Assembly: GCF_018918155.1 (NCBI RefSeq) | Contig: NZ_JAHLPY010000010.1 | Coordinates: 1 to 64,000 of the forward strand | Source: Anaerostipes sp. MSJ-23 | Lineage (GTDB): Bacteria; Bacillota; Clostridia; Lachnospirales; Lachnospiraceae | Length of the DNA: 64,000 bases | Reading direction: 5' to 3' | Shown here: positions 1-64,000 of the stretch, one piece after another | Numbering within the stretch: position 1 is the first letter of the stretch | Layout: every line of letters begins with the position of its first letter | Translations under genes and position numbers: made by a program | The notes under the pieces: generated by a model | What the model was told of the DNA's origin: nothing | What the model saw: the letters and a program-made list of their open reading frames with translations, nothing else | Databases searched by the model: none

Positions 1-50
1 TGGTTATGTTGGTATTGAATTAAGTGAAGTAAATAAAGTATAATATCCAT
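1..50 (-). CDS. 5' end of an unknown minus-strand gene (partial)
   Basis: An ATG at 50-48 opens a minus-strand frame that runs off the left edge. Sixteen codons are visible, beginning MDIILYLLHL. A good Shine-Dalgarno (AAAGGAG, 60-66) sits 9 nt upstream and a perfect TATAAT is at 92-97 on the same strand, so initiation here is well supported. A canonical -35 is not obvious: TTGACC lies only 12 nt from the -10. The visible residues are too few to name a function. Confidence 0.45.
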   Translation of the reverse strand, partial: MDIILYLLHLIQYQHN

Positions 51-222
51 GAGCATTGTCTCCTTTGTTGATAATGGTTTGTGGTGAATTCATTATACTT
101 CAAAATGGAGGTCAATGCTTTTTTTATTTGCAAACCTCCAATAAATCAAGGTTTTAAAGATTTTTAGAACAATAAAAATGGGTAATATTTGACACTACCA
201 ATATTTTCTAGGAGGATAATTT

Positions 223-861
223 ATGATTTTAGAAAAAGCAAAGGAATTAAGAGCAGCAACCATCATTAAAAATCTTGAAAAAAGAAATATGACTGGTATT
301 TACTGCAAAACCAAAGGAGATGCCCTGAAACAAGCTCTCGATTATATTGAAAAAGGATCTGTAGTCTCTTGGGGTGGCTCTATGAGCATTGAAGAAATTG
401 GCCTAATGGATGCTGTTAAATCTGGAGATTATCAAGTCATTGACCGTTCTATTGCTAAAAATTATGAAGAACAAAGAGAAATTTTTTCTAAGGCTGTCTT
501 ATCTGATTATTATCTAATGAGTTCTAATGCAATTACGCTTGACGGAGAATTAATCAACATCGACGGAACTGGAAACCGTGTTGCATGCCTAAATTATGGT
601 CCAAAAAATATTATTATGATCGTCGGAATGAACAAAGTTACAAACAATGTAGAAGACGGAATTGCAAGAGTCCGCAATATTGCTTCTCCACCAAATGCTC
701 TCCGTCTTGATCTAAAAACTCCATGTTCCATAACTGGACGTTGCCAAGATTGTTACGGAGATTCTTGTATCTGTAGCCAAATTGTTATCACACGCCGTCA
801 GAGTGCTGCCATGAGAGGCCGCATTAAGGTCATTCTTGTCGGAGAATCGCTGGGTTATTAA
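223..861 (+). CDS. LUD-domain (DUF162, YkgG/LutC-like) protein
   Basis: A 212-residue protein of the LUD superfamily, relatives of LutC/YkgG that act in or near lactate oxidation; the exact role of this stand-alone type is unknown. The N-terminal part (about 1-165) carries the family fold with SWGGSMSIEEIG near residue 50. The C-terminus holds a cysteine cluster at C168, C174, C177, C182 and C184, which may bind a metal or Fe-S cluster (inference). The start is fixed by AGGAGG 6-10 nt upstream. No lutA or lutB partner is next to it, so it is a single-gene unit on the plus strand ending at a bidirectional terminator. Confidence 0.8.
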   Translation: MILEKAKELRAATIIKNLEKRNMTGIYCKTKGDALKQALDYIEKGSVVSWGGSMSIEEIGLMDAVKSGDYQVIDRSIAKNYEEQREIFSKAVLSDYYLMSSNAITLDGELINIDGTGNRVACLNYGPKNIIMIVGMNKVTNNVEDGIARVRNIASPPNALRLDLKTPCSITGRCQDCYGDSCICSQIVITRRQSAAMRGRIKVILVGESLGY

Positions 862-880
862 ACTAAATTTAAATACAAAA

Positions 881-941
881 AACAGCAGGTAGCTGATATA
901 TTCCAAATTTATAGACATATATCCAATGCACACCTGCTGTT
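881..941. terminator. Bidirectional terminator between convergent genes
   Basis: Arms AACAGCAGGT (881-890) and ACCTGCTGTT (932-941) pair perfectly, with a smaller internal stem GATATA/TATATC. T-rich DNA follows on both strands. It lies between the convergent LUD gene and the minus-strand membrane-protein gene and probably serves both. Confidence 0.75.
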
Positions 942-954
942 TTCTTATTCTTTT

Positions 955-1338
955 TTAACCTTCCTGATCCCACTCGCGAAATGCAATAAATTTTGTTTTC
1001 CATAGAAGCGAAAAGGCAGGGGTTAAAACCCACAAAAGATATCCTCTTTTTCCTTCAAAAAACGGAAGCTGAATAATTCCTACGAACTGCACCAGCAATA
1101 AAATCGCATAAAGAACAATTAATCCATATGCTACAGAATAGGATGGATACACATCCTGCCGAATCTTAGCACTAAAATAAAACCGATCCAATGTAAGAGA
1201 AAGTACGGATAGCACTGCCAAAATTATTTGAACAAGTTTCTGATCCCCACCAATTTGCCAGTAAACAAGAAATGCTCCTGCAAAAATTAAAATTTGAAGA
1301 TACCATAACATTTTTTCTTGTTTTTCATATAAATCCAT
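955..1338 (-). CDS. Small integral membrane protein, function unknown
   Basis: A 127-residue hydrophobic protein with four predicted membrane segments (about residues 12-29, 35-55, 67-89 and 99-114) and charged ends. I recognise no catalytic motif. The start lies 15 bp downstream of the L,D-transpeptidase stop, so the two are probably co-transcribed. A link to the cell envelope is inferred only from that neighbour. Confidence 0.7.
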   Translation of the reverse strand: MDLYEKQEKMLWYLQILIFAGAFLVYWQIGGDQKLVQIILAVLSVLSLTLDRFYFSAKIRQDVYPSYSVAYGLIVLYAILLLVQFVGIIQLPFFEGKRGYLLWVLTPAFSLLWKTKFIAFREWDQEG

Positions 1339-1353
1339 ATCAAATCCTCATTT

Positions 1354-2850
1354 CTAATAATGAATAAATACCGGATCCCCGATCTTTGTTAAACGATATA
1401 CGGAAGCTGCATTGGACAAGGTTAAATTAACACATCCATGGGATCCATTTGCTTTATAATAAGTTGGCGACCAGCGATTCCAGTCTCCTCTACTACTGTA
1501 ATGATATCCAGTTCCTGTCCACATAATTCTTGTCCAGTATTTTGTCGGAACACTATAATCTGCACCAGTCAAGGTCTTCGTTAATTTCTTTTCTTTGATA
1601 TCATAAACACCAGTTCTTGTAATACGATCCGGAGTCGCTTTTCCTGTAATACAAGTACAACTAAACACAAGTTTTCCTTTTTTATAAATAAATACTTCCT
1701 GTGCAGATAAATCTACTTCACTATAATTTTGGGTATCCCAGTCATTTTGTTTCTTTGCGAAATCCATACGATATCCTTTGTGACTGTATACTGGTTTTAA
1801 AAATGTTGTCAATGCTTTTTGTTTGTCTGCAGATGGATTCTTTTCATAAGCTTCAATTGCACTTGCCTGTGGCGTTGTCTTTAGTGCTTTCATTACCTGC
1901 TTGATTACTTTATCATAATCAATTCTCCAGCCATAATCTCCACCGCTGACTTTGATTTTCTTTCCAGAATGAGTCTTAAATGTTCTTGCAATTCCCTGTG
2001 TCTTATACTTTAAGCAGAATTTTTCCAGCCATTTTTCTACAGCTTTTTTATCCAAAGACACTTTAAGATTCTTTGTATCTACTTTAATACACGCTTGAAG
2101 ATCTTCTGGAGACATTGTTTCTTTCACATTTTTACCCATATCCCATTCAATCCAATGCAGCAAATATTGATTATAAGTTTCCTGCATTTTTTTAAGAGAA
2201 TCCTGATCTTTCCGAAGCCCCGGCTGTTTGTAAACATCAGAATAATTCTTTGCATCTGTAACATCCATTGTAGAAGATAATTTTTCAACCGCTGTTCCAA
2301 TTGCTTTTGCAAACGCATCCTGATTTAAGATATTTCCCTCTACTTCTTCTTTAATTACTCCATATTTCTTCTTTGCGGAATAAACAATGGTTGCATCTTC
2401 TGGCTGAATTAACTGATAACCATTCTTTCCAGTTACAAGATCTGAAGTTTTCACAAGATTTTTTACATTTTTTGTAGAATAAGAAATCAGATTTCCTGTT
2501 TTTGTATTCGTCTTATTTCCAAAAGAAACCAAAACACTGGAATTATGCTGATCATTATAAGCCTCTTTGATCATATTTTCTCCACTTAAGTGAAGACCAA
2601 TATCTTTTCCAGTCAGCGTCATATTTCCATGATTTCTTGCTTTAATCTTTAACTGGTAGGAGTCTACTTTTTTCTGAATTTCTTTGACGGATTCTTCATA
2701 GGTCATCCCTGAAACATCTACCTGGCCAATCTTACTTCCTGGATACCATCGCCCAGAATAATGAATATGTACTCCAGCAGCAGCTGCTGCTACTGCAACG
2801 ACGATGACGCCACCTGCAATCATCAGTCCCTTTTTCTTATCTATTTTCAT
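1354..2850 (-). CDS. L,D-transpeptidase (YkuD domain) with N-terminal PG-binding region
   Basis: A 498-residue membrane-anchored cell-wall enzyme. Residues 9-30 form an uncleaved signal anchor. The middle (about 40-350) resembles the PG_binding_4/VanW-like repeats found before clostridial YkuD domains. The C-terminal YkuD domain ends with SHGCVN (470-475), with Cys473 as the expected nucleophile and a conserved His in GTGYHYSS about 30 residues earlier. The family makes 3-3 peptidoglycan cross-links or attaches substituents outside the membrane. It has its own promoter (2897-2925) and a GGAGG ribosome site. Confidence 0.9.
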   Translation of the reverse strand: MKIDKKKGLMIAGGVIVVAVAAAAAGVHIHYSGRWYPGSKIGQVDVSGMTYEESVKEIQKKVDSYQLKIKARNHGNMTLTGKDIGLHLSGENMIKEAYNDQHNSSVLVSFGNKTNTKTGNLISYSTKNVKNLVKTSDLVTGKNGYQLIQPEDATIVYSAKKKYGVIKEEVEGNILNQDAFAKAIGTAVEKLSSTMDVTDAKNYSDVYKQPGLRKDQDSLKKMQETYNQYLLHWIEWDMGKNVKETMSPEDLQACIKVDTKNLKVSLDKKAVEKWLEKFCLKYKTQGIARTFKTHSGKKIKVSGGDYGWRIDYDKVIKQVMKALKTTPQASAIEAYEKNPSADKQKALTTFLKPVYSHKGYRMDFAKKQNDWDTQNYSEVDLSAQEVFIYKKGKLVFSCTCITGKATPDRITRTGVYDIKEKKLTKTLTGADYSVPTKYWTRIMWTGTGYHYSSRGDWNRWSPTYYKANGSHGCVNLTLSNAASVYRLTKIGDPVFIHY

Positions 2851-2896
2851 GAAAATCCTCCAATTTATAAAAATACATTTATTGCCGATAGACCCT

Positions 2897-2925
2897 ATTC
2901 TATCGCATATTGACTAGTATTTCAA
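2897..2925 (-). promoter_or_regulatory. Sigma-A promoter of the L,D-transpeptidase gene
   Basis: TTGAAA (2920-2925) and TAGAAT (2897-2902) on the minus strand are separated by exactly 17 bp and lie 47 bp upstream of the start codon. Confidence 0.7.
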
Positions 2926-2954
2926 CAATTTCGAAAAATCTTCCCTGAAATTGC

Positions 2955-3008
2955 AAAAAAAGAAGAGATACCCGACACAAAAGTTTTTTGTGTCGGAATT
3001 ATCTCTTT
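2955..3008 (-). terminator. Strong rho-independent terminator after glyA
   Basis: A long hairpin (AAGAGATA at 2963-2970 with TATCTCTT at 3000-3007, plus an inner CCGACACAAAA/TTTTGTGTCGG stem) is followed on the minus strand by a run of seven T (2955-2961). It closes the pyrB-to-glyA gene cluster. Confidence 0.9.
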
Positions 3009-3033
3009 TAACCAACTTAAAATAATATGTATT

Positions 3034-4269
3034 CTATTCGTATAATGGATATTTATCTGTTAATCCTTTTACTAAAGCTGCTGCTTCATCCAGATTTTTA
3101 TCTAATAATGTTAGACGAATTGCTTTCGCGATTGTCTTCATATCATCTTCTTTTAATCCTCTTGTTGTAACTGCAGGAGTCCCAAGACGAAGTCCTGATG
3201 TTACAAATGGAGATTTTGGATCATTCGGTACTGTATTTTTATTACATGTAATATGAACAGAATCCAAAACTTTTTCTGCTTCTTTTCCTGTCAAACCATA
3301 TTTCTTTAAATCTACCAACATTAAGTGATTATCCGTTCCACCAGATACAATATCAAATCCTTCTTCTATCAAAGCTTTTGCTAATGTATCTGCATTTTTT
3401 ACAACCTGTTTCATATAATCTTTAAATTCTGGCTGCAATGCTTCTTTGAAAGATACTGCTTTTGCTGCGATTACATGCATTAAAGGTCCACCCTGGATTC
3501 CAGGGAAAATTGCTTTATTAAAGTTGTATTTTTCATTTACTTCGTTGCTGCACATAATCATTCCGCCACGAGGTCCTCTTAATGTTTTATGTGTAGTCGT
3601 TGTTGTTACATGTGCATAAGGAATTGGGCTCTGATGAAGTCCTGCTGCTACTAGTCCTGCAATATGTGCCATATCAACCATTAAAACAGCACCAACTTTA
3701 TCTGCAATCTCACGGAAACGTTTAAAGTCAATAGCTCTTGCATAAGCACTTGCTCCTGCAATGATCATTTTTGGTTTGCATTCCAGTGCGATTCTTTCTA
3801 CTTCATCATAATCGATGTATCCTTCATCATTAACTCCATAAGGTACGCAATGATAATTTTTTCCTGACATATTTACAGGGCTTCCATGTGTTAAATGTCC
3901 ACCATGATCAAGACTCATTCCCATATAAGTATCTCCGACATTTAATACAGCAAAAAATACTGCCATATTTGCCTGAGCTCCAGAATGTGGCTGTACATTT
4001 ACATATTCACATCCAAATAATTTTTTGGCACGTTCTCTTGCCAGATTTTCTACGACATCAACGTATTCACATCCACCATAATAACGTTTTCCTGGATATC
4101 CTTCTGCATATTTATTTGTCAGATGACTTCCCATTGCTGCCATAACTGCTTTGGAAACAAGGTTCTCAGAAGCAATCAGTTCTAGATTACTTCTCTGTCT
4201 TGTAAGTTCATCCTCCATTGCTGCTGCTATTTCGCTGTCATAATTTTTTACTTCGCTAAAATCAAACAT
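3034..4269 (-). CDS. glyA: Serine hydroxymethyltransferase
   Basis: A 411-residue PLP enzyme, full family length, interconverting serine plus tetrahydrofolate with glycine plus methylene-tetrahydrofolate in the cytosol. The PLP-lysine motif [15 protein letters not shown] places the Schiff-base lysine at K228; the N-terminal [10 protein letters not shown] and [13 protein letters not shown] motifs are intact. It is the last gene before a strong terminator and follows the ACT-domain gene by 37 bp, so it is probably the distal gene of the pyrB-to-glyA operon. Confidence 0.97.
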
Positions 4270-4306
4270 GCTACTTTTTTCTCCTCCATTGCTGCTTTTT
4301 GTTATT

Positions 4307-4777
4307 TTACTCCTGGAATTGTTCTTTTAACGCTTCCACTGCGCGTTCTACGCGACTTTCCTTGATCAATACTGTAATTTTGATCTCAGATGTATAAATC
4401 ATTTTAATATTGATTCCTTTATTATATAATGCTTCAAACATTTTTGAAGCTGCTCCGGAATTTGACATCATTCCAGCTCCGACAATCGATACAATTCCTA
4501 CTTCTTTATCACATACGATTTCATGATAATCTTGCTCTGCAAATGCTTCTTTTAAAGTATCAACTGCTTTTTCTGCATCTTCTTGTGCAACGACAAAAGA
4601 AATATCTTTTTCATCTCCACGTCCAATCGACTGAAGAATCAGTTCTACATTTAATTTCTTTTCTGCAATTGCTCCAAACACTTTTGCAGCAATTCCTGGC
4701 TGATTTTTAATTCCTTTGATGGCAATCAGTGCAACATCAGCGTTCGACTGCACACCACTGAATAACATTTTTTCCAT
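4307..4777 (-). CDS. Stand-alone ACT-domain protein resembling aspartokinase beta subunit
   Basis: A 156-residue protein made of two ACT domains and nothing else. The opening ([18 protein letters not shown]), the central [12 protein letters not shown] and the [14 protein letters not shown] segment match the C-terminal regulatory half of LysC-type aspartokinases. In B. subtilis that half is made as a separate beta subunit from an internal start within lysC. Here it is a free gene with its own ATG, starting 2 bp after aspS, and its SD lies inside the end of aspS. No kinase domain is adjacent. It probably binds an amino acid; the ligand and partner are unknown. Confidence 0.8.
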
Positions 4778-4779
4778 GT

Positions 4780-6582
4780 CTATTTTTCCTCCTCATCTTT
4801 GTCTTTTGCAAGCTCAATACCAAGCTCTTCTAATTGTAATTTATCCACTTCCCCAGGAGCTTCTGTCATCAGACAAGATGCATCTTTTACTTTCGGGAAT
4901 GCGATCACATCACGAATGCTATCCTCTCCTGTCAACCACATCACGAGACGGTCAAGTCCATAAGCCAATCCTGCATGTGGTGGAACTCCAAATCGAAATG
5001 CATCCAACAGGAATCCAAACCGTTCATGTGCATCCTCTTTTGTAAATCCAAGAGCTTCAAACATTTTTTCCTGGATATCATTCTGATGAATTCTTATAGA
5101 TCCTCCACCAAGTTCTGTTCCATTTAATACGATATCATATGCCTTTGCACGAACTTTCCCTGGATCTGTATCAATCATTTCAATATCTTCTTCAAATGGC
5201 ATAGTAAATGGATGATGCATTGCTGTATAACGATTTTGCTCATCACTCCACTCAAGTAATGGGAATTCTGTTACCCACAAGAAATTGAATAAAGATTCAT
5301 CAATCATATCATATTGTTTTGCAATATGAATCCTTAAATTTCCGAGAACATCGAAGACAATTTTATCACGGTCAGCTGCAAATAAAAGCAAATCTCCTGC
5401 CTGGCCATCCATTGCCTTGATTAAGGCATCCATTTCTTCTTCTTTCATGAATTTAGCAAAAGAAGATTTCACACTTCCATCATTCTTTAACTGAATATAA
5501 GCCAGACCTTTAGCCCCGAAATCTTTGGCATAATCAACAAATCCATCAATTTTTTTACGTCCGAGATCTCCAAGACCTTTTGCATTTAATCCACGAACAG
5601 ATCCGCCATTTTCCAATGCTCCTTTAAAGACCATAAAGTCACATCCTGCTACGGTATCTGATACATTAACAAGTTCCATTCCAAATCTTGTATCTGGTTT
5701 ATCAGATCCAAAACGATCCATAGCTTCTTTGTAAGTTAGACGTTTCATTGGAATCTGAACATCAATATCAAGAATTTCCTTAAAGACTTTCTTTAAAAGA
5801 CGTTCATTTACATCAATAACATCGTCGACATCTACAAATGAAAGTTCCATATCAACCTGTGTAAATTCTGGCTGTCGATCTGCACGAAGATCTTCATCAC
5901 GAAAACATTTAGCAATTTGATAGTAACGATCAAATCCAGAACACATCAGAAGCTGTTTATAAAGCTGCGGAGACTGTGGAAGTCCATAAAAACTTCCTGG
6001 ATGCACACGGCTTGGTACAAGATAGTCTCTAGCCCCTTCTGGTGTGCTTTTTCCAAGAACTGGTGTTTCAATTTCAATAAATCCTTCATCTGCTAGAAAA
6101 TTTCTAATAATTCTTGCAACTTTATTTCTTGTAATTAAATTTTTCTGAAGGTTTGGTCTTCGAAGATCCAGATAACGATATTTTAATCGAAGTTCATCCT
6201 TTACTGTTTTTTCTGCATCAATTGGAAACGGTGGTGTATCAGACTCAGAAAGTACTCTTAATGTATGTACTTTAACTTCAATATCCCCCGTTTTTAAATT
6301 TTCATTAATGGCTGCGCTTCTTTTTTGAACAGTTCCTACCGCTGCAACAACATATTCACTTCGAAGTGTATTCGCTTTTTCATAATCTTCTTCTGATAAA
6401 GTTTCCTGATCAAAAACCAGCTGTAAAAGTCCAGAACGATCTCTCAAATCGACAAAGATTAGACTCCCTAAATTTCTTCTTTTCTGTACCCATCCCATAA
6501 CAGTCACTTCTGTTCCTACAAGCTGATTGCTTACTTCTGTACATCGATGGGATCTGGCTAAACCTGACATTGATTCTGCCAT
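4780..6582 (-). CDS. aspS: Aspartyl-tRNA synthetase (bacterial type)
   Basis: A 600-residue class II synthetase charging tRNA-Asp in the cytosol. An N-terminal OB-fold anticodon-binding domain (about 10-110) precedes the catalytic core, which carries motif 2 around FRDEDLRADRQPEFTQ and motif 3 near GLAYGLDRLVMWLTG. A bacterial GAD insertion domain lies between them. Full length for the family. It sits 30 bp downstream of the flavin reductase and 2 bp upstream of the ACT gene. Whether it is discriminating or not cannot be read from here. Confidence 0.97.
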   Translation of the reverse strand: MAESMSGLARSHRCTEVSNQLVGTEVTVMGWVQKRRNLGSLIFVDLRDRSGLLQLVFDQETLSEEDYEKANTLRSEYVVAAVGTVQKRSAAINENLKTGDIEVKVHTLRVLSESDTPPFPIDAEKTVKDELRLKYRYLDLRRPNLQKNLITRNKVARIIRNFLADEGFIEIETPVLGKSTPEGARDYLVPSRVHPGSFYGLPQSPQLYKQLLMCSGFDRYYQIAKCFRDEDLRADRQPEFTQVDMELSFVDVDDVIDVNERLLKKVFKEILDIDVQIPMKRLTYKEAMDRFGSDKPDTRFGMELVNVSDTVAGCDFMVFKGALENGGSVRGLNAKGLGDLGRKKIDGFVDYAKDFGAKGLAYIQLKNDGSVKSSFAKFMKEEEMDALIKAMDGQAGDLLLFAADRDKIVFDVLGNLRIHIAKQYDMIDESLFNFLWVTEFPLLEWSDEQNRYTAMHHPFTMPFEEDIEMIDTDPGKVRAKAYDIVLNGTELGGGSIRIHQNDIQEKMFEALGFTKEDAHERFGFLLDAFRFGVPPHAGLAYGLDRLVMWLTGEDSIRDVIAFPKVKDASCLMTEAPGEVDKLQLEELGIELAKDKDEEEK

Positions 6583-6612
6583 GATAGTTCCTCCTTCATA
6601 TTTTTTTGTAAT

Positions 6613-7137
6613 TTATGCATCCTGCTTTACGAGAATCTGCTCAATCTCCGCTACATAAAGAACATGATAATCTTTATTCGGATACCACTCATCATCCAGT
6701 TGTTTAAAAGCATCCACAAATCCTTCCGGCTTCATCGGCTGTGCAAATAATTTTCTACAAATCAACACGATCTTTGCTTCTTCAAAAAATGGAATCCCAT
6801 TTGCGTCGGTTGGCGTAAGTCTCGTTTTAGAAATTTTATCTTCATCACGTCCGGAAACGCTTCCAAGATAACTTAAATCCTTTTTAAATGTATCATCATA
6901 AAATGATAAAGTGAATGTATCGGATGAGTCAATAAACTCTTTTGTATAACGTTGTGGACGAATCACTGTCACTGCAACATTCTTTCCCCACATAACACCA
7001 AATCCACCCCAGGAAGCAGTCATTGTATTTACTTTCCCTTCTGGATTTTTTGCGGTTACAAGCATCCATTCTTTTCCTACCAGGCGAAATACGCTCTGAT
7101 CAAAATCTTCTGGTGCCACGATTGCATACTCACTCAT
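6613..7137 (-). CDS. Flavin reductase-like FMN-binding protein
   Basis: A 174-residue flavin-reductase/FMN-binding split-barrel protein. The segment TMTASWGGFGVMWG and the later YTKEFIDSSDTFTLSF are typical of clostridial members that are often annotated only as flavin reductases. The physiological substrate is unknown. It lies 27 bp after hisS and 30 bp before aspS with its own ribosome site, so it is probably carried along in the operon, although its link to tRNA charging is unclear. Confidence 0.85.
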   Translation of the reverse strand: MSEYAIVAPEDFDQSVFRLVGKEWMLVTAKNPEGKVNTMTASWGGFGVMWGKNVAVTVIRPQRYTKEFIDSSDTFTLSFYDDTFKKDLSYLGSVSGRDEDKISKTRLTPTDANGIPFFEEAKIVLICRKLFAQPMKPEGFVDAFKQLDDEWYPNKDYHVLYVAEIEQILVKQDA

Positions 7138-7164
7138 TAAGTTTCCTCCTTTTCAGGTTTCATT

Positions 7165-8406
7165 CTATAAATAGTCTTTTATATGGTCAAGTGAAACTTC
7201 TGTATTTTCTCCTGTTTCCATATTCTTTAAATGTCCTTGTCTGCTTTTTAATTCATCTTCACCGATGATAATCGTATTTTTTGCATGAAGCTTATTTGCA
7301 TATTTCATCTGTGCTTTCACACTTCTTCCAAGGTAGTCTGTTTCTACAACAAAGCCATCCATACGAAGATTTGTTACAATCTCGTAGGCTTTTGCCTTTG
7401 CTTCTTCTCCAAGAATTCCAACATAAAGATCCAGATCTCTACTGCAAGGAAGTTCTACGCCCTCTTCTTCCAAGAAATATAGAATTCTTTCTACACCCAT
7501 TCCAAATCCAACAGATGGCATAGAAACTTTTCCGTCAATTTCATGAACTAAATTATCATAGCGTCCACCGCCACATAAAGTAAACCCATCTTCATTTACA
7601 AACTCAAAAACAGTCTTTGTATAGTAATCTAACCCACGTACAATTTCTGTATCTACTTCATATGGAATATTTAAACTTTCCAGCATATTTTTCAAAGTTT
7701 CAAAATGCTCTCTGCATTCATCATCTAGAAAATCAATGGTTCTTGGCGCATCTTTTACAATTTCCTTACAATCAGGAACCTTACAATCAATCACACGCAA
7801 TGGATTTTTTACCATACGCTCTCTACAAGTTGGACATAAATGATCTTCATGTTCTTTTAAGTATGCCAACAATGCCTGATTATATTTTTCTCTACATTTC
7901 GAACATCCAATACTGTTAATATGAAGTTTTGCATCTTTTAATCCGATTTTCTTAATAAATGCGGAAACAAGTGTAATTAGTTCCACTTCTGCAAGAGGAC
8001 TTTCTGCTCCCACAAATTCTACTCCAAACTGATGATGCTGTCTTAATCTTCCACTTTGAGGTTTTTCATAACGAAAAGCTGGTGTAATATAAAACATCTT
8101 AATTGGCTGAGGATCATTTTGCATTCCATGTTCCAGATATGCACGGATCGCTCCCGCAGTTCCTTCTGGTTTCAAGGAAATACTTCTGTTCCCTTTATCT
8201 TGAAATGTATACATTTCTTTTTGTACAACATCTGTTGTTTCTCCAACACCTCGCTGAAAAAGTTCTGTGTGTTCAAATACTGGTGTGATAATTTCATGAA
8301 TATTAAACGACGCACAAAGATCCTTAAAAATATGTTCTAAATAAGTGCGCTGATCCATTTCCTTTCCAAACCAGTCTTTTGTACCTCTTGGTGCCTGTGT
8401 GATCAT
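7165..8406 (-). CDS. hisS: Histidyl-tRNA synthetase
   Basis: A 413-residue class II synthetase. Motif 2 ([20 protein letters not shown]), the histidine-specific [12 protein letters not shown] segment and motif 3 near [10 protein letters not shown] are all present, followed by an anticodon-binding domain. The length is normal. Its ATG overlaps the stop of the upstream HD-GYP gene by 4 bp (ATGA), which indicates translational coupling. It charges tRNA-His in the cytosol. Confidence 0.97.
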
Positions 8407-9017
8407 GTTTCTTCCTCCTCTATCTCATCCAGATTGGCTTTTTCAATGACTTCTTTCATACTGTCAGAAAATGCCACTCTCTGAAATGCTAAAAATACTT
8501 TCATATCAAAATTTTTCACATCATCAATGATGATGTCCAGTGCTGTCTCTACATCAAAAGCCTCCCGATAATCTCTATTAGAGATCAGTGCTCCAAATAC
8601 GTCACAAACATGCATGATGCGTGCGGCTAACGGAATATTTTTTCCTTTTAGATTATGTGGGTAACCAGTCCCGTCATAATTTTCATGGTGATATAAAACA
8701 GCGTCTAAAACAGTCTGATTATATCCATACTCTACAAGAATGGCGTATCCAATAGACGGATGCATTCTCATATATCTGGTCTCATCAACGGCAAGTATCT
8801 CCTCTTCTTTTTCATTCATATAAAAATTCAAGCGAACTTTTCCAAGATCATGTAATAATCCTGCAACTGCCAAATCATGGCAGATATCATCATCTAGTTG
8901 CAGTTCACGACCGACCAGATAAGCAAGATTACTGACAACAATTCCATGACTGAGTGTATCGATAATTCCTGCCTGAATCGGTGTCTCTATATCTGCTCTC
9001 CCATAGCTGACTGCCAT
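8403..9017 (-). CDS. HD-GYP domain protein, probable c-di-GMP phosphodiesterase
   Basis: A 204-residue protein that is essentially a lone HD-GYP domain, with no sensor or receiver part. The HD pair is in GLLHDLGKV (near residue 74) and the GYP signature appears as [11 protein letters not shown]. Such domains hydrolyse cyclic di-GMP (family knowledge); activity here is inferred from intact motifs. It is packed between hemZ (11 bp upstream) and hisS (4-bp overlap), an unusual place for a signalling enzyme and perhaps only a hitchhiker in a housekeeping operon. Confidence 0.87.
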
Positions 9018-9028
9018 AAAAACTTCTC

Positions 9029-10465
9029 CTATTTTCCGTCAATTGCTAATTCTTTTCTATGAATCATTTCCTCTATTCGTTGCGTATACTGAAAAATATC
9101 CTTCAGATTTTCAACTCTCTGAAAAGAATTTTTCTCTTGATGCATGATCTTTGATGAAGTTCCTGCACCAACTGCTATAATATCATGTAATTCCTCCATA
9201 ATCAAAATATTATAGAGACATTCTTTCTTTTTTTTCGAAAAACCTACATTTTCAAGATTGCCAGGAATGTTTTTTTGCCGATATAAATAATATGGTTCCA
9301 TTTCCATGGAACGAGCACATGCATGAGCATAAGAAATCATCTGCGGAGTCGCTCCATAATGAAACAATTCCTTGATCTGATTAAACTTGGAAGAACGTTT
9401 CACAGCAAGTGCATGAACCGTCAAACTATCAGGATCTAATTTCTTAATTTCCTCATAAGTTCTTTTTAGCTCATCCATACCTTCTTCCGGTAATCCACAA
9501 ATCGTATCCATATTAATATTATCAAGCCCAGCTTCTCTCGCCATAAAAAACTTTTCTCTGACATCTTTTACAGAATGCTCTCTTCCAATCAGATGAAGTG
9601 TCTTATCATTCATTGTTTGTGGATTAATACTAATCCTAGTGACTCCATATTTTGCAAGAATTTGAAATTTTTCCTGGCTTAGACTATCTGGACGTCCGGC
9701 TTCTACTGTCACTTCCAATAGATCTTTAAATGGAAATTTCTGATTTAGCTCATCTAACAAATAGGCAAGTTCCTTCTCCGGAAGTGCTGTTGGAGTACCA
9801 CCACCGATATAAATCGTTTGAAGCTTTTTCTTCGAAAATCTTTTCTTAACAAAATCAAGTTCCAACAAGAGAGCCTTTAAATATTCTCCAACCTGATCTT
9901 TAAATTTTTCAATTGGATAAGACGCAAAAGAACAATACATACAAGTGGTTGGACAAAAAGGAATTCCAACATATAAGCTATATCCTTCTTTATAAGGAAA
10001 TCTAGATAACAACACTTGTTCTTTTGAAACAACTTCTGTACAAAGACTCGCTTTTTCTTCTGAAGCTAAGTAATCTTTTTGAAATTCCTCCATGATTTCC
10101 AGATTCGTTTTTCCATGTTCATATCCATCAAATACAATCTTCGTCGGACGAATTCCAGTCAATGTTCCCCAAGGTAATTTTTTCCTTGAAGCTTTGGAAA
10201 AGAGATGATACACTGCCCGTTTCATTGGATTTTTAAATATTTTTTTATTCTTATAATCCCCCAAAATCTCTTCTTTGTCAAGAAAGTTTTCTTTTTCATA
10301 TAATCTTAGGGTCACTTTTTCCTTCTCATAAAAAACTTCCAGGATAAAATCATAGATAGAACTAACGGAATCCGTTAGTTCTATCTTTTCTCCAATAAAA
10401 AACGCCAATATTAAACTTCGAATATCATATTCATAAATTGTCTCGTTTTGAATTAATCCTATCAT
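9029..10465 (-). CDS. hemZ: HemZ-type radical SAM protein (coproporphyrinogen dehydrogenase-like)
   Basis: A 478-residue radical SAM enzyme of the HemN/HemZ group. The cluster-binding motif CPTTCMYCSF has CxxxCxxC spacing and is followed by YIGGGTPTAL. The family name implies anaerobic conversion of coproporphyrinogen III, but many HemZ/HemW-like proteins do other heme chemistry, so the reaction is not certain. No other heme-synthesis gene is in the window. The start codon is 3 bp after the MBL hydrolase stop, within the large operon. Confidence 0.85.
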   Translation of the reverse strand: MIGLIQNETIYEYDIRSLILAFFIGEKIELTDSVSSIYDFILEVFYEKEKVTLRLYEKENFLDKEEILGDYKNKKIFKNPMKRAVYHLFSKASRKKLPWGTLTGIRPTKIVFDGYEHGKTNLEIMEEFQKDYLASEEKASLCTEVVSKEQVLLSRFPYKEGYSLYVGIPFCPTTCMYCSFASYPIEKFKDQVGEYLKALLLELDFVKKRFSKKKLQTIYIGGGTPTALPEKELAYLLDELNQKFPFKDLLEVTVEAGRPDSLSQEKFQILAKYGVTRISINPQTMNDKTLHLIGREHSVKDVREKFFMAREAGLDNINMDTICGLPEEGMDELKRTYEEIKKLDPDSLTVHALAVKRSSKFNQIKELFHYGATPQMISYAHACARSMEMEPYYLYRQKNIPGNLENVGFSKKKKECLYNILIMEELHDIIAVGAGTSSKIMHQEKNSFQRVENLKDIFQYTQRIEEMIHRKELAIDGK

Positions 10466-10468
10466 TGC

Positions 10469-11119
10469 CTATACTAAAAACGGATTACTCCGTTTTTCTT
10501 CTCCAATCGTTGTCGGTGGTGTGTGCCCTGAAAAAACTTTTGTCTCTGGCGGAAGGACAAATAATTTTTCACGAATTCCTTTTAAAAGTGCATCAAAATT
10601 TCCTGTCGGAAAATCAGTTCTTCCAATACTCATTTGAAATAAAGTATCGCCTGAAATCAGCCATCCACATTCTTCAAAATAATAGCAGACTCCGCCCTTC
10701 GTATGTCCTGGAACATGGATACATCGAATTTTTGTCCCAATTAGCTCAATAATATCTCCATCTTTTACAAGGCGATTTGCTTGCATGGAAAGTGTAAGTC
10801 CCATCATCGATGACAAATTTAATTCTGGATTTTGAAGCACTTCTACTTCATCTTCTTGAAGGTAAACCTGGAGATGAGGAGTTTCTTCTATTAAATATGG
10901 TAATGCCATAATATGATCAAAATGTCCATGAGTCAAACACACTGCAGTAAGTCTCGCATCTTCTTTTTCTAACAAATCTGTGATTCTTTCTCCCTGATCT
11001 CCTGGATCAAATACAACGGCCTCTTTTATATCTTTATTAATCACAATATAACAATGCGTCTGCATCTGTCCAAGACAGATACTAATTAATTTAAATGAAC
11101 CATGTCTTTCTTCTATCAT
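10469..11119 (-). CDS. Metallo-beta-lactamase fold hydrolase (glyoxalase II-like)
   Basis: A 216-residue MBL-fold protein with the zinc motif THGHFDHI, a later HVPGHTKGGVCYY and GDTLFQMSIGRTD, which is the glyoxalase II-like layout. The substrate is unknown; this small clostridial group is usually annotated as hydroxyacylglutathione hydrolase-like, although these bacteria rarely make glutathione. Its start overlaps the rel stop by 4 bp, the common rel-MBL-hemZ-hisS-aspS order of Clostridia. Confidence 0.9.
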   Translation of the reverse strand: MIEERHGSFKLISICLGQMQTHCYIVINKDIKEAVVFDPGDQGERITDLLEKEDARLTAVCLTHGHFDHIMALPYLIEETPHLQVYLQEDEVEVLQNPELNLSSMMGLTLSMQANRLVKDGDIIELIGTKIRCIHVPGHTKGGVCYYFEECGWLISGDTLFQMSIGRTDFPTGNFDALLKGIREKLFVLPPETKVFSGHTPPTTIGEEKRSNPFLV

Positions 11120-13422
11120 CCTGCTGTCCTTTCTATGTCAATGACACCTTCGATGCCTCTGATCTTTGTAATAATACGGTTTAACTGACTGACTCCCGTA
11201 ATATCAAAAGACATACTTAAGGTTGCCCTTCCTTTTTTGTTATTGGATACATTAATCGTAATAATATCAATATCAAGTTCCAAAAAGATTTTAGAAACAT
11301 CTGCCAGAAGTCCTTTCCGGTTATTTGCATAAATATTAATTTCTGTCGTGTACTTCTGATTTGTCTCTTCTTCACTAACCTGCCATTCTGCCTCAATCAG
11401 TCTGGCTCTGTCATGTTCTGACATATTTAATAAATTAACACAATCTGTCCGGTGAATAGAAATTCCTCTTCCCCTTGTAATAAATCCAACAATCTCATCT
11501 CCCGGCACTGGATTGCAGCATTTTGAAAAACGAACCGCTACATCATGCACACCTTTTACAATAATGCCGCCTTTTCCCTTTCCTTGCTGTCCTTTCTCAT
11601 CTTTTCCCTTTTCTGAAGTATTTTCTGAAGTTTTAGAAATTTTAGAAAGAACCTGTTCATCTGTAATTACTTTCTTCTGATGCTTGCGATCTTCATCCAG
11701 CATCTTATTAATAACCTGTCCTTCTTTTAATCCTCCATGCCCAACTGCTGCGCAAACAGAATCCCAATCTTTAAAACCATATTTCAACTGAACTTTTTTG
11801 AGATATTCTGGTTTCATCAACTTTGAAAGATTAATCACTTTACTCTTACAATATTTTTCAAGTAATTCTTTTCCACGAACAATATTTTCTTCCTTAAACT
11901 GATGTTTAAACCATTGATTGATTTTACTTCTGGCCTGCGTAGTCTTTACAATATTTAACCAATCACGACTTGGTCCATTCGAATTCTGTGAAGTAATAAT
12001 TTCTACACGATCTCCGTTTTGAAGCTTATATTCAAACGGTACCTGCTTTCCATTTACTCGAGCTCCTACCATTTTATTACCAACAGCACTGTGGATAGAA
12101 TATGCAAAATCAATTGGGGTCGAACCATTGGCAAGATTTTTTACATCTCCATTTGGCGTAAAACAATATACCTGTTCTGCAAAAAGATCTAGATTTGTCT
12201 TTAAAAGACTTAAAAATTCTTTATTGTCATCCATATCTCTTTGCCATTCTAAAATTTCACGCAGCCAACTTAACTTTTCTTCTTCTTTATTAAGACCTGG
12301 TGTATTTTTATTTTCTTTATATTTCCAATGAGCGGCAATACCATATTCTGCCACACGATGCATTTCAAATGTACGAATTTGAATTTCAAATGGATGTCCT
12401 TCTGGCCCAATTAGTGTTGTATGCAGAGACTGATACATATTTGGCTTTGGCATAGCAATATAATCTTTAAATCTTCCAGGAATTGGTTTATACATTTCAT
12501 GAATAATTCCAAGAGCTGCATAACAATCTTTTACCGTATCGACTTTAATACGAACTGCAAAAAGATCATAAATCTGATCAATCGTTTTATGTTGATTTAC
12601 CATCTTTTTATAAATACTAAAGAAATGTTTGACACGACCATCAATTTCAGCCTTAATTCCGGCACGGTCAATGTGTCCCTTTACTTCATCTACGATTTCC
12701 TTAATAAATGCTTCTCGTTCCTCTTTTCCGGAATTCAAGGAATGTTCTAATTCTTCATAAACTTCTGGTTTTAAATATTTTAAAGCTAAATCATCCAATT
12801 CTACTTTAATTTTTGAAATACCAAGACGATGTGCAATTGGTGCATAAATGTCCATGGTTTCTCTTGATTTTTCTTTTTGTTTTTCTGGTCGCATAAACTG
12901 CATTGTACGCATGTTATGCAATCGGTCTGCAAGCTTGATCAAAATAACACGGATATCTTTCGCCATAGCAAGAAACATTTTTCGTAAATTCTCAGCCTGC
13001 ACTTCAATCTTATCTTTTGAATAACTTAACTGTCCAAGTTTTGTAACACCATCAACCAAAAGGGCAACTTCTTCTCCAAATTGACTGACAATATCTTCAT
13101 AGGTAACATCTGTATCTTCTACAACATCATGGAGCAGGCCCGCCATTATCGTTTCTTTATCAAGTTCCAGTTCCGCCAGGATGATGGCAACGCAAATCGG
13201 ATGAATAATATATGGCTCTCCAGACTTTCTCTTCTGCCCATCATGCGCTTTATATGCCACATCGTATGCCCGCTTTACACATGTAATATCTTTATCATCA
13301 TAAATTTTTTCCATAGTTTGCAGTAACTGTTCTTTAAGCTTCTCTGGCGGAGTAAAGCTTTCTGGGTTACTGATATCCTTTTTTACACGGTTTATACTTG
13401 TTGTTTTATTTTCCTGTTCCAT
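11116..13422 (-). CDS. relA: Bifunctional (p)ppGpp synthetase/hydrolase (RelA/SpoT family)
   Basis: A 768-residue long RSH protein controlling the stringent response. The N-terminal HD hydrolase domain is intact (HPICVAIILAELELD, GLLHDVVEDTD), then the synthetase domain (FAVRIKVDTVKDCYAALG, HTTLIGPEGHPFEIQIRT), a TGS domain (CFTPNGDVKNLANGST), a zinc-finger/helical part and a C-terminal ACT domain. Both activities are therefore expected. It is co-transcribed after pyrI (18 bp). A second, short alarmone synthetase lies at 61976-62779. Confidence 0.96.
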   Translation of the reverse strand: MEQENKTTSINRVKKDISNPESFTPPEKLKEQLLQTMEKIYDDKDITCVKRAYDVAYKAHDGQKRKSGEPYIIHPICVAIILAELELDKETIMAGLLHDVVEDTDVTYEDIVSQFGEEVALLVDGVTKLGQLSYSKDKIEVQAENLRKMFLAMAKDIRVILIKLADRLHNMRTMQFMRPEKQKEKSRETMDIYAPIAHRLGISKIKVELDDLALKYLKPEVYEELEHSLNSGKEEREAFIKEIVDEVKGHIDRAGIKAEIDGRVKHFFSIYKKMVNQHKTIDQIYDLFAVRIKVDTVKDCYAALGIIHEMYKPIPGRFKDYIAMPKPNMYQSLHTTLIGPEGHPFEIQIRTFEMHRVAEYGIAAHWKYKENKNTPGLNKEEEKLSWLREILEWQRDMDDNKEFLSLLKTNLDLFAEQVYCFTPNGDVKNLANGSTPIDFAYSIHSAVGNKMVGARVNGKQVPFEYKLQNGDRVEIITSQNSNGPSRDWLNIVKTTQARSKINQWFKHQFKEENIVRGKELLEKYCKSKVINLSKLMKPEYLKKVQLKYGFKDWDSVCAAVGHGGLKEGQVINKMLDEDRKHQKKVITDEQVLSKISKTSENTSEKGKDEKGQQGKGKGGIIVKGVHDVAVRFSKCCNPVPGDEIVGFITRGRGISIHRTDCVNLLNMSEHDRARLIEAEWQVSEEETNQKYTTEINIYANNRKGLLADVSKIFLELDIDIITINVSNNKKGRATLSMSFDITGVSQLNRIITKIRGIEGVIDIERTAG

Positions 13423-13440
13423 GAAGTACCTCTTTATATT

Positions 13441-13869
13441 TTAGTTTTTCTTTAACTTTGATTCACAGTAAATACAACGGTAAACTTGATTTTCCCTGTC
13501 AGTAAGTTTAAAAATATGATCAATTTCTTGCTCTACAGATGTAATACATCTTGGATTTTTACATTTTGCAATATTTTTGATCATTTTCGGAAGTTCTACT
13601 TTATGCTTTGATTCTACTTTCCCATTTTCAATGACACAAACCGTAATCTCCGGATCAATATATCCGAGAACATCAAAATTCACTTCAAAATTGTCAGAAA
13701 TTTTAATAATGTCTTTTTTTCCCATTTTGCTGCTTTTTACATTTTTAATGATTGCAACACTGCAGTCCAGTTGATCTAATTCCAAACTCTTATAAATATC
13801 CATTCCACGTCCTGCCGTAATATGATCTAGAACGATTCCATTTTTAATACTATCAATGTTCATCTGCAC
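13441..13869 (-). CDS. pyrI: Aspartate carbamoyltransferase regulatory chain
   Basis: A 142-residue regulatory subunit that binds nucleotide effectors and holds the catalytic trimers together. The N-terminal nucleotide-binding part begins [15 protein letters not shown]. The C-terminal zinc domain keeps four cysteines, the first pair in CKNPRC and the second in CIYC. It overlaps the end of pyrB by 17 bp, the standard pyrBI arrangement, and precedes rel by 18 bp. Confidence 0.95.
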
Positions 13870-14779
13870 TTACCCCCAGTAAATCCATAATCAATGCCAT
13901 TCTGACATGTTTCCCATTTAATGTCTGTTTAAAATAACATGCTCTTGGATCTTTATCTACCTTTACCGAAATCTCATTTACACGAGGAAGTGGATGCAAA
14001 ATTGAAAGATCCTTTTTCGCAGTTTTTAATTTATCTGTATCAAGAATATAACTATCTTTCAAACGAATATAATCAGCCTCATTAAAGAAACGTTCCCTTT
14101 GAACACGTGTCATATAGATGACATCCAATTCCGGCATAACATCTTCCATTTTCTGCACCTGTCGGAAAAGAATTCCTTTTTTCTCAAAGACATCTTTTTT
14201 CAAATATTCTGGGATCTGTAATTCTTCTGGTGAAATCATGATATAATTGATATTTTCATATCTTGATAAAGCTTTGATTAAAGAATGTACTGTACGTCCA
14301 AATTTCAAATCGCCACAAAAACCGATCGTAAAATTATTAAGGCGTCCTTTTTCTCTTCGAATAGTAAGTAAATCAGTCAATGTCTGTGTTGGATGATTAT
14401 GACCACCATCTCCAGCATTGATAATTGGAATATCTACAAACTGAGATGCAACATAAGGTGCACCTTCTTTCGGGTGTCGCATTGCGATAATATCTGCATA
14501 ACATGCTACAACCCTTGCTGTATCGGCAACGCTTTCTCCCTTTGATGCAGAAGATGAATCCGCAGAAGAAAAACCAAGTACGCTGCCTCCTAATTCAAGC
14601 ATTGCTGCTTCAAAGCTAAGTCTCGTTCTTGTACTTGGTTCAAAAAATAATGTAGCAAGTTTTTTATGCTTACACACTTCCTGATACTTTTCCGGGTTTT
14701 CGGCAATATCATCTGCGCGATCTAATAATCGGTCGATATCCTCCACGCTTAGGTCCATTGGATCAATCAAGTGTCTCAT
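13853..14779 (-). CDS. pyrB: Aspartate carbamoyltransferase catalytic chain
   Basis: A 308-residue enzyme joining carbamoyl phosphate and aspartate in the first committed step of pyrimidine synthesis. The carbamoyl-phosphate motif [13 protein letters not shown], the [12 protein letters not shown] segment and HPLPRVNEI are intact. It heads the long minus-strand operon behind a TTGACA-17-TAGAAT promoter. I see no PyrR-type attenuator in the short leader; a dyad over the -35 region may be an operator instead. Confidence 0.97.
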
Positions 14780-14826
14780 AGTTACTTCCTCCTAAAAATC
14801 ATACGTTACTCTGAGAGTATATTTTT

Positions 14827-14855
14827 ATTCTACATTTTTAGACACCTAGTGTCAA
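14827..14855 (-). promoter_or_regulatory. pyrB promoter with overlapping dyad
   Basis: On the minus strand TTGACA (14850-14855) and TAGAAT (14827-14832) are 17 bp apart. The 13-bp dyad GACAC-TAG-GTGTC (14841-14853) overlaps the -35 box and the start of the spacer, where a repressor would block polymerase. The promoter is well supported; the operator role is inference. Confidence 0.7.
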
Positions 14856-14867
14856 TTCATTTGGTCA

Positions 14868-15767
14868 TTATTTTATAGTATCCGATTTCATTCGAAGGAA
14901 ACCTTTTTCAAGCATAAACGCTGGTCGATAAGACATTTTTGCCTTTCTAAGACCCTCTTCTCCCAGATCCTCTTCACGATTTACATATTGATATCCTTCC
15001 ATCTCATGAAGTACAAATTGTTGGTTAATCATCGGATAAGCTCCTTGAATATCCGGAAAGGCCTTTTCAATATGAACTACAAATGTATCTTTATTTAATG
15101 CAGGTTCTCCAAGTGATAATCCTACAATTTTCCCATCAGCTCTTAAAATTCCACCAGAAAGCCCAAGTTCCTTATAATAAATCAAACTGTTTTTCGATAC
15201 ACAGATTTCTTCATGTTTTTCCAAATCTTGTGGATCACAATTTTGTATTTTCCATTCCATCAACATAGCCAATGCTTCCAACTGATTTTCATCATTCAGT
15301 TTTTCATAAGACCATTCATGATTTTCTTTAAATCGATTGATATGATTACGTTTTCCATGAAGCTTCTTACCTTTCAGCGTTGCCAGTTTTTCTCTTTCAT
15401 AAACATAATCTGCTTCATCACGGTCATATTTTACTGTAAAAATATCTCCAAACATCTCTATCATCTGTTCTTCCATTTTATGGGTAATTCCGTGCATAAT
15501 AAATGGAATCTTTTTTTCTTTACAGTATTCCATTATCTGTTCAATCGCTTTTTTCTTATTTCCATTTCCCATAGGAAAACAAAAAGAAGTCCCTTCCTCA
15601 TCAGTCTTTGCTATAAAAGTTTCTTCTACAATTGCATATTGGCAGGAATAAAACTGATTCCACAAAATAATATTTGATGAATTAAAATCACAGCTTCTTG
15701 TTGAATCCTGTGTCAGATAATAATCCATTTCTTTTTTGCTTTCCAATGTTGGTGTCTTAAACTCCAT
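14868..15767 (-). CDS. DUF2156 (phosphatidylglycerol lysyltransferase C-terminal domain-like) protein
   Basis: A 299-residue soluble protein with the GNAT-like DUF2156 fold found at the C-terminus of MprF and as stand-alone proteins in clostridia. Typical features are the SNIILWNQFY opening, KGKKLHGKRNHINRF in the middle and a C-terminal REEDLGEEGLRKAKMSYRP segment. Stand-alone members lack the MprF membrane part; their acyl donor and substrate are not established. It starts 13 bp after the RlmH-like gene and is probably in the same transcript. Confidence 0.85.
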   Translation of the reverse strand: MEFKTPTLESKKEMDYYLTQDSTRSCDFNSSNIILWNQFYSCQYAIVEETFIAKTDEEGTSFCFPMGNGNKKKAIEQIMEYCKEKKIPFIMHGITHKMEEQMIEMFGDIFTVKYDRDEADYVYEREKLATLKGKKLHGKRNHINRFKENHEWSYEKLNDENQLEALAMLMEWKIQNCDPQDLEKHEEICVSKNSLIYYKELGLSGGILRADGKIVGLSLGEPALNKDTFVVHIEKAFPDIQGAYPMINQQFVLHEMEGYQYVNREEDLGEEGLRKAKMSYRPAFMLEKGFLRMKSDTIK

Positions 15768-15780
15768 ACGATGCTGCTCC

Positions 15781-16194
15781 TTACTTGTGATATGGTTGAT
15801 GATTTATAATCCGGTAAGCTCGGTAAATCTGTTCCAGCAATACAACTGCTGTCAAAGAATAATTCATAGAAAAAGAAGATAGATGAAATAAAGTTCCCTC
15901 TGGTTTTTCATTATCAATAAAATCACCGATAAAAAAGGTGATAACAGAGATTCCCTGAACAGACATTTTCTGAATGCGATCAGCAAATGCCGGGCTTGTC
16001 AAGCTCTCTTTTCCAGGTACAATATAAAAAACATTCTGTGCTTCTTTTTCATATTTCTTCATTTGTTTTTCATTCTTTATATATTTAATAGAAACATTTG
16101 CATAAGCCTGCAATCGTTTCAGATATTCATCCATAGCTTTCTTATACATCGGTTGTGCCTTTTTTTGAAAAAGGTAAATATAAAATTTCATCAT
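15781..16194 (-). CDS. Divergent RlmH-family protein: keeps the tail, lost the SAM site
   Basis: A 137-residue protein that aligns over its whole length with RlmH, the SPOUT methyltransferase of 23S rRNA pseudouridine 1915, but is about 20 residues shorter than usual. The C-terminus is well preserved: LLEQIYRAYRII (119-130) and the final PYHK. The SAM-binding features are not: the IGGxxG loop has become IGDFIDN (89-95) and the TFPHQLMRV segment has become MNYSLTAVV (110-118), losing the His and Arg. It is unlikely to bind SAM alone. Its start overlaps the upstream stop (ATGA). It may partner the tail-less RlmH at 20431-20877 (inference). Confidence 0.8.
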   Translation of the reverse strand: MMKFYIYLFQKKAQPMYKKAMDEYLKRLQAYANVSIKYIKNEKQMKKYEKEAQNVFYIVPGKESLTSPAFADRIQKMSVQGISVITFFIGDFIDNEKPEGTLFHLSSFSMNYSLTAVVLLEQIYRAYRIINHQPYHK

Positions 16195-16826
16195 GATATC
16201 TGACTACCTTTCAAAAATTTTTCCAATTTTTTATCAGATTTCTTTGCCTTTTCATAATCTCGACTGACCTTAGCAATCAATTCTTTCGTTTCACGATTGC
16301 TAAGACTTTCTTCTTTGGCGGCTGTAATTTCTTCCGGTTCACGATTTTCATTATTATAAAGAAAAAAAGAATTTCCTTTTTCTTCTACGCCATAAACGGA
16401 TAACCCTGGAGCCGGAGTAGAAATCCCCTTAATCTTAAGTTCATATGTAACATATACAATATAAGATTGATTGTTTGGTCCTTCTTCCACCCGATAAGAA
16501 AGATTCTGATATTTTTCTACATACTGCTGGAATTTTTTCTGTTGTTTTTTTAACATTTGAAAATCTTGCGTTACTTTTTTCAAATTTTCTCTATCATTCT
16601 TTTGTATCCATTGATAATAATCAGACATAAAAGCTTGTACTTTTTTCCTTTTTTCCTGCTGTTCTTTCTCTCTTTGATCTTCTTGTGTCTGCTTTCTGGA
16701 TATTTTTTCATTCGTAATCTTTTTTGCATACAGTAAATCTAGTTTTAAATAAGCAGATACACAGACTGCTAAAAACAAGATCCAACTAGATACAAGGATG
16801 ATAACCGTTGATTTTTTCAACTTCAA
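16191..16826 (-). CDS. Membrane-anchored protein with extracytoplasmic coiled-coil, function unknown
   Basis: About 211 residues. One N-terminal membrane segment (about STVIILVSSWILFLAVCVSA) is followed by a very charged, coiled-coil-like stretch rich in K, E and Q, then a globular part reminiscent of small NTF2-like extracellular domains, with a lysine-rich tail. I chose the TTG at 16826 because GGAGG lies 6 nt upstream. A frame-extending ATG at 16871 sits just 3 nt beyond a perfect TATAAT and would be a leaderless start. The stop overlaps the RlmH-like start. Confidence 0.65.
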   Translation of the reverse strand: MKLKKSTVIILVSSWILFLAVCVSAYLKLDLLYAKKITNEKISRKQTQEDQREKEQQEKRKKVQAFMSDYYQWIQKNDRENLKKVTQDFQMLKKQQKKFQQYVEKYQNLSYRVEEGPNNQSYIVYVTYELKIKGISTPAPGLSVYGVEEKGNSFFLYNNENREPEEITAAKEESLSNRETKELIAKVSRDYEKAKKSDKKLEKFLKGSQIS

Positions 16827-16874
16827 AACAGTCCTCCAGTTTTTATAATACAGTATTTCTTTGGATTTCATTAT

Positions 16875-16903
16875 ATTATACCATCTTTAACGTTAAAGGC
16901 AAA
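16875..16903 (-). promoter_or_regulatory. Promoter of the membrane protein/RlmH-like/DUF2156 operon
   Basis: TATAAT (16875-16880) with TTTGCC (16898-16903) at 17-bp spacing on the minus strand. Transcription would begin almost exactly at the ATG at 16871, which is why the downstream TTG with a ribosome site is preferred as the start. Confidence 0.55.
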
Positions 16904-16913
16904 GAAAATCAGA

Positions 16914-16957
16914 AAAAACGCTAAAATCTTTAAATTTATCATGATTTTAGCGTTTTT
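16914..16957 (-). terminator. Terminator after MATE gene
   Basis: AAAAACGCTAAAATC (16914-16928) and GATTTTAGCGTTTTT (16943-16957) form a perfect 15-bp inverted repeat just past the MATE stop codon, with T-rich flanks on both strands. Confidence 0.85.
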
Positions 16958-16977
16958 ATAAATAATAATAAAGTTTT

Positions 16978-18318
16978 CTATAGTTTTTCTTTTCTTCCAA
17001 TAATGTTTCTATATAAAAAAATCGAAACAATCGCGGTTATAATTTCTGCAACCCAAAAAGCATTCCATACACCGATAGCCCCCATAATACGACTTAAAAT
17101 GTAAGCTGCAGGGAGAATCACAACAACGTATCTTAGCAAAGAAACAATAAAAGAAGGACCTCCTTCACTAAGTGCCTCAAATGCTCCTGCACTTGTTACA
17201 GAAACTGCTGAAGCAAGGAATCCAATACTGATGAATCGTAATGCTTCTATACCAAGCTGTACGGTTTTCGGATTTTTTGTAAACATATTCATTAAACTTT
17301 GTGGAATTCCCATACAAAGAATTGTTCCAATAGCCATAATACCTAAAATAATAAACAAAGAAGTTCGATATATTTTTCCAACTCTCTTATATTCTCTAGC
17401 TCCATAATTATAACTAATCAGTGGCCTCATGCCCTGAACAAGTCCATTGGCAGTCATGTAAAGAAATGTCTGCAGTTTATAATAAATTCCAAGAACAACG
17501 ATATATGTCTGTGAAAAAGAAGCTAAAATTCCATTTAATGCGGAAACAAGAACTGATGGAAGTGCCATATTGAGCGTTGCAGGTATTCCAACAGAGTAAA
17601 GACGAATCCATAAATCTTTTTCTGGTTTCAGATATTTTCTTGATAATTGTACATTTAATGGATATTTTACATAAATAATCAAATAAATAATTAAGGTAGA
17701 ACACTGCCCAATCACTGTCGCAACGGCAGCACCTTCAATTCCCAAAACAGGAAAAGGTCCAAATCCAAAAATTAAAATCGGATCAAGAATAATATTAATC
17801 ATACATCCACATAACAAACTTGCCATCGTCACCATCATCTTTCCAACGGATTGGAATATTTTTTCAAATGTAATCTCTGATGTCACAACGACAGAAAAAA
17901 TAAGAACAATATTAGAATATTTTAATCCAAGGTGAATTAATGCTTCATTTTGTGTAAAGATTCTCAAAAAAGATGGCATAAAGAGAAGGCCTAAAATCAT
18001 TAAAATAATTCCATGAATTATATTTAAAAACAATCCTTGAGTGGCAGCTTTATTTGCTTTTTCTTTGTTCTGCGCTCCCAAAAAAATTGCAATAACAGCA
18101 TTTACTCCAACACCAAAGCCAACGCCAATGGATGTAATCAAATTTTGTAAAGGATATACCAAAGACAAAGCTGTCATGGCATCCTCACTAATCTTTGCGA
18201 CAAAAATACTATCAACGATATTGTACAGCGAATTAACAAACATTGATAGAATCATCGGCAACGCCATCGACATTAATAATGGAAAAACAGGTTTTTCTTT
18301 CATATAAATTTGATCCAT
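16978..18318 (-). CDS. MATE family multidrug/Na+-coupled efflux protein
   Basis: A 446-residue polytopic protein with about 12 membrane helices, the MATE length and layout. Family sequences such as LVYPLQNLITSIGVGFGVG and RPLISYNYGARE (the second-half repeat) are clear. Members exchange cations for organic cations, drugs or metabolites across the membrane; the substrate here is unknown. A GGAGG ribosome site fixes the start. It lies downstream of two tRNA genes, separated by a terminator-like hairpin. Confidence 0.9.
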   Translation of the reverse strand: MDQIYMKEKPVFPLLMSMALPMILSMFVNSLYNIVDSIFVAKISEDAMTALSLVYPLQNLITSIGVGFGVGVNAVIAIFLGAQNKEKANKAATQGLFLNIIHGIILMILGLLFMPSFLRIFTQNEALIHLGLKYSNIVLIFSVVVTSEITFEKIFQSVGKMMVTMASLLCGCMINIILDPILIFGFGPFPVLGIEGAAVATVIGQCSTLIIYLIIYVKYPLNVQLSRKYLKPEKDLWIRLYSVGIPATLNMALPSVLVSALNGILASFSQTYIVVLGIYYKLQTFLYMTANGLVQGMRPLISYNYGAREYKRVGKIYRTSLFIILGIMAIGTILCMGIPQSLMNMFTKNPKTVQLGIEALRFISIGFLASAVSVTSAGAFEALSEGGPSFIVSLLRYVVVILPAAYILSRIMGAIGVWNAFWVAEIITAIVSIFLYRNIIGRKEKL

Positions 18319-18352
18319 ATAATAATACCTCCAAAAATTTAAAAAATAAAAA

Positions 18353-18413
18353 AGACTATAGATTCTTCTATCTCTGTCCTGTTTAAAATCAGAAACAGAA
18401 AAATCTATAGTCT
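18353..18413 (-). terminator. Terminator or attenuator between tRNA-Arg and the MATE gene
   Basis: AGACTATAGATT (18353-18364) and AATCTATAGTCT (18402-18413) pair perfectly around a loop that holds an extra CTGTTT/AAACAG stem. On the minus strand TTTTTTATTTTTT follows. It ends the tRNA transcript, and because no separate promoter is obvious between it and the MATE gene, read-through control of the pump is possible. Confidence 0.75.
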
Positions 18414-18429
18414 CTCAGACAATATAAAC

Positions 18430-18502
18430 TGCACCAGGCGGGAGTCGAACCCGCGGCCAACAGCTTCGGAGGCTGCCACTCTATCCACTGAGTTACTGGT
18501 AC
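18430..18502 (-). tRNA. tRNA-Arg (anticodon CCG)
   Basis: A 73-nt cloverleaf. The acceptor arm GTACCAG/CTGGTGC includes one U-G pair and the discriminator is A. The anticodon stem GCAGC/GCTGT encloses loop CTCCGAA, giving anticodon CCG (Arg, codon CGG). The T arm carries GGTTCGACTCC. No 3' CCA is encoded, so it must be added by CCA transferase. Confidence 0.95.
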
Positions 18503-18574
18503 TTGTATTTTATTGTTATTAAAAAAATTTCATTAAATAAAAAGATAATCCATGGTTATCCACGGATTATAAAA

Positions 18575-18658
18575 TGCCGATGGTGGGACTCGAACCCACA
18601 CGTCCATAAGAACAACAGATTTTGAGTCTGTCTCGTCTGCCAGTTCCGACACATCGGC
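18575..18658 (-). tRNA. tRNA-Leu (anticodon CAA)
   Basis: An 84-nt tRNA with the long variable arm expected for leucine. Acceptor arm GCCGATG/CATCGGC, anticodon stem ACAGA/TCTGT, loop CTCAAAA, hence anticodon CAA (codon UUG). CCA is not encoded. It lies 72 bp upstream of tRNA-Arg in the same direction and shares its promoter. Confidence 0.95.
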
Positions 18659-18686
18659 GTATCCAATTATTTTTTCGACCTCAGAT

Positions 18687-18715
18687 ATAATACCATTAAA
18701 TAACATAACTGTCAA
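18687..18715 (-). promoter_or_regulatory. Strong promoter of the tRNA-Leu/tRNA-Arg operon
   Basis: A consensus TTGACA (18710-18715) and TATTAT (18687-18692) at 17-bp spacing, about 30 bp upstream of the tRNA-Leu 5' end on the minus strand. Confidence 0.8.
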
Positions 18716-18760
18716 CAAAAAAATAAAATTTTATTATTTTTATTTTTTAAAAGTACAATT

Positions 18761-18797
18761 GATGTGATATCCTCCTTACAAAAAACGGTATCACATC
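18761..18797 (-). terminator. Hairpin after the permease pseudogene, weak terminator
   Basis: GATGTGATA (18761-18769) pairs with TATCACATC (18789-18797). On the minus strand it is followed by AATTGTACTTTT, so the U-tract is poor. It is placed as the terminator of the decayed permease gene. Confidence 0.45.
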
Positions 18798-18832
18798 ATT
18801 GACTCATATACATATATTTAAATGATTCACTA

Positions 18833-19896
18833 TTAAGATTTTTTAGGCAGCACCAAACTAAGAATCAAGGATACTACAAAAACTCCTGCTACTGCATTCC
18901 CATTAAAGATATCTCCAACTTCTTTTGGAAACATTGAAAAAAAGTTTCCAGATGTCTGTGTAAGACCCACTCCAATACAAAACGCTAAAGATACAATAAC
19001 CATCGTACGATCATCAAATTCACATTCCTTTAACATTTTAATTCATACATAATTGATCCAAACATCATAACAGTGCACCCACCTAAAACTGCCTGCGGAA
19101 TCGAATAATGCCCCAAGTGGTGGAAACAAAGAAGCCAAAATTAAAATCAGAGCCCCCATTAGAATCGTAAAACGGTTGATTACCCCCGTCATTGTGACAA
19201 GGCCAACATTTTGACTAAATGATGTTAATGGGAGGCATCCAAAACAGGCAGAAATCGCACTAGAAAACCCATCTACTGCCAAAGATCCCTGTAATTCTTC
19301 CATTTTAATATCACGCTTTAATGCGCCTGTACAAACAGCAGTTGTTGCACCGGTCGTTTCTGCTGCCGATACAAGGAATACGATCGCAATTGTAAAAAAA
19401 GCTCCAATATTAAATATCGGCTTATGATTCGCAAGAAATACTAGTTTTGGAATGCTAAAAACTCCAACTTGCTGAATTGTTTTCGAAATTCCGGAAAAAT
19501 TAACTAAAGGAGCTATTCCCGTTACTGTAAAAACAATAGAAAGCAAATATCCAAGTACCAAACCGACTAAAACATTTAAGTTTTTATAAATGCCTTTTAG
19601 CAAATATCTAGATACTAAACAAATAAAATTTTCCAGATGGGATATAACTGAAGGCATGTACCAATCCCTGCGACAAACATCGCACATTGAAGTATCTGCG
19701 TAATTTCTGCAGAAGTTAAATGATTATTAGTCCCACGTACAAAAGCCGCACTACATACAATCAATACTGGGGCAAGATTTGATACAAACATTGCCAGTAC
19801 ATGCTGCAAGCCAAATGGAATCGCCTTTGATAAAGGAACTCTTCCATTCAGCCTATAAATATTTTCTACACTGACATGATCTTTTTGATTTTTCAT
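18833..19896 (-). pseudogene. Purine/xanthine permease (NCS2 family), broken by several lesions
   Basis: Three reading-frame pieces together make a shortened nucleobase:cation symporter-2. The first (19896-19615) begins MKNQKDHVSVENIYRLNG and has the conserved FGLQHVLAMFVSNLAPVL. After LQLYPIWK the frame breaks and roughly 100 residues of the family sequence are missing before YLLKGIYKNLNVLVG. The second piece includes FLVSAAETTGATTAVC and GCLPLTSFSQNVG. Near 19107 a 5-nt deletion, apparently one copy of a CGATT repeat, shifts the frame again. A one-nucleotide loss in an A-run near 19040 precedes the last piece (19036-18833), which ends LVLPKKS. RBS and start are intact, suggesting fairly recent decay. 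Confidence 0.88.
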
Positions 19897-19969
19897 TTTA
19901 AAATCCTTTCCTTTTTCTTATTTTTTACTTTGTCATTTTTTGTAAGTAAATACAACTGCAGAGATTTCC

Positions 19970-20022
19970 TATAATTTTTGACATTCAAAGAAAAAAGAAT
20001 TAAAATGAAAAATCTAAGGAGG
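19970..20022 (+). promoter_or_regulatory. -10 element and ribosome site of the thioesterase gene
   Basis: TATAAT (19970-19975) lies upstream of AAGGAGG (20016-20022), which is 9 nt before the ATG at 20032 and decides that start over an in-frame ATG further upstream. No convincing -35 box is seen at 16-18 bp. Confidence 0.55.
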
Positions 20023-20031
20023 CCTTTATTT

Positions 20032-20445
20032 ATGGAACATATTTCAAAAATTGAAGTTCGTTATGCAGAAACCGATCAAATGGGAATTGCACATCACAGC
20101 AATTATCCCATTTGGTTCGAGGTAGCGAGAACCGATTTTATCAAAGCTGCAGGGATTTCTTATACCAATGTGGAAAAAGAAGGAATTATTTTACCGTTAA
20201 CCAGTTTGGAATGCAAATATAAAAAAGCAGCTTTTTACGAAGATCAACTAGAAATCCATGCTAAACTTACAAAATTAACTCCAGTACGTGTAGAATTTAC
20301 TTATCATGTAACTAGAGGAGATGATCTAATCGCTGTTGGAAAAACCGGACACGGAATGGTAAGTAAAGATCTACATCCGATTAATGTAAAAAAAGAACAT
20401 CCAGATCTTTACCAAATGTTTTCATCTGTATTAGAGACGGCTTAA
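20032..20445 (+). CDS. Acyl-CoA thioesterase (4HBT/YbgC hotdog family)
   Basis: A 137-residue hotdog-fold thioesterase. The catalytic region YAETDQMGIAHHSNYPIWFE, with the conserved Asp followed by G and H-x-N-Y, is typical of YbgC-type enzymes that hydrolyse acyl-CoA esters; the substrate is unknown. The start is set by the AAGGAGG. Its last 15 bp overlap, tail to tail, the 3' end of the truncated rlmH, so whatever event placed this gene here may have removed the RlmH tail. Confidence 0.88.
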   Translation: MEHISKIEVRYAETDQMGIAHHSNYPIWFEVARTDFIKAAGISYTNVEKEGIILPLTSLECKYKKAAFYEDQLEIHAKLTKLTPVRVEFTYHVTRGDDLIAVGKTGHGMVSKDLHPINVKKEHPDLYQMFSSVLETA

Positions 20446-20877
20446 CTGCTCAGTTAAAATGACTCTCATCAACTGATGAGGAAATGTCATCTGACTGAAG
20501 CTTAATTTCAGATTAGAACGAGATACAACTTGTTTGGAAAGTCCTAAAGAACCACCAATGATAAATGTGACACATGGAATCGACTGTCGTTTCCACTGTG
20601 TCCATTTTTTTACAAAACTTTCGCTAGAAAGAGGTGTACCTTCAATACAAAGTACGACTATTAGACTTTCTTCAGGAATTTTTGCAAGAATTCTTTTTCC
20701 TTCTAATTCTTTAATTTTCATATTTTCTTTTTCCCCGGCATGATCTGGTGTCTGTTCATCTGCAAGTTCAATTACTTCAAATGAATACTTTTTTTGAATC
20801 TCTTTCGCATATGTATCCATCAACTCTCTTAAATAACCTTCTTTTAATTTTCCAACACAAATGATCTGTATTTTCAT
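20431..20877 (-). CDS. rlmH: RlmH 23S rRNA (pseudouridine-1915-N3)-methyltransferase, lacking the C-terminal tail
   Basis: A 148-residue SPOUT methyltransferase; the family is about 155-160 residues. The SAM-binding loop IIGGSLGLS (106-114) and the knot segment MTFPHQLMRVILTEQL (130-145) are intact. The protein then ends SRL, where the family continues with YRA and a tail ending in YHK or YHR. None of the downstream frames encodes that tail; the DNA past the stop is thioesterase coding sequence. The tail is known to supply catalytic residues to the partner subunit, so a homodimer should be inactive. A paralog that keeps the tail is at 15781-16194. A strong AAGGAGG ribosome site precedes the ATG. 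Confidence 0.9.
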   Translation of the reverse strand: MKIQIICVGKLKEGYLRELMDTYAKEIQKKYSFEVIELADEQTPDHAGEKENMKIKELEGKRILAKIPEESLIVVLCIEGTPLSSESFVKKWTQWKRQSIPCVTFIIGGSLGLSKQVVSRSNLKLSFSQMTFPHQLMRVILTEQLSRL

Positions 20878-20900
20878 AATATTCTTTTTCCTCCTTAAAG

Positions 20901-20931
20901 AAAAAAACTGTTACAGTTCCCTGCAACAGTT
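20901..20931 (-). terminator. Terminator between the BFD-like gene and rlmH
   Basis: AACTGTT (20906-20912) pairs with AACAGTT (20925-20931) on top of a smaller inner helix, and seven T follow on the minus strand. It lies between the Fe-S protein stop and the rlmH ribosome site. Confidence 0.75.
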
Positions 20932-20938
20932 CTTATTG

Positions 20939-21115
20939 TTATCCTTTTAATTCGCTGAGCAAATCTTCAATCTCATCGATACACGCTCCACAAATCGTTC
21001 CTGCTCCTGTTAAATCTTTAACCGCATCAATTGTTGTCGCACCTTCTTCATAAGCATCCATAATCTGTCCTACCGTAACATCTAGACATGGGCAAATAAT
21101 TTGTTCTCGATCCAT
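20939..21115 (-). CDS. Small BFD-like [2Fe-2S] protein
   Basis: A 58-residue protein. It begins MDREQIICPCLDVTVGQI and ends near ICGACIDEIEDLL. The four cysteines C8, C10, C42 and C45 match the CxC...CxxC pattern of bacterioferritin-associated ferredoxin (BFD)-like domains, which bind a [2Fe-2S] cluster. Such domains occur alone or fused to oxidoreductases and NifU/NirB proteins. No bacterioferritin gene is nearby, so the partner is unknown. AAAGGAGG precedes the ATG by 7 nt. Confidence 0.85.
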   Translation of the reverse strand: MDREQIICPCLDVTVGQIMDAYEEGATTIDAVKDLTGAGTICGACIDEIEDLLSELKG

Positions 21116-21160
21116 CCTAATACCTCCTTTCCAAAGGTATTATTCTCATTTTTTTCTGCT

Positions 21161-22300
21161 CTATACACTGTTGATTATTTTTTCAAGATTTTTCTTTTGA
21201 ATTTGTTTATTTACAATTTCCGTCAGTATCTGATATAAAACAGAACAAAATGGAATGCTAAAAATCATTCCAACAATTCCAGCAATATTTCCGCCAATTG
21301 TAACAGCCACAAGTACCCAAATCGATGGAAGACCTACAGAATTTCCAACAACATGTGGATAGATAACATTTCCTTCAAACTGCTGCACAACAACAAACAT
21401 AATTAGAAATACTATGGATTGTTTCCAGGCTACTGTAAGAATTAAGAAAAAACCTACCCAACATCCAATAAATCCTCCGATAATCGGAACCAATGAAGTT
21501 ACTCCAATAAATACTGCAATTAAAATTGCATATGGAATTTTAAGAAATTTCATAGATACAAAAATTAACATTCCAAGAATAAATGCTTCCAGACATTGAC
21601 CAGATAAGAAATTAGAAAATGCCTGGTTAGAAAGTCTTCCAATTCTTATCATATATTTTACAATTCTCTGAGGTATAAAAGCAAAAAGCAGCTTTTTCAC
21701 CTGATGAGAAAGTTTTTCTTTTTGAAGCAATGCATTCAATGCAAAAACAAAACCCAATGCAAAATTTATGACAACTTGAACCGCCGTAGAAATGACACTA
21801 ACTGTCGAATTTAAAATGCTTGTCGCCCATGTTTGCAAAAAATCCATAATCTCACCAGAAATTTTATTCCAATCCATATCAATCTCCGCAATATATTTAT
21901 GTACTGTTGGATATTTTTCAGAAGTTGTATCTAAAAACTTTTGCAATGTATTTATGGAATCTGGAATATTATTCGACAACTTATAAAGAGTTCCCGCAAG
22001 TTCCGGAATAATTAATCCACAAACTAAAATAATCACACCCAAAATACAAACTAGTGCCGAAATTAAACTAAAAGCTCTTTTCCCCTTTTTTAATTTCCCA
22101 AAAACTTTATTTTCAAAAAAGCGCATAGGAACGTTAATAATAAAAGCTAAACATCCGCCTAAAATAAATGGAAAAGCTACGGATGAAGCATAAAAAAATC
22201 CATGTGCTACATATTGCAAATGATTTAGGGCAAAATAAAGGACAATGCCAAATGTAATCAAAATAAATGGTTTCTTATCATGCTCTTTAAAAAATTTCAT
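21161..22300 (-). CDS. AI-2E family (TqsA/YdiK-like) permease
   Basis: A 379-residue membrane protein of the AI-2E transporter superfamily, with about eight helices and the late GVTSLVPIIGGFIGCWVG region that marks the family. Members include exporters and Na+/H+ antiporters, so quorum-signal transport should not be assumed. The ATG at 22300 is chosen because AAAGGAG lies 6-7 nt upstream; the frame extends further 5' to an ATG without an SD. It is downstream of the 6S RNA locus. Confidence 0.87.
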   Translation of the reverse strand: MKFFKEHDKKPFILITFGIVLYFALNHLQYVAHGFFYASSVAFPFILGGCLAFIINVPMRFFENKVFGKLKKGKRAFSLISALVCILGVIILVCGLIIPELAGTLYKLSNNIPDSINTLQKFLDTTSEKYPTVHKYIAEIDMDWNKISGEIMDFLQTWATSILNSTVSVISTAVQVVINFALGFVFALNALLQKEKLSHQVKKLLFAFIPQRIVKYMIRIGRLSNQAFSNFLSGQCLEAFILGMLIFVSMKFLKIPYAILIAVFIGVTSLVPIIGGFIGCWVGFFLILTVAWKQSIVFLIMFVVVQQFEGNVIYPHVVGNSVGLPSIWVLVAVTIGGNIAGIVGMIFSIPFCSVLYQILTEIVNKQIQKKNLEKIINSV

Positions 22301-22402
22301 TTGTATCTCCTTTTTTATATATTCAAATATCCCCTGACATCCTTCTGCCATCTGTCAAAGGCTTTTTTTGAAATCAAATTAAAATTCCAAAAGAAAATAT
22401 TG

Positions 22403-22432
22403 AAAGGGAGCCCTGCTATGCAGTCTCCCTTT
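22403..22432. terminator. Terminator hairpin at the 3' side of the 6S RNA locus
   Basis: AAAGGGAG (22403-22410) and CTCCCTTT (22425-22432) with an inner CTGC/GCAG helix. T-rich tracts occur on both strands, stronger on the plus strand. Confidence 0.75.
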
Positions 22433-22439
22433 TTTCTCT

Positions 22440-22629
22440 TTAGTTACGCCCAGAATGCCGGTCTCGCAATTTTGACGCCTAGCAGAGCTAGGTGGGTTTT
22501 CTCGACAAACCTTCTGCCGTCCCCGCCAAAATGAGGGCGTGACATCCAGTTTGTTATATGAAATCCCTTGATAAATAAATGTAGGTTCAAAATAGCAAGT
22601 TATCGTACACCCCAGGTCGTATTTCATTT
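22440..22629 (-). ncRNA. ssrS: Probable 6S RNA
   Basis: A non-coding, highly structured transcript of about 190 nt expected on the minus strand. CUUGCUAUUUUG near the 5' end pairs with CAAAAUUGCGAG near the 3' end to make a closing stem. Then an unpaired A/U-rich strand containing GAACCUACAUUUAUUU forms one side of a large bubble, and AACAAAC/GGUUUGU and CCUAGC/GCUAGG helices fill the distal arm. This is the open-promoter mimic layout of 6S RNA, which binds the sigma-A holoenzyme. The sequence also looks like clostridial 6S as I remember it. Exact ends are approximate. Confidence 0.7.
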
Positions 22630-22635
22630 ATACCT

Positions 22636-22664
22636 ATTATACGTTAAGTATGCATCTTTTTCAA
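22636..22664 (-). promoter_or_regulatory. Near-consensus promoter of the 6S RNA
   Basis: TTGAAA (22659-22664) and a perfect TATAAT (22636-22641) are separated by 17 bp on the minus strand, predicting a start near 22629. No ORF with a ribosome site follows, as expected for an RNA gene. Confidence 0.85.
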
Positions 22665-22683
22665 GTCACTTATGCAGAAAATT

Positions 22684-23274
22684 CTACTTTATATGAATCG
22701 TATTCGTTTTTTCAAACGGAGAAATCTTATCATAACCGCTAATATCTCGCTTTAAATCGGCTTTTAAATAACGAAATGTATAATCTTCTCCTTTTTTTGC
22801 ATACATGACAAGAAGCCTTGTGAGGTATTTTCTCGATGCATCATTCATGATGGATCCACCGATTCCATGTTCAAAATATTTTAAAGGATCTTCTTTTTTA
22901 AACTTCTTTCCATTATAAATCTTACCGGCACTAATTCGGTCTACAAACATTTCTGCCATATACTTTTTCGGGATCTTCATGCCTACTAAACCCTTTTTGG
23001 AAGGATCCAAACTATAATCAATCCAGTATTCAAAATGATGCTTGTTCCTTCCTTTATGATGAAGCCATGCCATGGATACTCCTTTTTTGAGACGTTCCCT
23101 GTTATTTGGGCTTGCCGTTCCTTGATAATAGATCACCCCTGGAATAAATTCCGTCGGAGAATATTTTGACATATCATGCATAATACCTTGATAATAAAGT
23201 CCGAGTCGAAAACATCCTTTGGCAACCAATAGTTTATGTTTTGTAATTGTCTTAAAATGTCCAAGAATATTCAT
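22684..23274 (-). CDS. DUF5662 family protein
   Basis: A 196-residue soluble protein of a family common in Firmicutes and described only as DUF5662. It is rich in histidines in HD-like positions: a start HFKTITKHK, then HDMSKYSPTEF near residue 33, WLHHKGRNKHHFEYW in the middle and YFEHGIGGSIMN later. These could form a metal site, but no activity is established. It is monocistronic, with a likely -10 (TATGAT) upstream. Confidence 0.75.
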   Translation of the reverse strand: MNILGHFKTITKHKLLVAKGCFRLGLYYQGIMHDMSKYSPTEFIPGVIYYQGTASPNNRERLKKGVSMAWLHHKGRNKHHFEYWIDYSLDPSKKGLVGMKIPKKYMAEMFVDRISAGKIYNGKKFKKEDPLKYFEHGIGGSIMNDASRKYLTRLLVMYAKKGEDYTFRYLKADLKRDISGYDKISPFEKTNTIHIK

Positions 23275-23364
23275 TCACACACTGCTCCTAAATTTTAATT
23301 CCTTCAACTTCTATTATCATAGCAAAAACTTCGGCTAATGAAAAGCCTATTTTTTGACAAAAAA

Positions 23365-23395
23365 CAGTATTTCGGTCAAAAAGCCCGAAATACTG
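23365..23395 (-). terminator. Terminator after gltD
   Basis: CAGTATTTCGG (23365-23375) and CCGAAATACTG (23385-23395) form a perfect 11-bp stem followed on the minus strand by TTTTTT. Confidence 0.92.
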
Positions 23396-23408
23396 CTATA
23401 AATTTTTC

Positions 23409-24896
23409 TTATAAATTTGTATAACCCATTAGCTGATAATCAACTTCTCTTGCCGCATCTCTTCCTTCGCGGATTGCCCATACCACAAGAGACTGTCCTC
23501 TATGCATATCTCCTGCAACAAAAACATTTTTTACATTCGTTGCAAATTTTCCAGGTTCTGTCGCTACATTTGTTCTTTCGGTTACTTTTACACCAAAGGC
23601 ATCTGTTACATAAGATTCACTGCCAAGGAATCCCGCTGCAATTAATACCAGATCTGCAGGTACTTCTTTTTCAGATCCTGCAACCGGAACCATAGCCATT
23701 CTTCCTGTTTTTTCGTCCTTCTTACTTTCTAAAGAAACAAGAACCGCCTTACAAACCTCTCCTTTTTTATTCATCTTAAACTCTTTTACAGTTGTCTGAT
23801 AAATCCGTGGATCATGTCCAAAAACTGCAATTGCTTCTTCCTGACCATAATCTGTTTTGCAGATTCTAGGCCATTCTGGCCATGGATTATTCTCTGCTCT
23901 CTGATCCGGAAGCTTTGGCATCATTTCAAGCTGTGTGACACTCTTTGCTCCATGACGAATTGATGTTCCAACACAGTCATTTCCTGTATCACCACCACCA
24001 ATAACAATCACATTTTTCCCTTTTGCAGAAATATATTTATGATCTTTCAAATCTGAATCTAACAAACTTTTTGTTGTTGATTTCAGAAAATCAACAGCAA
24101 AATAAATTCCTTTTGCTTCTCTTCCAGGAACTTCAATATTTCTTGGATGAGAAGAACCACAAGCAAGAATAACTGCATCATAATCTTTCTTTAATTGCTC
24201 AGGCTTGATATCCTTTCCAACATTTGTATTGGCCACAAAATGAATTCCTTCTTCTTCCATGATTTTTAATTTACGTTCAATGATATGTTTTTCCAGTTTC
24301 ATATTTGGAATTCCATACATCAAAAGTCCGCCGAAACGATCTGAACGCTCATAAACTGTTACCTCATGTCCTCGCTTATTTAAAGAATTGGCTGCAGATA
24401 ATCCAGATGGACCGGAACCAATCACTGCAATTTTCTTTCCCGTACGCGATTTTGGAGGCATTGCTTTTGCAAGTCCATTGGCATATCCATATTCAACAAT
24501 ACTTAATTCATTTTGCTTTGAGCAGACTGGATTTCCATCCAGTCCACATGTACATGCGTTTTCACAAAGAGCCGGGCAGACACGTCCTGTAAATTCAGGA
24601 AACGGATTTGTCTTTTTCAGTCTACGATATGCTTGTTTCCAATTTCCTGTACAAATTAGGTCATTCCATTCCGGAACAAGATTGTTTAACGGACATCCAG
24701 ATGCCATTCCATTCAACAGCACTTGGCCGGACTGACAAAATGGTACTCCACAATCCATACATCTGGCTCCCTGTTTCTGTTGTTCTTCTTTTGAAAGAGG
24801 AACATGAAATTCATTAAAATGTTTAATTCGTTCTTTTGGAGATTCTGCTTTGGCATCTTCTCTTGCATATTCTAAAAATCCAGTTGGCTTTCCCAT
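23409..24896 (-). CDS. gltD: Glutamate synthase [NADPH] small chain
   Basis: A 495-residue flavoprotein that passes electrons from NADPH to the large subunit. The N-terminal Fe-S region carries ARCMDCGVPFCQSG and CPALCENACTCGLDG. An FAD-binding GSGPSGLSAANSL follows and then an NADPH-binding VIGGGDTGNDCVGT. The C-terminus has the GDMHRGQSLVVWAIREGR segment. It lies 11 bp after gltB and closes the operon. Confidence 0.97.
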   Translation of the reverse strand: MGKPTGFLEYAREDAKAESPKERIKHFNEFHVPLSKEEQQKQGARCMDCGVPFCQSGQVLLNGMASGCPLNNLVPEWNDLICTGNWKQAYRRLKKTNPFPEFTGRVCPALCENACTCGLDGNPVCSKQNELSIVEYGYANGLAKAMPPKSRTGKKIAVIGSGPSGLSAANSLNKRGHEVTVYERSDRFGGLLMYGIPNMKLEKHIIERKLKIMEEEGIHFVANTNVGKDIKPEQLKKDYDAVILACGSSHPRNIEVPGREAKGIYFAVDFLKSTTKSLLDSDLKDHKYISAKGKNVIVIGGGDTGNDCVGTSIRHGAKSVTQLEMMPKLPDQRAENNPWPEWPRICKTDYGQEEAIAVFGHDPRIYQTTVKEFKMNKKGEVCKAVLVSLESKKDEKTGRMAMVPVAGSEKEVPADLVLIAAGFLGSESYVTDAFGVKVTERTNVATEPGKFATNVKNVFVAGDMHRGQSLVVWAIREGRDAAREVDYQLMGYTNL

Positions 24897-24907
24897 AGTT
24901 TCCTCCT

Positions 24908-27900
24908 CTATTTCTGTCCATTTGCATTCATATAAAATGCTTCCATCTGTGCCTGTTCACTACTCAATCCACGTTCTTCCATCTGTACGATCAAATTCAG
25001 CATCTTCTTATAGTCATTTGGCATAATTTTCTTGAATTTTGGTAGATAATCTCCAAAGTTTTTCAAAATTTCTTTACCTTTTTCAGAATTAGTATATGCT
25101 ACATGTTCTTTCAGCATATCTTTTACTTCCATAACATCATACTTGGAGGTTACTGTTTCAATGGAAACCATTTCTTTATTCAAATTCATATAAAGTTTAC
25201 TGTCTTCATCCAATACATAGGCAATTCCACCGCTCATTCCAGCTGCAAAGTTCTTTCCTGTTGGTCCAAGAACGAGAACACGTCCACCAGTCATATATTC
25301 ACATCCATGATCTCCAACACCTTCAACAACTGCAGTTGCTCCTGAGTTTCTTACACAGAATCTTTCTCCCGCAATACCATTGATATATACCTTTCCGCTT
25401 GTAGCACCATACAATGCAACGTTACCAACAATGATATTATCTTCTGGTTTGAATTTCACTCCTTTTGGAGGGAAGACAACTAATTTTCCTCCAGAAAGAC
25501 CTTTTCCAAAATAGTCATTACTGTCACCAACAAGCTGAAGAGTAAGTCCTTTTGGAATAAAGGCTCCAAAACTTTGACCTCCGGCACCATTACATTTAAC
25601 TGTATAAGTGTCATCTTCCAATGCTTTTTCTCCCCATGTTCTTGTAATTTCTGCACCAAAAATTGTTCCAAATGTACGATCAATATTTGTAACATCAACC
25701 TCAATACTCTTCTTTTGTTTCTTTTCAAGAGCTGGTTTTAATTCTTTTAATAAAACATTCACATCTTTTGTTTGATTTAATTTAAAATCATATACATTTT
25801 TATGATAATAGTCCATTTTTTCAGGTTTTTCCTGGGCGTTGTAAAGAATTCTTGACAGATCCACATGTTTTTCTTTCGCAACTTCGTTTGGTCTTAATAA
25901 ATCTGTACGTCCAACTAATTCATCTAAAGTTGCTACACCAAGTTTTGCCATATATTCTCTTAATTCTTGTGCAATAAAACGCATAAAGTTTACAACATAT
26001 TCCGGTTTTCCTTTAAAACGTTTACGAAGCTCAGGATTTTGTGTTGCCACACCAACTGGACAAGTATCCAGATTACAAACTCTCATCATCACACATCCAA
26101 GTGTTACAAGTGGTGCTGTAGCAAATCCAAATTCTTCTGCACCAAGCATTGCTGCAATCGCTACATCTCTTCCGCTCATTAGTTTACCATCTGTTTCCAG
26201 AATAACTTTATTACGAAGGTCATTCTGAATCAGATTCTGATGTGCTTCAGCAAGTCCAAGTTCCCAAGGAAGCCCTGCGTTATAAATAGAGTTTCTAGGT
26301 GCTGCACCTGTACCACCATCATATCCTGAAATCAGAATTACTTGTGCACCCGCTTTTGCAACACCAGATGCAACCGTTCCAACGCCAGCTTCTGAAACTA
26401 ATTTTACGGAAATTCTTGCATTCATATTTGCATTTTTGCAATCATAAATCAACTGTGCTAAATCTTCAATAGAATAAATATCATGATGTGGTGGTGGTGA
26501 AATCAAACCAACCCCGGCAGTTGAATGACGCGTTTTTGCAATCCAAGGATAAACTTTCTTTCCTGGAAGATGTCCACCTTCTCCAGGTTTTGCTCCCTGT
26601 GCCATTTTAATCTGAATTTCTTTTGCACTTACCAGATATTCACTTGTTACACCAAAACGACCAGATGCAACCTGTTTAATTGCTGAACAACGATTTAGTC
26701 CATCTCTTCCAATCTTTAAACGTTCCGGACGTTCTCCACCTTCTCCACTGTTTGACTTACCACCAAGCATATTCATGGCAATTGCAAGTGTTTCATGAGC
26801 TTCTCCAGAAATAGATCCATAAGACATAGCTCCAGTCTTAAAACGTTTCACGATAGAATCAACACTTTCGACCTTTTCGATTGGAATTCCTTTCTTCGGA
26901 TAATTAAATTCCATTAATCCTCTTAAATTTCCAGGTTCCAGTTCCTGATCAATCATGTGCGTGTATTGTTTAAATAGTTCATAACTTCCGGTTCTTGCTG
27001 CAACTTGAAGCGTATGGATTGTTCTTGGGTTGTACAAATGCTGTTCTTTTCCGCTTCTATATTTATGACTTCCAGCACTTTCCAATGTTAAATCATTTTC
27101 CAGTCCTAATGGATCAAAGGCAGAACCATGTCTTGCATCAACATCAGCTTCTAGATCTTTCAAAGAAATTCCTTCAACTCTGCTGACTGTATTTGTAAAA
27201 TATTTATTTACAACATCAGAATTAATTCCGATTGCTTCGAAAATCTGAGATCCCTGATAAGACTGTAAAGTAGAAATACCCATTTTAGAAGCAATTTTTA
27301 CAATTCCATGTAAAACTGCATTTGTATAATCATCTACTGCAGCATAATAATCTTTGTGAAGTAAATTATCATCAATTAACTTCTGAATACTTTGCAATGC
27401 CAGATATGGATTGACTGCACAAGCACCATATCCAAGCAATGTAGCAAAATGATGCACCTCTCTTGGTTCTCCACTTTCAAGAATCAAAGCTACCGATGTA
27501 CGCTTCTTTGTTTTAATTAGATGCTGATGCATTGCAGAAACAGCTAATAAACTAGGAATCGCCACATGGTTTTCATCAACACCACGGTCTGATAAGATAA
27601 TAATATTTGCTCCATCGCGGTATGCACGATCAGCTTCTACAAACAAACGATCGAGGGCTTTTTCCATAGAAGTATTTTTATAGTAAATAATCGGAAGTTC
27701 TACTACCTTAAATCCGCTCTTATTCATTGTCTTAATCTTTAACAGGTCTGTATCTGTAAGAATTGGATTATGTACTTTCAGCACACGACAGTTTTCCGGT
27801 TTTTCATCTAAAATATTTCCTTCTTTTCCAACATAAATTGTTGTAGAAGTTACAAGTTCCTCACGAATTGCATCAATTGGTGGGTTTGTTACCTGTGCAA

Positions 27901-29449
27901 ATAACTGTTTAAAATAGTTAAATAACGGTTGATGTCTCTTAGATAATACAGCCAAAGGTGTATCTGTCCCCATCGCTGCAATTGCTTCTGCACCGTTTAA
28001 TGCCATAGGCTGAATGGATGTCTTAATTTCTTCATAAGTATAACCAAAAGCCTTCATCAATTTTTCACGTTCTTCATTTCCATAAGAAGGTACTGGCTGA
28101 TTTGGAATCTTTAAGTCTTTTAATTCCAAAAGATTACTATCCAGCCATTCTCCATAAGGCTCTTTTTCTGCATATTTTTCTTTTACGATATCATCAGCAA
28201 TTACTTTTCCCTGAACTGTATCGACAAGCAGCATTTTTCCAGGACGAAGTCTTTCTTTTACAACAATTTTTGTTGGATCAATATCAAGAACACCAATTTC
28301 AGAAGAAAGAATCAACTGATCATCATCCGTAATATAATATCTAGAAGGTCGAAGACCATTACGGTCAAGGACTGCTCCTACCTGATCACCATCTGTAAAT
28401 AAAATAGATGCAGGTCCATCCCATGGTTCCATCATTGTTGCGTAGTATTGATAAAAATCTTTCTTTTCTTGAGAAATGACTTTATTGTTTTCCCATGGTT
28501 CTGGAATCGTAATCATCACTGCATGTGGAAGATCCATTCCGCTCATAACAAGGAATTCCAATGTATTATCAAGTCTTGCTGAATCAGAACCATTTGGATT
28601 TACAACAGGAATCAATTTATGCATCTCATCTTTGAGATATTCAGATTCCATATTTTCTTCACGGGCAAGCATTTTATCCGCATTTCCACGAATAGTATTA
28701 ATCTCTCCATTATGTACAATAAAGCGATATGGATGTGCTTTTTCCCAACTAGGTGTTGTATTTGTACTAAATCTTGAATGCACAATGGCAATCGCTGACT
28801 CATAATTTGGATTCTGAAGATCTTTAAAGAATGTACGCAACTGTCCAACAAGGAACATACCTTTGTATACAATCGTACGGCTTGATAAAGAAACAACATA
28901 AGATTCTTCATTACTTTGCTCAAATACTTTTCGTGCAATATATAATTTACGGTCAAAATCAAGACCTTTATTTACATTTTCCGGTTTTTCAACAAATCCC
29001 TGAAGGATACGAGGCATGCATTCAATAGCCTTTCTTCCAAGAACTTCTGGACAATTTGGAACCTCACGCCATCCAAGGAAGTGCATCCCTTCTTTTTCAA
29101 CAATAATTTCAAACATCTTCTTTGCCTGTTGAAGTCTTAATTCATCATTTGGAAAGAAAAACATACCAATTCCGTATTCTCTTTCTCCTCCAATTGGAAT
29201 CTTTGCTTCCTTACAGGCAGTTTCAAAAAACTTATGGGAAATCTGTAGCATAATACCAACACCGTCTCCGGTTTCTCCTGCTGCATCTTTACCAGCTCTA
29301 TGTTCCAATGTCTCAACAATTTTTAAAGCATTATCGACTGTCTGATGATCTTTTGTACCTTTGATGTTGACGCAGGCACCAATTCCACAGTTATCATGTT
29401 CGAAACTTGGCTCATATAGTCCCGGCTTCTGATTCATCTGATTCGTCAT
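24908..29449 (-). CDS. gltB: Glutamate synthase [NADPH] large chain
   Basis: A 1513-residue enzyme converting glutamine plus 2-oxoglutarate to two glutamates. The N-terminal class II amidotransferase domain begins at the cysteine of EHDNCGIG (C21), so a 20-residue propeptide should be removed. The central and FMN/Fe-S domains follow, with SGEGGERPERLKIGRDG and the LGCVMMRVCNLDTCPVGVAT cysteine region. The C-terminal GXGXG beta-helix domain ends the protein. The ATG at 29449 is preferred over an in-frame TTG 21 bp earlier because AAAGGAAG lies at the right distance. Confidence 0.97.
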   Translation of the reverse strand: MTNQMNQKPGLYEPSFEHDNCGIGACVNIKGTKDHQTVDNALKIVETLEHRAGKDAAGETGDGVGIMLQISHKFFETACKEAKIPIGGEREYGIGMFFFPNDELRLQQAKKMFEIIVEKEGMHFLGWREVPNCPEVLGRKAIECMPRILQGFVEKPENVNKGLDFDRKLYIARKVFEQSNEESYVVSLSSRTIVYKGMFLVGQLRTFFKDLQNPNYESAIAIVHSRFSTNTTPSWEKAHPYRFIVHNGEINTIRGNADKMLAREENMESEYLKDEMHKLIPVVNPNGSDSARLDNTLEFLVMSGMDLPHAVMITIPEPWENNKVISQEKKDFYQYYATMMEPWDGPASILFTDGDQVGAVLDRNGLRPSRYYITDDDQLILSSEIGVLDIDPTKIVVKERLRPGKMLLVDTVQGKVIADDIVKEKYAEKEPYGEWLDSNLLELKDLKIPNQPVPSYGNEEREKLMKAFGYTYEEIKTSIQPMALNGAEAIAAMGTDTPLAVLSKRHQPLFNYFKQLFAQVTNPPIDAIREELVTSTTIYVGKEGNILDEKPENCRVLKVHNPILTDTDLLKIKTMNKSGFKVVELPIIYYKNTSMEKALDRLFVEADRAYRDGANIIILSDRGVDENHVAIPSLLAVSAMHQHLIKTKKRTSVALILESGEPREVHHFATLLGYGACAVNPYLALQSIQKLIDDNLLHKDYYAAVDDYTNAVLHGIVKIASKMGISTLQSYQGSQIFEAIGINSDVVNKYFTNTVSRVEGISLKDLEADVDARHGSAFDPLGLENDLTLESAGSHKYRSGKEQHLYNPRTIHTLQVAARTGSYELFKQYTHMIDQELEPGNLRGLMEFNYPKKGIPIEKVESVDSIVKRFKTGAMSYGSISGEAHETLAIAMNMLGGKSNSGEGGERPERLKIGRDGLNRCSAIKQVASGRFGVTSEYLVSAKEIQIKMAQGAKPGEGGHLPGKKVYPWIAKTRHSTAGVGLISPPPHHDIYSIEDLAQLIYDCKNANMNARISVKLVSEAGVGTVASGVAKAGAQVILISGYDGGTGAAPRNSIYNAGLPWELGLAEAHQNLIQNDLRNKVILETDGKLMSGRDVAIAAMLGAEEFGFATAPLVTLGCVMMRVCNLDTCPVGVATQNPELRKRFKGKPEYVVNFMRFIAQELREYMAKLGVATLDELVGRTDLLRPNEVAKEKHVDLSRILYNAQEKPEKMDYYHKNVYDFKLNQTKDVNVLLKELKPALEKKQKKSIEVDVTNIDRTFGTIFGAEITRTWGEKALEDDTYTVKCNGAGGQSFGAFIPKGLTLQLVGDSNDYFGKGLSGGKLVVFPPKGVKFKPEDNIIVGNVALYGATSGKVYINGIAGERFCVRNSGATAVVEGVGDHGCEYMTGGRVLVLGPTGKNFAAGMSGGIAYVLDEDSKLYMNLNKEMVSIETVTSKYDVMEVKDMLKEHVAYTNSEKGKEILKNFGDYLPKFKKIMPNDYKKMLNLIVQMEERGLSSEQAQMEAFYMNANGQK

Positions 29450-29491
29450 ATTTCTTCTTCCTTTCGTCAATTCTCATTCTTGTTGTGTTTT

Positions 29492-29520
29492 ATAATACCG
29501 AACTTTGTCTCCTTTGTAAA
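29492..29520 (-). promoter_or_regulatory. gltBD promoter
   Basis: TTTACA (29515-29520) and TATTAT (29492-29497) at 17-bp spacing on the minus strand, about 43 bp before the gltB ATG. Confidence 0.6.
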
Positions 29521-29597
29521 GAAAAAAATTCTTAAGTTTTCTGATAATATGATAATTAGTATTTATTAATAAAATAATCAGATTATTTATCCTTTTC

Positions 29598-29626
29598 TTG
29601 TCTTCCCTTTTCTTTTATATTATAAT
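29598..29626 (+). promoter_or_regulatory. Promoter of the second MATE gene
   Basis: TTGTCT (29598-29603) and a perfect TATAAT (29621-29626) with a 17-bp spacer. An AAGGAG ribosome site follows before the ATG at 29661. It is divergent from the gltBD promoter. Confidence 0.65.
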
Positions 29627-29660
29627 TTTCTTAGGATAAGACTATATTAAGGAGATTTTT

Positions 29661-31025
29661 ATGAAACAAATGAAAAACAAAAACCCTCTAGGTACCGACA
29701 AAATTGGTACCCTTTTATTGCGCTTTGCAATTCCGAGCATTATTGCTATGTTGGTCAGTGCCCTCTATAATATGGTTGACCAATTTTTCATTGGCCGAAG
29801 TGTTGGAATGCTAGGAAATGCGGCTACAAACGTTGCTTTTCCACTTGTGATTACTTGTACTGCAATCGCTTTAATGTGTGGTATTGGAGGCGCAGCAAAT
29901 TTTAATCTTTGTATGGGTGGAAATGAAAAAGAAAACGCTGCAAAATTTGCAGGAAATGCAATTACAATGTTATTTTCCCTTGGACTATTTTTATGCATCA
30001 TTACCAAAATCTTTTTAAAACCTATGATGCTTTTATTTGGAGCAACACCAGATGTATTAAATTATTCCTTAACTTATACTGGAATTACTTCGTTTGGTTT
30101 TCCATTTTTAATTCTTACAACCGGAGGCACAAACCTTATAAGAGCTGATGGAAGTCCAAAATTTTCCATGGCTTGTACTTTAACCGGAGCCATTATTAAC
30201 ACAATCCTTGATCCACTTTTTATTTTTGGATTGCATTTGGGAATTGCCGGTGCCGCATGGGCAACTGTTGTTGGACAAATTATTTCCGGACTCATGGTCA
30301 TTGGATATCTTAGACACTTTAAAACCGTAAAACTTACCAAATCTTTATTAAAACCACATAGTGTTTACTGCAAAAAAATTATATCCCTTGGAATGGCTCC
30401 ATTTTTTAATCAAGTTTCACTAATGATTGTTCAGATTGTTATGAATAATGTTTTAATTCACTATGGTGCGCACTCCTCTTATGGAAGTGATATTCCTCTT
30501 GCATGTGCCGGAATTATCACGAAAATCAATATGATTTTCTTTTCTATTAATATTGGTATTTCTCAAGGATTACAACCGATTATTAGTTTTAATTATGGTG
30601 CCAAAAAATTTCATCGCGTTAAAGAAGCTTATTTAAAAGCTGCTATTGCTGCAACCATTATTAGTACAGTTTCTTTCTTATGCTTTCAACTATTCCCAAG
30701 ACAGATCATAGGTATCTTCGGATCAGAAAGCGAAGCTTATTTCCAATTTGCTGAGAAGTTTTTCCGTATTTTCCTATTTTGTACTTTTATCAATGGCTTA
30801 CAGCCAATTACTGCAAACTTTTTTACAGCAATCGGAAAAGCAAGTCGCGGTATTTTTCTATCGTTAACCAGACAGGTGATCTTCTTACTTCCATTGATGA
30901 TCCTTCTCCCAATTTTTATGGGAATCGATGGTGTTATGTATAGCGCACCTATAGCTGATGCAATCGCAGCAATTTGTGCCATCACATTTGCAGCATATGA
31001 ATTGAAATCCTTTTCGAAGAAATAA
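29661..31025 (+). CDS. MATE family efflux protein
   Basis: A 454-residue, roughly 12-helix MATE protein distinct in sequence from the one at 16978-18318. The opening resembles the MepA-like group (RFAIPSIIAMLVSALYNMVD, FIGRSVGMLGNAA), as does QGLQPIISFNYGAK in the second half. It probably exports cationic compounds; the substrate is unknown. It has its own promoter and no linked regulator, unlike S. aureus mepRAB. A decayed transposase fragment lies just downstream. Confidence 0.92.
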   Translation: MKQMKNKNPLGTDKIGTLLLRFAIPSIIAMLVSALYNMVDQFFIGRSVGMLGNAATNVAFPLVITCTAIALMCGIGGAANFNLCMGGNEKENAAKFAGNAITMLFSLGLFLCIITKIFLKPMMLLFGATPDVLNYSLTYTGITSFGFPFLILTTGGTNLIRADGSPKFSMACTLTGAIINTILDPLFIFGLHLGIAGAAWATVVGQIISGLMVIGYLRHFKTVKLTKSLLKPHSVYCKKIISLGMAPFFNQVSLMIVQIVMNNVLIHYGAHSSYGSDIPLACAGIITKINMIFFSINIGISQGLQPIISFNYGAKKFHRVKEAYLKAAIAATIISTVSFLCFQLFPRQIIGIFGSESEAYFQFAEKFFRIFLFCTFINGLQPITANFFTAIGKASRGIFLSLTRQVIFLLPLMILLPIFMGIDGVMYSAPIADAIAAICAITFAAYELKSFSKK

Positions 31026-31055
31026 AGATCAAAAAAGTAGCCTTTGAAACTATTG

Positions 31056-31375
31056 ATATGATACCTCTAAAGTAGACAGATAAAATAACCAAATCTGTTT
31101 CTTTGGAGGTTATTTTTATATCTAAATCATCTCATATACCTAAATTCAGAGTAAAGATATTACAAGAGTATCTCAATGGCGTCGGTTTGTTCCGATAAAA
31201 TATCATATTGGAGTTTCAACACTTCGAAAAGAAATTAATACATGGAACTCCTGCTTTTATATCTGAAAAACGAAAAGAAATTATTACATACTGTGTTAAC
31301 CATAATCACAATTACAAAGAAACCGCAGATATTTATGACGTAAATTTATTCCTGAATAAAGAAAAATGTATGCAT
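31056..31375 (+). mobile_element. Decayed left end of an IS3-family-like element (orfA remnant)
   Basis: After a terminus-like GATACCTCTAAAGTAGACAG comes GGAGG and a mutated start (ATA instead of ATG at 31118) reading SKSSHIPKFRVKILQEYLNG, then a stop. A shifted frame gives KYHIGVSTLRKEINTW, and another shift gives FISEKRKEIITYC and NYKETADIYDV. Together these are helix-turn-helix pieces of an OrfA-type transposase. The catalytic OrfB and the right end are missing, so the element cannot move. It occupies the only gene-free stretch between the MATE gene and queC. Confidence 0.75.
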
Positions 31376-31380
31376 AGAAA

Positions 31381-31417
31381 AAAGTGCCTGCACATCCAGC
31401 AGATATGCAGACACTTT
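31381..31417. terminator. Terminator after queC
   Basis: AAAGTGCCTGCA (31381-31392) pairs with TGCAGACACTTT (31406-31417) with one wobble. T/A-rich runs on both sides allow it to work for queC on the minus strand and as a plus-strand stop. Confidence 0.8.
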
Positions 31418-31428
31418 TTTGAACCTTT

Positions 31429-32091
31429 TTATTTTTTTCTAATTTTCAAATATTCCTGAAGTCCTCTATTTCGAAGTTTACATGCTGGACAATGCCCACA
31501 TCCATCTCCCATAACTCCATTATAACATGTCAGTGTCTCATTTCGAATAATATCAAAAACACCAAGACGGTCAGCCATTGCCCATGTCTCTTTTTTATCA
31601 ATCCACATCATTGGTGTGATTACTTCAAATTCATAATCCATTGCAAGCGTCAATGTTGTTTCTAAAGAGGAAATAAAGACATGACGACAATCTGGATATC
31701 CACTAAAATCACTTTGTGATACTCCTGTTACAAGCACATGAATTCCTCTTTGTTTTGCAAAGACAGCTGCAAATGTAAGAAAGAGCATATTTCTTCCATC
31801 TACAAAAGTATTTGGTGTTCCTTCTTGTGGAGCTTCATGATCTACTTCCATATCTACTCTCGTTAAAGAATTTGGAGCCAATTGATTTAAAAGCTCCATA
31901 TCTAAAATATGATGTTCGATTCCATGTTCTTTACAAATTTTCTTTGCACATTCCAATTCTAATGAATGTCGCTGTCCATAATTAAATGATAATGCGATAA
32001 CTTCTTCGTATTTTTGTTTTGCCCAGAAAAGACATGTTGTACTGTCCTGCCCACCGCTGAATACAACAACAGCTTTCGTTGGTTTTGCCAT
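31429..32091 (-). CDS. queC: 7-cyano-7-deazaguanine synthase
   Basis: A 220-residue ATP-dependent enzyme making preQ0 from carboxy-deazaguanine and ammonia. The PP-loop [15 protein letters not shown] is near the N-terminus and the zinc site near the C-terminus has [19 protein letters not shown]. It is the last gene of the queD-queE-folE-queC operon controlled by a preQ1 riboswitch. Confidence 0.97.
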
Positions 32092-32103
32092 AACTTTCCT
32101 CCT

Positions 32104-32691
32104 CTATTTTCCTGCCTGCATTAAGAAATGCCATTTTAATGTATCATCTGTCTCAAATTTTCCACGTAATGTCGTTGTAACTGTTTTAGCATTATTCTTT
32201 TTAATTCCACGCGCACTCATACAACTATGACACCCTTCAATATAAACAGCTACATCTTTACAGTTTGCAACTTCCATGATAATTTCTGCAATATCACTTC
32301 CGATACGTTCCTGAAGCTGTAATCGTTTTCCAACCATATCACAAATTCTTGCAATTTTACTCAGCCCAAGAACCTTTCCGTTTGGAAGATAAGCTACCGA
32401 AACTTTCATATCATACATTAATGCCATATGATGTTCACAATAACTAAAAATATCAATATCTTTTACGACTACCATATCTCTATGTTTTTTTACTTCCAGA
32501 TCATCTTCAAATGTTTTATCAAACATCTGTGCAATTTCATGATTTGTATAATTCATGCCTTCAAAAACTTCTTCATACATTCTTGCTACACGATCCGGGG
32601 TCTCTTTTAATCCTTCTCTATCTGGATTATCTCCTAAAGCAACTAAAATTCCTCTAATATGTTCTTTTATTGCCTCTTTATCGATTGCCAT
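32104..32691 (-). CDS. folE: GTP cyclohydrolase I
   Basis: A 195-residue enzyme opening GTP to dihydroneopterin triphosphate, the precursor of both folate and queuosine. Zinc-binding residues are visible in [10 protein letters not shown] and in [30 protein letters not shown] is the typical core. Its place between queE and queC indicates that it feeds preQ0 synthesis, 12 bp upstream of queC. Confidence 0.96.
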
Positions 32692-32706
32692 AATTTTTTC
32701 TTCCTC

Positions 32707-33372
32707 CTACACTCCGGTTTGTTCCGGATCCCAGACTACCTTATGAATCTGGATTTGAAATCTTACCTTATTTAAATGTTCTTCTTTCATATACTCTACA
32801 ATCTCTTCTGGTTGAATTTTCCCAAAAACTGGACTAAAATAAACGATTGCACGTTGACACAGAGAAAAACGATCTATGATTTCTTTGGCACGCACTAAAT
32901 CTTCCTTGCTCCCAATGACAAATTTTACAACATCCCATGGCTTTAACTGTTCCATATTCTCAAGACACATAGCTTCTTCCATATGACTGGACGGAAGCTT
33001 ATAGTCCATTGTCATAGTCAGCCTAGCATCTCTTTCTTTAAATGGACGAATCGGAACGCTCCCATTGGTTTCAATTTCAAGTTCCACCGGTTCCATCAGA
33101 ATGCTTCCAATCAACTCCTGAATATTTTCATCAAGTAAAGGCTCTCCACCTGTCAATGTAACTAATTCCACGCCAGACTCTAGGATTCGATCTGTAATCT
33201 GTTTCGCAGTCAATAATTCACATTTTGCTTTTTTTTCGTTCGCCCATTTTGTATCACAATAAGAGCAGGAAAGATTACAACCTTTTAATCGAATAAACAT
33301 AGCAAGACGACCTGCCTTTTTTCCTTCTCCATTAATACTTACAAACGTCTCAACAACCTGAAACTTTTCCAT
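32707..33372 (-). CDS. queE: 7-carboxy-7-deazaguanine synthase (radical SAM)
   Basis: A 221-residue radical SAM protein converting 6-carboxytetrahydropterin to 7-carboxy-7-deazaguanine. It begins EKFQVVETFVSINGEGKKAG, then has the cluster motif CNLSCSYCDTKW and LTGGEPLL. The ATG at 33372 lies one base after the queD stop and uses GGTGAG in the end of queD as ribosome site; longer in-frame starts would overlap queD. Confidence 0.94.
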   Translation of the reverse strand: MEKFQVVETFVSINGEGKKAGRLAMFIRLKGCNLSCSYCDTKWANEKKAKCELLTAKQITDRILESGVELVTLTGGEPLLDENIQELIGSILMEPVELEIETNGSVPIRPFKERDARLTMTMDYKLPSSHMEEAMCLENMEQLKPWDVVKFVIGSKEDLVRAKEIIDRFSLCQRAIVYFSPVFGKIQPEEIVEYMKEEHLNKVRFQIQIHKVVWDPEQTGV

Positions 33373-33373
33373 C

Positions 33374-33793
33374 TTACTCACCATATCCCGCCATATTATT
33401 TGGAGTCTCGTATACATTTACCAGACCAACCTCATATCCAAGACTTTTAATCCTATAAAAGAAATATTTTGCAAAATTTTCCGCTGTCGGGCGAAATTCC
33501 ACTTCGATCATACGAAAATGTTCTTCTTTCAAAGCTTCCATTGTCTTTTCTCTTAAAGTTCCTTTTTCTATGATCAAACAATGATCAAACTCATCTGCCA
33601 AAGTTTTTACATCCTTTTTTAATTGTCCAAAATCAACAATCATTCCTCTTGTCTGTCCACACTCTTCTAATGTCTCACTTTTTACACTTACTTCAAGTTT
33701 CCAGCGATGCCCGTGGAGATTGCTACATTTTCCATCATATCCAGACAGAAAATGCGCAGAATCAAATGATGCCTGTGTTGTTAACTGATACAT
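33374..33793 (-). CDS. queD: 6-carboxy-5,6,7,8-tetrahydropterin synthase
   Basis: A 139-residue PTPS-family enzyme. The zinc histidines are seen in SFDSAHFLSG and NLHGHRWKLEV, with FDHCLIIEKG further on. It starts the queuosine operon and turns dihydroneopterin triphosphate into carboxytetrahydropterin. The ATG at 33793 is chosen from GAGGAAGG upstream; an earlier in-frame ATG at 33826 lies right at the riboswitch terminator. Confidence 0.95.
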   Translation of the reverse strand: MYQLTTQASFDSAHFLSGYDGKCSNLHGHRWKLEVSVKSETLEECGQTRGMIVDFGQLKKDVKTLADEFDHCLIIEKGTLREKTMEALKEEHFRMIEVEFRPTAENFAKYFFYRIKSLGYEVGLVNVYETPNNMAGYGE

Positions 33794-33827
33794 AGTTGTT
33801 TTTCCTTCCTCTATACTAAAATACATG

Positions 33828-33857
33828 AAAAAGGATACAGATTACGCACCTGTACCC
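33828..33857 (-). terminator. Regulated terminator of the preQ1 riboswitch
   Basis: GGGTACAG (33850-33857 on the minus strand) pairs with CTGTATCC (33833-33840), followed by TTTTT (33828-33832). It lies directly after the aptamer and before the queD ribosome site, so ligand binding probably promotes termination. Confidence 0.85.
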
Positions 33858-33876
33858 TGAAATTCTAATCTTTCAA

Positions 33877-33921
33877 GTCCTAGTTTTTTTTATAGACAGG
33901 ATGGTACGAATGAACTGTCTG
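33877..33921 (-). promoter_or_regulatory. preQ1-I riboswitch
   Basis: On the minus strand AGACAG and CTGTCT form the P1 stem around a 15-nt loop, and an A-rich tail ATAAAAAAAACTAGGAC follows. This is the preQ1 class I pattern, where the tail folds back into the loop as a pseudoknot. It precedes queuosine genes, as expected, and is joined to a terminator at 33828-33857. Confidence 0.88.
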
Positions 33922-33937
33922 TTTTCCAACTTGTAAC

Positions 33938-33966
33938 ATTATAGCATTGTTTTTATGAAATAGCAA
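33938..33966 (-). promoter_or_regulatory. Promoter of the queuosine operon
   Basis: TTGCTA (33961-33966) and a perfect TATAAT (33938-33943) with a 17-bp spacer. Its -35 box abuts the fruA terminator hairpin. Confidence 0.8.
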
Positions 33967-33995
33967 ACAGAGATTGCATAAAATGCAATCTCTGT
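33967..33995 (-). terminator. Terminator after fruA
   Basis: ACAGAGATTGCA (33967-33978) and TGCAATCTCTGT (33984-33995) make a perfect 12-bp stem. The T-tract on the minus strand is short (TTTG then TATTT). Confidence 0.82.
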
Positions 33996-34011
33996 AAATA
34001 ATGAGTCATAT

Positions 34012-35961
34012 TTATTTTTTCAATGGTTTCTTTGTAAAAGACATAATCAGCATTCCAATGACTGCTCCAATCGCTACCGATAAGATGTACTGTAATGGAT
34101 TTGTAATAACACCGATAACAAAGATTCCACCATGAGGTGCCGGAAGTCCACAGTGGAACGCCATAGATAACGCTCCTGCGACTGCTGATCCAATAATACA
34201 TGGAGGTAAAATATGAATTGGATCACCGGCTGCAAATGGGATAGCACCTTCTGTAATGAAAGATAATCCCATTACATAGTTTACAACCCCTGATTTTCTT
34301 TCATTTTCTGTAAAACGGTTCTTAAAGAATGTTGTACATAATGCAATCGCAAGAGGAGGTACCATACCACCAGCCATAACAGCTGCCATAATTGCATATT
34401 GCTCTGCACCTGCATTTGCTACTGTTAACTGCGCTGTACCGAAAACATAAGCAGCTTTATTGAATGGACCACCCATATCAACAGACATCATTCCACCAAG
34501 AATTGCACCAAGAAGGATTGAACTTGTTCCGCTCATTGAAGAAAGGAAATTATTTAATCCTGTATTAATCGCACCAACAATTGGGTTAATTGCGATCATA
34601 ATGATTCCCATAATCAAAATACCACATACGGGATAAAGAAGAATTGGCTTTAATCCTTCCAGTGCACTTGGAAGCTTATCAAAAAGCTTTCTTAATAATA
34701 CAATAATATATCCACCAATAAATCCTGCAAGCAACGCACCGATAAATCCGGATGAAATTGCTTTTGAAGAATCATAGGACATAATATTAGCAAATGTATA
34801 ACCACCGTTTGCCAGTGCTCCACCAACAAAACCAACAGCAAGTCCTGGACGGTCTGCAATACTCATTGCAATAAATCCTGCAAGGATTGGAAGCATAAAT
34901 CCAAAGGCCTGCTCACCGATGGTCTTTAATGTTGCCGCAAGAGGTGTATTTTTACCAAAGTTTGCTGGGTTAATTGCTTGATTATCAAACAGGAATGCTA
35001 ATGCGATCAAAATACCACCGCCAATAACGAACGGAAGCATATGTGATACACCATTCATCAAATGTTTATAAATCTGACGTCCAACACTTTCTCCTTCTCC
35101 CTGTTCTTCTTCCTGTGCAGCTCCAGAATGATGATACGTTGGAGCTTTTCCATCAAGAATTGTCTGGATCAATTCTTGAGGTTTATTAATTCCATCTGCA
35201 ACTTTTGTCTGGAGCACTTGTTTTCCATCAAAACGTGCCATTTCGACATTTTTATCTGCTGCAACGATAATTCCATCACAATGTTCAATTTCTTCTTTTG
35301 TCAGTATATTTTTTGCACCACCAGAGCCATTGGTTTCTGCCTTTAATGCAATTCCCATCTCTTTTGCTTTGTTTTCCAAAGATTCTGCGGCCATAAAGGT
35401 ATGCGCAATTCCTGTCGGACATGCAGTAACAGCCAATACCCGGTATCCATCCTTTATTGTTTTTTCTGGCTGTTCTTCTTTTTTCTCTGCCTCTTCTGGG
35501 AATTTTTCAGTTTCTTTTTCATCAATCAATTTCAGATATTCTTCTTTTGTTGTTGCTTTTAAAAGTTTTTCTTTAAAAACAGGGTCCATTAAAATTGTTG
35601 ATAATCTTGCCAATGCTTCCAAATGAACATCGCTTCCTTCCGCAGGCGCAGCGATCATAAAGAATACATCGGATGGTTCTCCATCCATTGCTTCATAATC
35701 TACCCCATCTGGAACAGTCATAGATGCAAGTCCTGCTTTCGTAACTGCTTTGTTTTTGGCATGTGGAATCGCGATTCCTCCACCAATTCCAGTTGTTCCT
35801 GTTGCTTCTCTGGCAAGGATTCCCTTTTTATATTCCTCTCGATCGGAAATATTTCCACCCTTCACCATCAAGTCAACCAAATGATCAATTGCTTCTTCTT
35901 TGCTGCTTACTTTTACGCCAAGGTCAATTGTGACATCTTGCAATAATTCTGTAATTCGCAT
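34012..35961 (-). CDS. fruA: Fructose-type PTS transporter, EIIABC
   Basis: A 649-residue fused PTS permease taking up and phosphorylating a sugar, probably fructose. EIIA comes first with His67 in GGIAIPHAKNKA; EIIB follows with Cys181 in TACPTGIAHTFMAAE; the membrane EIIC domain covers about residues 290-649. The EIIB active-site sequence is typical of the fructose/mannitol group. Unusually there is no fruK (1-phosphofructokinase) or fruR next to it. The promoter carries phased repeats suggesting a DeoR-type regulator. Confidence 0.93.
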   Translation of the reverse strand: MRITELLQDVTIDLGVKVSSKEEAIDHLVDLMVKGGNISDREEYKKGILAREATGTTGIGGGIAIPHAKNKAVTKAGLASMTVPDGVDYEAMDGEPSDVFFMIAAPAEGSDVHLEALARLSTILMDPVFKEKLLKATTKEEYLKLIDEKETEKFPEEAEKKEEQPEKTIKDGYRVLAVTACPTGIAHTFMAAESLENKAKEMGIALKAETNGSGGAKNILTKEEIEHCDGIIVAADKNVEMARFDGKQVLQTKVADGINKPQELIQTILDGKAPTYHHSGAAQEEEQGEGESVGRQIYKHLMNGVSHMLPFVIGGGILIALAFLFDNQAINPANFGKNTPLAATLKTIGEQAFGFMLPILAGFIAMSIADRPGLAVGFVGGALANGGYTFANIMSYDSSKAISSGFIGALLAGFIGGYIIVLLRKLFDKLPSALEGLKPILLYPVCGILIMGIIMIAINPIVGAINTGLNNFLSSMSGTSSILLGAILGGMMSVDMGGPFNKAAYVFGTAQLTVANAGAEQYAIMAAVMAGGMVPPLAIALCTTFFKNRFTENERKSGVVNYVMGLSFITEGAIPFAAGDPIHILPPCIIGSAVAGALSMAFHCGLPAPHGGIFVIGVITNPLQYILSVAIGAVIGMLIMSFTKKPLKK

Positions 35962-36050
35962 ACAACATGATCCTCCTTTTCTTGTTATAAATCATTCAAA
36001 ATCAGTCATTCTCCATTCTGATTTTGATTGTTTCTCTTCCTTTTTCTTAA

Positions 36051-36101
36051 ATTATAGCACTATTTCAGTCAAAGTCAATCATTTTTAGTCATTTTTAATC
36101 A
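36051..36101 (-). promoter_or_regulatory. fruA promoter with 10-bp-phased operator-like repeats
   Basis: On the minus strand TTGACT (36073-36078) and TATAAT (36051-36056) are 16 bp apart. The pentamer TGAYT recurs at 36097-36101, 36087-36091, 36077-36081 and 36067-36071, exactly one per 10 bp, running into the promoter. Direct repeats in helical phase are typical of DeoR-family operators such as FruR or LacR; binding here is inference. Confidence 0.7.
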
Positions 36102-36120
36102 TTTTGTTGTTTTGCAAAAA

Positions 36121-36173
36121 AATGAAAAGATGTACAAGAATTTTTTTTCATTTTTCTTGTACATCTTTTCATT
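36121..36173 (-). terminator. Terminator after the CcdA-like gene
   Basis: A perfect 20-bp inverted repeat (36121-36140 with 36154-36173) followed on the minus strand by a T-run. Confidence 0.88.
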
Positions 36174-36210
36174 TATTAACATTTTATTCTGTTTTAAAAG
36201 GCTTTTAAAA

Positions 36211-36903
36211 TCAATCTCCAAGTAACATATAAATTCCAATGACCAACATTAAAATACCAAGAATTCCTTTAAAAATCTTTGCAGTCAAATTAGCCGCACT
36301 ACTTTCATCCAAGCGATTGGCAAATCCAACAGATGTTCCTGCAAGTACAATAATAATTCCATGTCCGATGGAATAACAAAGCAATAAAATAATTCCAAGA
36401 AGAAAATTACCGCTCTGCGTTGCAATCGCAAGCAACATGATAATGACTGGTGCTGCACAATGAGAAGAAAAAATCCCACCAATCATTCCGACAAAAAAAG
36501 CACCAATAAATCCTTTTTTCCCATGACCACCAACTCCATGAACATGAGGGATAAGATGAATGACTCCCCACATCTGCAAGGCCATTAAAATCATCAAAAT
36601 TCCTAATATAATATGAAGAATCTCTGAATGTCCAATCATATGACCAAGCGCAGACGCCAGAAATCCAAGACAAATAAAGGTTACAGCAGCTCCTACTGCA
36701 AAAGTAATAGATAATAGGAGAGCTTTTTTGTTATCTTCAATCTCCTCTCCATCTGCCGTCACATACCCTGTAATTAATGGAATATTTGATAATCCACATG
36801 GTGTTAGGGATGTAAAAAGTCCCGCTGCCAGGGCGAAAAACGGTCCAATCCATAGATTTCCCTGAATCATCTGAATAATGTTTTTTGCAAGTGTTTCTAA
36901 CAT
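36211..36903 (-). CDS. CcdA/DsbD-like membrane thiol-disulfide transporter
   Basis: A 230-residue protein with six to seven membrane helices of the CcdA family, which carries reducing power across the membrane. The two active cysteines are in SLTPCGLSNIP (near residue 35) and in IFSSHCAAPVI. A histidine-rich loop, HLIPHVHGVGGHG, lies between the two halves and may bind metal. No thioredoxin-like or cytochrome-maturation gene is adjacent, so the electron acceptor is unknown. Confidence 0.85.
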   Translation of the reverse strand: MLETLAKNIIQMIQGNLWIGPFFALAAGLFTSLTPCGLSNIPLITGYVTADGEEIEDNKKALLLSITFAVGAAVTFICLGFLASALGHMIGHSEILHIILGILMILMALQMWGVIHLIPHVHGVGGHGKKGFIGAFFVGMIGGIFSSHCAAPVIIMLLAIATQSGNFLLGIILLLCYSIGHGIIIVLAGTSVGFANRLDESSAANLTAKIFKGILGILMLVIGIYMLLGD

Positions 36904-37024
36904 AATATAATCCGCCTTCTTTTATTTTAATTTTAGACTCTAAAGGTTTATTTTACTCATTTTCAAAACAATATGCAACTATTATCTAATGTATTCTAAT
37001 GAAATCTTTTATCATTTTCTATTT

Positions 37025-38074
37025 CTATGCTCGAATCGCCCAACGCATTTTTGTTGATTTTGCGCGTCCATTTCTTGCACACTCTTCTTTTGAAGGGCGA
37101 ATAACGTCTTTTGCTACATCGCTATAAATTCCAGATTTCTTTCCATCTTTAAATGCATGTTTAACAAGACGATCTTCCCCTGAATGGAATGTAAGAATTG
37201 CCACACGTCCTCCTTTTGCTAACGCTTCTGGAAGCTTTTCAAGAAATTCTTCTAGCACTTCAAATTCACTGTTTACATCAATACGTAAAGCTTGAAATGT
37301 TCTTTGGCAGGATTTTTTTACAGCTTCTTTTCTTTCTTTTTCCGACAAAAAAGAAAGTGCCTTTTCTATCACATTTTTAAGATCTGTCGTTGTCTTAATT
37401 TTTTGTCCACGTTTCATCACTGATATTGCTTCTTTTGCAATTTGTTTGGCATAAGGTTCATCTGAATTCTCAATAAGCATTCCTTCAAATTCTGCCTTTG
37501 TAATATCTTCTAAACGCTCTGCTGCCGAAATTCCCTTTTCTGGATTTAACCTCAAATCCAGTGGACCTTCAAATTTATAAGAAAAACCACGCTCTGGATT
37601 ATCAATCTGCATAGAGGATACCCCAAGATCTGCTAAAATAAAATCAAATGGACCATGTTCTTTTGCTACCTGATCAATATTTGCAAAATTTGTATGGATA
37701 ATACTTAAAACATCTTCGCCAAATCCAGCCTCATGCAATCGTTTTTCCGTCTTTACTGATTCAATTGGATCCACATCCAGCGCATAAATATGCCCTTTCC
37801 CTTGAAGTCTTTCCAACATTTTTCTTGTATGACCGCCATATCCAAGCGTAGCGTCTAATCCTTTTTGTCCTGGTTTAATATCAAAAAAATCAAGAATCTC
37901 TTTGACGCAAATAGAAAGATGCATTCCAGCCGGAGTGCTTCCCTTGCTAATGACTTTTTGAATCGTATCTCCATATTTTTCTGGGTTTAATTCTTTATAT
38001 TTTTCCTCAAATCGTCTTGGATGTGTCCCTCTATAACGTACTCGACGTTTATGTTTCTTTTCTTGTTGTTCCAT
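37025..38074 (-). CDS. RsmH-family 16S rRNA (C1402-N4) methyltransferase, second-copy type
   Basis: A 349-residue SAM enzyme. Core motifs DATLGYGGHTRKML, LADLGVSSMQID, GPLDLRLNPEKG, FQALRIDVNSE and FHSGEDRLVK identify RsmH. It differs from the usual protein in a basic extension of roughly 40 residues (KKHKRRVRYRGTHPRRFEEK) and in altered key motifs such as HSGEDR for HSLEDR. Normal rsmH sits in the mraZ-ftsL cell-division cluster; this gene stands alone, so it is probably the RsmH2-type paralog seen in some Lachnospiraceae. The target base may not be C1402. Confidence 0.85.
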   Translation of the reverse strand: MEQQEKKHKRRVRYRGTHPRRFEEKYKELNPEKYGDTIQKVISKGSTPAGMHLSICVKEILDFFDIKPGQKGLDATLGYGGHTRKMLERLQGKGHIYALDVDPIESVKTEKRLHEAGFGEDVLSIIHTNFANIDQVAKEHGPFDFILADLGVSSMQIDNPERGFSYKFEGPLDLRLNPEKGISAAERLEDITKAEFEGMLIENSDEPYAKQIAKEAISVMKRGQKIKTTTDLKNVIEKALSFLSEKERKEAVKKSCQRTFQALRIDVNSEFEVLEEFLEKLPEALAKGGRVAILTFHSGEDRLVKHAFKDGKKSGIYSDVAKDVIRPSKEECARNGRAKSTKMRWAIRA

Positions 38075-38134
38075 TGTATAACCTCTTTTCTTTCTTAATT
38101 TATATTTTATGAAGAATTTCTAGGAAAGAAAAAA

Positions 38135-38162
38135 ACAGAGCCTCTTTGTACAAAGACCCTGT
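38135..38162 (-). terminator. Terminator after the tryptophan-type transporter operon
   Basis: An imperfect hairpin: CTTTG/CAAAG near the loop and ACAG/CTGT at the base, followed by a run of T on the minus strand. Confidence 0.7.
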
Positions 38163-38172
38163 CTTGTTTTTT

Positions 38173-38946
38173 CTAATTTCCTGTCTCAATACTAATTTGA
38201 TTGAACTGATCAAGAAGATCATCTACGACAAGATTTGCCTTTTCTTCTCCTGCCTTATCGACAATCGCATGTCCTTGATGCATCATAATCAGACGATTTC
38301 CATATTCAACAGCATAACGAAGATTATGTGTGACCATAATTGTTGTCAATTTCTTTTCCTTCACAACTTTTCCTGTCAATTCCATAATTAATTCCGCTGT
38401 TTTTGGATCCAATGCAGCAGTATGTTCATCAAGAATCAAAAATTCAATCGGTGCCATCGTTGTCATCAACAGTGCCATTGCTTGACGTTGCCCTCCAGAA
38501 AGTGCTCCAACTTTACTCCCCATCATATCTTCCAGGCCAAGACCAAGTTGACTTAATAGCTCTCGATAATAATCTTTTCTTTTTTTATTTGTTCCAAAAC
38601 TAAGACCGAAACTCTTTCCTTTATTATCCGCTAATGACATATTCTCAAGAATGGTCATAGAAGGACAAGTACCCATTGCTGGATTTTGATAAACACGCCC
38701 AATTTTTCTCTGACGAATAAATTCCTTTTGATGTGTAATGTCTTCTCCATTTAAAGTAATTGTTCCATCTTCGACCTCAAGACTCCCACATATAAGATTT
38801 AACAAAGAAGTTTTCCCAGATCCATTACTTCCAATAACTGAAATAAAATCGCCATCATTGATTGTCAAATTAAAATCTTTAAATAGACAAACTTCATTTA
38901 CCGTTCCAATATTATAATATTTATCAATATGTTTTAATTCAATCAT
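38173..38946 (-). CDS. ABC transporter ATP-binding protein (TrpZ-like)
   Basis: A 257-residue ATPase. Walker A is GSNGSGKTSLL, the signature is LSGGQRQAMAL and Walker B is FLILDEHTAALDP. It overlaps the permease gene by 4 bp. With the PF04392-type binding protein and the T-box upstream it forms a likely tryptophan uptake system (TrpXYZ). Identity of the substrate rests on the T-box specifier, not on this protein. Confidence 0.88.
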   Translation of the reverse strand: MIELKHIDKYYNIGTVNEVCLFKDFNLTINDGDFISVIGSNGSGKTSLLNLICGSLEVEDGTITLNGEDITHQKEFIRQRKIGRVYQNPAMGTCPSMTILENMSLADNKGKSFGLSFGTNKKRKDYYRELLSQLGLGLEDMMGSKVGALSGGQRQAMALLMTTMAPIEFLILDEHTAALDPKTAELIMELTGKVVKEKKLTTIMVTHNLRYAVEYGNRLIMMHQGHAIVDKAGEEKANLVVDDLLDQFNQISIETGN

Positions 38947-39824
38947 GATTTTTTCACCTTCTTCTTACGGTCCATACTGACAACCAAAATGATTAAAAAC
39001 AGTGCCGCAGTAATTAGTTTTAAATCCGTTGCAGGTAAACCAACTTCAATGGCAATAGCCACGCAGGCTTTATAAATAACCGAACCTATTACAACAGCCG
39101 TTGTTGCCTTAAAAAATTTTCCTTTAAAAACGTTTGTTCCAATAATAACACTTGCAAGTCCGATTACAATCGTTCCAGTTCCCATAGAAATTTCAAAAAA
39201 TCTTTGTTGCTGACACATAACACTTCCTGCCAAAGAAACAAGTCCATTGGAAATAGCAAGTCCCACAATTTTTACAAACCCACTATCCTTTGCAAGAGAA
39301 GTAACAATCGTTGGATTATCACCAACTGCACGAAGCAGGTATCCAGATTTTGTTTTTAAATACAAATCAAGTAATACCTTTGCAATCACCATAACAATAA
39401 AAATAATGATGACAGTCTTATAAGGTGATAAAAATGTTGGGAAAATTCCATTGATAAAATCATTATCAAAAATAGATTTGTAATTAAATAATGGAACATT
39501 ATTCTGGCCAACAATTCTTAAATTTAATGTATAAAGCCCTGTCATGACGATAATTCCCGATAAAAGGTCTCTAACTTTAAATTTCACATGGATAATACCG
39601 GTAACCATTCCAGCCAAGGCTCCTGCTGCTGTTGAAGCAAGCAATGCTAAAATTGGATTTTTCCCAGACGAGAGTATAATAGTCGTAACCGCTGCTCCCA
39701 ATGGGAAAGTACTATCTACTGATAAGTCTGGAAAATCCAATATTTTATAAGTAATGTATACGCCAAGCGCCATAATTGCATAGATAAATCCCTGCTCAAA
39801 TACGCCAATGATTAATTGTTCCAT
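38943..39824 (-). CDS. ABC transporter permease (TrpY-like)
   Basis: A 293-residue permease with about eight to nine helices, of the branched-chain-permease superfamily that pairs with PF04392 binding proteins. Typical segments are GVYITYKILDFPDLSVD near the N-terminus and GLAISNGLVSLAGSVMCQQQ later. It lies 19 bp after the binding-protein gene and overlaps the ATPase gene by 4 bp. Confidence 0.87.
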   Translation of the reverse strand: MEQLIIGVFEQGFIYAIMALGVYITYKILDFPDLSVDSTFPLGAAVTTIILSSGKNPILALLASTAAGALAGMVTGIIHVKFKVRDLLSGIIVMTGLYTLNLRIVGQNNVPLFNYKSIFDNDFINGIFPTFLSPYKTVIIIFIVMVIAKVLLDLYLKTKSGYLLRAVGDNPTIVTSLAKDSGFVKIVGLAISNGLVSLAGSVMCQQQRFFEISMGTGTIVIGLASVIIGTNVFKGKFFKATTAVVIGSVIYKACVAIAIEVGLPATDLKLITAALFLIILVVSMDRKKKVKKS

Positions 39825-39843
39825 AATTTTTTACATCTCCTGA

Positions 39844-40869
39844 TTATTTTTCTGGGGCACTAATTTTGTTAAATGTCTGTTTTGCCTGTTTTTTTACGTC
39901 ATTATTGATATTCATACCAATTTTCTTTGCGGCTGCTGTATTGATGATCACATCTCCATTGTTAAATGTCTCAAACTTCATATCTTTTGCTTTTTCTTCA
40001 CCCTTTAACACTTTCGCAGCCATCTTTCCTGTCTGTTCCCCTAATTTCACAAAATCAATACCGACACATGCAACACATCCTAATTTTACCTGTTCTACTT
40101 CAGAACCAAATACAGGAATCTTTGCTTGGTTTGCTTTCTGTAAGTAAGTCTGCATATTGCTAACAACCAAATTATCTGTTAAGTTTGTAATACAATCAAC
40201 TTTTTTAATCAAACTATCTGCTGCCATTGGCATATCTGCAGATGCTGTAATTCCTTGTGTAATAATTTTAAATCCATATTTATCTGCAACTTTTTCGTAA
40301 GCTTCAATACCAGCTTTCGCATTTGCTTCATTGGTGCTATATAAAATTCCAACATTCTTTGCTTTTGGCATCATCTGACGAATTAATTTTAACTGTTTTT
40401 CTGCAAGAACTAAATCTGATGTTCCAGTAATATTTCCAAGATTCTTTCCATTTTTATCAACAAATCCTGCTGCTTTTGGTGATGTTACTGCTGTGTAGAT
40501 GACAGGTGTGTCACTACCTTTTACTGCGTTATATGCACTTTGTGCACTCGGTGTTGCAATTGCACAAATCATATCAAGATTTTTCGATGCAAAGTTAGAA
40601 GCAATCTGATTATCCGTTGCCGTATCAGATTGAGAATTTTTATAAGTAATTTTTAAATTCTTTCCTTGCTCAATGCCTTCATCTTTCAGTCCCTGTAAAA
40701 ATCCTTTTCTGCAGTTATCCAAAGATCCATGTTCTGCAAACTGGATAATTCCAAGATTGTATGTTTTATTACTACTATCTTTCTTGTTGCTTCCGCATCC
40801 AGTCATAAGAGACAGTGCCATGATTGCTGTTAATCCTGCTGCTAATACTTTTTTCATTGTTCTCATCAT
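39844..40869 (-). CDS. ABC transporter substrate-binding lipoprotein (TrpX-like, PF04392 type)
   Basis: A 341-residue exported lipoprotein. The signal peptide ends in the lipobox LMTGC, so the mature protein starts at that Cys. The domain GIIQFAEHGSLDNCRKGFLQ and AIATPSAQSAYNAVKGSDTP are typical of the ABC_sub_bind family. AAGGAG precedes an ATGATG start. It heads the operon downstream of a Trp-specifier T-box. Confidence 0.88.
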   Translation of the reverse strand: MMRTMKKVLAAGLTAIMALSLMTGCGSNKKDSSNKTYNLGIIQFAEHGSLDNCRKGFLQGLKDEGIEQGKNLKITYKNSQSDTATDNQIASNFASKNLDMICAIATPSAQSAYNAVKGSDTPVIYTAVTSPKAAGFVDKNGKNLGNITGTSDLVLAEKQLKLIRQMMPKAKNVGILYSTNEANAKAGIEAYEKVADKYGFKIITQGITASADMPMAADSLIKKVDCITNLTDNLVVSNMQTYLQKANQAKIPVFGSEVEQVKLGCVACVGIDFVKLGEQTGKMAAKVLKGEEKAKDMKFETFNNGDVIINTAAAKKIGMNINNDVKKQAKQTFNKISAPEK

Positions 40870-40948
40870 TTTTTCTCCTTTTTCCTTTAAGTTGTACGTT
40901 TCTTGAATTCATCTCTTTTTTGAATTCTTTTTGGAAAATAGAAAAAAG

Positions 40949-41207
40949 AAAAGCCCCAAGCATCTTCTGCTTGAGGCGAAATATCCGCGGTACCACTCAA
41001 ATTGACATTATAATGTCCACTTAAATCATATACTAACATATATGCCCACTCTGATAACGGGTCGGGTGCCCGGCGATCCCTACTGAATTCAAAATCGCCC
41101 TCGGAAGTCCATTCAACAGGGAAATCATACTGCAATCACACCACCTGCAGCTCTCTTGGAATCCTTCCTATTCTGCTTACTACTCTTCCTCAACGGTTTC
41201 TTTTCTA
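40949..41207 (-). promoter_or_regulatory. T-box leader, tryptophan specifier
   Basis: The minus-strand leader holds a T-box motif TGGTACCGCGGA (40984-40995) and a terminator GCCTCAAGCA/TGCTTGGGGC (40953-40977) followed by a long T-rich tract. Upstream, the stem I region contains AAGAGTA and AGAGAGCTGCAGG, and the specifier position in GAATGGACTTCC gives TGG (41109-41111), a Trp codon. Uncharged tRNA-Trp should therefore switch on the transporter genes. Confidence 0.88.
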
Positions 41208-41217
41208 TTTGTTTAAA

Positions 41218-41246
41218 ATCATAATACTTTTTCATTTAGATGTCAA
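41218..41246 (-). promoter_or_regulatory. Promoter of the T-box/transporter operon
   Basis: TTGACA (41241-41246) and TATGAT (41218-41223) with 17-bp spacing on the minus strand; the -35 box begins just after the SleB gene stop codon. Confidence 0.8.
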
Positions 41247-41249
41247 GCT

Positions 41250-41882
41250 CTATTTATAAAAAGAATGACCTTCATAAGTAAAAAGCCTTGTAAGAGAACG
41301 CTCAAACCATGAAACATTTCCTGGAGTTGCCATTGTCTTTTCCACAAAATATAAAGCTCCTTCTGAATAATCTTCTCCCTCAAGCACTCTTTTTACACTT
41401 TGCCTTGTACTTTTTGTAATAGTTACCGAGTCATATCTTCCATCTGCCGTTGGAGAAAACTGTACTTGTCCATTTTCTCTTTGAAAAACAACTGCTTCAA
41501 TCGTATTTGGAAACTCTTTTGCTCTAACTCGATTTAAAATCACATTGGCCACAAGAATTTTGCTCTTTAAATCTTTATCCGTAGCTTCCGCTTCCACGAT
41601 TCTTTCTAAAATCCTTTGTTCTCTATTCGTAACTTCATACATTGTTTTTGGAATATAAACAGGTCTTTCCCTGATTATTTGTTCTAAATCAATTTTTTTC
41701 AAAAGTTTTACTTGCAAAAGATAATTTCTTTGTTCGTTTAGAATCTTTTTCTGAACCAGATATTCCATCTGGCTCCTGCTTCCTGCTGACAGCTGCATGA
41801 ATTCTCTTGCGTTTACCCTATGGCTAAAACAAAGAATACCAGTCAAACACAATACAACTGCTGTTTTTATCCTTTTTTTCAC
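41250..41882 (-). CDS. SleB/CwlJ-type cell wall hydrolase
   Basis: A 210-residue secreted protein with an N-terminal signal peptide (KTAVVLCLTGILCFS) and a C-terminal hydrolase_2 domain from about residue 85. The domain carries RIVEAEATDKDLKSKILVAN, VILNRV and VQFSP, the lytic transglycosylase family active in spore cortex breakdown. Whether this member acts in germination or growth is unknown. It starts with GTG, with AAGGAG 9 nt upstream in a hairpin, and follows nagA by 62 bp. Confidence 0.85.
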   Translation of the reverse strand: MKKRIKTAVVLCLTGILCFSHRVNAREFMQLSAGSRSQMEYLVQKKILNEQRNYLLQVKLLKKIDLEQIIRERPVYIPKTMYEVTNREQRILERIVEAEATDKDLKSKILVANVILNRVRAKEFPNTIEAVVFQRENGQVQFSPTADGRYDSVTITKSTRQSVKRVLEGEDYSEGALYFVEKTMATPGNVSWFERSLTRLFTYEGHSFYK

Positions 41883-41885
41883 TCA

Positions 41886-41914
41886 CATACACTCCTTCAC
41901 TATCGTAGTGTATG
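41886..41914 (-). promoter_or_regulatory. Hairpin overlapping the SleB-gene ribosome site
   Basis: On the minus strand CATACACT (41907-41914) and AGTGTATG (41886-41893) pair over a 13-nt loop; the AAGGAG ribosome site (41892-41897) straddles loop and stem. It could lower translation; the alternative is chance. Confidence 0.35.
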
Positions 41915-41944
41915 CAAAAATTTTAAAACCTATTCCATAAAAAT

Positions 41945-43129
41945 TTAAATTTCACAAAATTCTGATGGATAGATTTGTCCATCTTTAATTACTTTTTTTA
42001 AGCGAAGTTCTTCGTCCCATAAAACAAGGTCCGCTTTTTTCCCTTCTTCAATAGATCCGTACCTATCGTCAATTTTCAAGCTTTTTGCTGGATGAATAGT
42101 GGCACAGGCAATGGCTGTCTCTAAAGGAATTCCCATCTTCTTTACTGCAATTCTAACACAGTCTGGTAATGTTGTCGCGGAACCAGCCAATGCTCCATCT
42201 GACGCAAGTGTTGCACGATTTCCTCTAACATTAACATCCAATCCGCCTAGTGTATAAGAACCGTCCGGCATCCCAGTTGCACGCATACTATCACTGATGA
42301 GAATCATACGCTCTGCTCCCATCATCTGAAATGTTGCTCTTACAACGGATGGATGAATATGAATTCCATCGCAAATTAATTCAGCCATAACATGAGGACT
42401 ATCTGATACTGCACCAATTACACCTGGATTCCTATGATGAAATGGCGGCATTGCATTATAAAGATGCACCGCATGATCTGCCCCAAGATCAAAGGCCTCC
42501 ATAGCAGTATCATAATCTGCATTTGTATGGGCAAGAGAAACCGATACTTCTTCTTTTACTTCTTTTATAAAATCACTGCATTCACTTTCTTCCGGCGCAA
42601 TACCAACAAATTTTACAAGTCCACGAGCCGCTTTTTGAAATTTTTTATAAATAGAAACATCGCAAGGAATAATATTTTTTTCATCCTGGGCCCCTTTTTT
42701 TACTTTGCTGATAAAAGGTCCCTCCATATTAACCCCAACTAAATCTGCTCCCCAAATAGTTTGTTTTTTTTCTTGCAGGTCACGATAATCCGCTGCATTT
42801 TCAAGGATCTGTTCCAGTTTTTCTACTGGGAGTGTCATCGTAGCTGGAGAAATTGCTGTCACTCCAATAGATGCTTCAAACTGTGAAATTGTATCCAATA
42901 CTTCTCTTGTTCCATCACAAAAATCAGCACCTTTACATCCATGAAAATGAAGATCAATCATTCCAGGAATACAATAACATCCTTGTCCATCAAGCACCTG
43001 TTGGGAAGCTGTACTTTCGACAGCTTCCCTTTCTGTGTAGACTTCTTTGATATGATCATCTTCTGTTATAATAACACCAGGAACAAACGTCTGATCCGGT
43101 TGATAAATTTTTATATTTTTTATAATCAT
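41945..43129 (-). CDS. nagA: N-acetylglucosamine-6-phosphate deacetylase
   Basis: A 394-residue amidohydrolase removing acetate from GlcNAc-6-P. The metal-binding start DLHFHGCKGADFCDG, the HLYNAMPPFHHRNPG loop and the LISDSMRATGMPDG aspartate motif are all intact. It lies 26 bp after nagB in the amino-sugar operon. Confidence 0.96.
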   Translation of the reverse strand: MIIKNIKIYQPDQTFVPGVIITEDDHIKEVYTEREAVESTASQQVLDGQGCYCIPGMIDLHFHGCKGADFCDGTREVLDTISQFEASIGVTAISPATMTLPVEKLEQILENAADYRDLQEKKQTIWGADLVGVNMEGPFISKVKKGAQDEKNIIPCDVSIYKKFQKAARGLVKFVGIAPEESECSDFIKEVKEEVSVSLAHTNADYDTAMEAFDLGADHAVHLYNAMPPFHHRNPGVIGAVSDSPHVMAELICDGIHIHPSVVRATFQMMGAERMILISDSMRATGMPDGSYTLGGLDVNVRGNRATLASDGALAGSATTLPDCVRIAVKKMGIPLETAIACATIHPAKSLKIDDRYGSIEEGKKADLVLWDEELRLKKVIKDGQIYPSEFCEI

Positions 43130-43155
43130 AATATCGCCTTCTCTTTAGCATTTTT

Positions 43156-43905
43156 CTATTTCTGAGATAAATATTCTTCTGGTACAAGTGATAATGCTGC
43201 TTCATCTGCAACAATTGTCACATCATTATGGAACTGAAGAATTGATCCAGGTACCTGTGGTGTTACTTCCCCACAAATAGAATCTTTAAGTGCCTGTGCT
43301 TTTTCTTCTCCACTTACGACAACTAATAATTTTTTAGATCTTAGAATCGTACCGATTCCCATGCTATAAGCCTGTTTTGGTACATCATCAATAGAATCGA
43401 AAAATCTCTTATTTGCATCAATGGTACTTTCTTTTAATGTTACACAATGTGTTGCTTTTTCAAAAATATCTCCAGGTTCATTAAACCCAATATGACCGTT
43501 TCTTCCAAGACCCAAAAGCTGAAGATCTACAATTCCAAGGCTTTTTACAAGCGCTTCATAACGTGTTGCCTCTGCTTCACTGTCAAGATTCATTCCATCT
43601 GGAAGATATGTGTTCTCAACATTGATATTTACTTTATCAAATAAATGTTCATGCATAAAATAATAATAACTTTGCTCATTTTCCTTTGGAAGACCTTTGT
43701 ATTCATCCAAATTAACCGTTGTTACATTTGAAAAATCAAGATCTCCTTTTTCATACCATTTTACTAACTGTTCATAAACGCCAATTGGTGAAGATCCTGT
43801 TGCCAATCCAAGCATAGACTCTGGTTTTAAAATAATTTGTGCAGATATAATATTTGCTGCCACTCTGCTCATTTCATCATAATCTTTTGTTTTATAAATT
43901 CTCAT
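43156..43905 (-). CDS. nagB: Glucosamine-6-phosphate deaminase
   Basis: A 249-residue isomerase/deaminase giving fructose-6-P and ammonia. The family motifs GLATGSSPIGVYEQL, VNLDEYKGLP and GLGRNGHIGFNEPG are present. It overlaps the RpiR regulator stop by 4 bp, so the two are coupled. Confidence 0.97.
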   Translation of the reverse strand: MRIYKTKDYDEMSRVAANIISAQIILKPESMLGLATGSSPIGVYEQLVKWYEKGDLDFSNVTTVNLDEYKGLPKENEQSYYYFMHEHLFDKVNINVENTYLPDGMNLDSEAEATRYEALVKSLGIVDLQLLGLGRNGHIGFNEPGDIFEKATHCVTLKESTIDANKRFFDSIDDVPKQAYSMGIGTILRSKKLLVVVSGEEKAQALKDSICGEVTPQVPGSILQFHNDVTIVADEAALSLVPEEYLSQK

Positions 43906-44723
43906 TTTTTCTCTCCTTTCAACGCTTTCAACGTATCATCATGTAACATTTCTTTTTTCAATTTATCTTGTTCTACATAGTATGAGTAGATTAAGTCCAA
44001 CGTAATCAAGATTGGAAACTGTGGAGAAATTAAATTTCCATGATCCAGGTATTTCAAAGAAGGAATCAAAACAAGTTCATCGCAAAATTCCTGGTAATTT
44101 TCCACATTTCTCCCTGTAAGTAATATGGTCTTAGCTCCTCGGTGATGAGACTTCCTTAGCATATAAAGAACATCTGAAGAACTTCCACTAATACTAATTC
44201 CAATCACCAGACGCCCCTCTTTTTGCATCACTGCCTGCATCCTCATTAAATCAGGATCTTGAATAGAATCAATGTCTACACCAATTCTCATAAACCGAAG
44301 TTTCATTTCTCTTGCAGCAAGTCCCGAACTACCTTTTCCACATACAAAAACTCTTTTTGCTTTTCCAAGATCATCACAAATTCTTAAAATCTGTCCTTCA
44401 TCCATCAAACTGTACGTTTTATTCAATAATTCTTGATACGCATTTAATACTGTTCTTGTATGAGCTGTAATTTCCTGATGACTTTCTACAAAATTTTCTT
44501 CATATTGGTAAATAAATTCCCGATAGCCTCGATAACCACATTTTTGAGCAAACCTTGACAAAGAAGCCTCTGATACAAATAATTTTTTTGAAATTTGCTT
44601 TGCGGAAAAATTGATCTTTTTTTTATTTTTCAGAAAAAAATCAGCAATGATCCGTTCCATCGGTGTAAAATTTTCATATGTTGATTCTATAACCGGTATA
44701 ACGGATTTTTTCTCATATTCCAT
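43902..44723 (-). CDS. MurR/RpiR family transcriptional regulator
   Basis: A 273-residue regulator with an N-terminal HTH_6 domain (about 10-85; ISKKLFVSEASLSRFAQKCG is the recognition helix region) and a C-terminal SIS sugar-phosphate domain (VFVCGKGSSGLAAREMKLRF). It probably senses an amino-sugar phosphate and controls this operon. A GAAAG/CTTTC dyad upstream of nanE is a candidate site. It lies 14 bp after nanE. Confidence 0.9.
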   Translation of the reverse strand: MEYEKKSVIPVIESTYENFTPMERIIADFFLKNKKKINFSAKQISKKLFVSEASLSRFAQKCGYRGYREFIYQYEENFVESHQEITAHTRTVLNAYQELLNKTYSLMDEGQILRICDDLGKAKRVFVCGKGSSGLAAREMKLRFMRIGVDIDSIQDPDLMRMQAVMQKEGRLVIGISISGSSSDVLYMLRKSHHRGAKTILLTGRNVENYQEFCDELVLIPSLKYLDHGNLISPQFPILITLDLIYSYYVEQDKLKKEMLHDDTLKALKGEKK

Positions 44724-44737
44724 GTTTTTTCCCTTTA

Positions 44738-45424
44738 CTATAAAGTCTCTATTTCCTGTGCAAATGATTTTGTGATTAACTGTGGTCTTGTAATTGCAGA
44801 TCCAACAACAACACTATATGCTCCAAGTTCCAACACTCTTTTTGCTTTTTGTGGAGTATTAATATTTCCTTCTGCGATGACCGGATGTTTCACTTTTTTT
44901 AAAATTTCTCGAAGAATTTCAAAATTATTCTTCTCAATTTTTAAATGACTGCTTTGTTTTGTATAGCCAACCAATGTTGTTCCTATAAAATCAAATCCAA
45001 GTTCATCTGCATGAATCGCCTCTTCTACCGTCGAACAATCTGCCATAAATAACTGATTCGGATATTTTTCTTTGACTTTTTGGAAGAAATCATCGACAGA
45101 AACTCCTTTGGGACGACTAGAAACCGTTGCATCTATTGCTATAATTTCTGGTTTTACCTCCATAAGTTCTTCTATTTCTTTCATTGTCGGTGTGATATAA
45201 ACATCACAGCCTTCATAATTTCTTTTTACAATTCCAATCACTGGAAGATCAACCGTTTTTTTAATTTCGGAAATATCTTCTTTTGTGTTTGCCCGAATTC
45301 CAAAAGCTCCACCTTGCTTTGCTGCCAAAGCCATTCTTCCCATGATAAAAGAAGAATGAAGAGGTTCCTCTGGCAAAGCCTGACAAGAAACAATTAGTTT
45401 TCCTTTGAGATTTTCAATACCCAT
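44738..45424 (-). CDS. nanE: N-acetylmannosamine-6-phosphate 2-epimerase
   Basis: A 228-residue TIM-barrel protein converting ManNAc-6-P to GlcNAc-6-P. It opens [18 protein letters not shown] and has [17 protein letters not shown] and [24 protein letters not shown], which are characteristic of NanE. It heads the nanE-rpiR-nagB-nagA operon. No nanA or nanK is in the window, so sialate cleavage and ManNAc phosphorylation must be encoded elsewhere or the entry sugar is different. Confidence 0.95.
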
Positions 45425-45461
45425 TTTGATTTCCTCCTTCTTTGTTTCGTTCTTTATCTCT

Positions 45462-45519
45462 AGTATATCCGCTTTAAAATTATTTTCAATACTTTTGTAT
45501 TATTCTGAAAGTTCTTTCA
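45462..45519 (-). promoter_or_regulatory. nanE promoter and candidate RpiR operator
   Basis: TTGAAA (45484-45489) and TATACT (45462-45467) are 16 bp apart on the minus strand. Upstream, 45506-45519 holds the palindrome TGAAAG-TT-CTTTCA. RpiR-family sites often have GAAA/TTTC half-sites, so this is a good candidate operator (inference). Confidence 0.6.
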
Positions 45520-45596
45520 ATAACAATCGAAAAATATCTTCTTTTGTAAAAAATGAGTTCAAAATTTGTAATTTCTTTCATATTTTTATACAAAAA

Positions 45597-45619
45597 AAGA
45601 AGGTATTGCATACCTTCTT
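45597..45619 (-). terminator. Terminator of rnpB
   Basis: AAGAAGGTA/TACCTTCTT with a short loop, followed by a T-run on the minus strand. Confidence 0.85.
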
Positions 45620-45637
45620 AAAAAGTCTTTGATCAAA

Positions 45638-45988
45638 CTTAGCCAGACGATAAGCCGGGTTCTGTCATTGAATGGTCATCTATCTCGACTTGCTGTTGCC
45701 AGCAAGCTCTAGCGACCCACCTGAAAACAAATCGGGCCAATTTATCGTTTTCTGTTCGGTCTTGCTTCGGATGAGGTTTACATGTGCCCTGTCTGTTACC
45801 AGACAGGCGGTAAGCTCTTACCTTGCCTTTCCACCCTTACCGGTAAAACCGGCGGTTTATTTCTGTTGCACTGGCTTGAGGGTTGCCCCTACCGGACGTT
45901 ATCCGGCATCCTGCCCTATGAAGCCCGGACTTTCCTCACCATTCCCCTTTCGTCTGAAATGGCGCGACCATTTGTCTGACTAAGCACG
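45638..45988 (-). ncRNA. rnpB: RNase P RNA, bacterial class A
   Basis: About 350 nt. The minus-strand RNA has the invariant core GAGGAAAGTCCGGGCTTC near its 5' end, AGGGTGGAAAGGCAAGGTAAGAGC-like middle sequence with CTTACCGCC, and the 3' end with CAGAACCCGGCTTATCG. Its ends TTAGTCAGAC and GTCTGGCTAA pair to close P1. It trims tRNA 5' ends. The 3' side is followed by a terminator and the 5' side by a promoter at 45995-46023. Confidence 0.97.
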
Positions 45989-45994
45989 TTTGCT

Positions 45995-46023
45995 ATCATA
46001 TCACAAAAAAACCTTGAAAACAA
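45995..46023 (-). promoter_or_regulatory. rnpB promoter
   Basis: TTGTTT (46018-46023) and TATGAT (45995-46000) with a 17-bp spacer, predicting a start at about 45988. Confidence 0.7.
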
Positions 46024-46060
46024 TATTTATTTGAAAAATCCACGCAAACTTGCAAAATTT

Positions 46061-47722
46061 TTATGTTTCAAAACAACTTCCGCCGATAAATTCTCTCAAA
46101 AGTGATGTTTTTGGAATATCTTCACTCTTAATATTCAAAAAATAATCAAGAAAATTTAAAAGTCTTTTTGCTTCTTGATATTCTGGACAATTTCTTGGAA
46201 CCGCAAATAATAATGGCTCTGCATACTGTTTTAGAACAGCCAATTCATAAATCTGTGAAGAATTAAACATAATATCTGCCTCTTCCTGATATGGAAAGAT
46301 ATTATCTTCTTCTCCCTTTCTTACAGAATCCCATCGTCCAATCGTTTCCTTTGCATCATTGCCTCTCGTCATCGAATCTCTTACGATCCTTCGAAGTAAT
46401 CTTCCATCAGAACTCGGAATTCTATTATGTTCATCCAGATTAATCTGGCTTAATGCACTAACATAAATTTTATATTTTGCTTCTCTTGGAAGGTTTCTAG
46501 AAAGCTCACCATTTAGTCCATGAATTCCTTCAATAACAAGGATATCATCATGGCCTAATTTTAATGTCTTTCCTTTATATTCTCTTTTTCCCGTTACAAA
46601 ATTATAAGTCGGCATTGAAATTTCTTCACCTGCTAAAAGGCAATTCATATGTTTTGTAAAAAGATCAACATCTAATGAAGCAATTGTCTCAAAATTATAA
46701 TTTCCAAATTCATCTTTTGGAGATAATTCTCGATCAAGGAAATAATCATCCAAAGAAATCGGATGTGGATTTTTTCCTGCAATTTGCAGCTGAATCGATA
46801 ATCTGTGAGAAAATGTTGTTTTTCCAGAAGAAGATGGTCCAGCAATTAAAACAATCTTTTTATGTCCCTGAACAATTTTATCGGCAATTTCTGCCATCAA
46901 TTTTTCTTGAAGTCCTTCCTGTAAAAGAATCAAATGATTGGTATTTCCACATGTAATGACTTCATTTAAAGCGCCAACCGTATCGACCCCCATCGTGGCA
47001 CTCCACTCTCTGGATCGCTGCATCACGCGAAACAATTTGGGCTGTGGATAAAATTTCTGAAGTTCTTCTGTCTGATGGCGTTTTGGTGTCTGAAGTACTA
47101 ACCCATCTTGATAAGGTGATACAAGAAATGTTTGAATATAACCTGTTGATGGTGCCATATATCCATAAAAATAATTTTCGTATCCTCCAAGAGAATATAA
47201 GTTGGTCTTAGATTCTCTACGAAAACGAAACAATCTCTGTTTTTCCTTTAATCCAACACCTTCAAAATATTTTTGCGCCTGGTAAGTATCTACTGATGTT
47301 TTTTGAATTGGAATATTTTCCTTACAAATTTCTTCCATTCGCTTTTGTACTTTTAAAGCCATTTGAACATTTACTTGAATATCTCTTACGAGAAATTCAC
47401 AAAAGGTGCTATTTCCAATAGAATATTTAATTGAAATATCATCACTGGAACCTTCTCCAAATAAATCTTCGCATGCTTTCAAGAATATAAACATTGCTGT
47501 CCGTTTATAAGTCATATACCCAGCTTCCTGTGCTAGTGTAACAAATTCTACCTGACAGTTTTTCTCAACTGGTTGAAATAATTCTTTTAATTTACCGTTC
47601 ACATAGGCGAGTAAAATAACTGGTTCTCCCTTTTTTTGTACTTTATCTGCAAGTTCCTGAAAGGTTGTACCAGCTTCTACCGTGTAATCTACACCTTTTA
47701 TAGTTACATGATACATTCGCAT
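46061..47722 (-). CDS. Nucleoside kinase with N-terminal TGS-like/SAD region
   Basis: About 553 residues. An N-terminal ubiquitin-like/TGS segment (TFQELADKVQKKG) and a threonyl-tRNA-synthetase second-additional-domain-like part (to about 250) precede a uridine kinase/phosphoribulokinase domain with P-loop AGPSSSGKTTFSHRL and later YKIYVSALSQINLDEHNR. The family is widespread in Clostridia and its nucleoside substrate is not certain. The ATG at 47722 (or 47716) follows AAGGAG; longer in-frame starts would lie inside nif3. Confidence 0.85.
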   Translation of the reverse strand: MRMYHVTIKGVDYTVEAGTTFQELADKVQKKGEPVILLAYVNGKLKELFQPVEKNCQVEFVTLAQEAGYMTYKRTAMFIFLKACEDLFGEGSSDDISIKYSIGNSTFCEFLVRDIQVNVQMALKVQKRMEEICKENIPIQKTSVDTYQAQKYFEGVGLKEKQRLFRFRRESKTNLYSLGGYENYFYGYMAPSTGYIQTFLVSPYQDGLVLQTPKRHQTEELQKFYPQPKLFRVMQRSREWSATMGVDTVGALNEVITCGNTNHLILLQEGLQEKLMAEIADKIVQGHKKIVLIAGPSSSGKTTFSHRLSIQLQIAGKNPHPISLDDYFLDRELSPKDEFGNYNFETIASLDVDLFTKHMNCLLAGEEISMPTYNFVTGKREYKGKTLKLGHDDILVIEGIHGLNGELSRNLPREAKYKIYVSALSQINLDEHNRIPSSDGRLLRRIVRDSMTRGNDAKETIGRWDSVRKGEEDNIFPYQEEADIMFNSSQIYELAVLKQYAEPLLFAVPRNCPEYQEAKRLLNFLDYFLNIKSEDIPKTSLLREFIGGSCFET

Positions 47723-47732
47723 CACACTCCTT

Positions 47733-48521
47733 TTAAATGACTTTGTAAGGAACTCCTGCTTTATAAGAAATAATTTCACACTCTGGTAACTTATCAGAAA
47801 GCAACTGACTCATATCATCAATAAAGATTTGTTCCAATCCATAATGTCCAGCATCTATGATAGAAAGACCCATATCTATAGCGTCCAATCCTTCATGATG
47901 ACCAATATCTCCAGTAATCAAAACGTCCGCTTGTTTTTTTACTGCCTCATAAATCATACTTCTACCAGATCCAGGAACAAATGCAAGCTTTTGCACCTTA
48001 TGTTCTAAATCTCCAAAAATAGTAATACTATCCAAAGAAAATGCCTTCTTGATTTTCTGTCCATATGCCTCCAGAGTCACAGGTTTTGTAAGATTTCCAA
48101 TCATTCCTATGCCTTTTCCTTCTTCTCTGAGTTTTGGATTTTTTGTAAGCTCTAATGCTTCCTGTGGACAAAATGAAAGTCTCTTTGCAATTTGTTCTCC
48201 CATTCTACACACATCATAGTTCGTGTGCATTCCATAACAACTGATCTGATGATGAATCAATTGTAACATTTTCTTTTGAATAAAGTTTTCATCTGTACAC
48301 CTTTTCATAGAGGAAAATATGATTGGATGATGTGCAAGAATAAAGTCCGCACCAACTTCTATTGCTTTTTCAACTACTTCATTCGTAATATCAAGAACTA
48401 CTAAGATTTTTTTGACTTCTTGTGTTCTATCACCAATCAAAAATCCTGGATTATCCCAACCTTCCGCCGCATAAAGCGGTACTTCTTGTTCCAAAATTTC
48501 TATGATATCCCTACATTTCAT
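47733..48521 (-). CDS. Nif3-like dinuclear metal centre protein
   Basis: A 262-residue member of the NIF3/YqfO family. Metal ligands are visible in LAHHPIIF and GDIGHHEGLDAID. A GTP cyclohydrolase-like activity has been suggested for the family but the role remains uncertain. It overlaps trmK by 11 bp; trmK-nif3 behind rpoD is a common Firmicutes order. Confidence 0.92.
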   Translation of the reverse strand: MKCRDIIEILEQEVPLYAAEGWDNPGFLIGDRTQEVKKILVVLDITNEVVEKAIEVGADFILAHHPIIFSSMKRCTDENFIQKKMLQLIHHQISCYGMHTNYDVCRMGEQIAKRLSFCPQEALELTKNPKLREEGKGIGMIGNLTKPVTLEAYGQKIKKAFSLDSITIFGDLEHKVQKLAFVPGSGRSMIYEAVKKQADVLITGDIGHHEGLDAIDMGLSIIDAGHYGLEQIFIDDMSQLLSDKLPECEIISYKAGVPYKVI

Positions 48522-49206
48522 AATATCCGAACGCCTCCCTTATATAATCACACATCGTAAGTATTTCCTCTCTGCGTTGCCGAATATGCTCTTTTTCACT
48601 ATCATTTAAATATTTTAATATTTCTCCATATTTTTGATACTGCAAATCCATGTATTCTAAAAGTATCGGATCTTGATTTTTTAATAGTTTTTCTCCAAAG
48701 TAATAAAAACATTCTTTTTCATAGATTTCTTTTCCATGAATCGCGCGTATAATTATATAATATTTTCCATCTTCTTTTACCATAGCTTCTTTTGCAATCA
48801 AAAATCCATGGTCATGAAGAAAATGCCGCACTTTTTCCAAGTGAGACTGTGGCGAAAGAATCATTTCTTTGATTTCTTTTAATTTTTCCAGATCATTTTC
48901 AAGAATCTTAACAACAAGATCCCCTCCCATTCCTGCAATGACAAGAGAATCAACTTCCGTTTGTGGAAGTTGATTCAATCCATCTGATAGAATGCATGTG
49001 ATCTGATCTTGTGCATCCATTTCTTTTATATGTTGCCTCGCCCGGCTTAGCGGTTCCTTTCCTACATCCATTGCAAATGCTTTTGGACATTTACCGCTTT
49101 TGACCAAATCGATCGGTATGTATCCATGATCTGTTCCAATATCCGCCACACATAATCCTTTCGTTACGAAAGATGCAATGGTTTTTAAACGGTTTGACAA
49201 TTCCAT
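48511..49206 (-). CDS. trmK: tRNA (adenine22-N1)-methyltransferase
   Basis: A 231-residue SAM enzyme modifying A22 of tRNAs. Motif I is VADIGTDHGYIPIDLV and the VIAGMGGDLVV segment is typical of TrmK, with a C-terminal coiled-coil helical part. It starts 10 bp after rpoD and overlaps nif3. Confidence 0.94.
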   Translation of the reverse strand: MELSNRLKTIASFVTKGLCVADIGTDHGYIPIDLVKSGKCPKAFAMDVGKEPLSRARQHIKEMDAQDQITCILSDGLNQLPQTEVDSLVIAGMGGDLVVKILENDLEKLKEIKEMILSPQSHLEKVRHFLHDHGFLIAKEAMVKEDGKYYIIIRAIHGKEIYEKECFYYFGEKLLKNQDPILLEYMDLQYQKYGEILKYLNDSEKEHIRQRREEILTMCDYIREAFGYYEM

Positions 49207-49216
49207 AGGCTACACC

Positions 49217-50425
49217 TTAATCTAAATAGTCTTTTAATTTTCTGCTACGACTTGGATGTCTTAATTTGCGCAATGCTTTTGCTTCAATCTGTCGGATACG
49301 TTCTCTTGTAACGTTAAATTCTTTTCCAACTTCTTCTAGCGTTCTTGCACGGCTATCATCGAGCCCAAAACGCAATCTTAATACTTTCTGTTCTCTTTCT
49401 GTTAATGTTCCAAGAACTTCATCAAGCTGCTCTTTTAATAAAGTAAAAGCTGCTGCATCCGCTGGTACTGGTACATTTTCATCCTGAATAAAATCTCCAA
49501 GATGACTGTCTTCCTCTTCACCAATTGGAGTTTCCAAAGATACTGGTTCTTGAGAAATTTTAAGGATCTCTCGAACACGCTCTACCGGAATATCCATTTC
49601 TTCTGCAATTTCTTCTGGAGAAGGTTCTCTTCCAAGTTCCTGTAGTAACTGTCTAGATACACGAATGAGTTTATTAATTGTTTCTACCATATGAACCGGA
49701 ATACGAATCGTTCTTGCCTGATCGGCAATTGCTCTTGTAATTGCCTGACGAATCCACCAAGTTGCATACGTACTAAATTTATATCCTTTTCGGTAATCAA
49801 ATTTTTCTACTGCTTTAATCAACCCAAGATTTCCTTCTTGAATTAGATCAAGAAACAGCATTCCACGTCCAACATAACGTTTTGCAATACTTACAACAAG
49901 ACGTAAGTTTGCCTCTGCCAGTTTTTTCTTAGCGGCATCACCCTTCGCGATGTAACGTTTCTGTTCCTTGATTTTTTCTTCCAGCTCTTTTTTCTCGTCT
50001 TCATTTTTTGCATTTTCTAGCTGTTCTTTGAGTTTCTCAATTTCTTCTTCTGCCTGATTTCCATCTTCCATTTTTTGAGCAAGATTAATTTCTTCATCTG
50101 CACTAAGAAGTGGTACTTTACCAATTTCTTTTAAATACATACGCACAGGATCTTCAATACTGATCCCATCTGGTACAGCAATTTCTGTCTCATCATCTAA
50201 AGTATCATCCAAATCATCATCGTCATCCTCCACTGCTGCCAGTGTCAAAACATCGATTCCATTTTGTTCCAGATAATCATAAATTGCTTCCATCATATCA
50301 GATGTCAATTTCATATCTTTAAAATAAGATTCAATCTGTGCATACTCCAGAAAATTTTTATTCTTTTTTCCAAGTTCGATTAATCCAGAGAGTTTCTCAC
50401 TGAATTGTTCCATTGTACCTTCCAT
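49217..50425 (-). CDS. rpoD: RNA polymerase primary sigma factor (sigma-A)
   Basis: A 402-residue housekeeping sigma factor. Region 1.1 lies at about 8-60, an acidic stretch at 66-80, region 1.2 at 92-118, a coiled acidic insert at 124-155, region 2 with [20 protein letters not shown] (promoter-melting Trp223-Trp224), region 3 at about 245-300 and region 4 ending with the helix-turn-helix [20 protein letters not shown]. It lies 36 bp after dnaG, as in other Firmicutes. Confidence 0.98.
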
Positions 50426-50461
50426 AGTTCGTCCTTTCTTCTCATTTCTATTGTAACCAAC

Positions 50462-52234
50462 CTATATTGAAATATGCAGTTTTAAAAGACTGCTCTTTTC
50501 CTGAATCAGCTCCTGCCATTTCAAAATATCATTTGTTGCATTCATCTGTTGTTCAATACTTTCTTCTTTTACCCGCCGAACAATATCTGTCAGCGCCTTA
50601 TCATTATCTTCCGGTGACGGAGCCATCTTAAGCGTTGTATTAAATAATTCCGCTATTTTTTTCTGATCCTTAGGATCCGTATACTGATTAAGAATTCTCG
50701 CCGGAATCACTTTCTTTTCCTTTTCATACTGTTCAAATAGCATCAGTGCCACTCCATGATAAATCGGATCATGAAAATCCTCTGGACTAATAATGCCATT
50801 TAATTTTTCAAATAAAACTGGTTCGTTTACGAACCATGTGAGTAATAATTTTTGTGGCTGCCTCTTTTTCTCCTGTTTGTCTTCCTCCGGTGCTACCCTT
50901 CTTTCTTCTCTTTTCATCCGCTGACGTTCTTGTTGTGTAATATACCCATTACTTCCATAATCATCCACCAAGTCTTGAAACTCCTTAGGACTGATGAAAT
51001 ATTCTCTAGAAACAGCTTCGATAAAATTTTTTCTTTCCAAAGGATCTACAATTCCTGCCAACACTTTTGCAGCTTCATGCTGAAATTTTGTTTTTTCTCC
51101 AGGATCATTTTGATCATATTGACCGGACAATGTTTCAATCTCAAACATAACACAATTCTGTGCTTTTTTAATACGTTCCTCTAATGCCGCAGCTCCCATA
51201 TTTTTTACAAATTCATCAGGATCTTTATATGGCGAAAGATTCAAAACTCGAACGTTCAGTCCAGCATCTTTTAAAATTGGAATCGCACGTAAAATGGCTC
51301 TCTGTCCTGCCTCGTCATTATCAAAAGATAAAATAACATTTTCTGTATAACGCCTAAGGAGCATACCATGACCACTCGTAAATGCGGTTCCTAAAGCTGC
51401 AACGGCATTGGTAAATCCTGCCTGGTGCATAGAAATTACATCCATGTATCCTTCACATAAAATGATTTCCCTTCTTCTAGAACTTCTTGCAAAATTCAAT
51501 CCATATAAATTTCTGCTTTTATCAAAAAGTTTTGTCTCTCTGGAATTTAAATACTTAGGAGTTCCATCTCCCATAACTCTTCCACCAAATCCAATCACAC
51601 GATTATTTACATCCATAATTGGAAACATGACACGATTCCAAAATTTATCACTACCCCCTTTTTGTTCATTAAGTGTCACAAGTGCTGAATCTTTCAATTC
51701 TTCATCACTGAATCCTTTGCTTTTTAAAAAGCGATAGAGATCATCATGATAAATATCGGAATAGCCAAGGCCAAATCTTCGAATCGTATCTTCTGTAATT
51801 CCACGATTTTTAAAATAGGCCATCGCCTTTTCGCCTCGCTTACTTTGAAGAAGGCAATAAAAATAATTGGCTGCTTGCTTATTCATTTCCCGAAGTCTAG
51901 CCTTTTCATCCATTTTCCGCCGGTCCTCATCATTCAGCTCTTCCTGTGGCAGCTGCATTCCTGCACGTTCTGCTAAAAAACGGACGGCTTCTGGAAACGA
52001 AAAATTTTCATATTCCATCAGAAATGTATAAACATTTCCTCCGGCACCACAACCAAAACAATAATACATTTGTTTTTCTCTGCTTACAGAAAAAGACGGA
52101 GACTTTTCATTATGAAATGGACACAGTCCAAAATAAGAACTGCCCTTTTTTTTCAGTGGTACATAACCGGAAATCACATCCACGATATCATTGCGGCTTC
52201 GCACTTCTTCGATAATGTCTTCTCCATACATCAT
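50462..52234 (-). CDS. dnaG: DNA primase
   Basis: A 590-residue primase. The CHC2 zinc finger uses C38, H41, C59 and C62 (FGLCPFHNEKSPSF, MYYCFGCGAGG). The TOPRIM core carries LCEGYMDVISMH and ILSFDNDEAGQRA. The C-terminal part binds the replicative helicase. It primes Okazaki fragments. It is 93 bp after dgt and 36 bp before rpoD. Confidence 0.97.
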   Translation of the reverse strand: MMYGEDIIEEVRSRNDIVDVISGYVPLKKKGSSYFGLCPFHNEKSPSFSVSREKQMYYCFGCGAGGNVYTFLMEYENFSFPEAVRFLAERAGMQLPQEELNDEDRRKMDEKARLREMNKQAANYFYCLLQSKRGEKAMAYFKNRGITEDTIRRFGLGYSDIYHDDLYRFLKSKGFSDEELKDSALVTLNEQKGGSDKFWNRVMFPIMDVNNRVIGFGGRVMGDGTPKYLNSRETKLFDKSRNLYGLNFARSSRRREIILCEGYMDVISMHQAGFTNAVAALGTAFTSGHGMLLRRYTENVILSFDNDEAGQRAILRAIPILKDAGLNVRVLNLSPYKDPDEFVKNMGAAALEERIKKAQNCVMFEIETLSGQYDQNDPGEKTKFQHEAAKVLAGIVDPLERKNFIEAVSREYFISPKEFQDLVDDYGSNGYITQQERQRMKREERRVAPEEDKQEKKRQPQKLLLTWFVNEPVLFEKLNGIISPEDFHDPIYHGVALMLFEQYEKEKKVIPARILNQYTDPKDQKKIAELFNTTLKMAPSPEDNDKALTDIVRRVKEESIEQQMNATNDILKWQELIQEKSSLLKLHISI

Positions 52235-52327
52235 GTGCTCTTCCCTCCTTGTCCTGAAAAGTTCTCTCTATTATAATATTCTACATTTTCTGCCGAATTC
52301 CTTTTTTTATTTTGAACTTTTTTCATT

Positions 52328-53338
52328 TTATGTTTCTAACCAAAACTTCGGTATAAAAATGTCTTGATATTTTTCAATTGCGTAATGATCCGTCATCCCT
52401 GCAATATAATCGCAGACCGCTTGTTCTCTTGAATCCCCTTTATGTTTTATCCTATCTTGATGATCCTTTGGCAATTGTTCAATATGCGAAAGATAATATT
52501 CATATAACGGGGCTATAATATTGGTAACTTTTTCTTCTTCTTTTTTTGTATCCGGATCTGTATACACATGTTCAAACATAAAGGATCGAAGACCAAACAT
52601 TGCCTGATATATCGAATCGGACATGCAAATATCATTTTTTCCCTCACTTTCCCGAACAATATCAAGAATCATCGTATTGGTTCTTTCCCGAAAGGAATGT
52701 CCTAATACCTTCGTATATTGCATCGGAAGATCTTCTTCTTTTAAAATTTTTGCCCGAATTGAATCATCAATATCATGATTGATATATGCAATTTTATCGG
52801 CTAGACGAACAATTTTTCCTTCCATCGTTGCAGGCATACTTTTGATCGAATGATGCTCCATTCCATCAAGAACTTCCCATGTCAGATTTAACCCTTTCCC
52901 GTTTTTTTCAAGATACCTTACAATACGCACACTCTGACTACTATGTTTAAAACCTAATGGATTCATTTCATTTAAAACCTTTTCACCTGCATGTCCAAAC
53001 GGTGTATGTCCAAGATCATGGCCAAGAGCAATCGCTTCGGTTAACGACTCATTTAAACGTAGGGCACATGCAATGGTTCTTGCATTTTGTGATACTTCCA
53101 ACGTATGAACCAATCTTGTTCGATAATGATCTCCCTTAGGCGATAAAAATACTTGTGTCTTATCTTTTAAGCGGCGAAAAGCCTTGGAGTGAAGAATGCG
53201 ATCCCGATCCCGCTGATAACAGGTACGAATTTCACATTCCACTTCAGGCTTCTCTCTTCCTTTTGTATCCATACTAAGCATTGCATAAACGCTGAGATTC
53301 TCTTTTTCTGATAATTCCTGTTTTTCTCTGATCTCCAT
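52328..53338 (-). CDS. dgt: Deoxyguanosinetriphosphate triphosphohydrolase-like protein
   Basis: A 336-residue HD-domain dNTPase. Metal residues are in RTRLVHTLEVSQNAR and ALGHDLGHTPFGHAGE; HHSIK and IAYINHDIDD follow. The family cuts dNTPs to nucleoside and triphosphate. The ATG at 53338 follows AAGGAGG by 5 nt. Its place before dnaG is common in Clostridia. Confidence 0.93.
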   Translation of the reverse strand: MEIREKQELSEKENLSVYAMLSMDTKGREKPEVECEIRTCYQRDRDRILHSKAFRRLKDKTQVFLSPKGDHYRTRLVHTLEVSQNARTIACALRLNESLTEAIALGHDLGHTPFGHAGEKVLNEMNPLGFKHSSQSVRIVRYLEKNGKGLNLTWEVLDGMEHHSIKSMPATMEGKIVRLADKIAYINHDIDDSIRAKILKEEDLPMQYTKVLGHSFRERTNTMILDIVRESEGKNDICMSDSIYQAMFGLRSFMFEHVYTDPDTKKEEEKVTNIIAPLYEYYLSHIEQLPKDHQDRIKHKGDSREQAVCDYIAGMTDHYAIEKYQDIFIPKFWLET

Positions 53339-53373
53339 CAAACCCTCCTTATCTTTATAAGAAATTTTTTCTT

Positions 53374-54153
53374 TTAAGAATTTGAAGGTGTAATATCAGC
53401 CTCCATCACAGAAATCGCATCTAACGATACCTTCATGATTTCTTTGATTTCTTCCACTGTCATTGATAAGTATTCGGCCAACTCTTCTGCTTTTGGCTCT
53501 CTGCCAAGTTCTTTTGCTAAATGCGTTGATGCTTCATCTAAGCGATTCGCTTTTATAGCAATCTGTTGTCCAATATTATCAGATCCTTTTTGAACCGCAA
53601 TTGCATCCAACATACAGTCTTCAATAATTCCTTTTGCATGACGCATAAAAGCATCTTTATCATCTCCGCTAAACGATGCCATAGCTTCTAAAAGTCCAAT
53701 ATTTCCTTCTTGGATCAAATCTGCAAATAAAACACCTTTTCCCTGATGTTCCCTTGCGATTTCCACAACGAGAGGAAGGAGACACTGAATTACCTGATCT
53801 CCATCTGTTCTTTTTGCAAGCCATTTTTTTAAAACTTCCTGTTGTTCTTCCACAGAAATAGAAAGATCCTGAAGCTCTTCCTCATAAAACTGAACAATAG
53901 AAGAATCTTCTTCTAAACTTTCTGATTTTGTTTCTGCAACGGATGTTTCTTCCATTTCTTTTTTGGTTTTTTCATAACCAATGACACGAATTCCGGCTTC
54001 TTCATATGTATCAAATAATAATTTCTGTGCCGATTCATCTAAAGAAAGATCACTAAAGTAATCAAGCAATTCTTCTTTAGAAATCTGATTACCATTTGTT
54101 TTGGCAATCGACAACATTTCTTCCATTCCTTTTAAAAATGCACTTTTATCCAT
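53374..54153 (-). CDS. Degenerate sigma-A-like protein without region 4
   Basis: A 259-residue protein. Residues 3-60 resemble region 1.1 of the sigma-A encoded nearby. Residues 126-157 match region 2.1-2.2, where core polymerase binds: VLFADLIQEGNIGLLEA against [17 protein letters not shown] in RpoD. Residues 200-245 match region 3 (LAKELGREPKAEELAEYLSM). The -10 recognition segment is gone: [11 protein letters not shown] has become MRHAKGIIEDCM, and there is no region 4. It cannot be a normal sigma factor and may bind polymerase as a modulator (inference). It lies between uppP (12 bp) and dgt (35 bp). Confidence 0.8.
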   Translation of the reverse strand: MDKSAFLKGMEEMLSIAKTNGNQISKEELLDYFSDLSLDESAQKLLFDTYEEAGIRVIGYEKTKKEMEETSVAETKSESLEEDSSIVQFYEEELQDLSISVEEQQEVLKKWLAKRTDGDQVIQCLLPLVVEIAREHQGKGVLFADLIQEGNIGLLEAMASFSGDDKDAFMRHAKGIIEDCMLDAIAVQKGSDNIGQQIAIKANRLDEASTHLAKELGREPKAEELAEYLSMTVEEIKEIMKVSLDAISVMEADITPSNS

Positions 54154-54165
54154 CGTTTTCTCCTT

Positions 54166-54993
54166 TTATTTCAGAAAAGCAAAATAGCAAATGACTAAAA
54201 TACCAAGAATGATACGGTAAACGCCAAAAGCTTTAAAGTCATTTTTCTTAATATATCCAAGCAAGAATTTAATTGCAAGAATGGATACAAGGAATGACAC
54301 AACCATTCCAACGATCAAAACCGTTGCTTCTATAGAAGTAAAATGAAGTCCAAATTTTACAATCTTTAATAAACTTGCACCAAACATCACTGGAATTCCA
54401 AGGAAAAATGAGAATTCTGCTGCTACAGTTCTAGAACATCCAATCAAAATACCACCAAGAATAGTAGCACCAGATCTTGAAGTTCCAGGAATTAGAGAAA
54501 GTACTTGAAATACACCAATGATTAATGCCATTGAATATGTCAGACGATTCAGATCGTCCATTGCTCTTCCTCTTCTTTTTTTATTATAATTTTCAACGAC
54601 AATAAATAAAATACCATAAATAATCAAAGTAGCTGCTACAACTGGCGGATTATAAAAATGATCATTTAGCCAGTCATCCAACAAAACACCGATGACAGCT
54701 GCTGGTAATACTGCAAGAATTACCTTTGTCCATAAAATAACGGTATCTGTTTTTTCTTTTTTGTTCTTTTTTGGTGAAAAGGGATTCAATTTATGAAAAT
54801 AAAGAACAACGACTGCCATGATCGCACCAAGCTGAATCACAACATCAAACATTTCCATAAATGCATCTGACATATTTAAATTAATAAATTCATTTGCCAA
54901 GATCAAATGTCCCGTACTGCTGATCGGCAACCATTCCGTAATTCCTTCTACAATTCCCAAAAGAATGGTCTCAATTAGTAATAAAATATCCAT
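54166..54993 (-). CDS. uppP: Undecaprenyl-diphosphatase (BacA/UppP)
   Basis: A 275-residue membrane enzyme recycling the lipid carrier for cell-wall synthesis. The catalytic motifs [17 protein letters not shown] near the N-terminus and [12 protein letters not shown] in the second half are intact, with about eight helices. It probably heads the uppP-sigma-like-dgt-dnaG-rpoD transcript. Confidence 0.96.
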
Positions 54994-55043
54994 AACTCCT
55001 CCAAGTCATCTGCTCCTGTTGTTTATTTGCTTCATCTACAAAG

Positions 55044-55073
55044 AAGGGCGCTTAGGAATTCCTAATCACCCTT
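55044..55073 (-). terminator. Terminator after rpoZ
   Basis: AAGGGTGATTAGG and CCTAAGCGCCCTT pair with a small mismatch around loop AATT; on the minus strand a modest T-rich CTTCTTTG follows. Confidence 0.6.
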
Positions 55074-55083
55074 ATTCCTGTTT

Positions 55084-55326
55084 TTATTCTTCTGCTTCTT
55101 CATCATCTCCAAGAATTTTGACTTTTTCCTGTCTTAATTCTTCAACAGCAATCGATAATGGCTTTTCTGAATTTGATACCGCAACCAATGGGATATCTCC
55201 TCCAATAATCTGTCTTGCACGTTTGGCACTTGCCAGTACTACAGAATAACGGCTAGAAATTACTTTCTCATCTTCGCTATCTCCGTTAATAACTTTCATT
55301 AATTCGGTATATGATGGATGTAACAT
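55084..55326 (-). CDS. rpoZ: RNA polymerase omega subunit
   Basis: An 80-residue omega chain. The conserved SRYSVVLASAKRARQI is present, then a short acidic tail. It lies 12 bp after gmk, the standard gmk-rpoZ order. Confidence 0.95.
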   Translation of the reverse strand: MLHPSYTELMKVINGDSEDEKVISSRYSVVLASAKRARQIIGGDIPLVAVSNSEKPLSIAVEELRQEKVKILGDDEEAEE

Positions 55327-55338
55327 AATAAATTCCTC

Positions 55339-55956
55339 CTATAATTCTTTTAATCCTTTTCTTGTTGCTTCAATAAAATCCAGGTTATTTTTTAACAGAC
55401 TTTCTTTTGCACGAACGATTGAATGAATTTGATCAACACATTCTTCCAGATCATCATTGACAACAATATAGTCATATTTATCCATATCCCTGGATTCTTC
55501 TTTTGCGCGATCTAAGCGCTTTTTAATCACATCTTCAGATTCTGTTCCACGCCCGATCAAACGCTGTTTAATTGCCATAGCGCTTGGTGCCGTGATGAAG
55601 ATTAAAAGAGCATCTTCATACTGTTTTTTGATATGAAAAGCACCTTGTACTTCAATTTCCAAAATCACATGATGGCCTGCCTGTAATTCATCTTCTACGA
55701 ATTTACGAGGAGTCCCATAATAATTATCAACATACCTAGCATACTCTATAAATCCATTATAATCAATAAGATTTTTAAACTCTGCTTCGGTTTTAAAAAA
55801 ATACTCTCTTCCGTTTTCTTCGCCTTCCCTTGGTTTCCTTGTCGTTGCAGAAACAGACAAGCTGTAGCCATATTTTTCTACAAGTCGCTTTGCAACTGTT
55901 CCTTTTCCAACACCAGAAAAACCAGATAAGACAAGCAGTGACCCTTTTTTCTTCAT
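55339..55956 (-). CDS. gmk: Guanylate kinase
   Basis: A 205-residue kinase making GDP from GMP. P-loop GFSGVGKGTVAKRL and the GMP-binding SATTRKPREGEENGREYFF are intact. It starts 14 bp after the YicC gene. The small remA gene that often lies between the two in Firmicutes is missing here. Confidence 0.97.
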   Translation of the reverse strand: MKKKGSLLVLSGFSGVGKGTVAKRLVEKYGYSLSVSATTRKPREGEENGREYFFKTEAEFKNLIDYNGFIEYARYVDNYYGTPRKFVEDELQAGHHVILEIEVQGAFHIKKQYEDALLIFITAPSAMAIKQRLIGRGTESEDVIKKRLDRAKEESRDMDKYDYIVVNDDLEECVDQIHSIVRAKESLLKNNLDFIEATRKGLKEL

Positions 55957-55970
55957 CTTGCATCCCTTCT

Positions 55971-56852
55971 TTATTCTATATTCTGAATTTGTTCCCTGAC
56001 TTTTTCCACATTGGTCTTTAATTCAATGGCATGGTCTGAAAGCGCCACATCACTTGATTTTGATAAAATCGTATTTGCCTCACGATTCATTTCCTGTGCC
56101 ATAAAATCAAGTTTACGTCCGATTGCCTCTTCCTGATTAAGGACATCTCTCATCGAGCGAATATGACTTTGAAGTCTTACAATTTCCTCATCCACAGCAA
56201 TCTTGTCCGCGTATAAAGTAACCTCTGCTGCGATTCTATTTTCTTCAATTGTAGAATCTTCTAGAAATTCTTTTACCTTTTCTTCAAGTTTTGCCCGATA
56301 TTCACGAATAATATCTGGAGAACGCTTTTCAATGAAATCTACATCTTCTTCCATCTGATCCAGCTTGCCAAGAAGATCCTGCTTTAGATTTTCCCCTTCA
56401 ATCGTTCTTGTTTCCACAAATTTTTCTGCTGCAGATCTTAAAGCCCCTTCAATTAATGACCACCATACTTCTTCATCTTGTGGTTTTTCTTCGATAGAGA
56501 TTACTTCTGGAAATCTTGCAAGATCTTTTGCTGTAATATTTGATTCAATTTTAAAATCATCTCTCATCTGCTCAAAGATCTTCAGATATTCTCTTGCCAT
56601 TTCCTGATTATAACGCAATCCGACAGATGTCTGTGATAAATCTTCAAAAGAAACAAAAATATCAATCTTTCCACGGCTTACATATTCCTTCATGATATTT
56701 CTAATTTTTGCTTCAAACATTGAAAATTTCTTTGGTAATTTCAAAGAAAGATCACAATATCTGTGATTTACGGACTTTATTTCTACTGTAACTTTCTGAT
56801 TTTCGGCATTGGATATTTCTCCATGTCCGAAACCTGTCATGCTTTTTATCAT
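55971..56852 (-). CDS. YicC family endoribonuclease-like protein
   Basis: A 293-residue protein starting MIKSMTGFGHGE and ending with EMNREANTILSKSSD, both signatures of the YicC/YloC family. Work on relatives indicates an endoribonuclease; activity here is inferred. First gene of the yicC-gmk-rpoZ set. Confidence 0.93.
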   Translation of the reverse strand: MIKSMTGFGHGEISNAENQKVTVEIKSVNHRYCDLSLKLPKKFSMFEAKIRNIMKEYVSRGKIDIFVSFEDLSQTSVGLRYNQEMAREYLKIFEQMRDDFKIESNITAKDLARFPEVISIEEKPQDEEVWWSLIEGALRSAAEKFVETRTIEGENLKQDLLGKLDQMEEDVDFIEKRSPDIIREYRAKLEEKVKEFLEDSTIEENRIAAEVTLYADKIAVDEEIVRLQSHIRSMRDVLNQEEAIGRKLDFMAQEMNREANTILSKSSDVALSDHAIELKTNVEKVREQIQNIE

Positions 56853-56913
56853 AAACTCATCCTTTATTTATTTTTGTCAATCTTTTATATTATACGCAAA
56901 TCCAGCAGTTTCG

Positions 56914-57456
56914 TCAACGTTCTTTCTGTTTTTGCTCTAGATACTTTTTCAAACATTCCAAATAATGAAGAACCATTCCCTTTTTGAGAGGAACAAAACA
57001 TCCAATATCGAGTTCCTCATATTTAAAATGCTTTGGACCACCGTTTTCCCCACGCTTCCAGTATCTCATTGCCTCCTCAAAGGAAAGAAAATAACAAGCC
57101 TGTCGATTTGTAAAATATAAAAGCAGAAAACTAATTCCGCCTTGTTCTTCAAACTGTCTCATAAACTTCATTTGATGCTCATGAATGTTCTGAAGCGGAA
57201 AGATATCCGTTGCACATTCCTTAGCATCAAAACAAACAGGAATTCCTTGTACCACACCAATATAATCTACGGTACTTTTTTGATCAAAATAAGCAAGCGT
57301 AATATGTCGATGCATTTTATCAAACCGTACCGGCTTAATTGATGTCGGTATTTTTTGAACAAGTGCAAGATTTTGTTCTCTATATTTATCATTTGTGTAA
57401 TTTACAAGTTCTTCAAGAACAGAACCTCGCAATCCCTTTACATTCCAGCTTCCCAT
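56914..57456 (-). CDS. recU: Holliday junction resolvase RecU
   Basis: A 180-residue Firmicutes-type resolvase. It starts near RGSVLEELVNYTNDKY and has KIPTSIKP, TVDYIGVVQGIPVCFDAKE and FPLQNIHEHQMKFM, characteristic of RecU. Metal-binding Asp64 is present; the usual E-x-K is D-A-K (77-79), a conservative change. It overlaps the RluA-like gene by 19 bp. Confidence 0.9.
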   Translation of the reverse strand: MGSWNVKGLRGSVLEELVNYTNDKYREQNLALVQKIPTSIKPVRFDKMHRHITLAYFDQKSTVDYIGVVQGIPVCFDAKECATDIFPLQNIHEHQMKFMRQFEEQGGISFLLLYFTNRQACYFLSFEEAMRYWKRGENGGPKHFKYEELDIGCFVPLKKGMVLHYLECLKKYLEQKQKER

Positions 57457-58427
57457 GATTCTCTCCCAAATAATTGTGTCGCAATTTCTTCAAACTGCTT
57501 TGGTAAAGGTGCTTTTATTGTCCGATCTTCAAGGTTTTTACATCCCTTCATTTTTTTTGGAAAATGAAGTTGTCCACAATGCAGGAGCTGTCCTTTTAAA
57601 GAAAATCTTTTTTTCGCCCATTCATTTATTTTTTTGTCTCCATACTTTGGATCACCAAGAAGCGGATGTCCCTGATTCGCAAGGTGTGCACGAATTTGAT
57701 GTGTTTTTCCAGTTACTAATTTTACTTTTAACATTGTAAAACCATTTCCTGTTGCCATTGGTTCATAAGAAGTTTCAATCGCAGATGCATTTTCTATCTT
57801 CTGTTTCCGAATCGTAACTTTATTGCTCCTATGATCCTTAATCAAATACCCACAAACTCTCTCTCTTGTTTTTACCGTTCCTTTTACAATACAATAATAA
57901 TATTTATCCAGGCTACGGTCTTTTAAAATTTCAGCCATTGTCTGAAGACCATGAAGAGAAATCCCTGCAATAATAATTCCTGTCGTATTACGATCCAGAC
58001 GATTGCAAATAGATGGCTTTATCATCTGAAGATCTTCTTTTGAAATCCATCCTTTTTCCACTGCATATGGTGCAATTTGTTCATTGATTGAGATATCTGA
58101 TGGTTTTGCTCTTTGCGATAAAACACCATAAGGTTTGTTAATGAAAAGTACATTTTGATCTTCGTAAAGCACACTCAATGGTATTTTTTGTTTTTCTACC
58201 TTCACTTCTTGACGAAACTTTTCAATCGTCTCCTCTGCCAGATAAACAAATACTTGATCTCCTTTTTGAAGTTTTTCATTTCCAGAAGCCTTTTTTCCAT
58301 TTAATTTTATATTTTTCTTTCGAAGCATCTTATAAACAAAACTTTTGGGCGCTTTATTTAAATATTTTGCAAGCATCTTATCCAGACGCTGCCCTTCTTC
58401 TTTTCCTGTAATCTGTATTTCACGCAT
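57438..58427 (-). CDS. RluA-family pseudouridine synthase
   Basis: A 329-residue rRNA or tRNA modifying enzyme. An N-terminal S4 domain (QRLDKMLAKYLNKAPKSF) is followed by the catalytic CNRLDRNTTGIIIAG, whose Asp is the nucleophile, and KTHQIRAHLANQGHPLLGD. The RluC/D-type target is not determinable by eye. Confidence 0.92.
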   Translation of the reverse strand: MREIQITGKEEGQRLDKMLAKYLNKAPKSFVYKMLRKKNIKLNGKKASGNEKLQKGDQVFVYLAEETIEKFRQEVKVEKQKIPLSVLYEDQNVLFINKPYGVLSQRAKPSDISINEQIAPYAVEKGWISKEDLQMIKPSICNRLDRNTTGIIIAGISLHGLQTMAEILKDRSLDKYYYCIVKGTVKTRERVCGYLIKDHRSNKVTIRKQKIENASAIETSYEPMATGNGFTMLKVKLVTGKTHQIRAHLANQGHPLLGDPKYGDKKINEWAKKRFSLKGQLLHCGQLHFPKKMKGCKNLEDRTIKAPLPKQFEEIATQLFGRESWEAGM

Positions 58428-58445
58428 AACTCTTTTCCCTGTCTC

Positions 58446-59207
58446 TTATTTGCCTGTTACTCTTACAATCCACCCGGTAGGAAGAATCTTACAAAAGACA
58501 GTTAAAATTTTCATCACTGGTCCATAAACAGATACTGGTTTTTTCTTTCTTCCATCACGCAATGCTTTTTTTACAACTTTTTTGGGATCTGCCAAAACAA
58601 GTTTTTTGTAAAATTTTACTTCTTCTCTCTGGTAAGCGATATCAAAAAATTCAGTTTTAACAGGCCCCGGGCAAATCGCCGTTACATGGATTCCACGACT
58701 TCTTAGTTCCTGTCCAAGAGCTCTAGAAAAGCTTAACACATAAGCCTTTGTTGCAGCATACACAGAAAAACCTGCCTGTGGTGCAAAAGCTGCGGCCGAA
58801 GCGAACTGATAAATATATCCCCCTTTTCCCATATATGGAATTGCCAATTTGGTCAATAAGGTAAGTGCTGTACAGTTTAAGGATATCATTCCAGAAATCT
58901 CTTCCATCTCTAAATGTTCCAAATTCCCAGAAATTCCAAATCCAGATCCATTGGCAATGATACATACTTTTGGTCCTTCCTTACAAAGGACCTGTTTAAG
59001 TTTTTCAAAACTTTCTTTCTTCTCAAAATCCAAAGCAAAACTTCGAATTTTTGTTGTTGAAACCTCTTTTTTTAGATCTTCCAGCCGTTCTTTTCTTCTG
59101 GCAATCACCCAGATTTCTTCAAGAAAAGGATACATTTGTGCAATCTGCAAAACAAATTCCCTTCCCATTCCGGAAGACGCACCGGTTACAATTGCTATTT
59201 TTTTCAT
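58446..59207 (-). CDS. Short-chain dehydrogenase/reductase
   Basis: A 253-residue classical SDR. TGASSGMGREF binds the cofactor; SVYAATKAYVLSFSRAL holds the catalytic Y-x-x-x-K pair; the expected Ser is in YQFASAAAF. A longer C-terminal part (from about 195) resembles DltE/YqjQ-like members. The substrate is unknown. It overlaps the HAD gene by 4 bp. Confidence 0.88.
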   Translation of the reverse strand: MKKIAIVTGASSGMGREFVLQIAQMYPFLEEIWVIARRKERLEDLKKEVSTTKIRSFALDFEKKESFEKLKQVLCKEGPKVCIIANGSGFGISGNLEHLEMEEISGMISLNCTALTLLTKLAIPYMGKGGYIYQFASAAAFAPQAGFSVYAATKAYVLSFSRALGQELRSRGIHVTAICPGPVKTEFFDIAYQREEVKFYKKLVLADPKKVVKKALRDGRKKKPVSVYGPVMKILTVFCKILPTGWIVRVTGK

Positions 59208-59881
59208 GATCTTCCTTTCAATACCCGATATGTTCCATTTAAAATGTCATAATAAGATTCAATATAATAATCAGCAAGTTCTAATTTCTCTTTCATCGAA
59301 CGCTCCGAATAAGGATCTTTTACCGCACAAGTTTCCATATGTGCTCGTTTCCCAGCTAACAATCCATAAGGAATATCCTCAAAAACAAGAATTTCTTCTG
59401 GTTTTGTTTTTAATTTTTCCGCAGTATATAAATAGACATCAGGTTCTGGCTTTCTTCTCGGTACTTCATCTGAAGTACAAATATAATCAAATGCATCAAT
59501 AATTCCATTAGAACGAAGACACACTTTTGCAAGTTCCCTAGAATTACTTGTCGCAATTCCAAGCGACATATTTTTTTCTTTTAACTTTGCAATGAATTCC
59601 TTTGCTCCATCTTTTAGTGGAATCTCTGTTTCATACATTTTTGCTGCCATCTCATTCCATATACTCTTAATTTCCTCGATCGTCAAAGGAAGTGGAAAAT
59701 GTTCCTTAAAATAAACAGCGGTCTCATGGAAACTATATCCTTCTAATGCATCATTTAATCCTTCCGGCACAGTTAGTCCATATTTTCCAAGAAATCGAAC
59801 ATCAATTTCTTTCCAAATCCACATGGAATCAACAAGCGTTCCATCCATATCAAAAATTACTGCTTTTTTATTTTCTAACAT
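59204..59881 (-). CDS. HAD-superfamily phosphatase (beta-phosphoglucomutase-like)
   Basis: A 225-residue HAD hydrolase with motif I VIFDMDGTLVDSM, motif II IATSNS and PRRKPEPDVYLYTAEKL plus VFEDIPYGLLAGKRA for motifs III and IV. It most resembles the beta-PGM/GS1-like phosphatases; substrate unknown. Confidence 0.9.
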   Translation of the reverse strand: MLENKKAVIFDMDGTLVDSMWIWKEIDVRFLGKYGLTVPEGLNDALEGYSFHETAVYFKEHFPLPLTIEEIKSIWNEMAAKMYETEIPLKDGAKEFIAKLKEKNMSLGIATSNSRELAKVCLRSNGIIDAFDYICTSDEVPRRKPEPDVYLYTAEKLKTKPEEILVFEDIPYGLLAGKRAHMETCAVKDPYSERSMKEKLELADYYIESYYDILNGTYRVLKGRS

Positions 59882-60612
59882 GAGCGCTCCTTCAATTTAA
59901 TAATTTCATCTTTTGTCAATGTGCGGTAAGACCCTTTCGAAAGTGCCTCATCCAATACAAGGTTTCCCATGGATAATCGTTTAAGATAAAGAACCTCACT
60001 ACCAATAGCATGAACCATTCGTTTTACCTGATGAAATTTTCCTTCGGTAATTGTAATCAAAATTTCTGATTCTTCCTCTCCTGCCTTTAGAATTTCAAGT
60101 TTGGCAGGTTTTGCAATCTCACCATTTCCGATTGGAACACCTTTTTGAAATGCCATAATTGCCTCTTTTCCAACGGTTCCCAAAACTTTTGCCATATAAA
60201 CCTTTTCTACATGCTTTCTTGGTGATAAAAGATTGTGAGCTAACTCTCCATCATCTGTCAAAAGAAGCAATCCTTCCGTATCTTTATCCAGTCTTCCAAC
60301 TGGAAATAATTTATCTTTGAAAGGCTCATTTATAAGATCAAGTACCGTTCGATCTTTTGAATCTTTTGTCGCTGAAATTACACCAGCTGGCTTAGATAGC
60401 ATCAAATAATGAAATTCTTCAAAACAAAGCGGACTTCCATCCATACAAACATGATCTATTTGTATCGATACCTTACTTTCTGGCTTTGTGCAAAGCATTC
60501 CATTGATCGTTACTTTTTTCTTTTTTAATAATTCCTTTGCTTCTTTTCTAGAGATTCCAAGACTTTCACATAAAAATTTATCCATTCTCAAAATTTTCTT
60601 CATTATAACCAT
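59875..60612 (-). CDS. RsuA-family 16S rRNA pseudouridine synthase
   Basis: A 245-residue enzyme with an N-terminal S4 domain (MDKFLCESLGISRKEAKEL) and the catalytic GRLDKDTEGLLLLTDDG with its nucleophilic Asp; EGKFHQVKRMVHAIG follows. RsuA modifies U516 of 16S rRNA in E. coli; the site here is inferred. Confidence 0.92.
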   Translation of the reverse strand: MVIMKKILRMDKFLCESLGISRKEAKELLKKKKVTINGMLCTKPESKVSIQIDHVCMDGSPLCFEEFHYLMLSKPAGVISATKDSKDRTVLDLINEPFKDKLFPVGRLDKDTEGLLLLTDDGELAHNLLSPRKHVEKVYMAKVLGTVGKEAIMAFQKGVPIGNGEIAKPAKLEILKAGEEESEILITITEGKFHQVKRMVHAIGSEVLYLKRLSMGNLVLDEALSKGSYRTLTKDEIIKLKERSC

Positions 60613-61964
60613 CTCCAGCTGGAGGCATATTTATTTTTCATTCTACCTTTTTTTATTTTCCCCCAACCAAGCGGAAAACCTCCAGTTCCGATCAAGTGCA
60701 TACCTTCTGTATGAATATCTACATTCAATGTTTCACATTTTAAATACCGAATGGTTCTCTCATCTTCCAGGTCAAAAGAAATATATTTTTCAAATTCTTC
60801 TGGTCGAAGAGCAACTGCAAATGATTGGCTTGGTTCAAAACGACCTTTTTTCATCTCTCCCAAAAACAATCCTTTCCTAAGAACACGGATTTTTTCAAGT
60901 TTGGGCAGATCTTCTTCTAGATAAAACAATTTTCCTTGATGTTCTCTTACATGATTCCAATCAATTGGCATCTTACAATCTTTAAAAAATTGTTTTGTTT
61001 CATCACTTAGTTTCGGTGTTTTTATCTTTTCATATGAAAGCACCTCTTCTTTCCCTGGCGCTTTCTGAAGAAGGGCCAAGAAATGTCCTTCTCCCTTAAT
61101 TTTATGTGGCCACAGACGAATACAATGTTTCACATCTTCTCGTTTGCTTAAAGTCCATTCTGGATGCCCGTGATCAAAACCGCCACACATTTTCATCGGA
61201 ACGAGACTCAAATCATCATTATGCTCTAACATATATTCAATCACTTGTTCATTTTCTTCTGGCGAAAATGTGCAGGTAGAATAGAGAAGCATACCTCCTG
61301 GTTTTAATAATTTTACCGCATCATCGACAATTTCTCTTTGAAGTTTTGCATAAGGTTCGCTCCCTTTTTGTTCCCAATTTTTCAGTTCATTGCTTCCCTT
61401 TCGAAACATTCCCTCGCCAGAACATGGAGCATCAATCAAAATTTTATCAAAAAATCCATGCAATGATGGCACCATATATTTCGCTTCTGTACATAAAACA
61501 ACACTATTTCGAATTCCAAACATCTCAATATTACGAATCAACGCTTTTGTTCTCGATACACTAACATCATTAGATACAAGGATCCCTTTTCCTTTTAATT
61601 TTGCACCAAGCTCTGTAGATTTCCCACCAGGAGCCGCACATAAATCAAGAACCTTATCTCCTGGCTCCACTGGAAGATAAGAAGCCGGTGTCATTGCACT
61701 TGGTTCCTGGATATAATAAAGTCCTGCATAATAAAATGGATGTCTAGATGGTCTTTCTTCTCTACTAACATAAAAGCCATTATCGGTCCATGGAACCGGT
61801 GTTACGTTAAAAGGACAGATTTTTAAGAAATCTGCCACCGATATTTTTAATGTATTTACTCGTATTCCATAATAAGCCGGATCATCCAAATGCTGTTCAT
61901 AGGAGGAAAATTCTTCTCCTAAAAGCTTTCTCATTTTTGCTTCAAATTCTACTGGTAATTTCAT
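60603..61964 (-). CDS. RsmF-like rRNA cytosine-C5 methyltransferase (NOL1/NOP2/Sun)
   Basis: A 453-residue SAM enzyme. Motif I is DLCAAPGGKSTELG, the catalytic cysteines are in LIDAPCSGEGMFRK and LYSTCTFSPEENE. A C-terminal RsmF-like ferredoxin/PUA part ends GGFPLGWGKIKKGRMKN. It is expected to make m5C in rRNA; the exact base is not readable. Its end overlaps the RsuA gene by 10 bp. Confidence 0.92.
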   Translation of the reverse strand: MKLPVEFEAKMRKLLGEEFSSYEQHLDDPAYYGIRVNTLKISVADFLKICPFNVTPVPWTDNGFYVSREERPSRHPFYYAGLYYIQEPSAMTPASYLPVEPGDKVLDLCAAPGGKSTELGAKLKGKGILVSNDVSVSRTKALIRNIEMFGIRNSVVLCTEAKYMVPSLHGFFDKILIDAPCSGEGMFRKGSNELKNWEQKGSEPYAKLQREIVDDAVKLLKPGGMLLYSTCTFSPEENEQVIEYMLEHNDDLSLVPMKMCGGFDHGHPEWTLSKREDVKHCIRLWPHKIKGEGHFLALLQKAPGKEEVLSYEKIKTPKLSDETKQFFKDCKMPIDWNHVREHQGKLFYLEEDLPKLEKIRVLRKGLFLGEMKKGRFEPSQSFAVALRPEEFEKYISFDLEDERTIRYLKCETLNVDIHTEGMHLIGTGGFPLGWGKIKKGRMKNKYASSWRWL

Positions 61965-61975
61965 ATTATTTACTC

Positions 61976-62779
61976 CTATGAAATACTCTGAGCACGATAG
62001 CCTTCTGCAATAATATCCAGCTGTTTATTAAAGTGCTCGAGTTTTTCCATATCTCCTGTTTCGTATATTTTATAAAATTCATCCTGAATCTTTACAACTT
62101 CCCGTTTATTGGCAACTTTATAAAGATTTTGCATGGTATGAAGAATTTCTGACACAACGTTTGCTTTCTTTCGAAAAGAATTCTGTGCATCCATAATCTC
62201 ATCCCTCACTGCCGACATTTCTTGATCTAAAATATCAATTGCCTCTGAGGCTCCAAGCAATTTACTTGTTACATGTTCTGGAATATTTCCTTTATATTTA
62301 TATTGAAGAGAATGTTCTACGGTTGCCCAGAAATTCATCGCAAGCGTTCGAATCTGAATTTCAGCCTTCAAACGTTTTCTTCCATAAATCGTATTCACTT
62401 CATAATAAATAATCAGATGGTAACTTCGATAACCACTATCTTTGGATTTAGAAATATAATCCTTTCTGCTTTTAATTTTCATATCCGAGCGATTTTCAAT
62501 AATTTCAACAACCTTCTCTATATCTTCTACAAATTGACAGATCAGTCGTACACCTGCAATATCTTCCAATTCCTCTTCTATATCATTTACATTAATTTTT
62601 TTCCTCTGCATCTTATCAAGAATGCTTGAGATTGTCTTAACTCTTCCATCCACCTGTTCGATCGGCGAATATCTTCCTGCATTCCGATATTCCTGTATCA
62701 TATGATGGAATTTCAAAACAAGCTCATCTACCGCCAGTTCATATGGGCTTAGGATCTCTCTCCATAATTGTATTTCCAT
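61976..62779 (-). CDS. Small alarmone synthetase (RelQ/YjbM-like)
   Basis: A 267-residue synthetase-only protein, longer than typical RelQ (about 210). The synthetase core has RVKTISSILDKMQRK, ELEDIAGVRLICQFVED, SGYRSYHLIIYY and KAEIQIRTLAMNFWATVEH. There is no HD hydrolase or TGS/ACT part. A helical C-terminal region may mediate oligomerisation. The ATG at 62779 is chosen because GGGAGGG lies upstream; an in-frame ATG at 62800 lacks one. Confidence 0.92.
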   Translation of the reverse strand: MEIQLWREILSPYELAVDELVLKFHHMIQEYRNAGRYSPIEQVDGRVKTISSILDKMQRKKINVNDIEEELEDIAGVRLICQFVEDIEKVVEIIENRSDMKIKSRKDYISKSKDSGYRSYHLIIYYEVNTIYGRKRLKAEIQIRTLAMNFWATVEHSLQYKYKGNIPEHVTSKLLGASEAIDILDQEMSAVRDEIMDAQNSFRKKANVVSEILHTMQNLYKVANKREVVKIQDEFYKIYETGDMEKLEHFNKQLDIIAEGYRAQSIS

Positions 62780-62829
62780 GTATTCCCTCCCTGTAATCAT
62801 TTTGTTATTATAGCATATTTTTACACAGA

Positions 62830-62870
62830 AAAATAGCCAACTTTTTTAGATTTCGAAAGCTGACTATTTT
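62830..62870 (-). terminator. Terminator downstream of fabH
   Basis: AAAATAGTCAGCT and AGTTGGCTATTTT pair with a few wobbles on the minus strand and T-rich sequence follows, so fabH transcription ends here. The rest of 62780-62989 holds no gene and a -10-like TATAAT (62807-62812) for the downstream synthetase. Confidence 0.75.
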
Positions 62871-62989
62871 ATACCACACATGCCACTTTTTTCAAATGGC
62901 TGTAGCTTTTTTCATTTTCTTTTGTATTTCTATAATATACTCAGGCATATTCTTCGCAAGGAAGAAGTTTTTGTACTTTTAATCGTAAT

Positions 62990-63952
62990 TTACCATTCTA
63001 GATAAACAGATCCCCAAGTTAAACCACCGCCAAAACCACAAAGAACAATTTTATCTCCTGGATTTAACATTCCTTTCCGGTTCATTTCATCTAAAAGAAT
63101 TGGAACAGTTGCCGATGAAGTATTGGCGCAATGATCAAGATTGACTGGAAATTTATCCATTGGTTCTTTTAGACGTTTTGCAGCTGCTTCAATAATTCTT
63201 AAATTTGCTTGATGTAAAACAAAATAACGAATTTCTTCCTTATCAACTCCTGCTTTTTCCAGTACCTTTTTAACGCTCTTTGGTATCATGCGAACTGCAA
63301 ATTTAAATACTTCTGGTCCATCCATGGTTACCTGCTGCATTGGAGACTCATCCTTTACAAGGAAATTATTCAAATGACGTTCTTCACAAGTCAAAACACC
63401 ACCTTTGGCTCCATTAGATCCTGCATCAATATATACATTTCTTGTAGCATCTGCTTCCACAATTGCACATCCTGCCCCATCTCCAAACAATACACAGGTA
63501 CTTCGATCTTGCCAGTTCATAAGTTTTGACAATGTTTCTACTCCGATCACCAGCATTTTCTTTCCCATTCCGGCCTTTGCATATGCGCAGGCTGTCTGAA
63601 GAGCAAACAAAAAACCAGAACATGCTGCATTGATATCCATACATACCGCATGATCTGCACCAATTTCTTTTTGTACTTCACAGGCCGTACTTGGAGTCGC
63701 ATGGTCTGCCGATAGGGTAGCCACAAAAATATGATCCAACTCCTCTGGTTTGACATTGCTATCTTTTAAAGCTTTTTTTGCTGCCTTTGCTGCCATGGAA
63801 GAAGTTGTATCTTCTATCGAAATGTGTCTACTTTTAATACCGGTTCTTGATGAAATCCACTCATCACTCGTATCCATTATTTTTGCAAGATCATCGTTGG
63901 TCACTGATTTTTCTGGAAGAAAACTTCCTGTTCCTAATACTTTAATAGCCAT
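62990..63952 (-). CDS. fabH: Beta-ketoacyl-ACP synthase III
   Basis: A 320-residue enzyme starting fatty acid synthesis by condensing acetyl-CoA with malonyl-ACP. The catalytic triad is Cys111 (INAACSGFLFAL), His247 (FVLHQANLRII) and Asn277 (DHCANTSSATVP). Length is normal. It is followed by a terminator, so the other fab genes are not co-transcribed downstream; any linked genes lie beyond the right edge. Confidence 0.97.
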   Translation of the reverse strand: MAIKVLGTGSFLPEKSVTNDDLAKIMDTSDEWISSRTGIKSRHISIEDTTSSMAAKAAKKALKDSNVKPEELDHIFVATLSADHATPSTACEVQKEIGADHAVCMDINAACSGFLFALQTACAYAKAGMGKKMLVIGVETLSKLMNWQDRSTCVLFGDGAGCAIVEADATRNVYIDAGSNGAKGGVLTCEERHLNNFLVKDESPMQQVTMDGPEVFKFAVRMIPKSVKKVLEKAGVDKEEIRYFVLHQANLRIIEAAAKRLKEPMDKFPVNLDHCANTSSATVPILLDEMNRKGMLNPGDKIVLCGFGGGLTWGSVYLEW

Positions 63953-64000
63953 AGTTACTCCATTTATCCTGATGGTTTTCCCACAATTTACTTTGTCTTT

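Follow-up and report, generated by a model that had tools for sequence, protein, structure and literature searches.

Background

RlmH (YbeA, OrfX), the 23S rRNA pseudouridine-1915 N3-methyltransferase (PF02590, COG1576), is known as a homodimer in which each chain carries both a SAM site and a tail. When E. coli RlmH has SAM bound, the SAM pocket together with K11, K42 and R43 comes from one monomer (Koh et al. 2017, PMC5430550), and the partner monomer gives R25, R26, R142, R154 and the C-terminal tail (PMC5430550). Activity is lost in the variants E138A/Q, Y152F, H153F and R154A although they dimerise and bind SAM, and the second SAM site of the enzyme is empty below 500 uM (PMC5430550). Some orthologs end at H153, and their terminal carboxyl has been discussed as a possible base (Koh et al., PMC5430550).

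The window analysed here, a stretch of 64,000 nucleotides from Anaerostipes sp. MSJ-23, holds two members of this family, A and B, on the same strand and 4.2 kb apart with other genes between them. The original prediction for the two genes took the asymmetric RlmH dimer, with SAM on one subunit and the tail from the other, as its starting point, correctly in the light of the published work (PMC5430550). The analysis described below indicates that A and B very probably form an obligate heterodimeric, split RlmH that makes m3-pseudouridine 1915 of 23S rRNA. Searches of the open-access literature (on RlmH paralogs and heterodimers, SPOUT pseudoenzymes and Anaerostipes rRNA methyltransferases) brought up no description of RlmH as a split or heterodimeric enzyme.

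Features of gene A

20431..20877, minus strand: gene A, tail-less RlmH, predicted SAM-binding subunit (148 aa; profile matches, AlphaFold2 model)
20539..20559, minus strand: bight 2 SAM loop IGGSLGL of A (E. coli I102-L108), conserved in A and degenerate in B
20464..20487, minus strand: bight 3 TFPHQLMR of A (E. coli T126-R133), conserved in A
20431..20451, minus strand: C-terminus of A, EQLSRL and stop, without the ...YHK tail, Y152 and H153 of which are missing in the A set

Gene A is an intact open reading frame. Its product scored 177.3 bits against NCBIfam NF000985 (RlmH; cut-off 172), aligned over positions 1-147 of 159, and 152.8 bits against Pfam PF02590 (cut-off 27), aligned over positions 1-143 of 154; the alignment to the RlmH profiles stops short of the C-terminal tail of the family. 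The protein ends in ...ILTEQLSRL, followed by TAA, and no YHK or YHR tail, either out of frame or by read-through, was present within 250 nt past the A stop codon in 15 genomes. The AlphaFold2 monomer had a pLDDT of 93.6, and its nearest solved structures were RlmH/OrfX, with a TM score of 0.96 to 4fak.

The SAM-binding bights 1-3 (L72, GGxxG at 103-107, T126-H129) were present in 39 to 40 of 40 A proteins. The bight 2 loop did not vary across 19 A proteins; in the wider set G103, S105 and G107 occurred in 40/40 and G104 in 39/40. Regarding bight 3, T126, P128 and H129 were found in 40/40 A proteins, with P128 and H129 in 0/40 B proteins. Y152 and H153 of the catalytic tail (Y152-H153-R/K154) occurred in 0/40 A proteins. 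The description of A as tail-less, ending in EQLSRL and retaining IIGGSLGLS and TFPHQLMRV, is confirmed.

Features of gene B

15781..16194, minus strand: gene B, short RlmH paralog with the tail and without the SAM site (PF02590, AlphaFold2 fold)
16111..16128, minus strand: EYLKRL motif of B (E. coli E22..R25-R26), rRNA-binding basic residues of the tail subunit (role from PMC5430550)
15910..15930, minus strand: degenerate bight 2 of B, IGDFIDN replacing IGGSLGL, with G104, S105 and G107 rare or absent in the B set
15820..15834, minus strand: EQIYR of B (E. coli E138..R142), conserved in B
15784..15792, minus strand: catalytic tail YHK of B (E. coli Y152-H153-R154), in 40/40 B proteins, essential in E. 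coli RlmH (PMC5430550)

Gene B is likewise intact and encodes 137 aa, or 136 if the second ATG is the start; its C-terminal end is LLEQIYRAYRIINHQPYHK. The product scored 75 bits against PF02590 (E 8e-21, cut-off 27), with the full profile covered, and lay under all RlmH equivalog cut-offs of NCBIfam (best score 62.6 bits versus 172). The AlphaFold2 monomer (pLDDT 92.1) has the knotted SPOUT fold of RlmH, with Z 18.0 and an rmsd of 2.0 over 133 residues to 1to0 (B. subtilis RlmH); the Z scores to RlmH structures were 16.9-18.0, whereas the next family, TrmD, reached 9.5.

In B the SAM-loop positions are occupied by MNYSLTAVV and IGDFIDN. Within the B set, G107, P128 and H129 of the SAM loop and PH motif were found in 0%, G104 in 7% and S105 in 10%, and the B proteins share a deletion around residues 40-56. 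Q139, Y141 and R142 were present in 40/40 B proteins and E138 in 39/40, the exception (G809) having K at this position. K25 and R26 occurred in 40/40 B proteins, and R26 in 8/40 A proteins. These features agree with the original prediction, which had noted the PYHK tail of B and the replacement of its SAM-binding parts by IGDFIDN and MNYSLTAVV. The E22..K25-R26 motif, retained by B and absent from A, had been overlooked there.

Partition of conserved residues

An alignment of 120 canonical RlmHs, 40 A proteins, 40 B proteins and E. coli RlmH was evaluated at those 41 sites where the canonical RlmHs reach 95% conservation or more, a site being counted as kept at 80% conservation or more over 29 non-redundant pairs. 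Only A kept 24 of these sites and only B kept 14; one was kept by both (E138) and two by neither (L137, P151). This reciprocal partition had a Fisher p of 4.8e-8 and a Spearman coefficient of -0.78 (29 pairs, with relatedness handled only by dropping near-duplicates), and a similar partition was obtained with an earlier sequence set. The sites kept by A were G9, K12, D40, E41, E56, L72, G76, I102-G107, S121-S123, T126-Q130 and R133, the placement of those at residues 40-56 being less certain because of the deletion in B. The sites kept by B, most of them in 40/40 proteins, were E22, Y23, K25, R26, L27, Y30, S81, Q139, Y141, R142, I146, Y152, H153 and K154.

As read from the aligned sequences, this split is the partition that the asymmetric active site described for the E. 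coli enzyme predicts. Since it matches the known mechanism, A would correspond to the SAM monomer and B to the tail monomer, made permanent. The counts lend support to the earlier suggestion that each protein has probably specialised for one half of the site.

Distribution of the pair

In the host genome (2.52 Mb, 99.4% complete) the PF02590 matches were A and B only; a third, full-length rlmH was looked for and is absent from this assembly by the PF02590 search. All 11 Anaerostipes genomes (11/11) have a single A without the tail, a single short B with it, and no other family member, so that no A with a normal tail exists within the genus; either a third copy or such an A would have spoken against the original prediction. 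The pair is not the product of chance, of errors in sequencing or of a deletion at this locus, given the same pair in 11/11 genomes of the genus and no hidden tail in the 15 genomes inspected for one.

Surveys of approximately 1,000 genomes yielded 41 A+B pairs, spread over no fewer than 12 families in the phylum, the translations of all 41 being inspected by eye; the association of a tail-less RlmH with a paralog devoid of the SAM site, proposed as a check of the idea, is thus conserved. In the family survey (299 genomes) tail-less A coincided with B, and the other RlmH carriers had one full-length gene; the few exceptions were genes cut by contig ends, which were inspected and set aside. A profile of B run against 397 genomes of the family gave at least 133 bits for B versus at most 110 bits for canonical RlmH, and added one genus, in which A was also present. 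Outside Anaerostipes the pair was found in nine more genera of Lachnospiraceae, in five other families of its order, in three additional MAGs, in five families from the rest of the class, and beyond the class in one family of the same phylum, probably of a second class. No canonical RlmH was found alongside the pair in any of the pair genomes scanned with PF02590. B without A was met in two genomes (G464, G718) and an A-like protein without B in one (G510), all three being fragmented drafts (92-98% complete).

Several candidate pairs were rejected. Three (G264, G105, G073) proved on inspection of the loci to be a single gene severed by contig ends, and one (G276) was of full length but divergent. 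Judged by match coordinates only, one more (G482) is apparently a single severed gene, and in two (G691, G506) one copy apparently has a frame break. Part of the co-occurrence of A and B is owed to shared descent.

Selection and gene order

Purifying selection acts on A and B alike: where dS was unsaturated, pairwise dN/dS lay at 0.04-0.16 in A and at 0.06-0.19 in B, leaving aside a comparison of two almost identical B genes that differ by very few changes. Spacing was tabulated for 33 pairs: A and B are no more than 500 bp apart in 17 of them and up to 5 kb apart in a further 10. Among the 17 close pairs, 12 are convergent, tail to tail, and five are in tandem with A first; the A-then-B order was recorded in G268, G640, G701, G764 and G809, and G846 has a tandem with overlapping frames. 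In Anaerostipes the distance between A and B reaches 38 kb. As most close pairs are on opposite strands and the Anaerostipes genes can be this far apart, co-transcription is not universal.

Evolutionary history

The B proteins form one clade separate from canonical RlmH (support 99/97; long branches). The A proteins do not form a single clade in the best tree, although a single clade is compatible with the data (AU p = 0.20). In genus g361 (family f20) the nearest relative of A is the canonical RlmH of that same family, with 67-68% identity and a joint grouping at 99/96 support, and the nearest relative of B comes from the B proteins of a different family, f3 (56% identity; 96/85). In an rpoB tree the 12 sampled Lachnospiraceae pair genomes are one clade, and the pairs elsewhere are scattered, with at least six changes needed. 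Two genomes of the same genus differ in that one (G463) has the pair and the other (G444) one canonical RlmH; that pair and single gene replace one another is the best indirect indication that the pair fulfils the function of RlmH.

This history may reflect ancient inheritance with later losses, horizontal transfer, or splitting on several occasions. We see an even chance that RlmH was split more than once, or that B spread horizontally and let resident RlmHs shed their tails, which would mean that RlmH, among the smallest of the rRNA methyltransferases, turned into a two-gene enzyme repeatedly across Bacillota. The identities of A and B gave a mirror-tree correlation of r 0.85; since common ancestry by itself yields such a correlation, it was not counted as evidence.

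Proposed mechanism and alternatives

In the proposed heterodimer A would contribute all three bights that bind SAM, along with the basic residues on the SAM side. B, its SAM site lost, would contribute the catalytic YHK tail, the basic residues R25 and R26 and the triad E138-R142-Y152, carried on the knotted fold that it retains. In a head-to-tail dimer the tail of B would swing over the SAM bound by A, giving one composite active site per A-B dimer. Neither homodimer should be active: A-A lacks the tail and, with Y152, H153 and R154 missing, should be dead by the published mutants, and B-B should be free of SAM.

A could instead be an active RlmH in which the alpha-carboxylate or some other residue stands in for the tail, with B as a non-catalytic regulator or ribosome-binding factor. 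Such a role for A would fit its score above the NCBIfam equivalog cut-off and the orthologs that end at H153; however, each of Y152F, H153F and R154A abolishes the activity of E. coli RlmH (PMC5430550), and A is also without E22, R26, Y30, Y141 and often R142, exactly the residues that B retains, most of them in 40/40 proteins. Since A without B was met once only (G510), and in view of these losses, we regard an independent A as highly unlikely. Ordinary decay, in which one or both genes would be degenerating remnants with no joint role, might account for the parts of the family consensus missing from A and from B; it is made practically negligible by dN/dS far below 1 in both, by the loss and retention of identical residues in more than 40 genomes from 12 or more families, and by the fact that only 2 of 41 conserved sites are missing from both.

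The heterodimer might also form and act elsewhere, on another rRNA position or on tRNA, as an enzyme of new specificity. The pair evolves faster than single RlmH, as its long branches indicate, which would fit a changed target, but the residues that face the rRNA, in one half as in the other, are conserved across A and B, the pair takes the place of the single RlmH in relatives (G463 versus G444), and none of the pair genomes scanned with PF02590 carries a canonical enzyme in addition; a different target is very improbable on this evidence. A split RlmH directed at pseudouridine 1915 is the preferred reading.

If so, the pair is a natural experiment on the half-of-sites mechanism that was inferred from a homodimer, evolution having apparently allotted each residue to one subunit, and the E. 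coli model becomes testable residue by residue. It would also be a bacterial case of a homodimer turned obligate heterodimer with single-gene relatives extant, in which one can ask whether the added complexity is adaptive or neutral. In annotation A and B are likely labelled as two RlmHs, or as RlmH and a hypothetical protein, and predictions of m3-pseudouridine 1915 in gut Clostridia depend on recognising both.

Comparison with known systems

A and B share the knotted SPOUT fold with RlmH/YbeA/OrfX, and across the two proteins all residues shown to be essential in E. coli RlmH are present; the difference is that the functions are here distributed over two genes. Among two-subunit methyltransferases, the tRNA m1A58 enzyme Trm6-Trm61 is comparable, Trm6 being a subunit that has presumably lost SAM binding. 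It differs from A and B in being a Rossmann-fold, eukaryotic and tetrameric enzyme with a tRNA target and has no sequence relation to them. The likeness is that of an enzyme made of two kinds of subunit (PMC5007650). In it a related subunit that does not bind SAM would complete the site. METTL3-METTL14 and the trypanosome PRMT1 enzyme-prozyme pair also have a catalytic subunit that needs an inactive paralog (PMC10908127); these systems are eukaryotic, whereas in A and B the "inactive" paralog would itself supply catalytic residues. Within the SPOUT proteins, the paralog Ymr310c was earlier proposed as a non-catalytic heterodimer subunit (PMC1829167), but it is a eukaryotic member of COG2106, known from prediction only, and not an RlmH.

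Several near-complete genomes (e.g. G127, G145, G408, G415 and G420) yielded no RlmH match at E 0.001, and the modification enzyme may therefore be dispensable in some lineages.

Genome G510 encodes an A-like protein that lacks the tail (C194:4750-5190; L217/L235) and carries TFTHRLTR at the position of TFPHQLMR in A; no B was found in this genome. Apart from G510, RlmH was absent from most members of its family, f4.

The sole RlmH of G276 (C26:30763-31233; L060) is full-length, carries altered motifs (IAGSLGPG and TFTHLMTR) and is a candidate for a change in function.

The most reduced form among the pairs seen was that of G764, a single-contig genome of 1.5 Mb (C1:1494966-1495702; L287, L294), in which A is a strongly diverged, 130-residue frame and B lies directly 3' of it on the same strand. 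The B protein of G809 (L293) has K at the position of E138 in E. coli RlmH (LYKQIYRAYR), the sole such case among 40 B proteins; its partner A ends in LLDQIRHIIE.

One gene of the window appears broken:

18836-19896, minus strand, nucleobase-permease-like gene

Its frames at 19615-19896 and 19043-19687 (both minus strand) overlap out of frame with each other, and further coding-like sequence lies below 19040.
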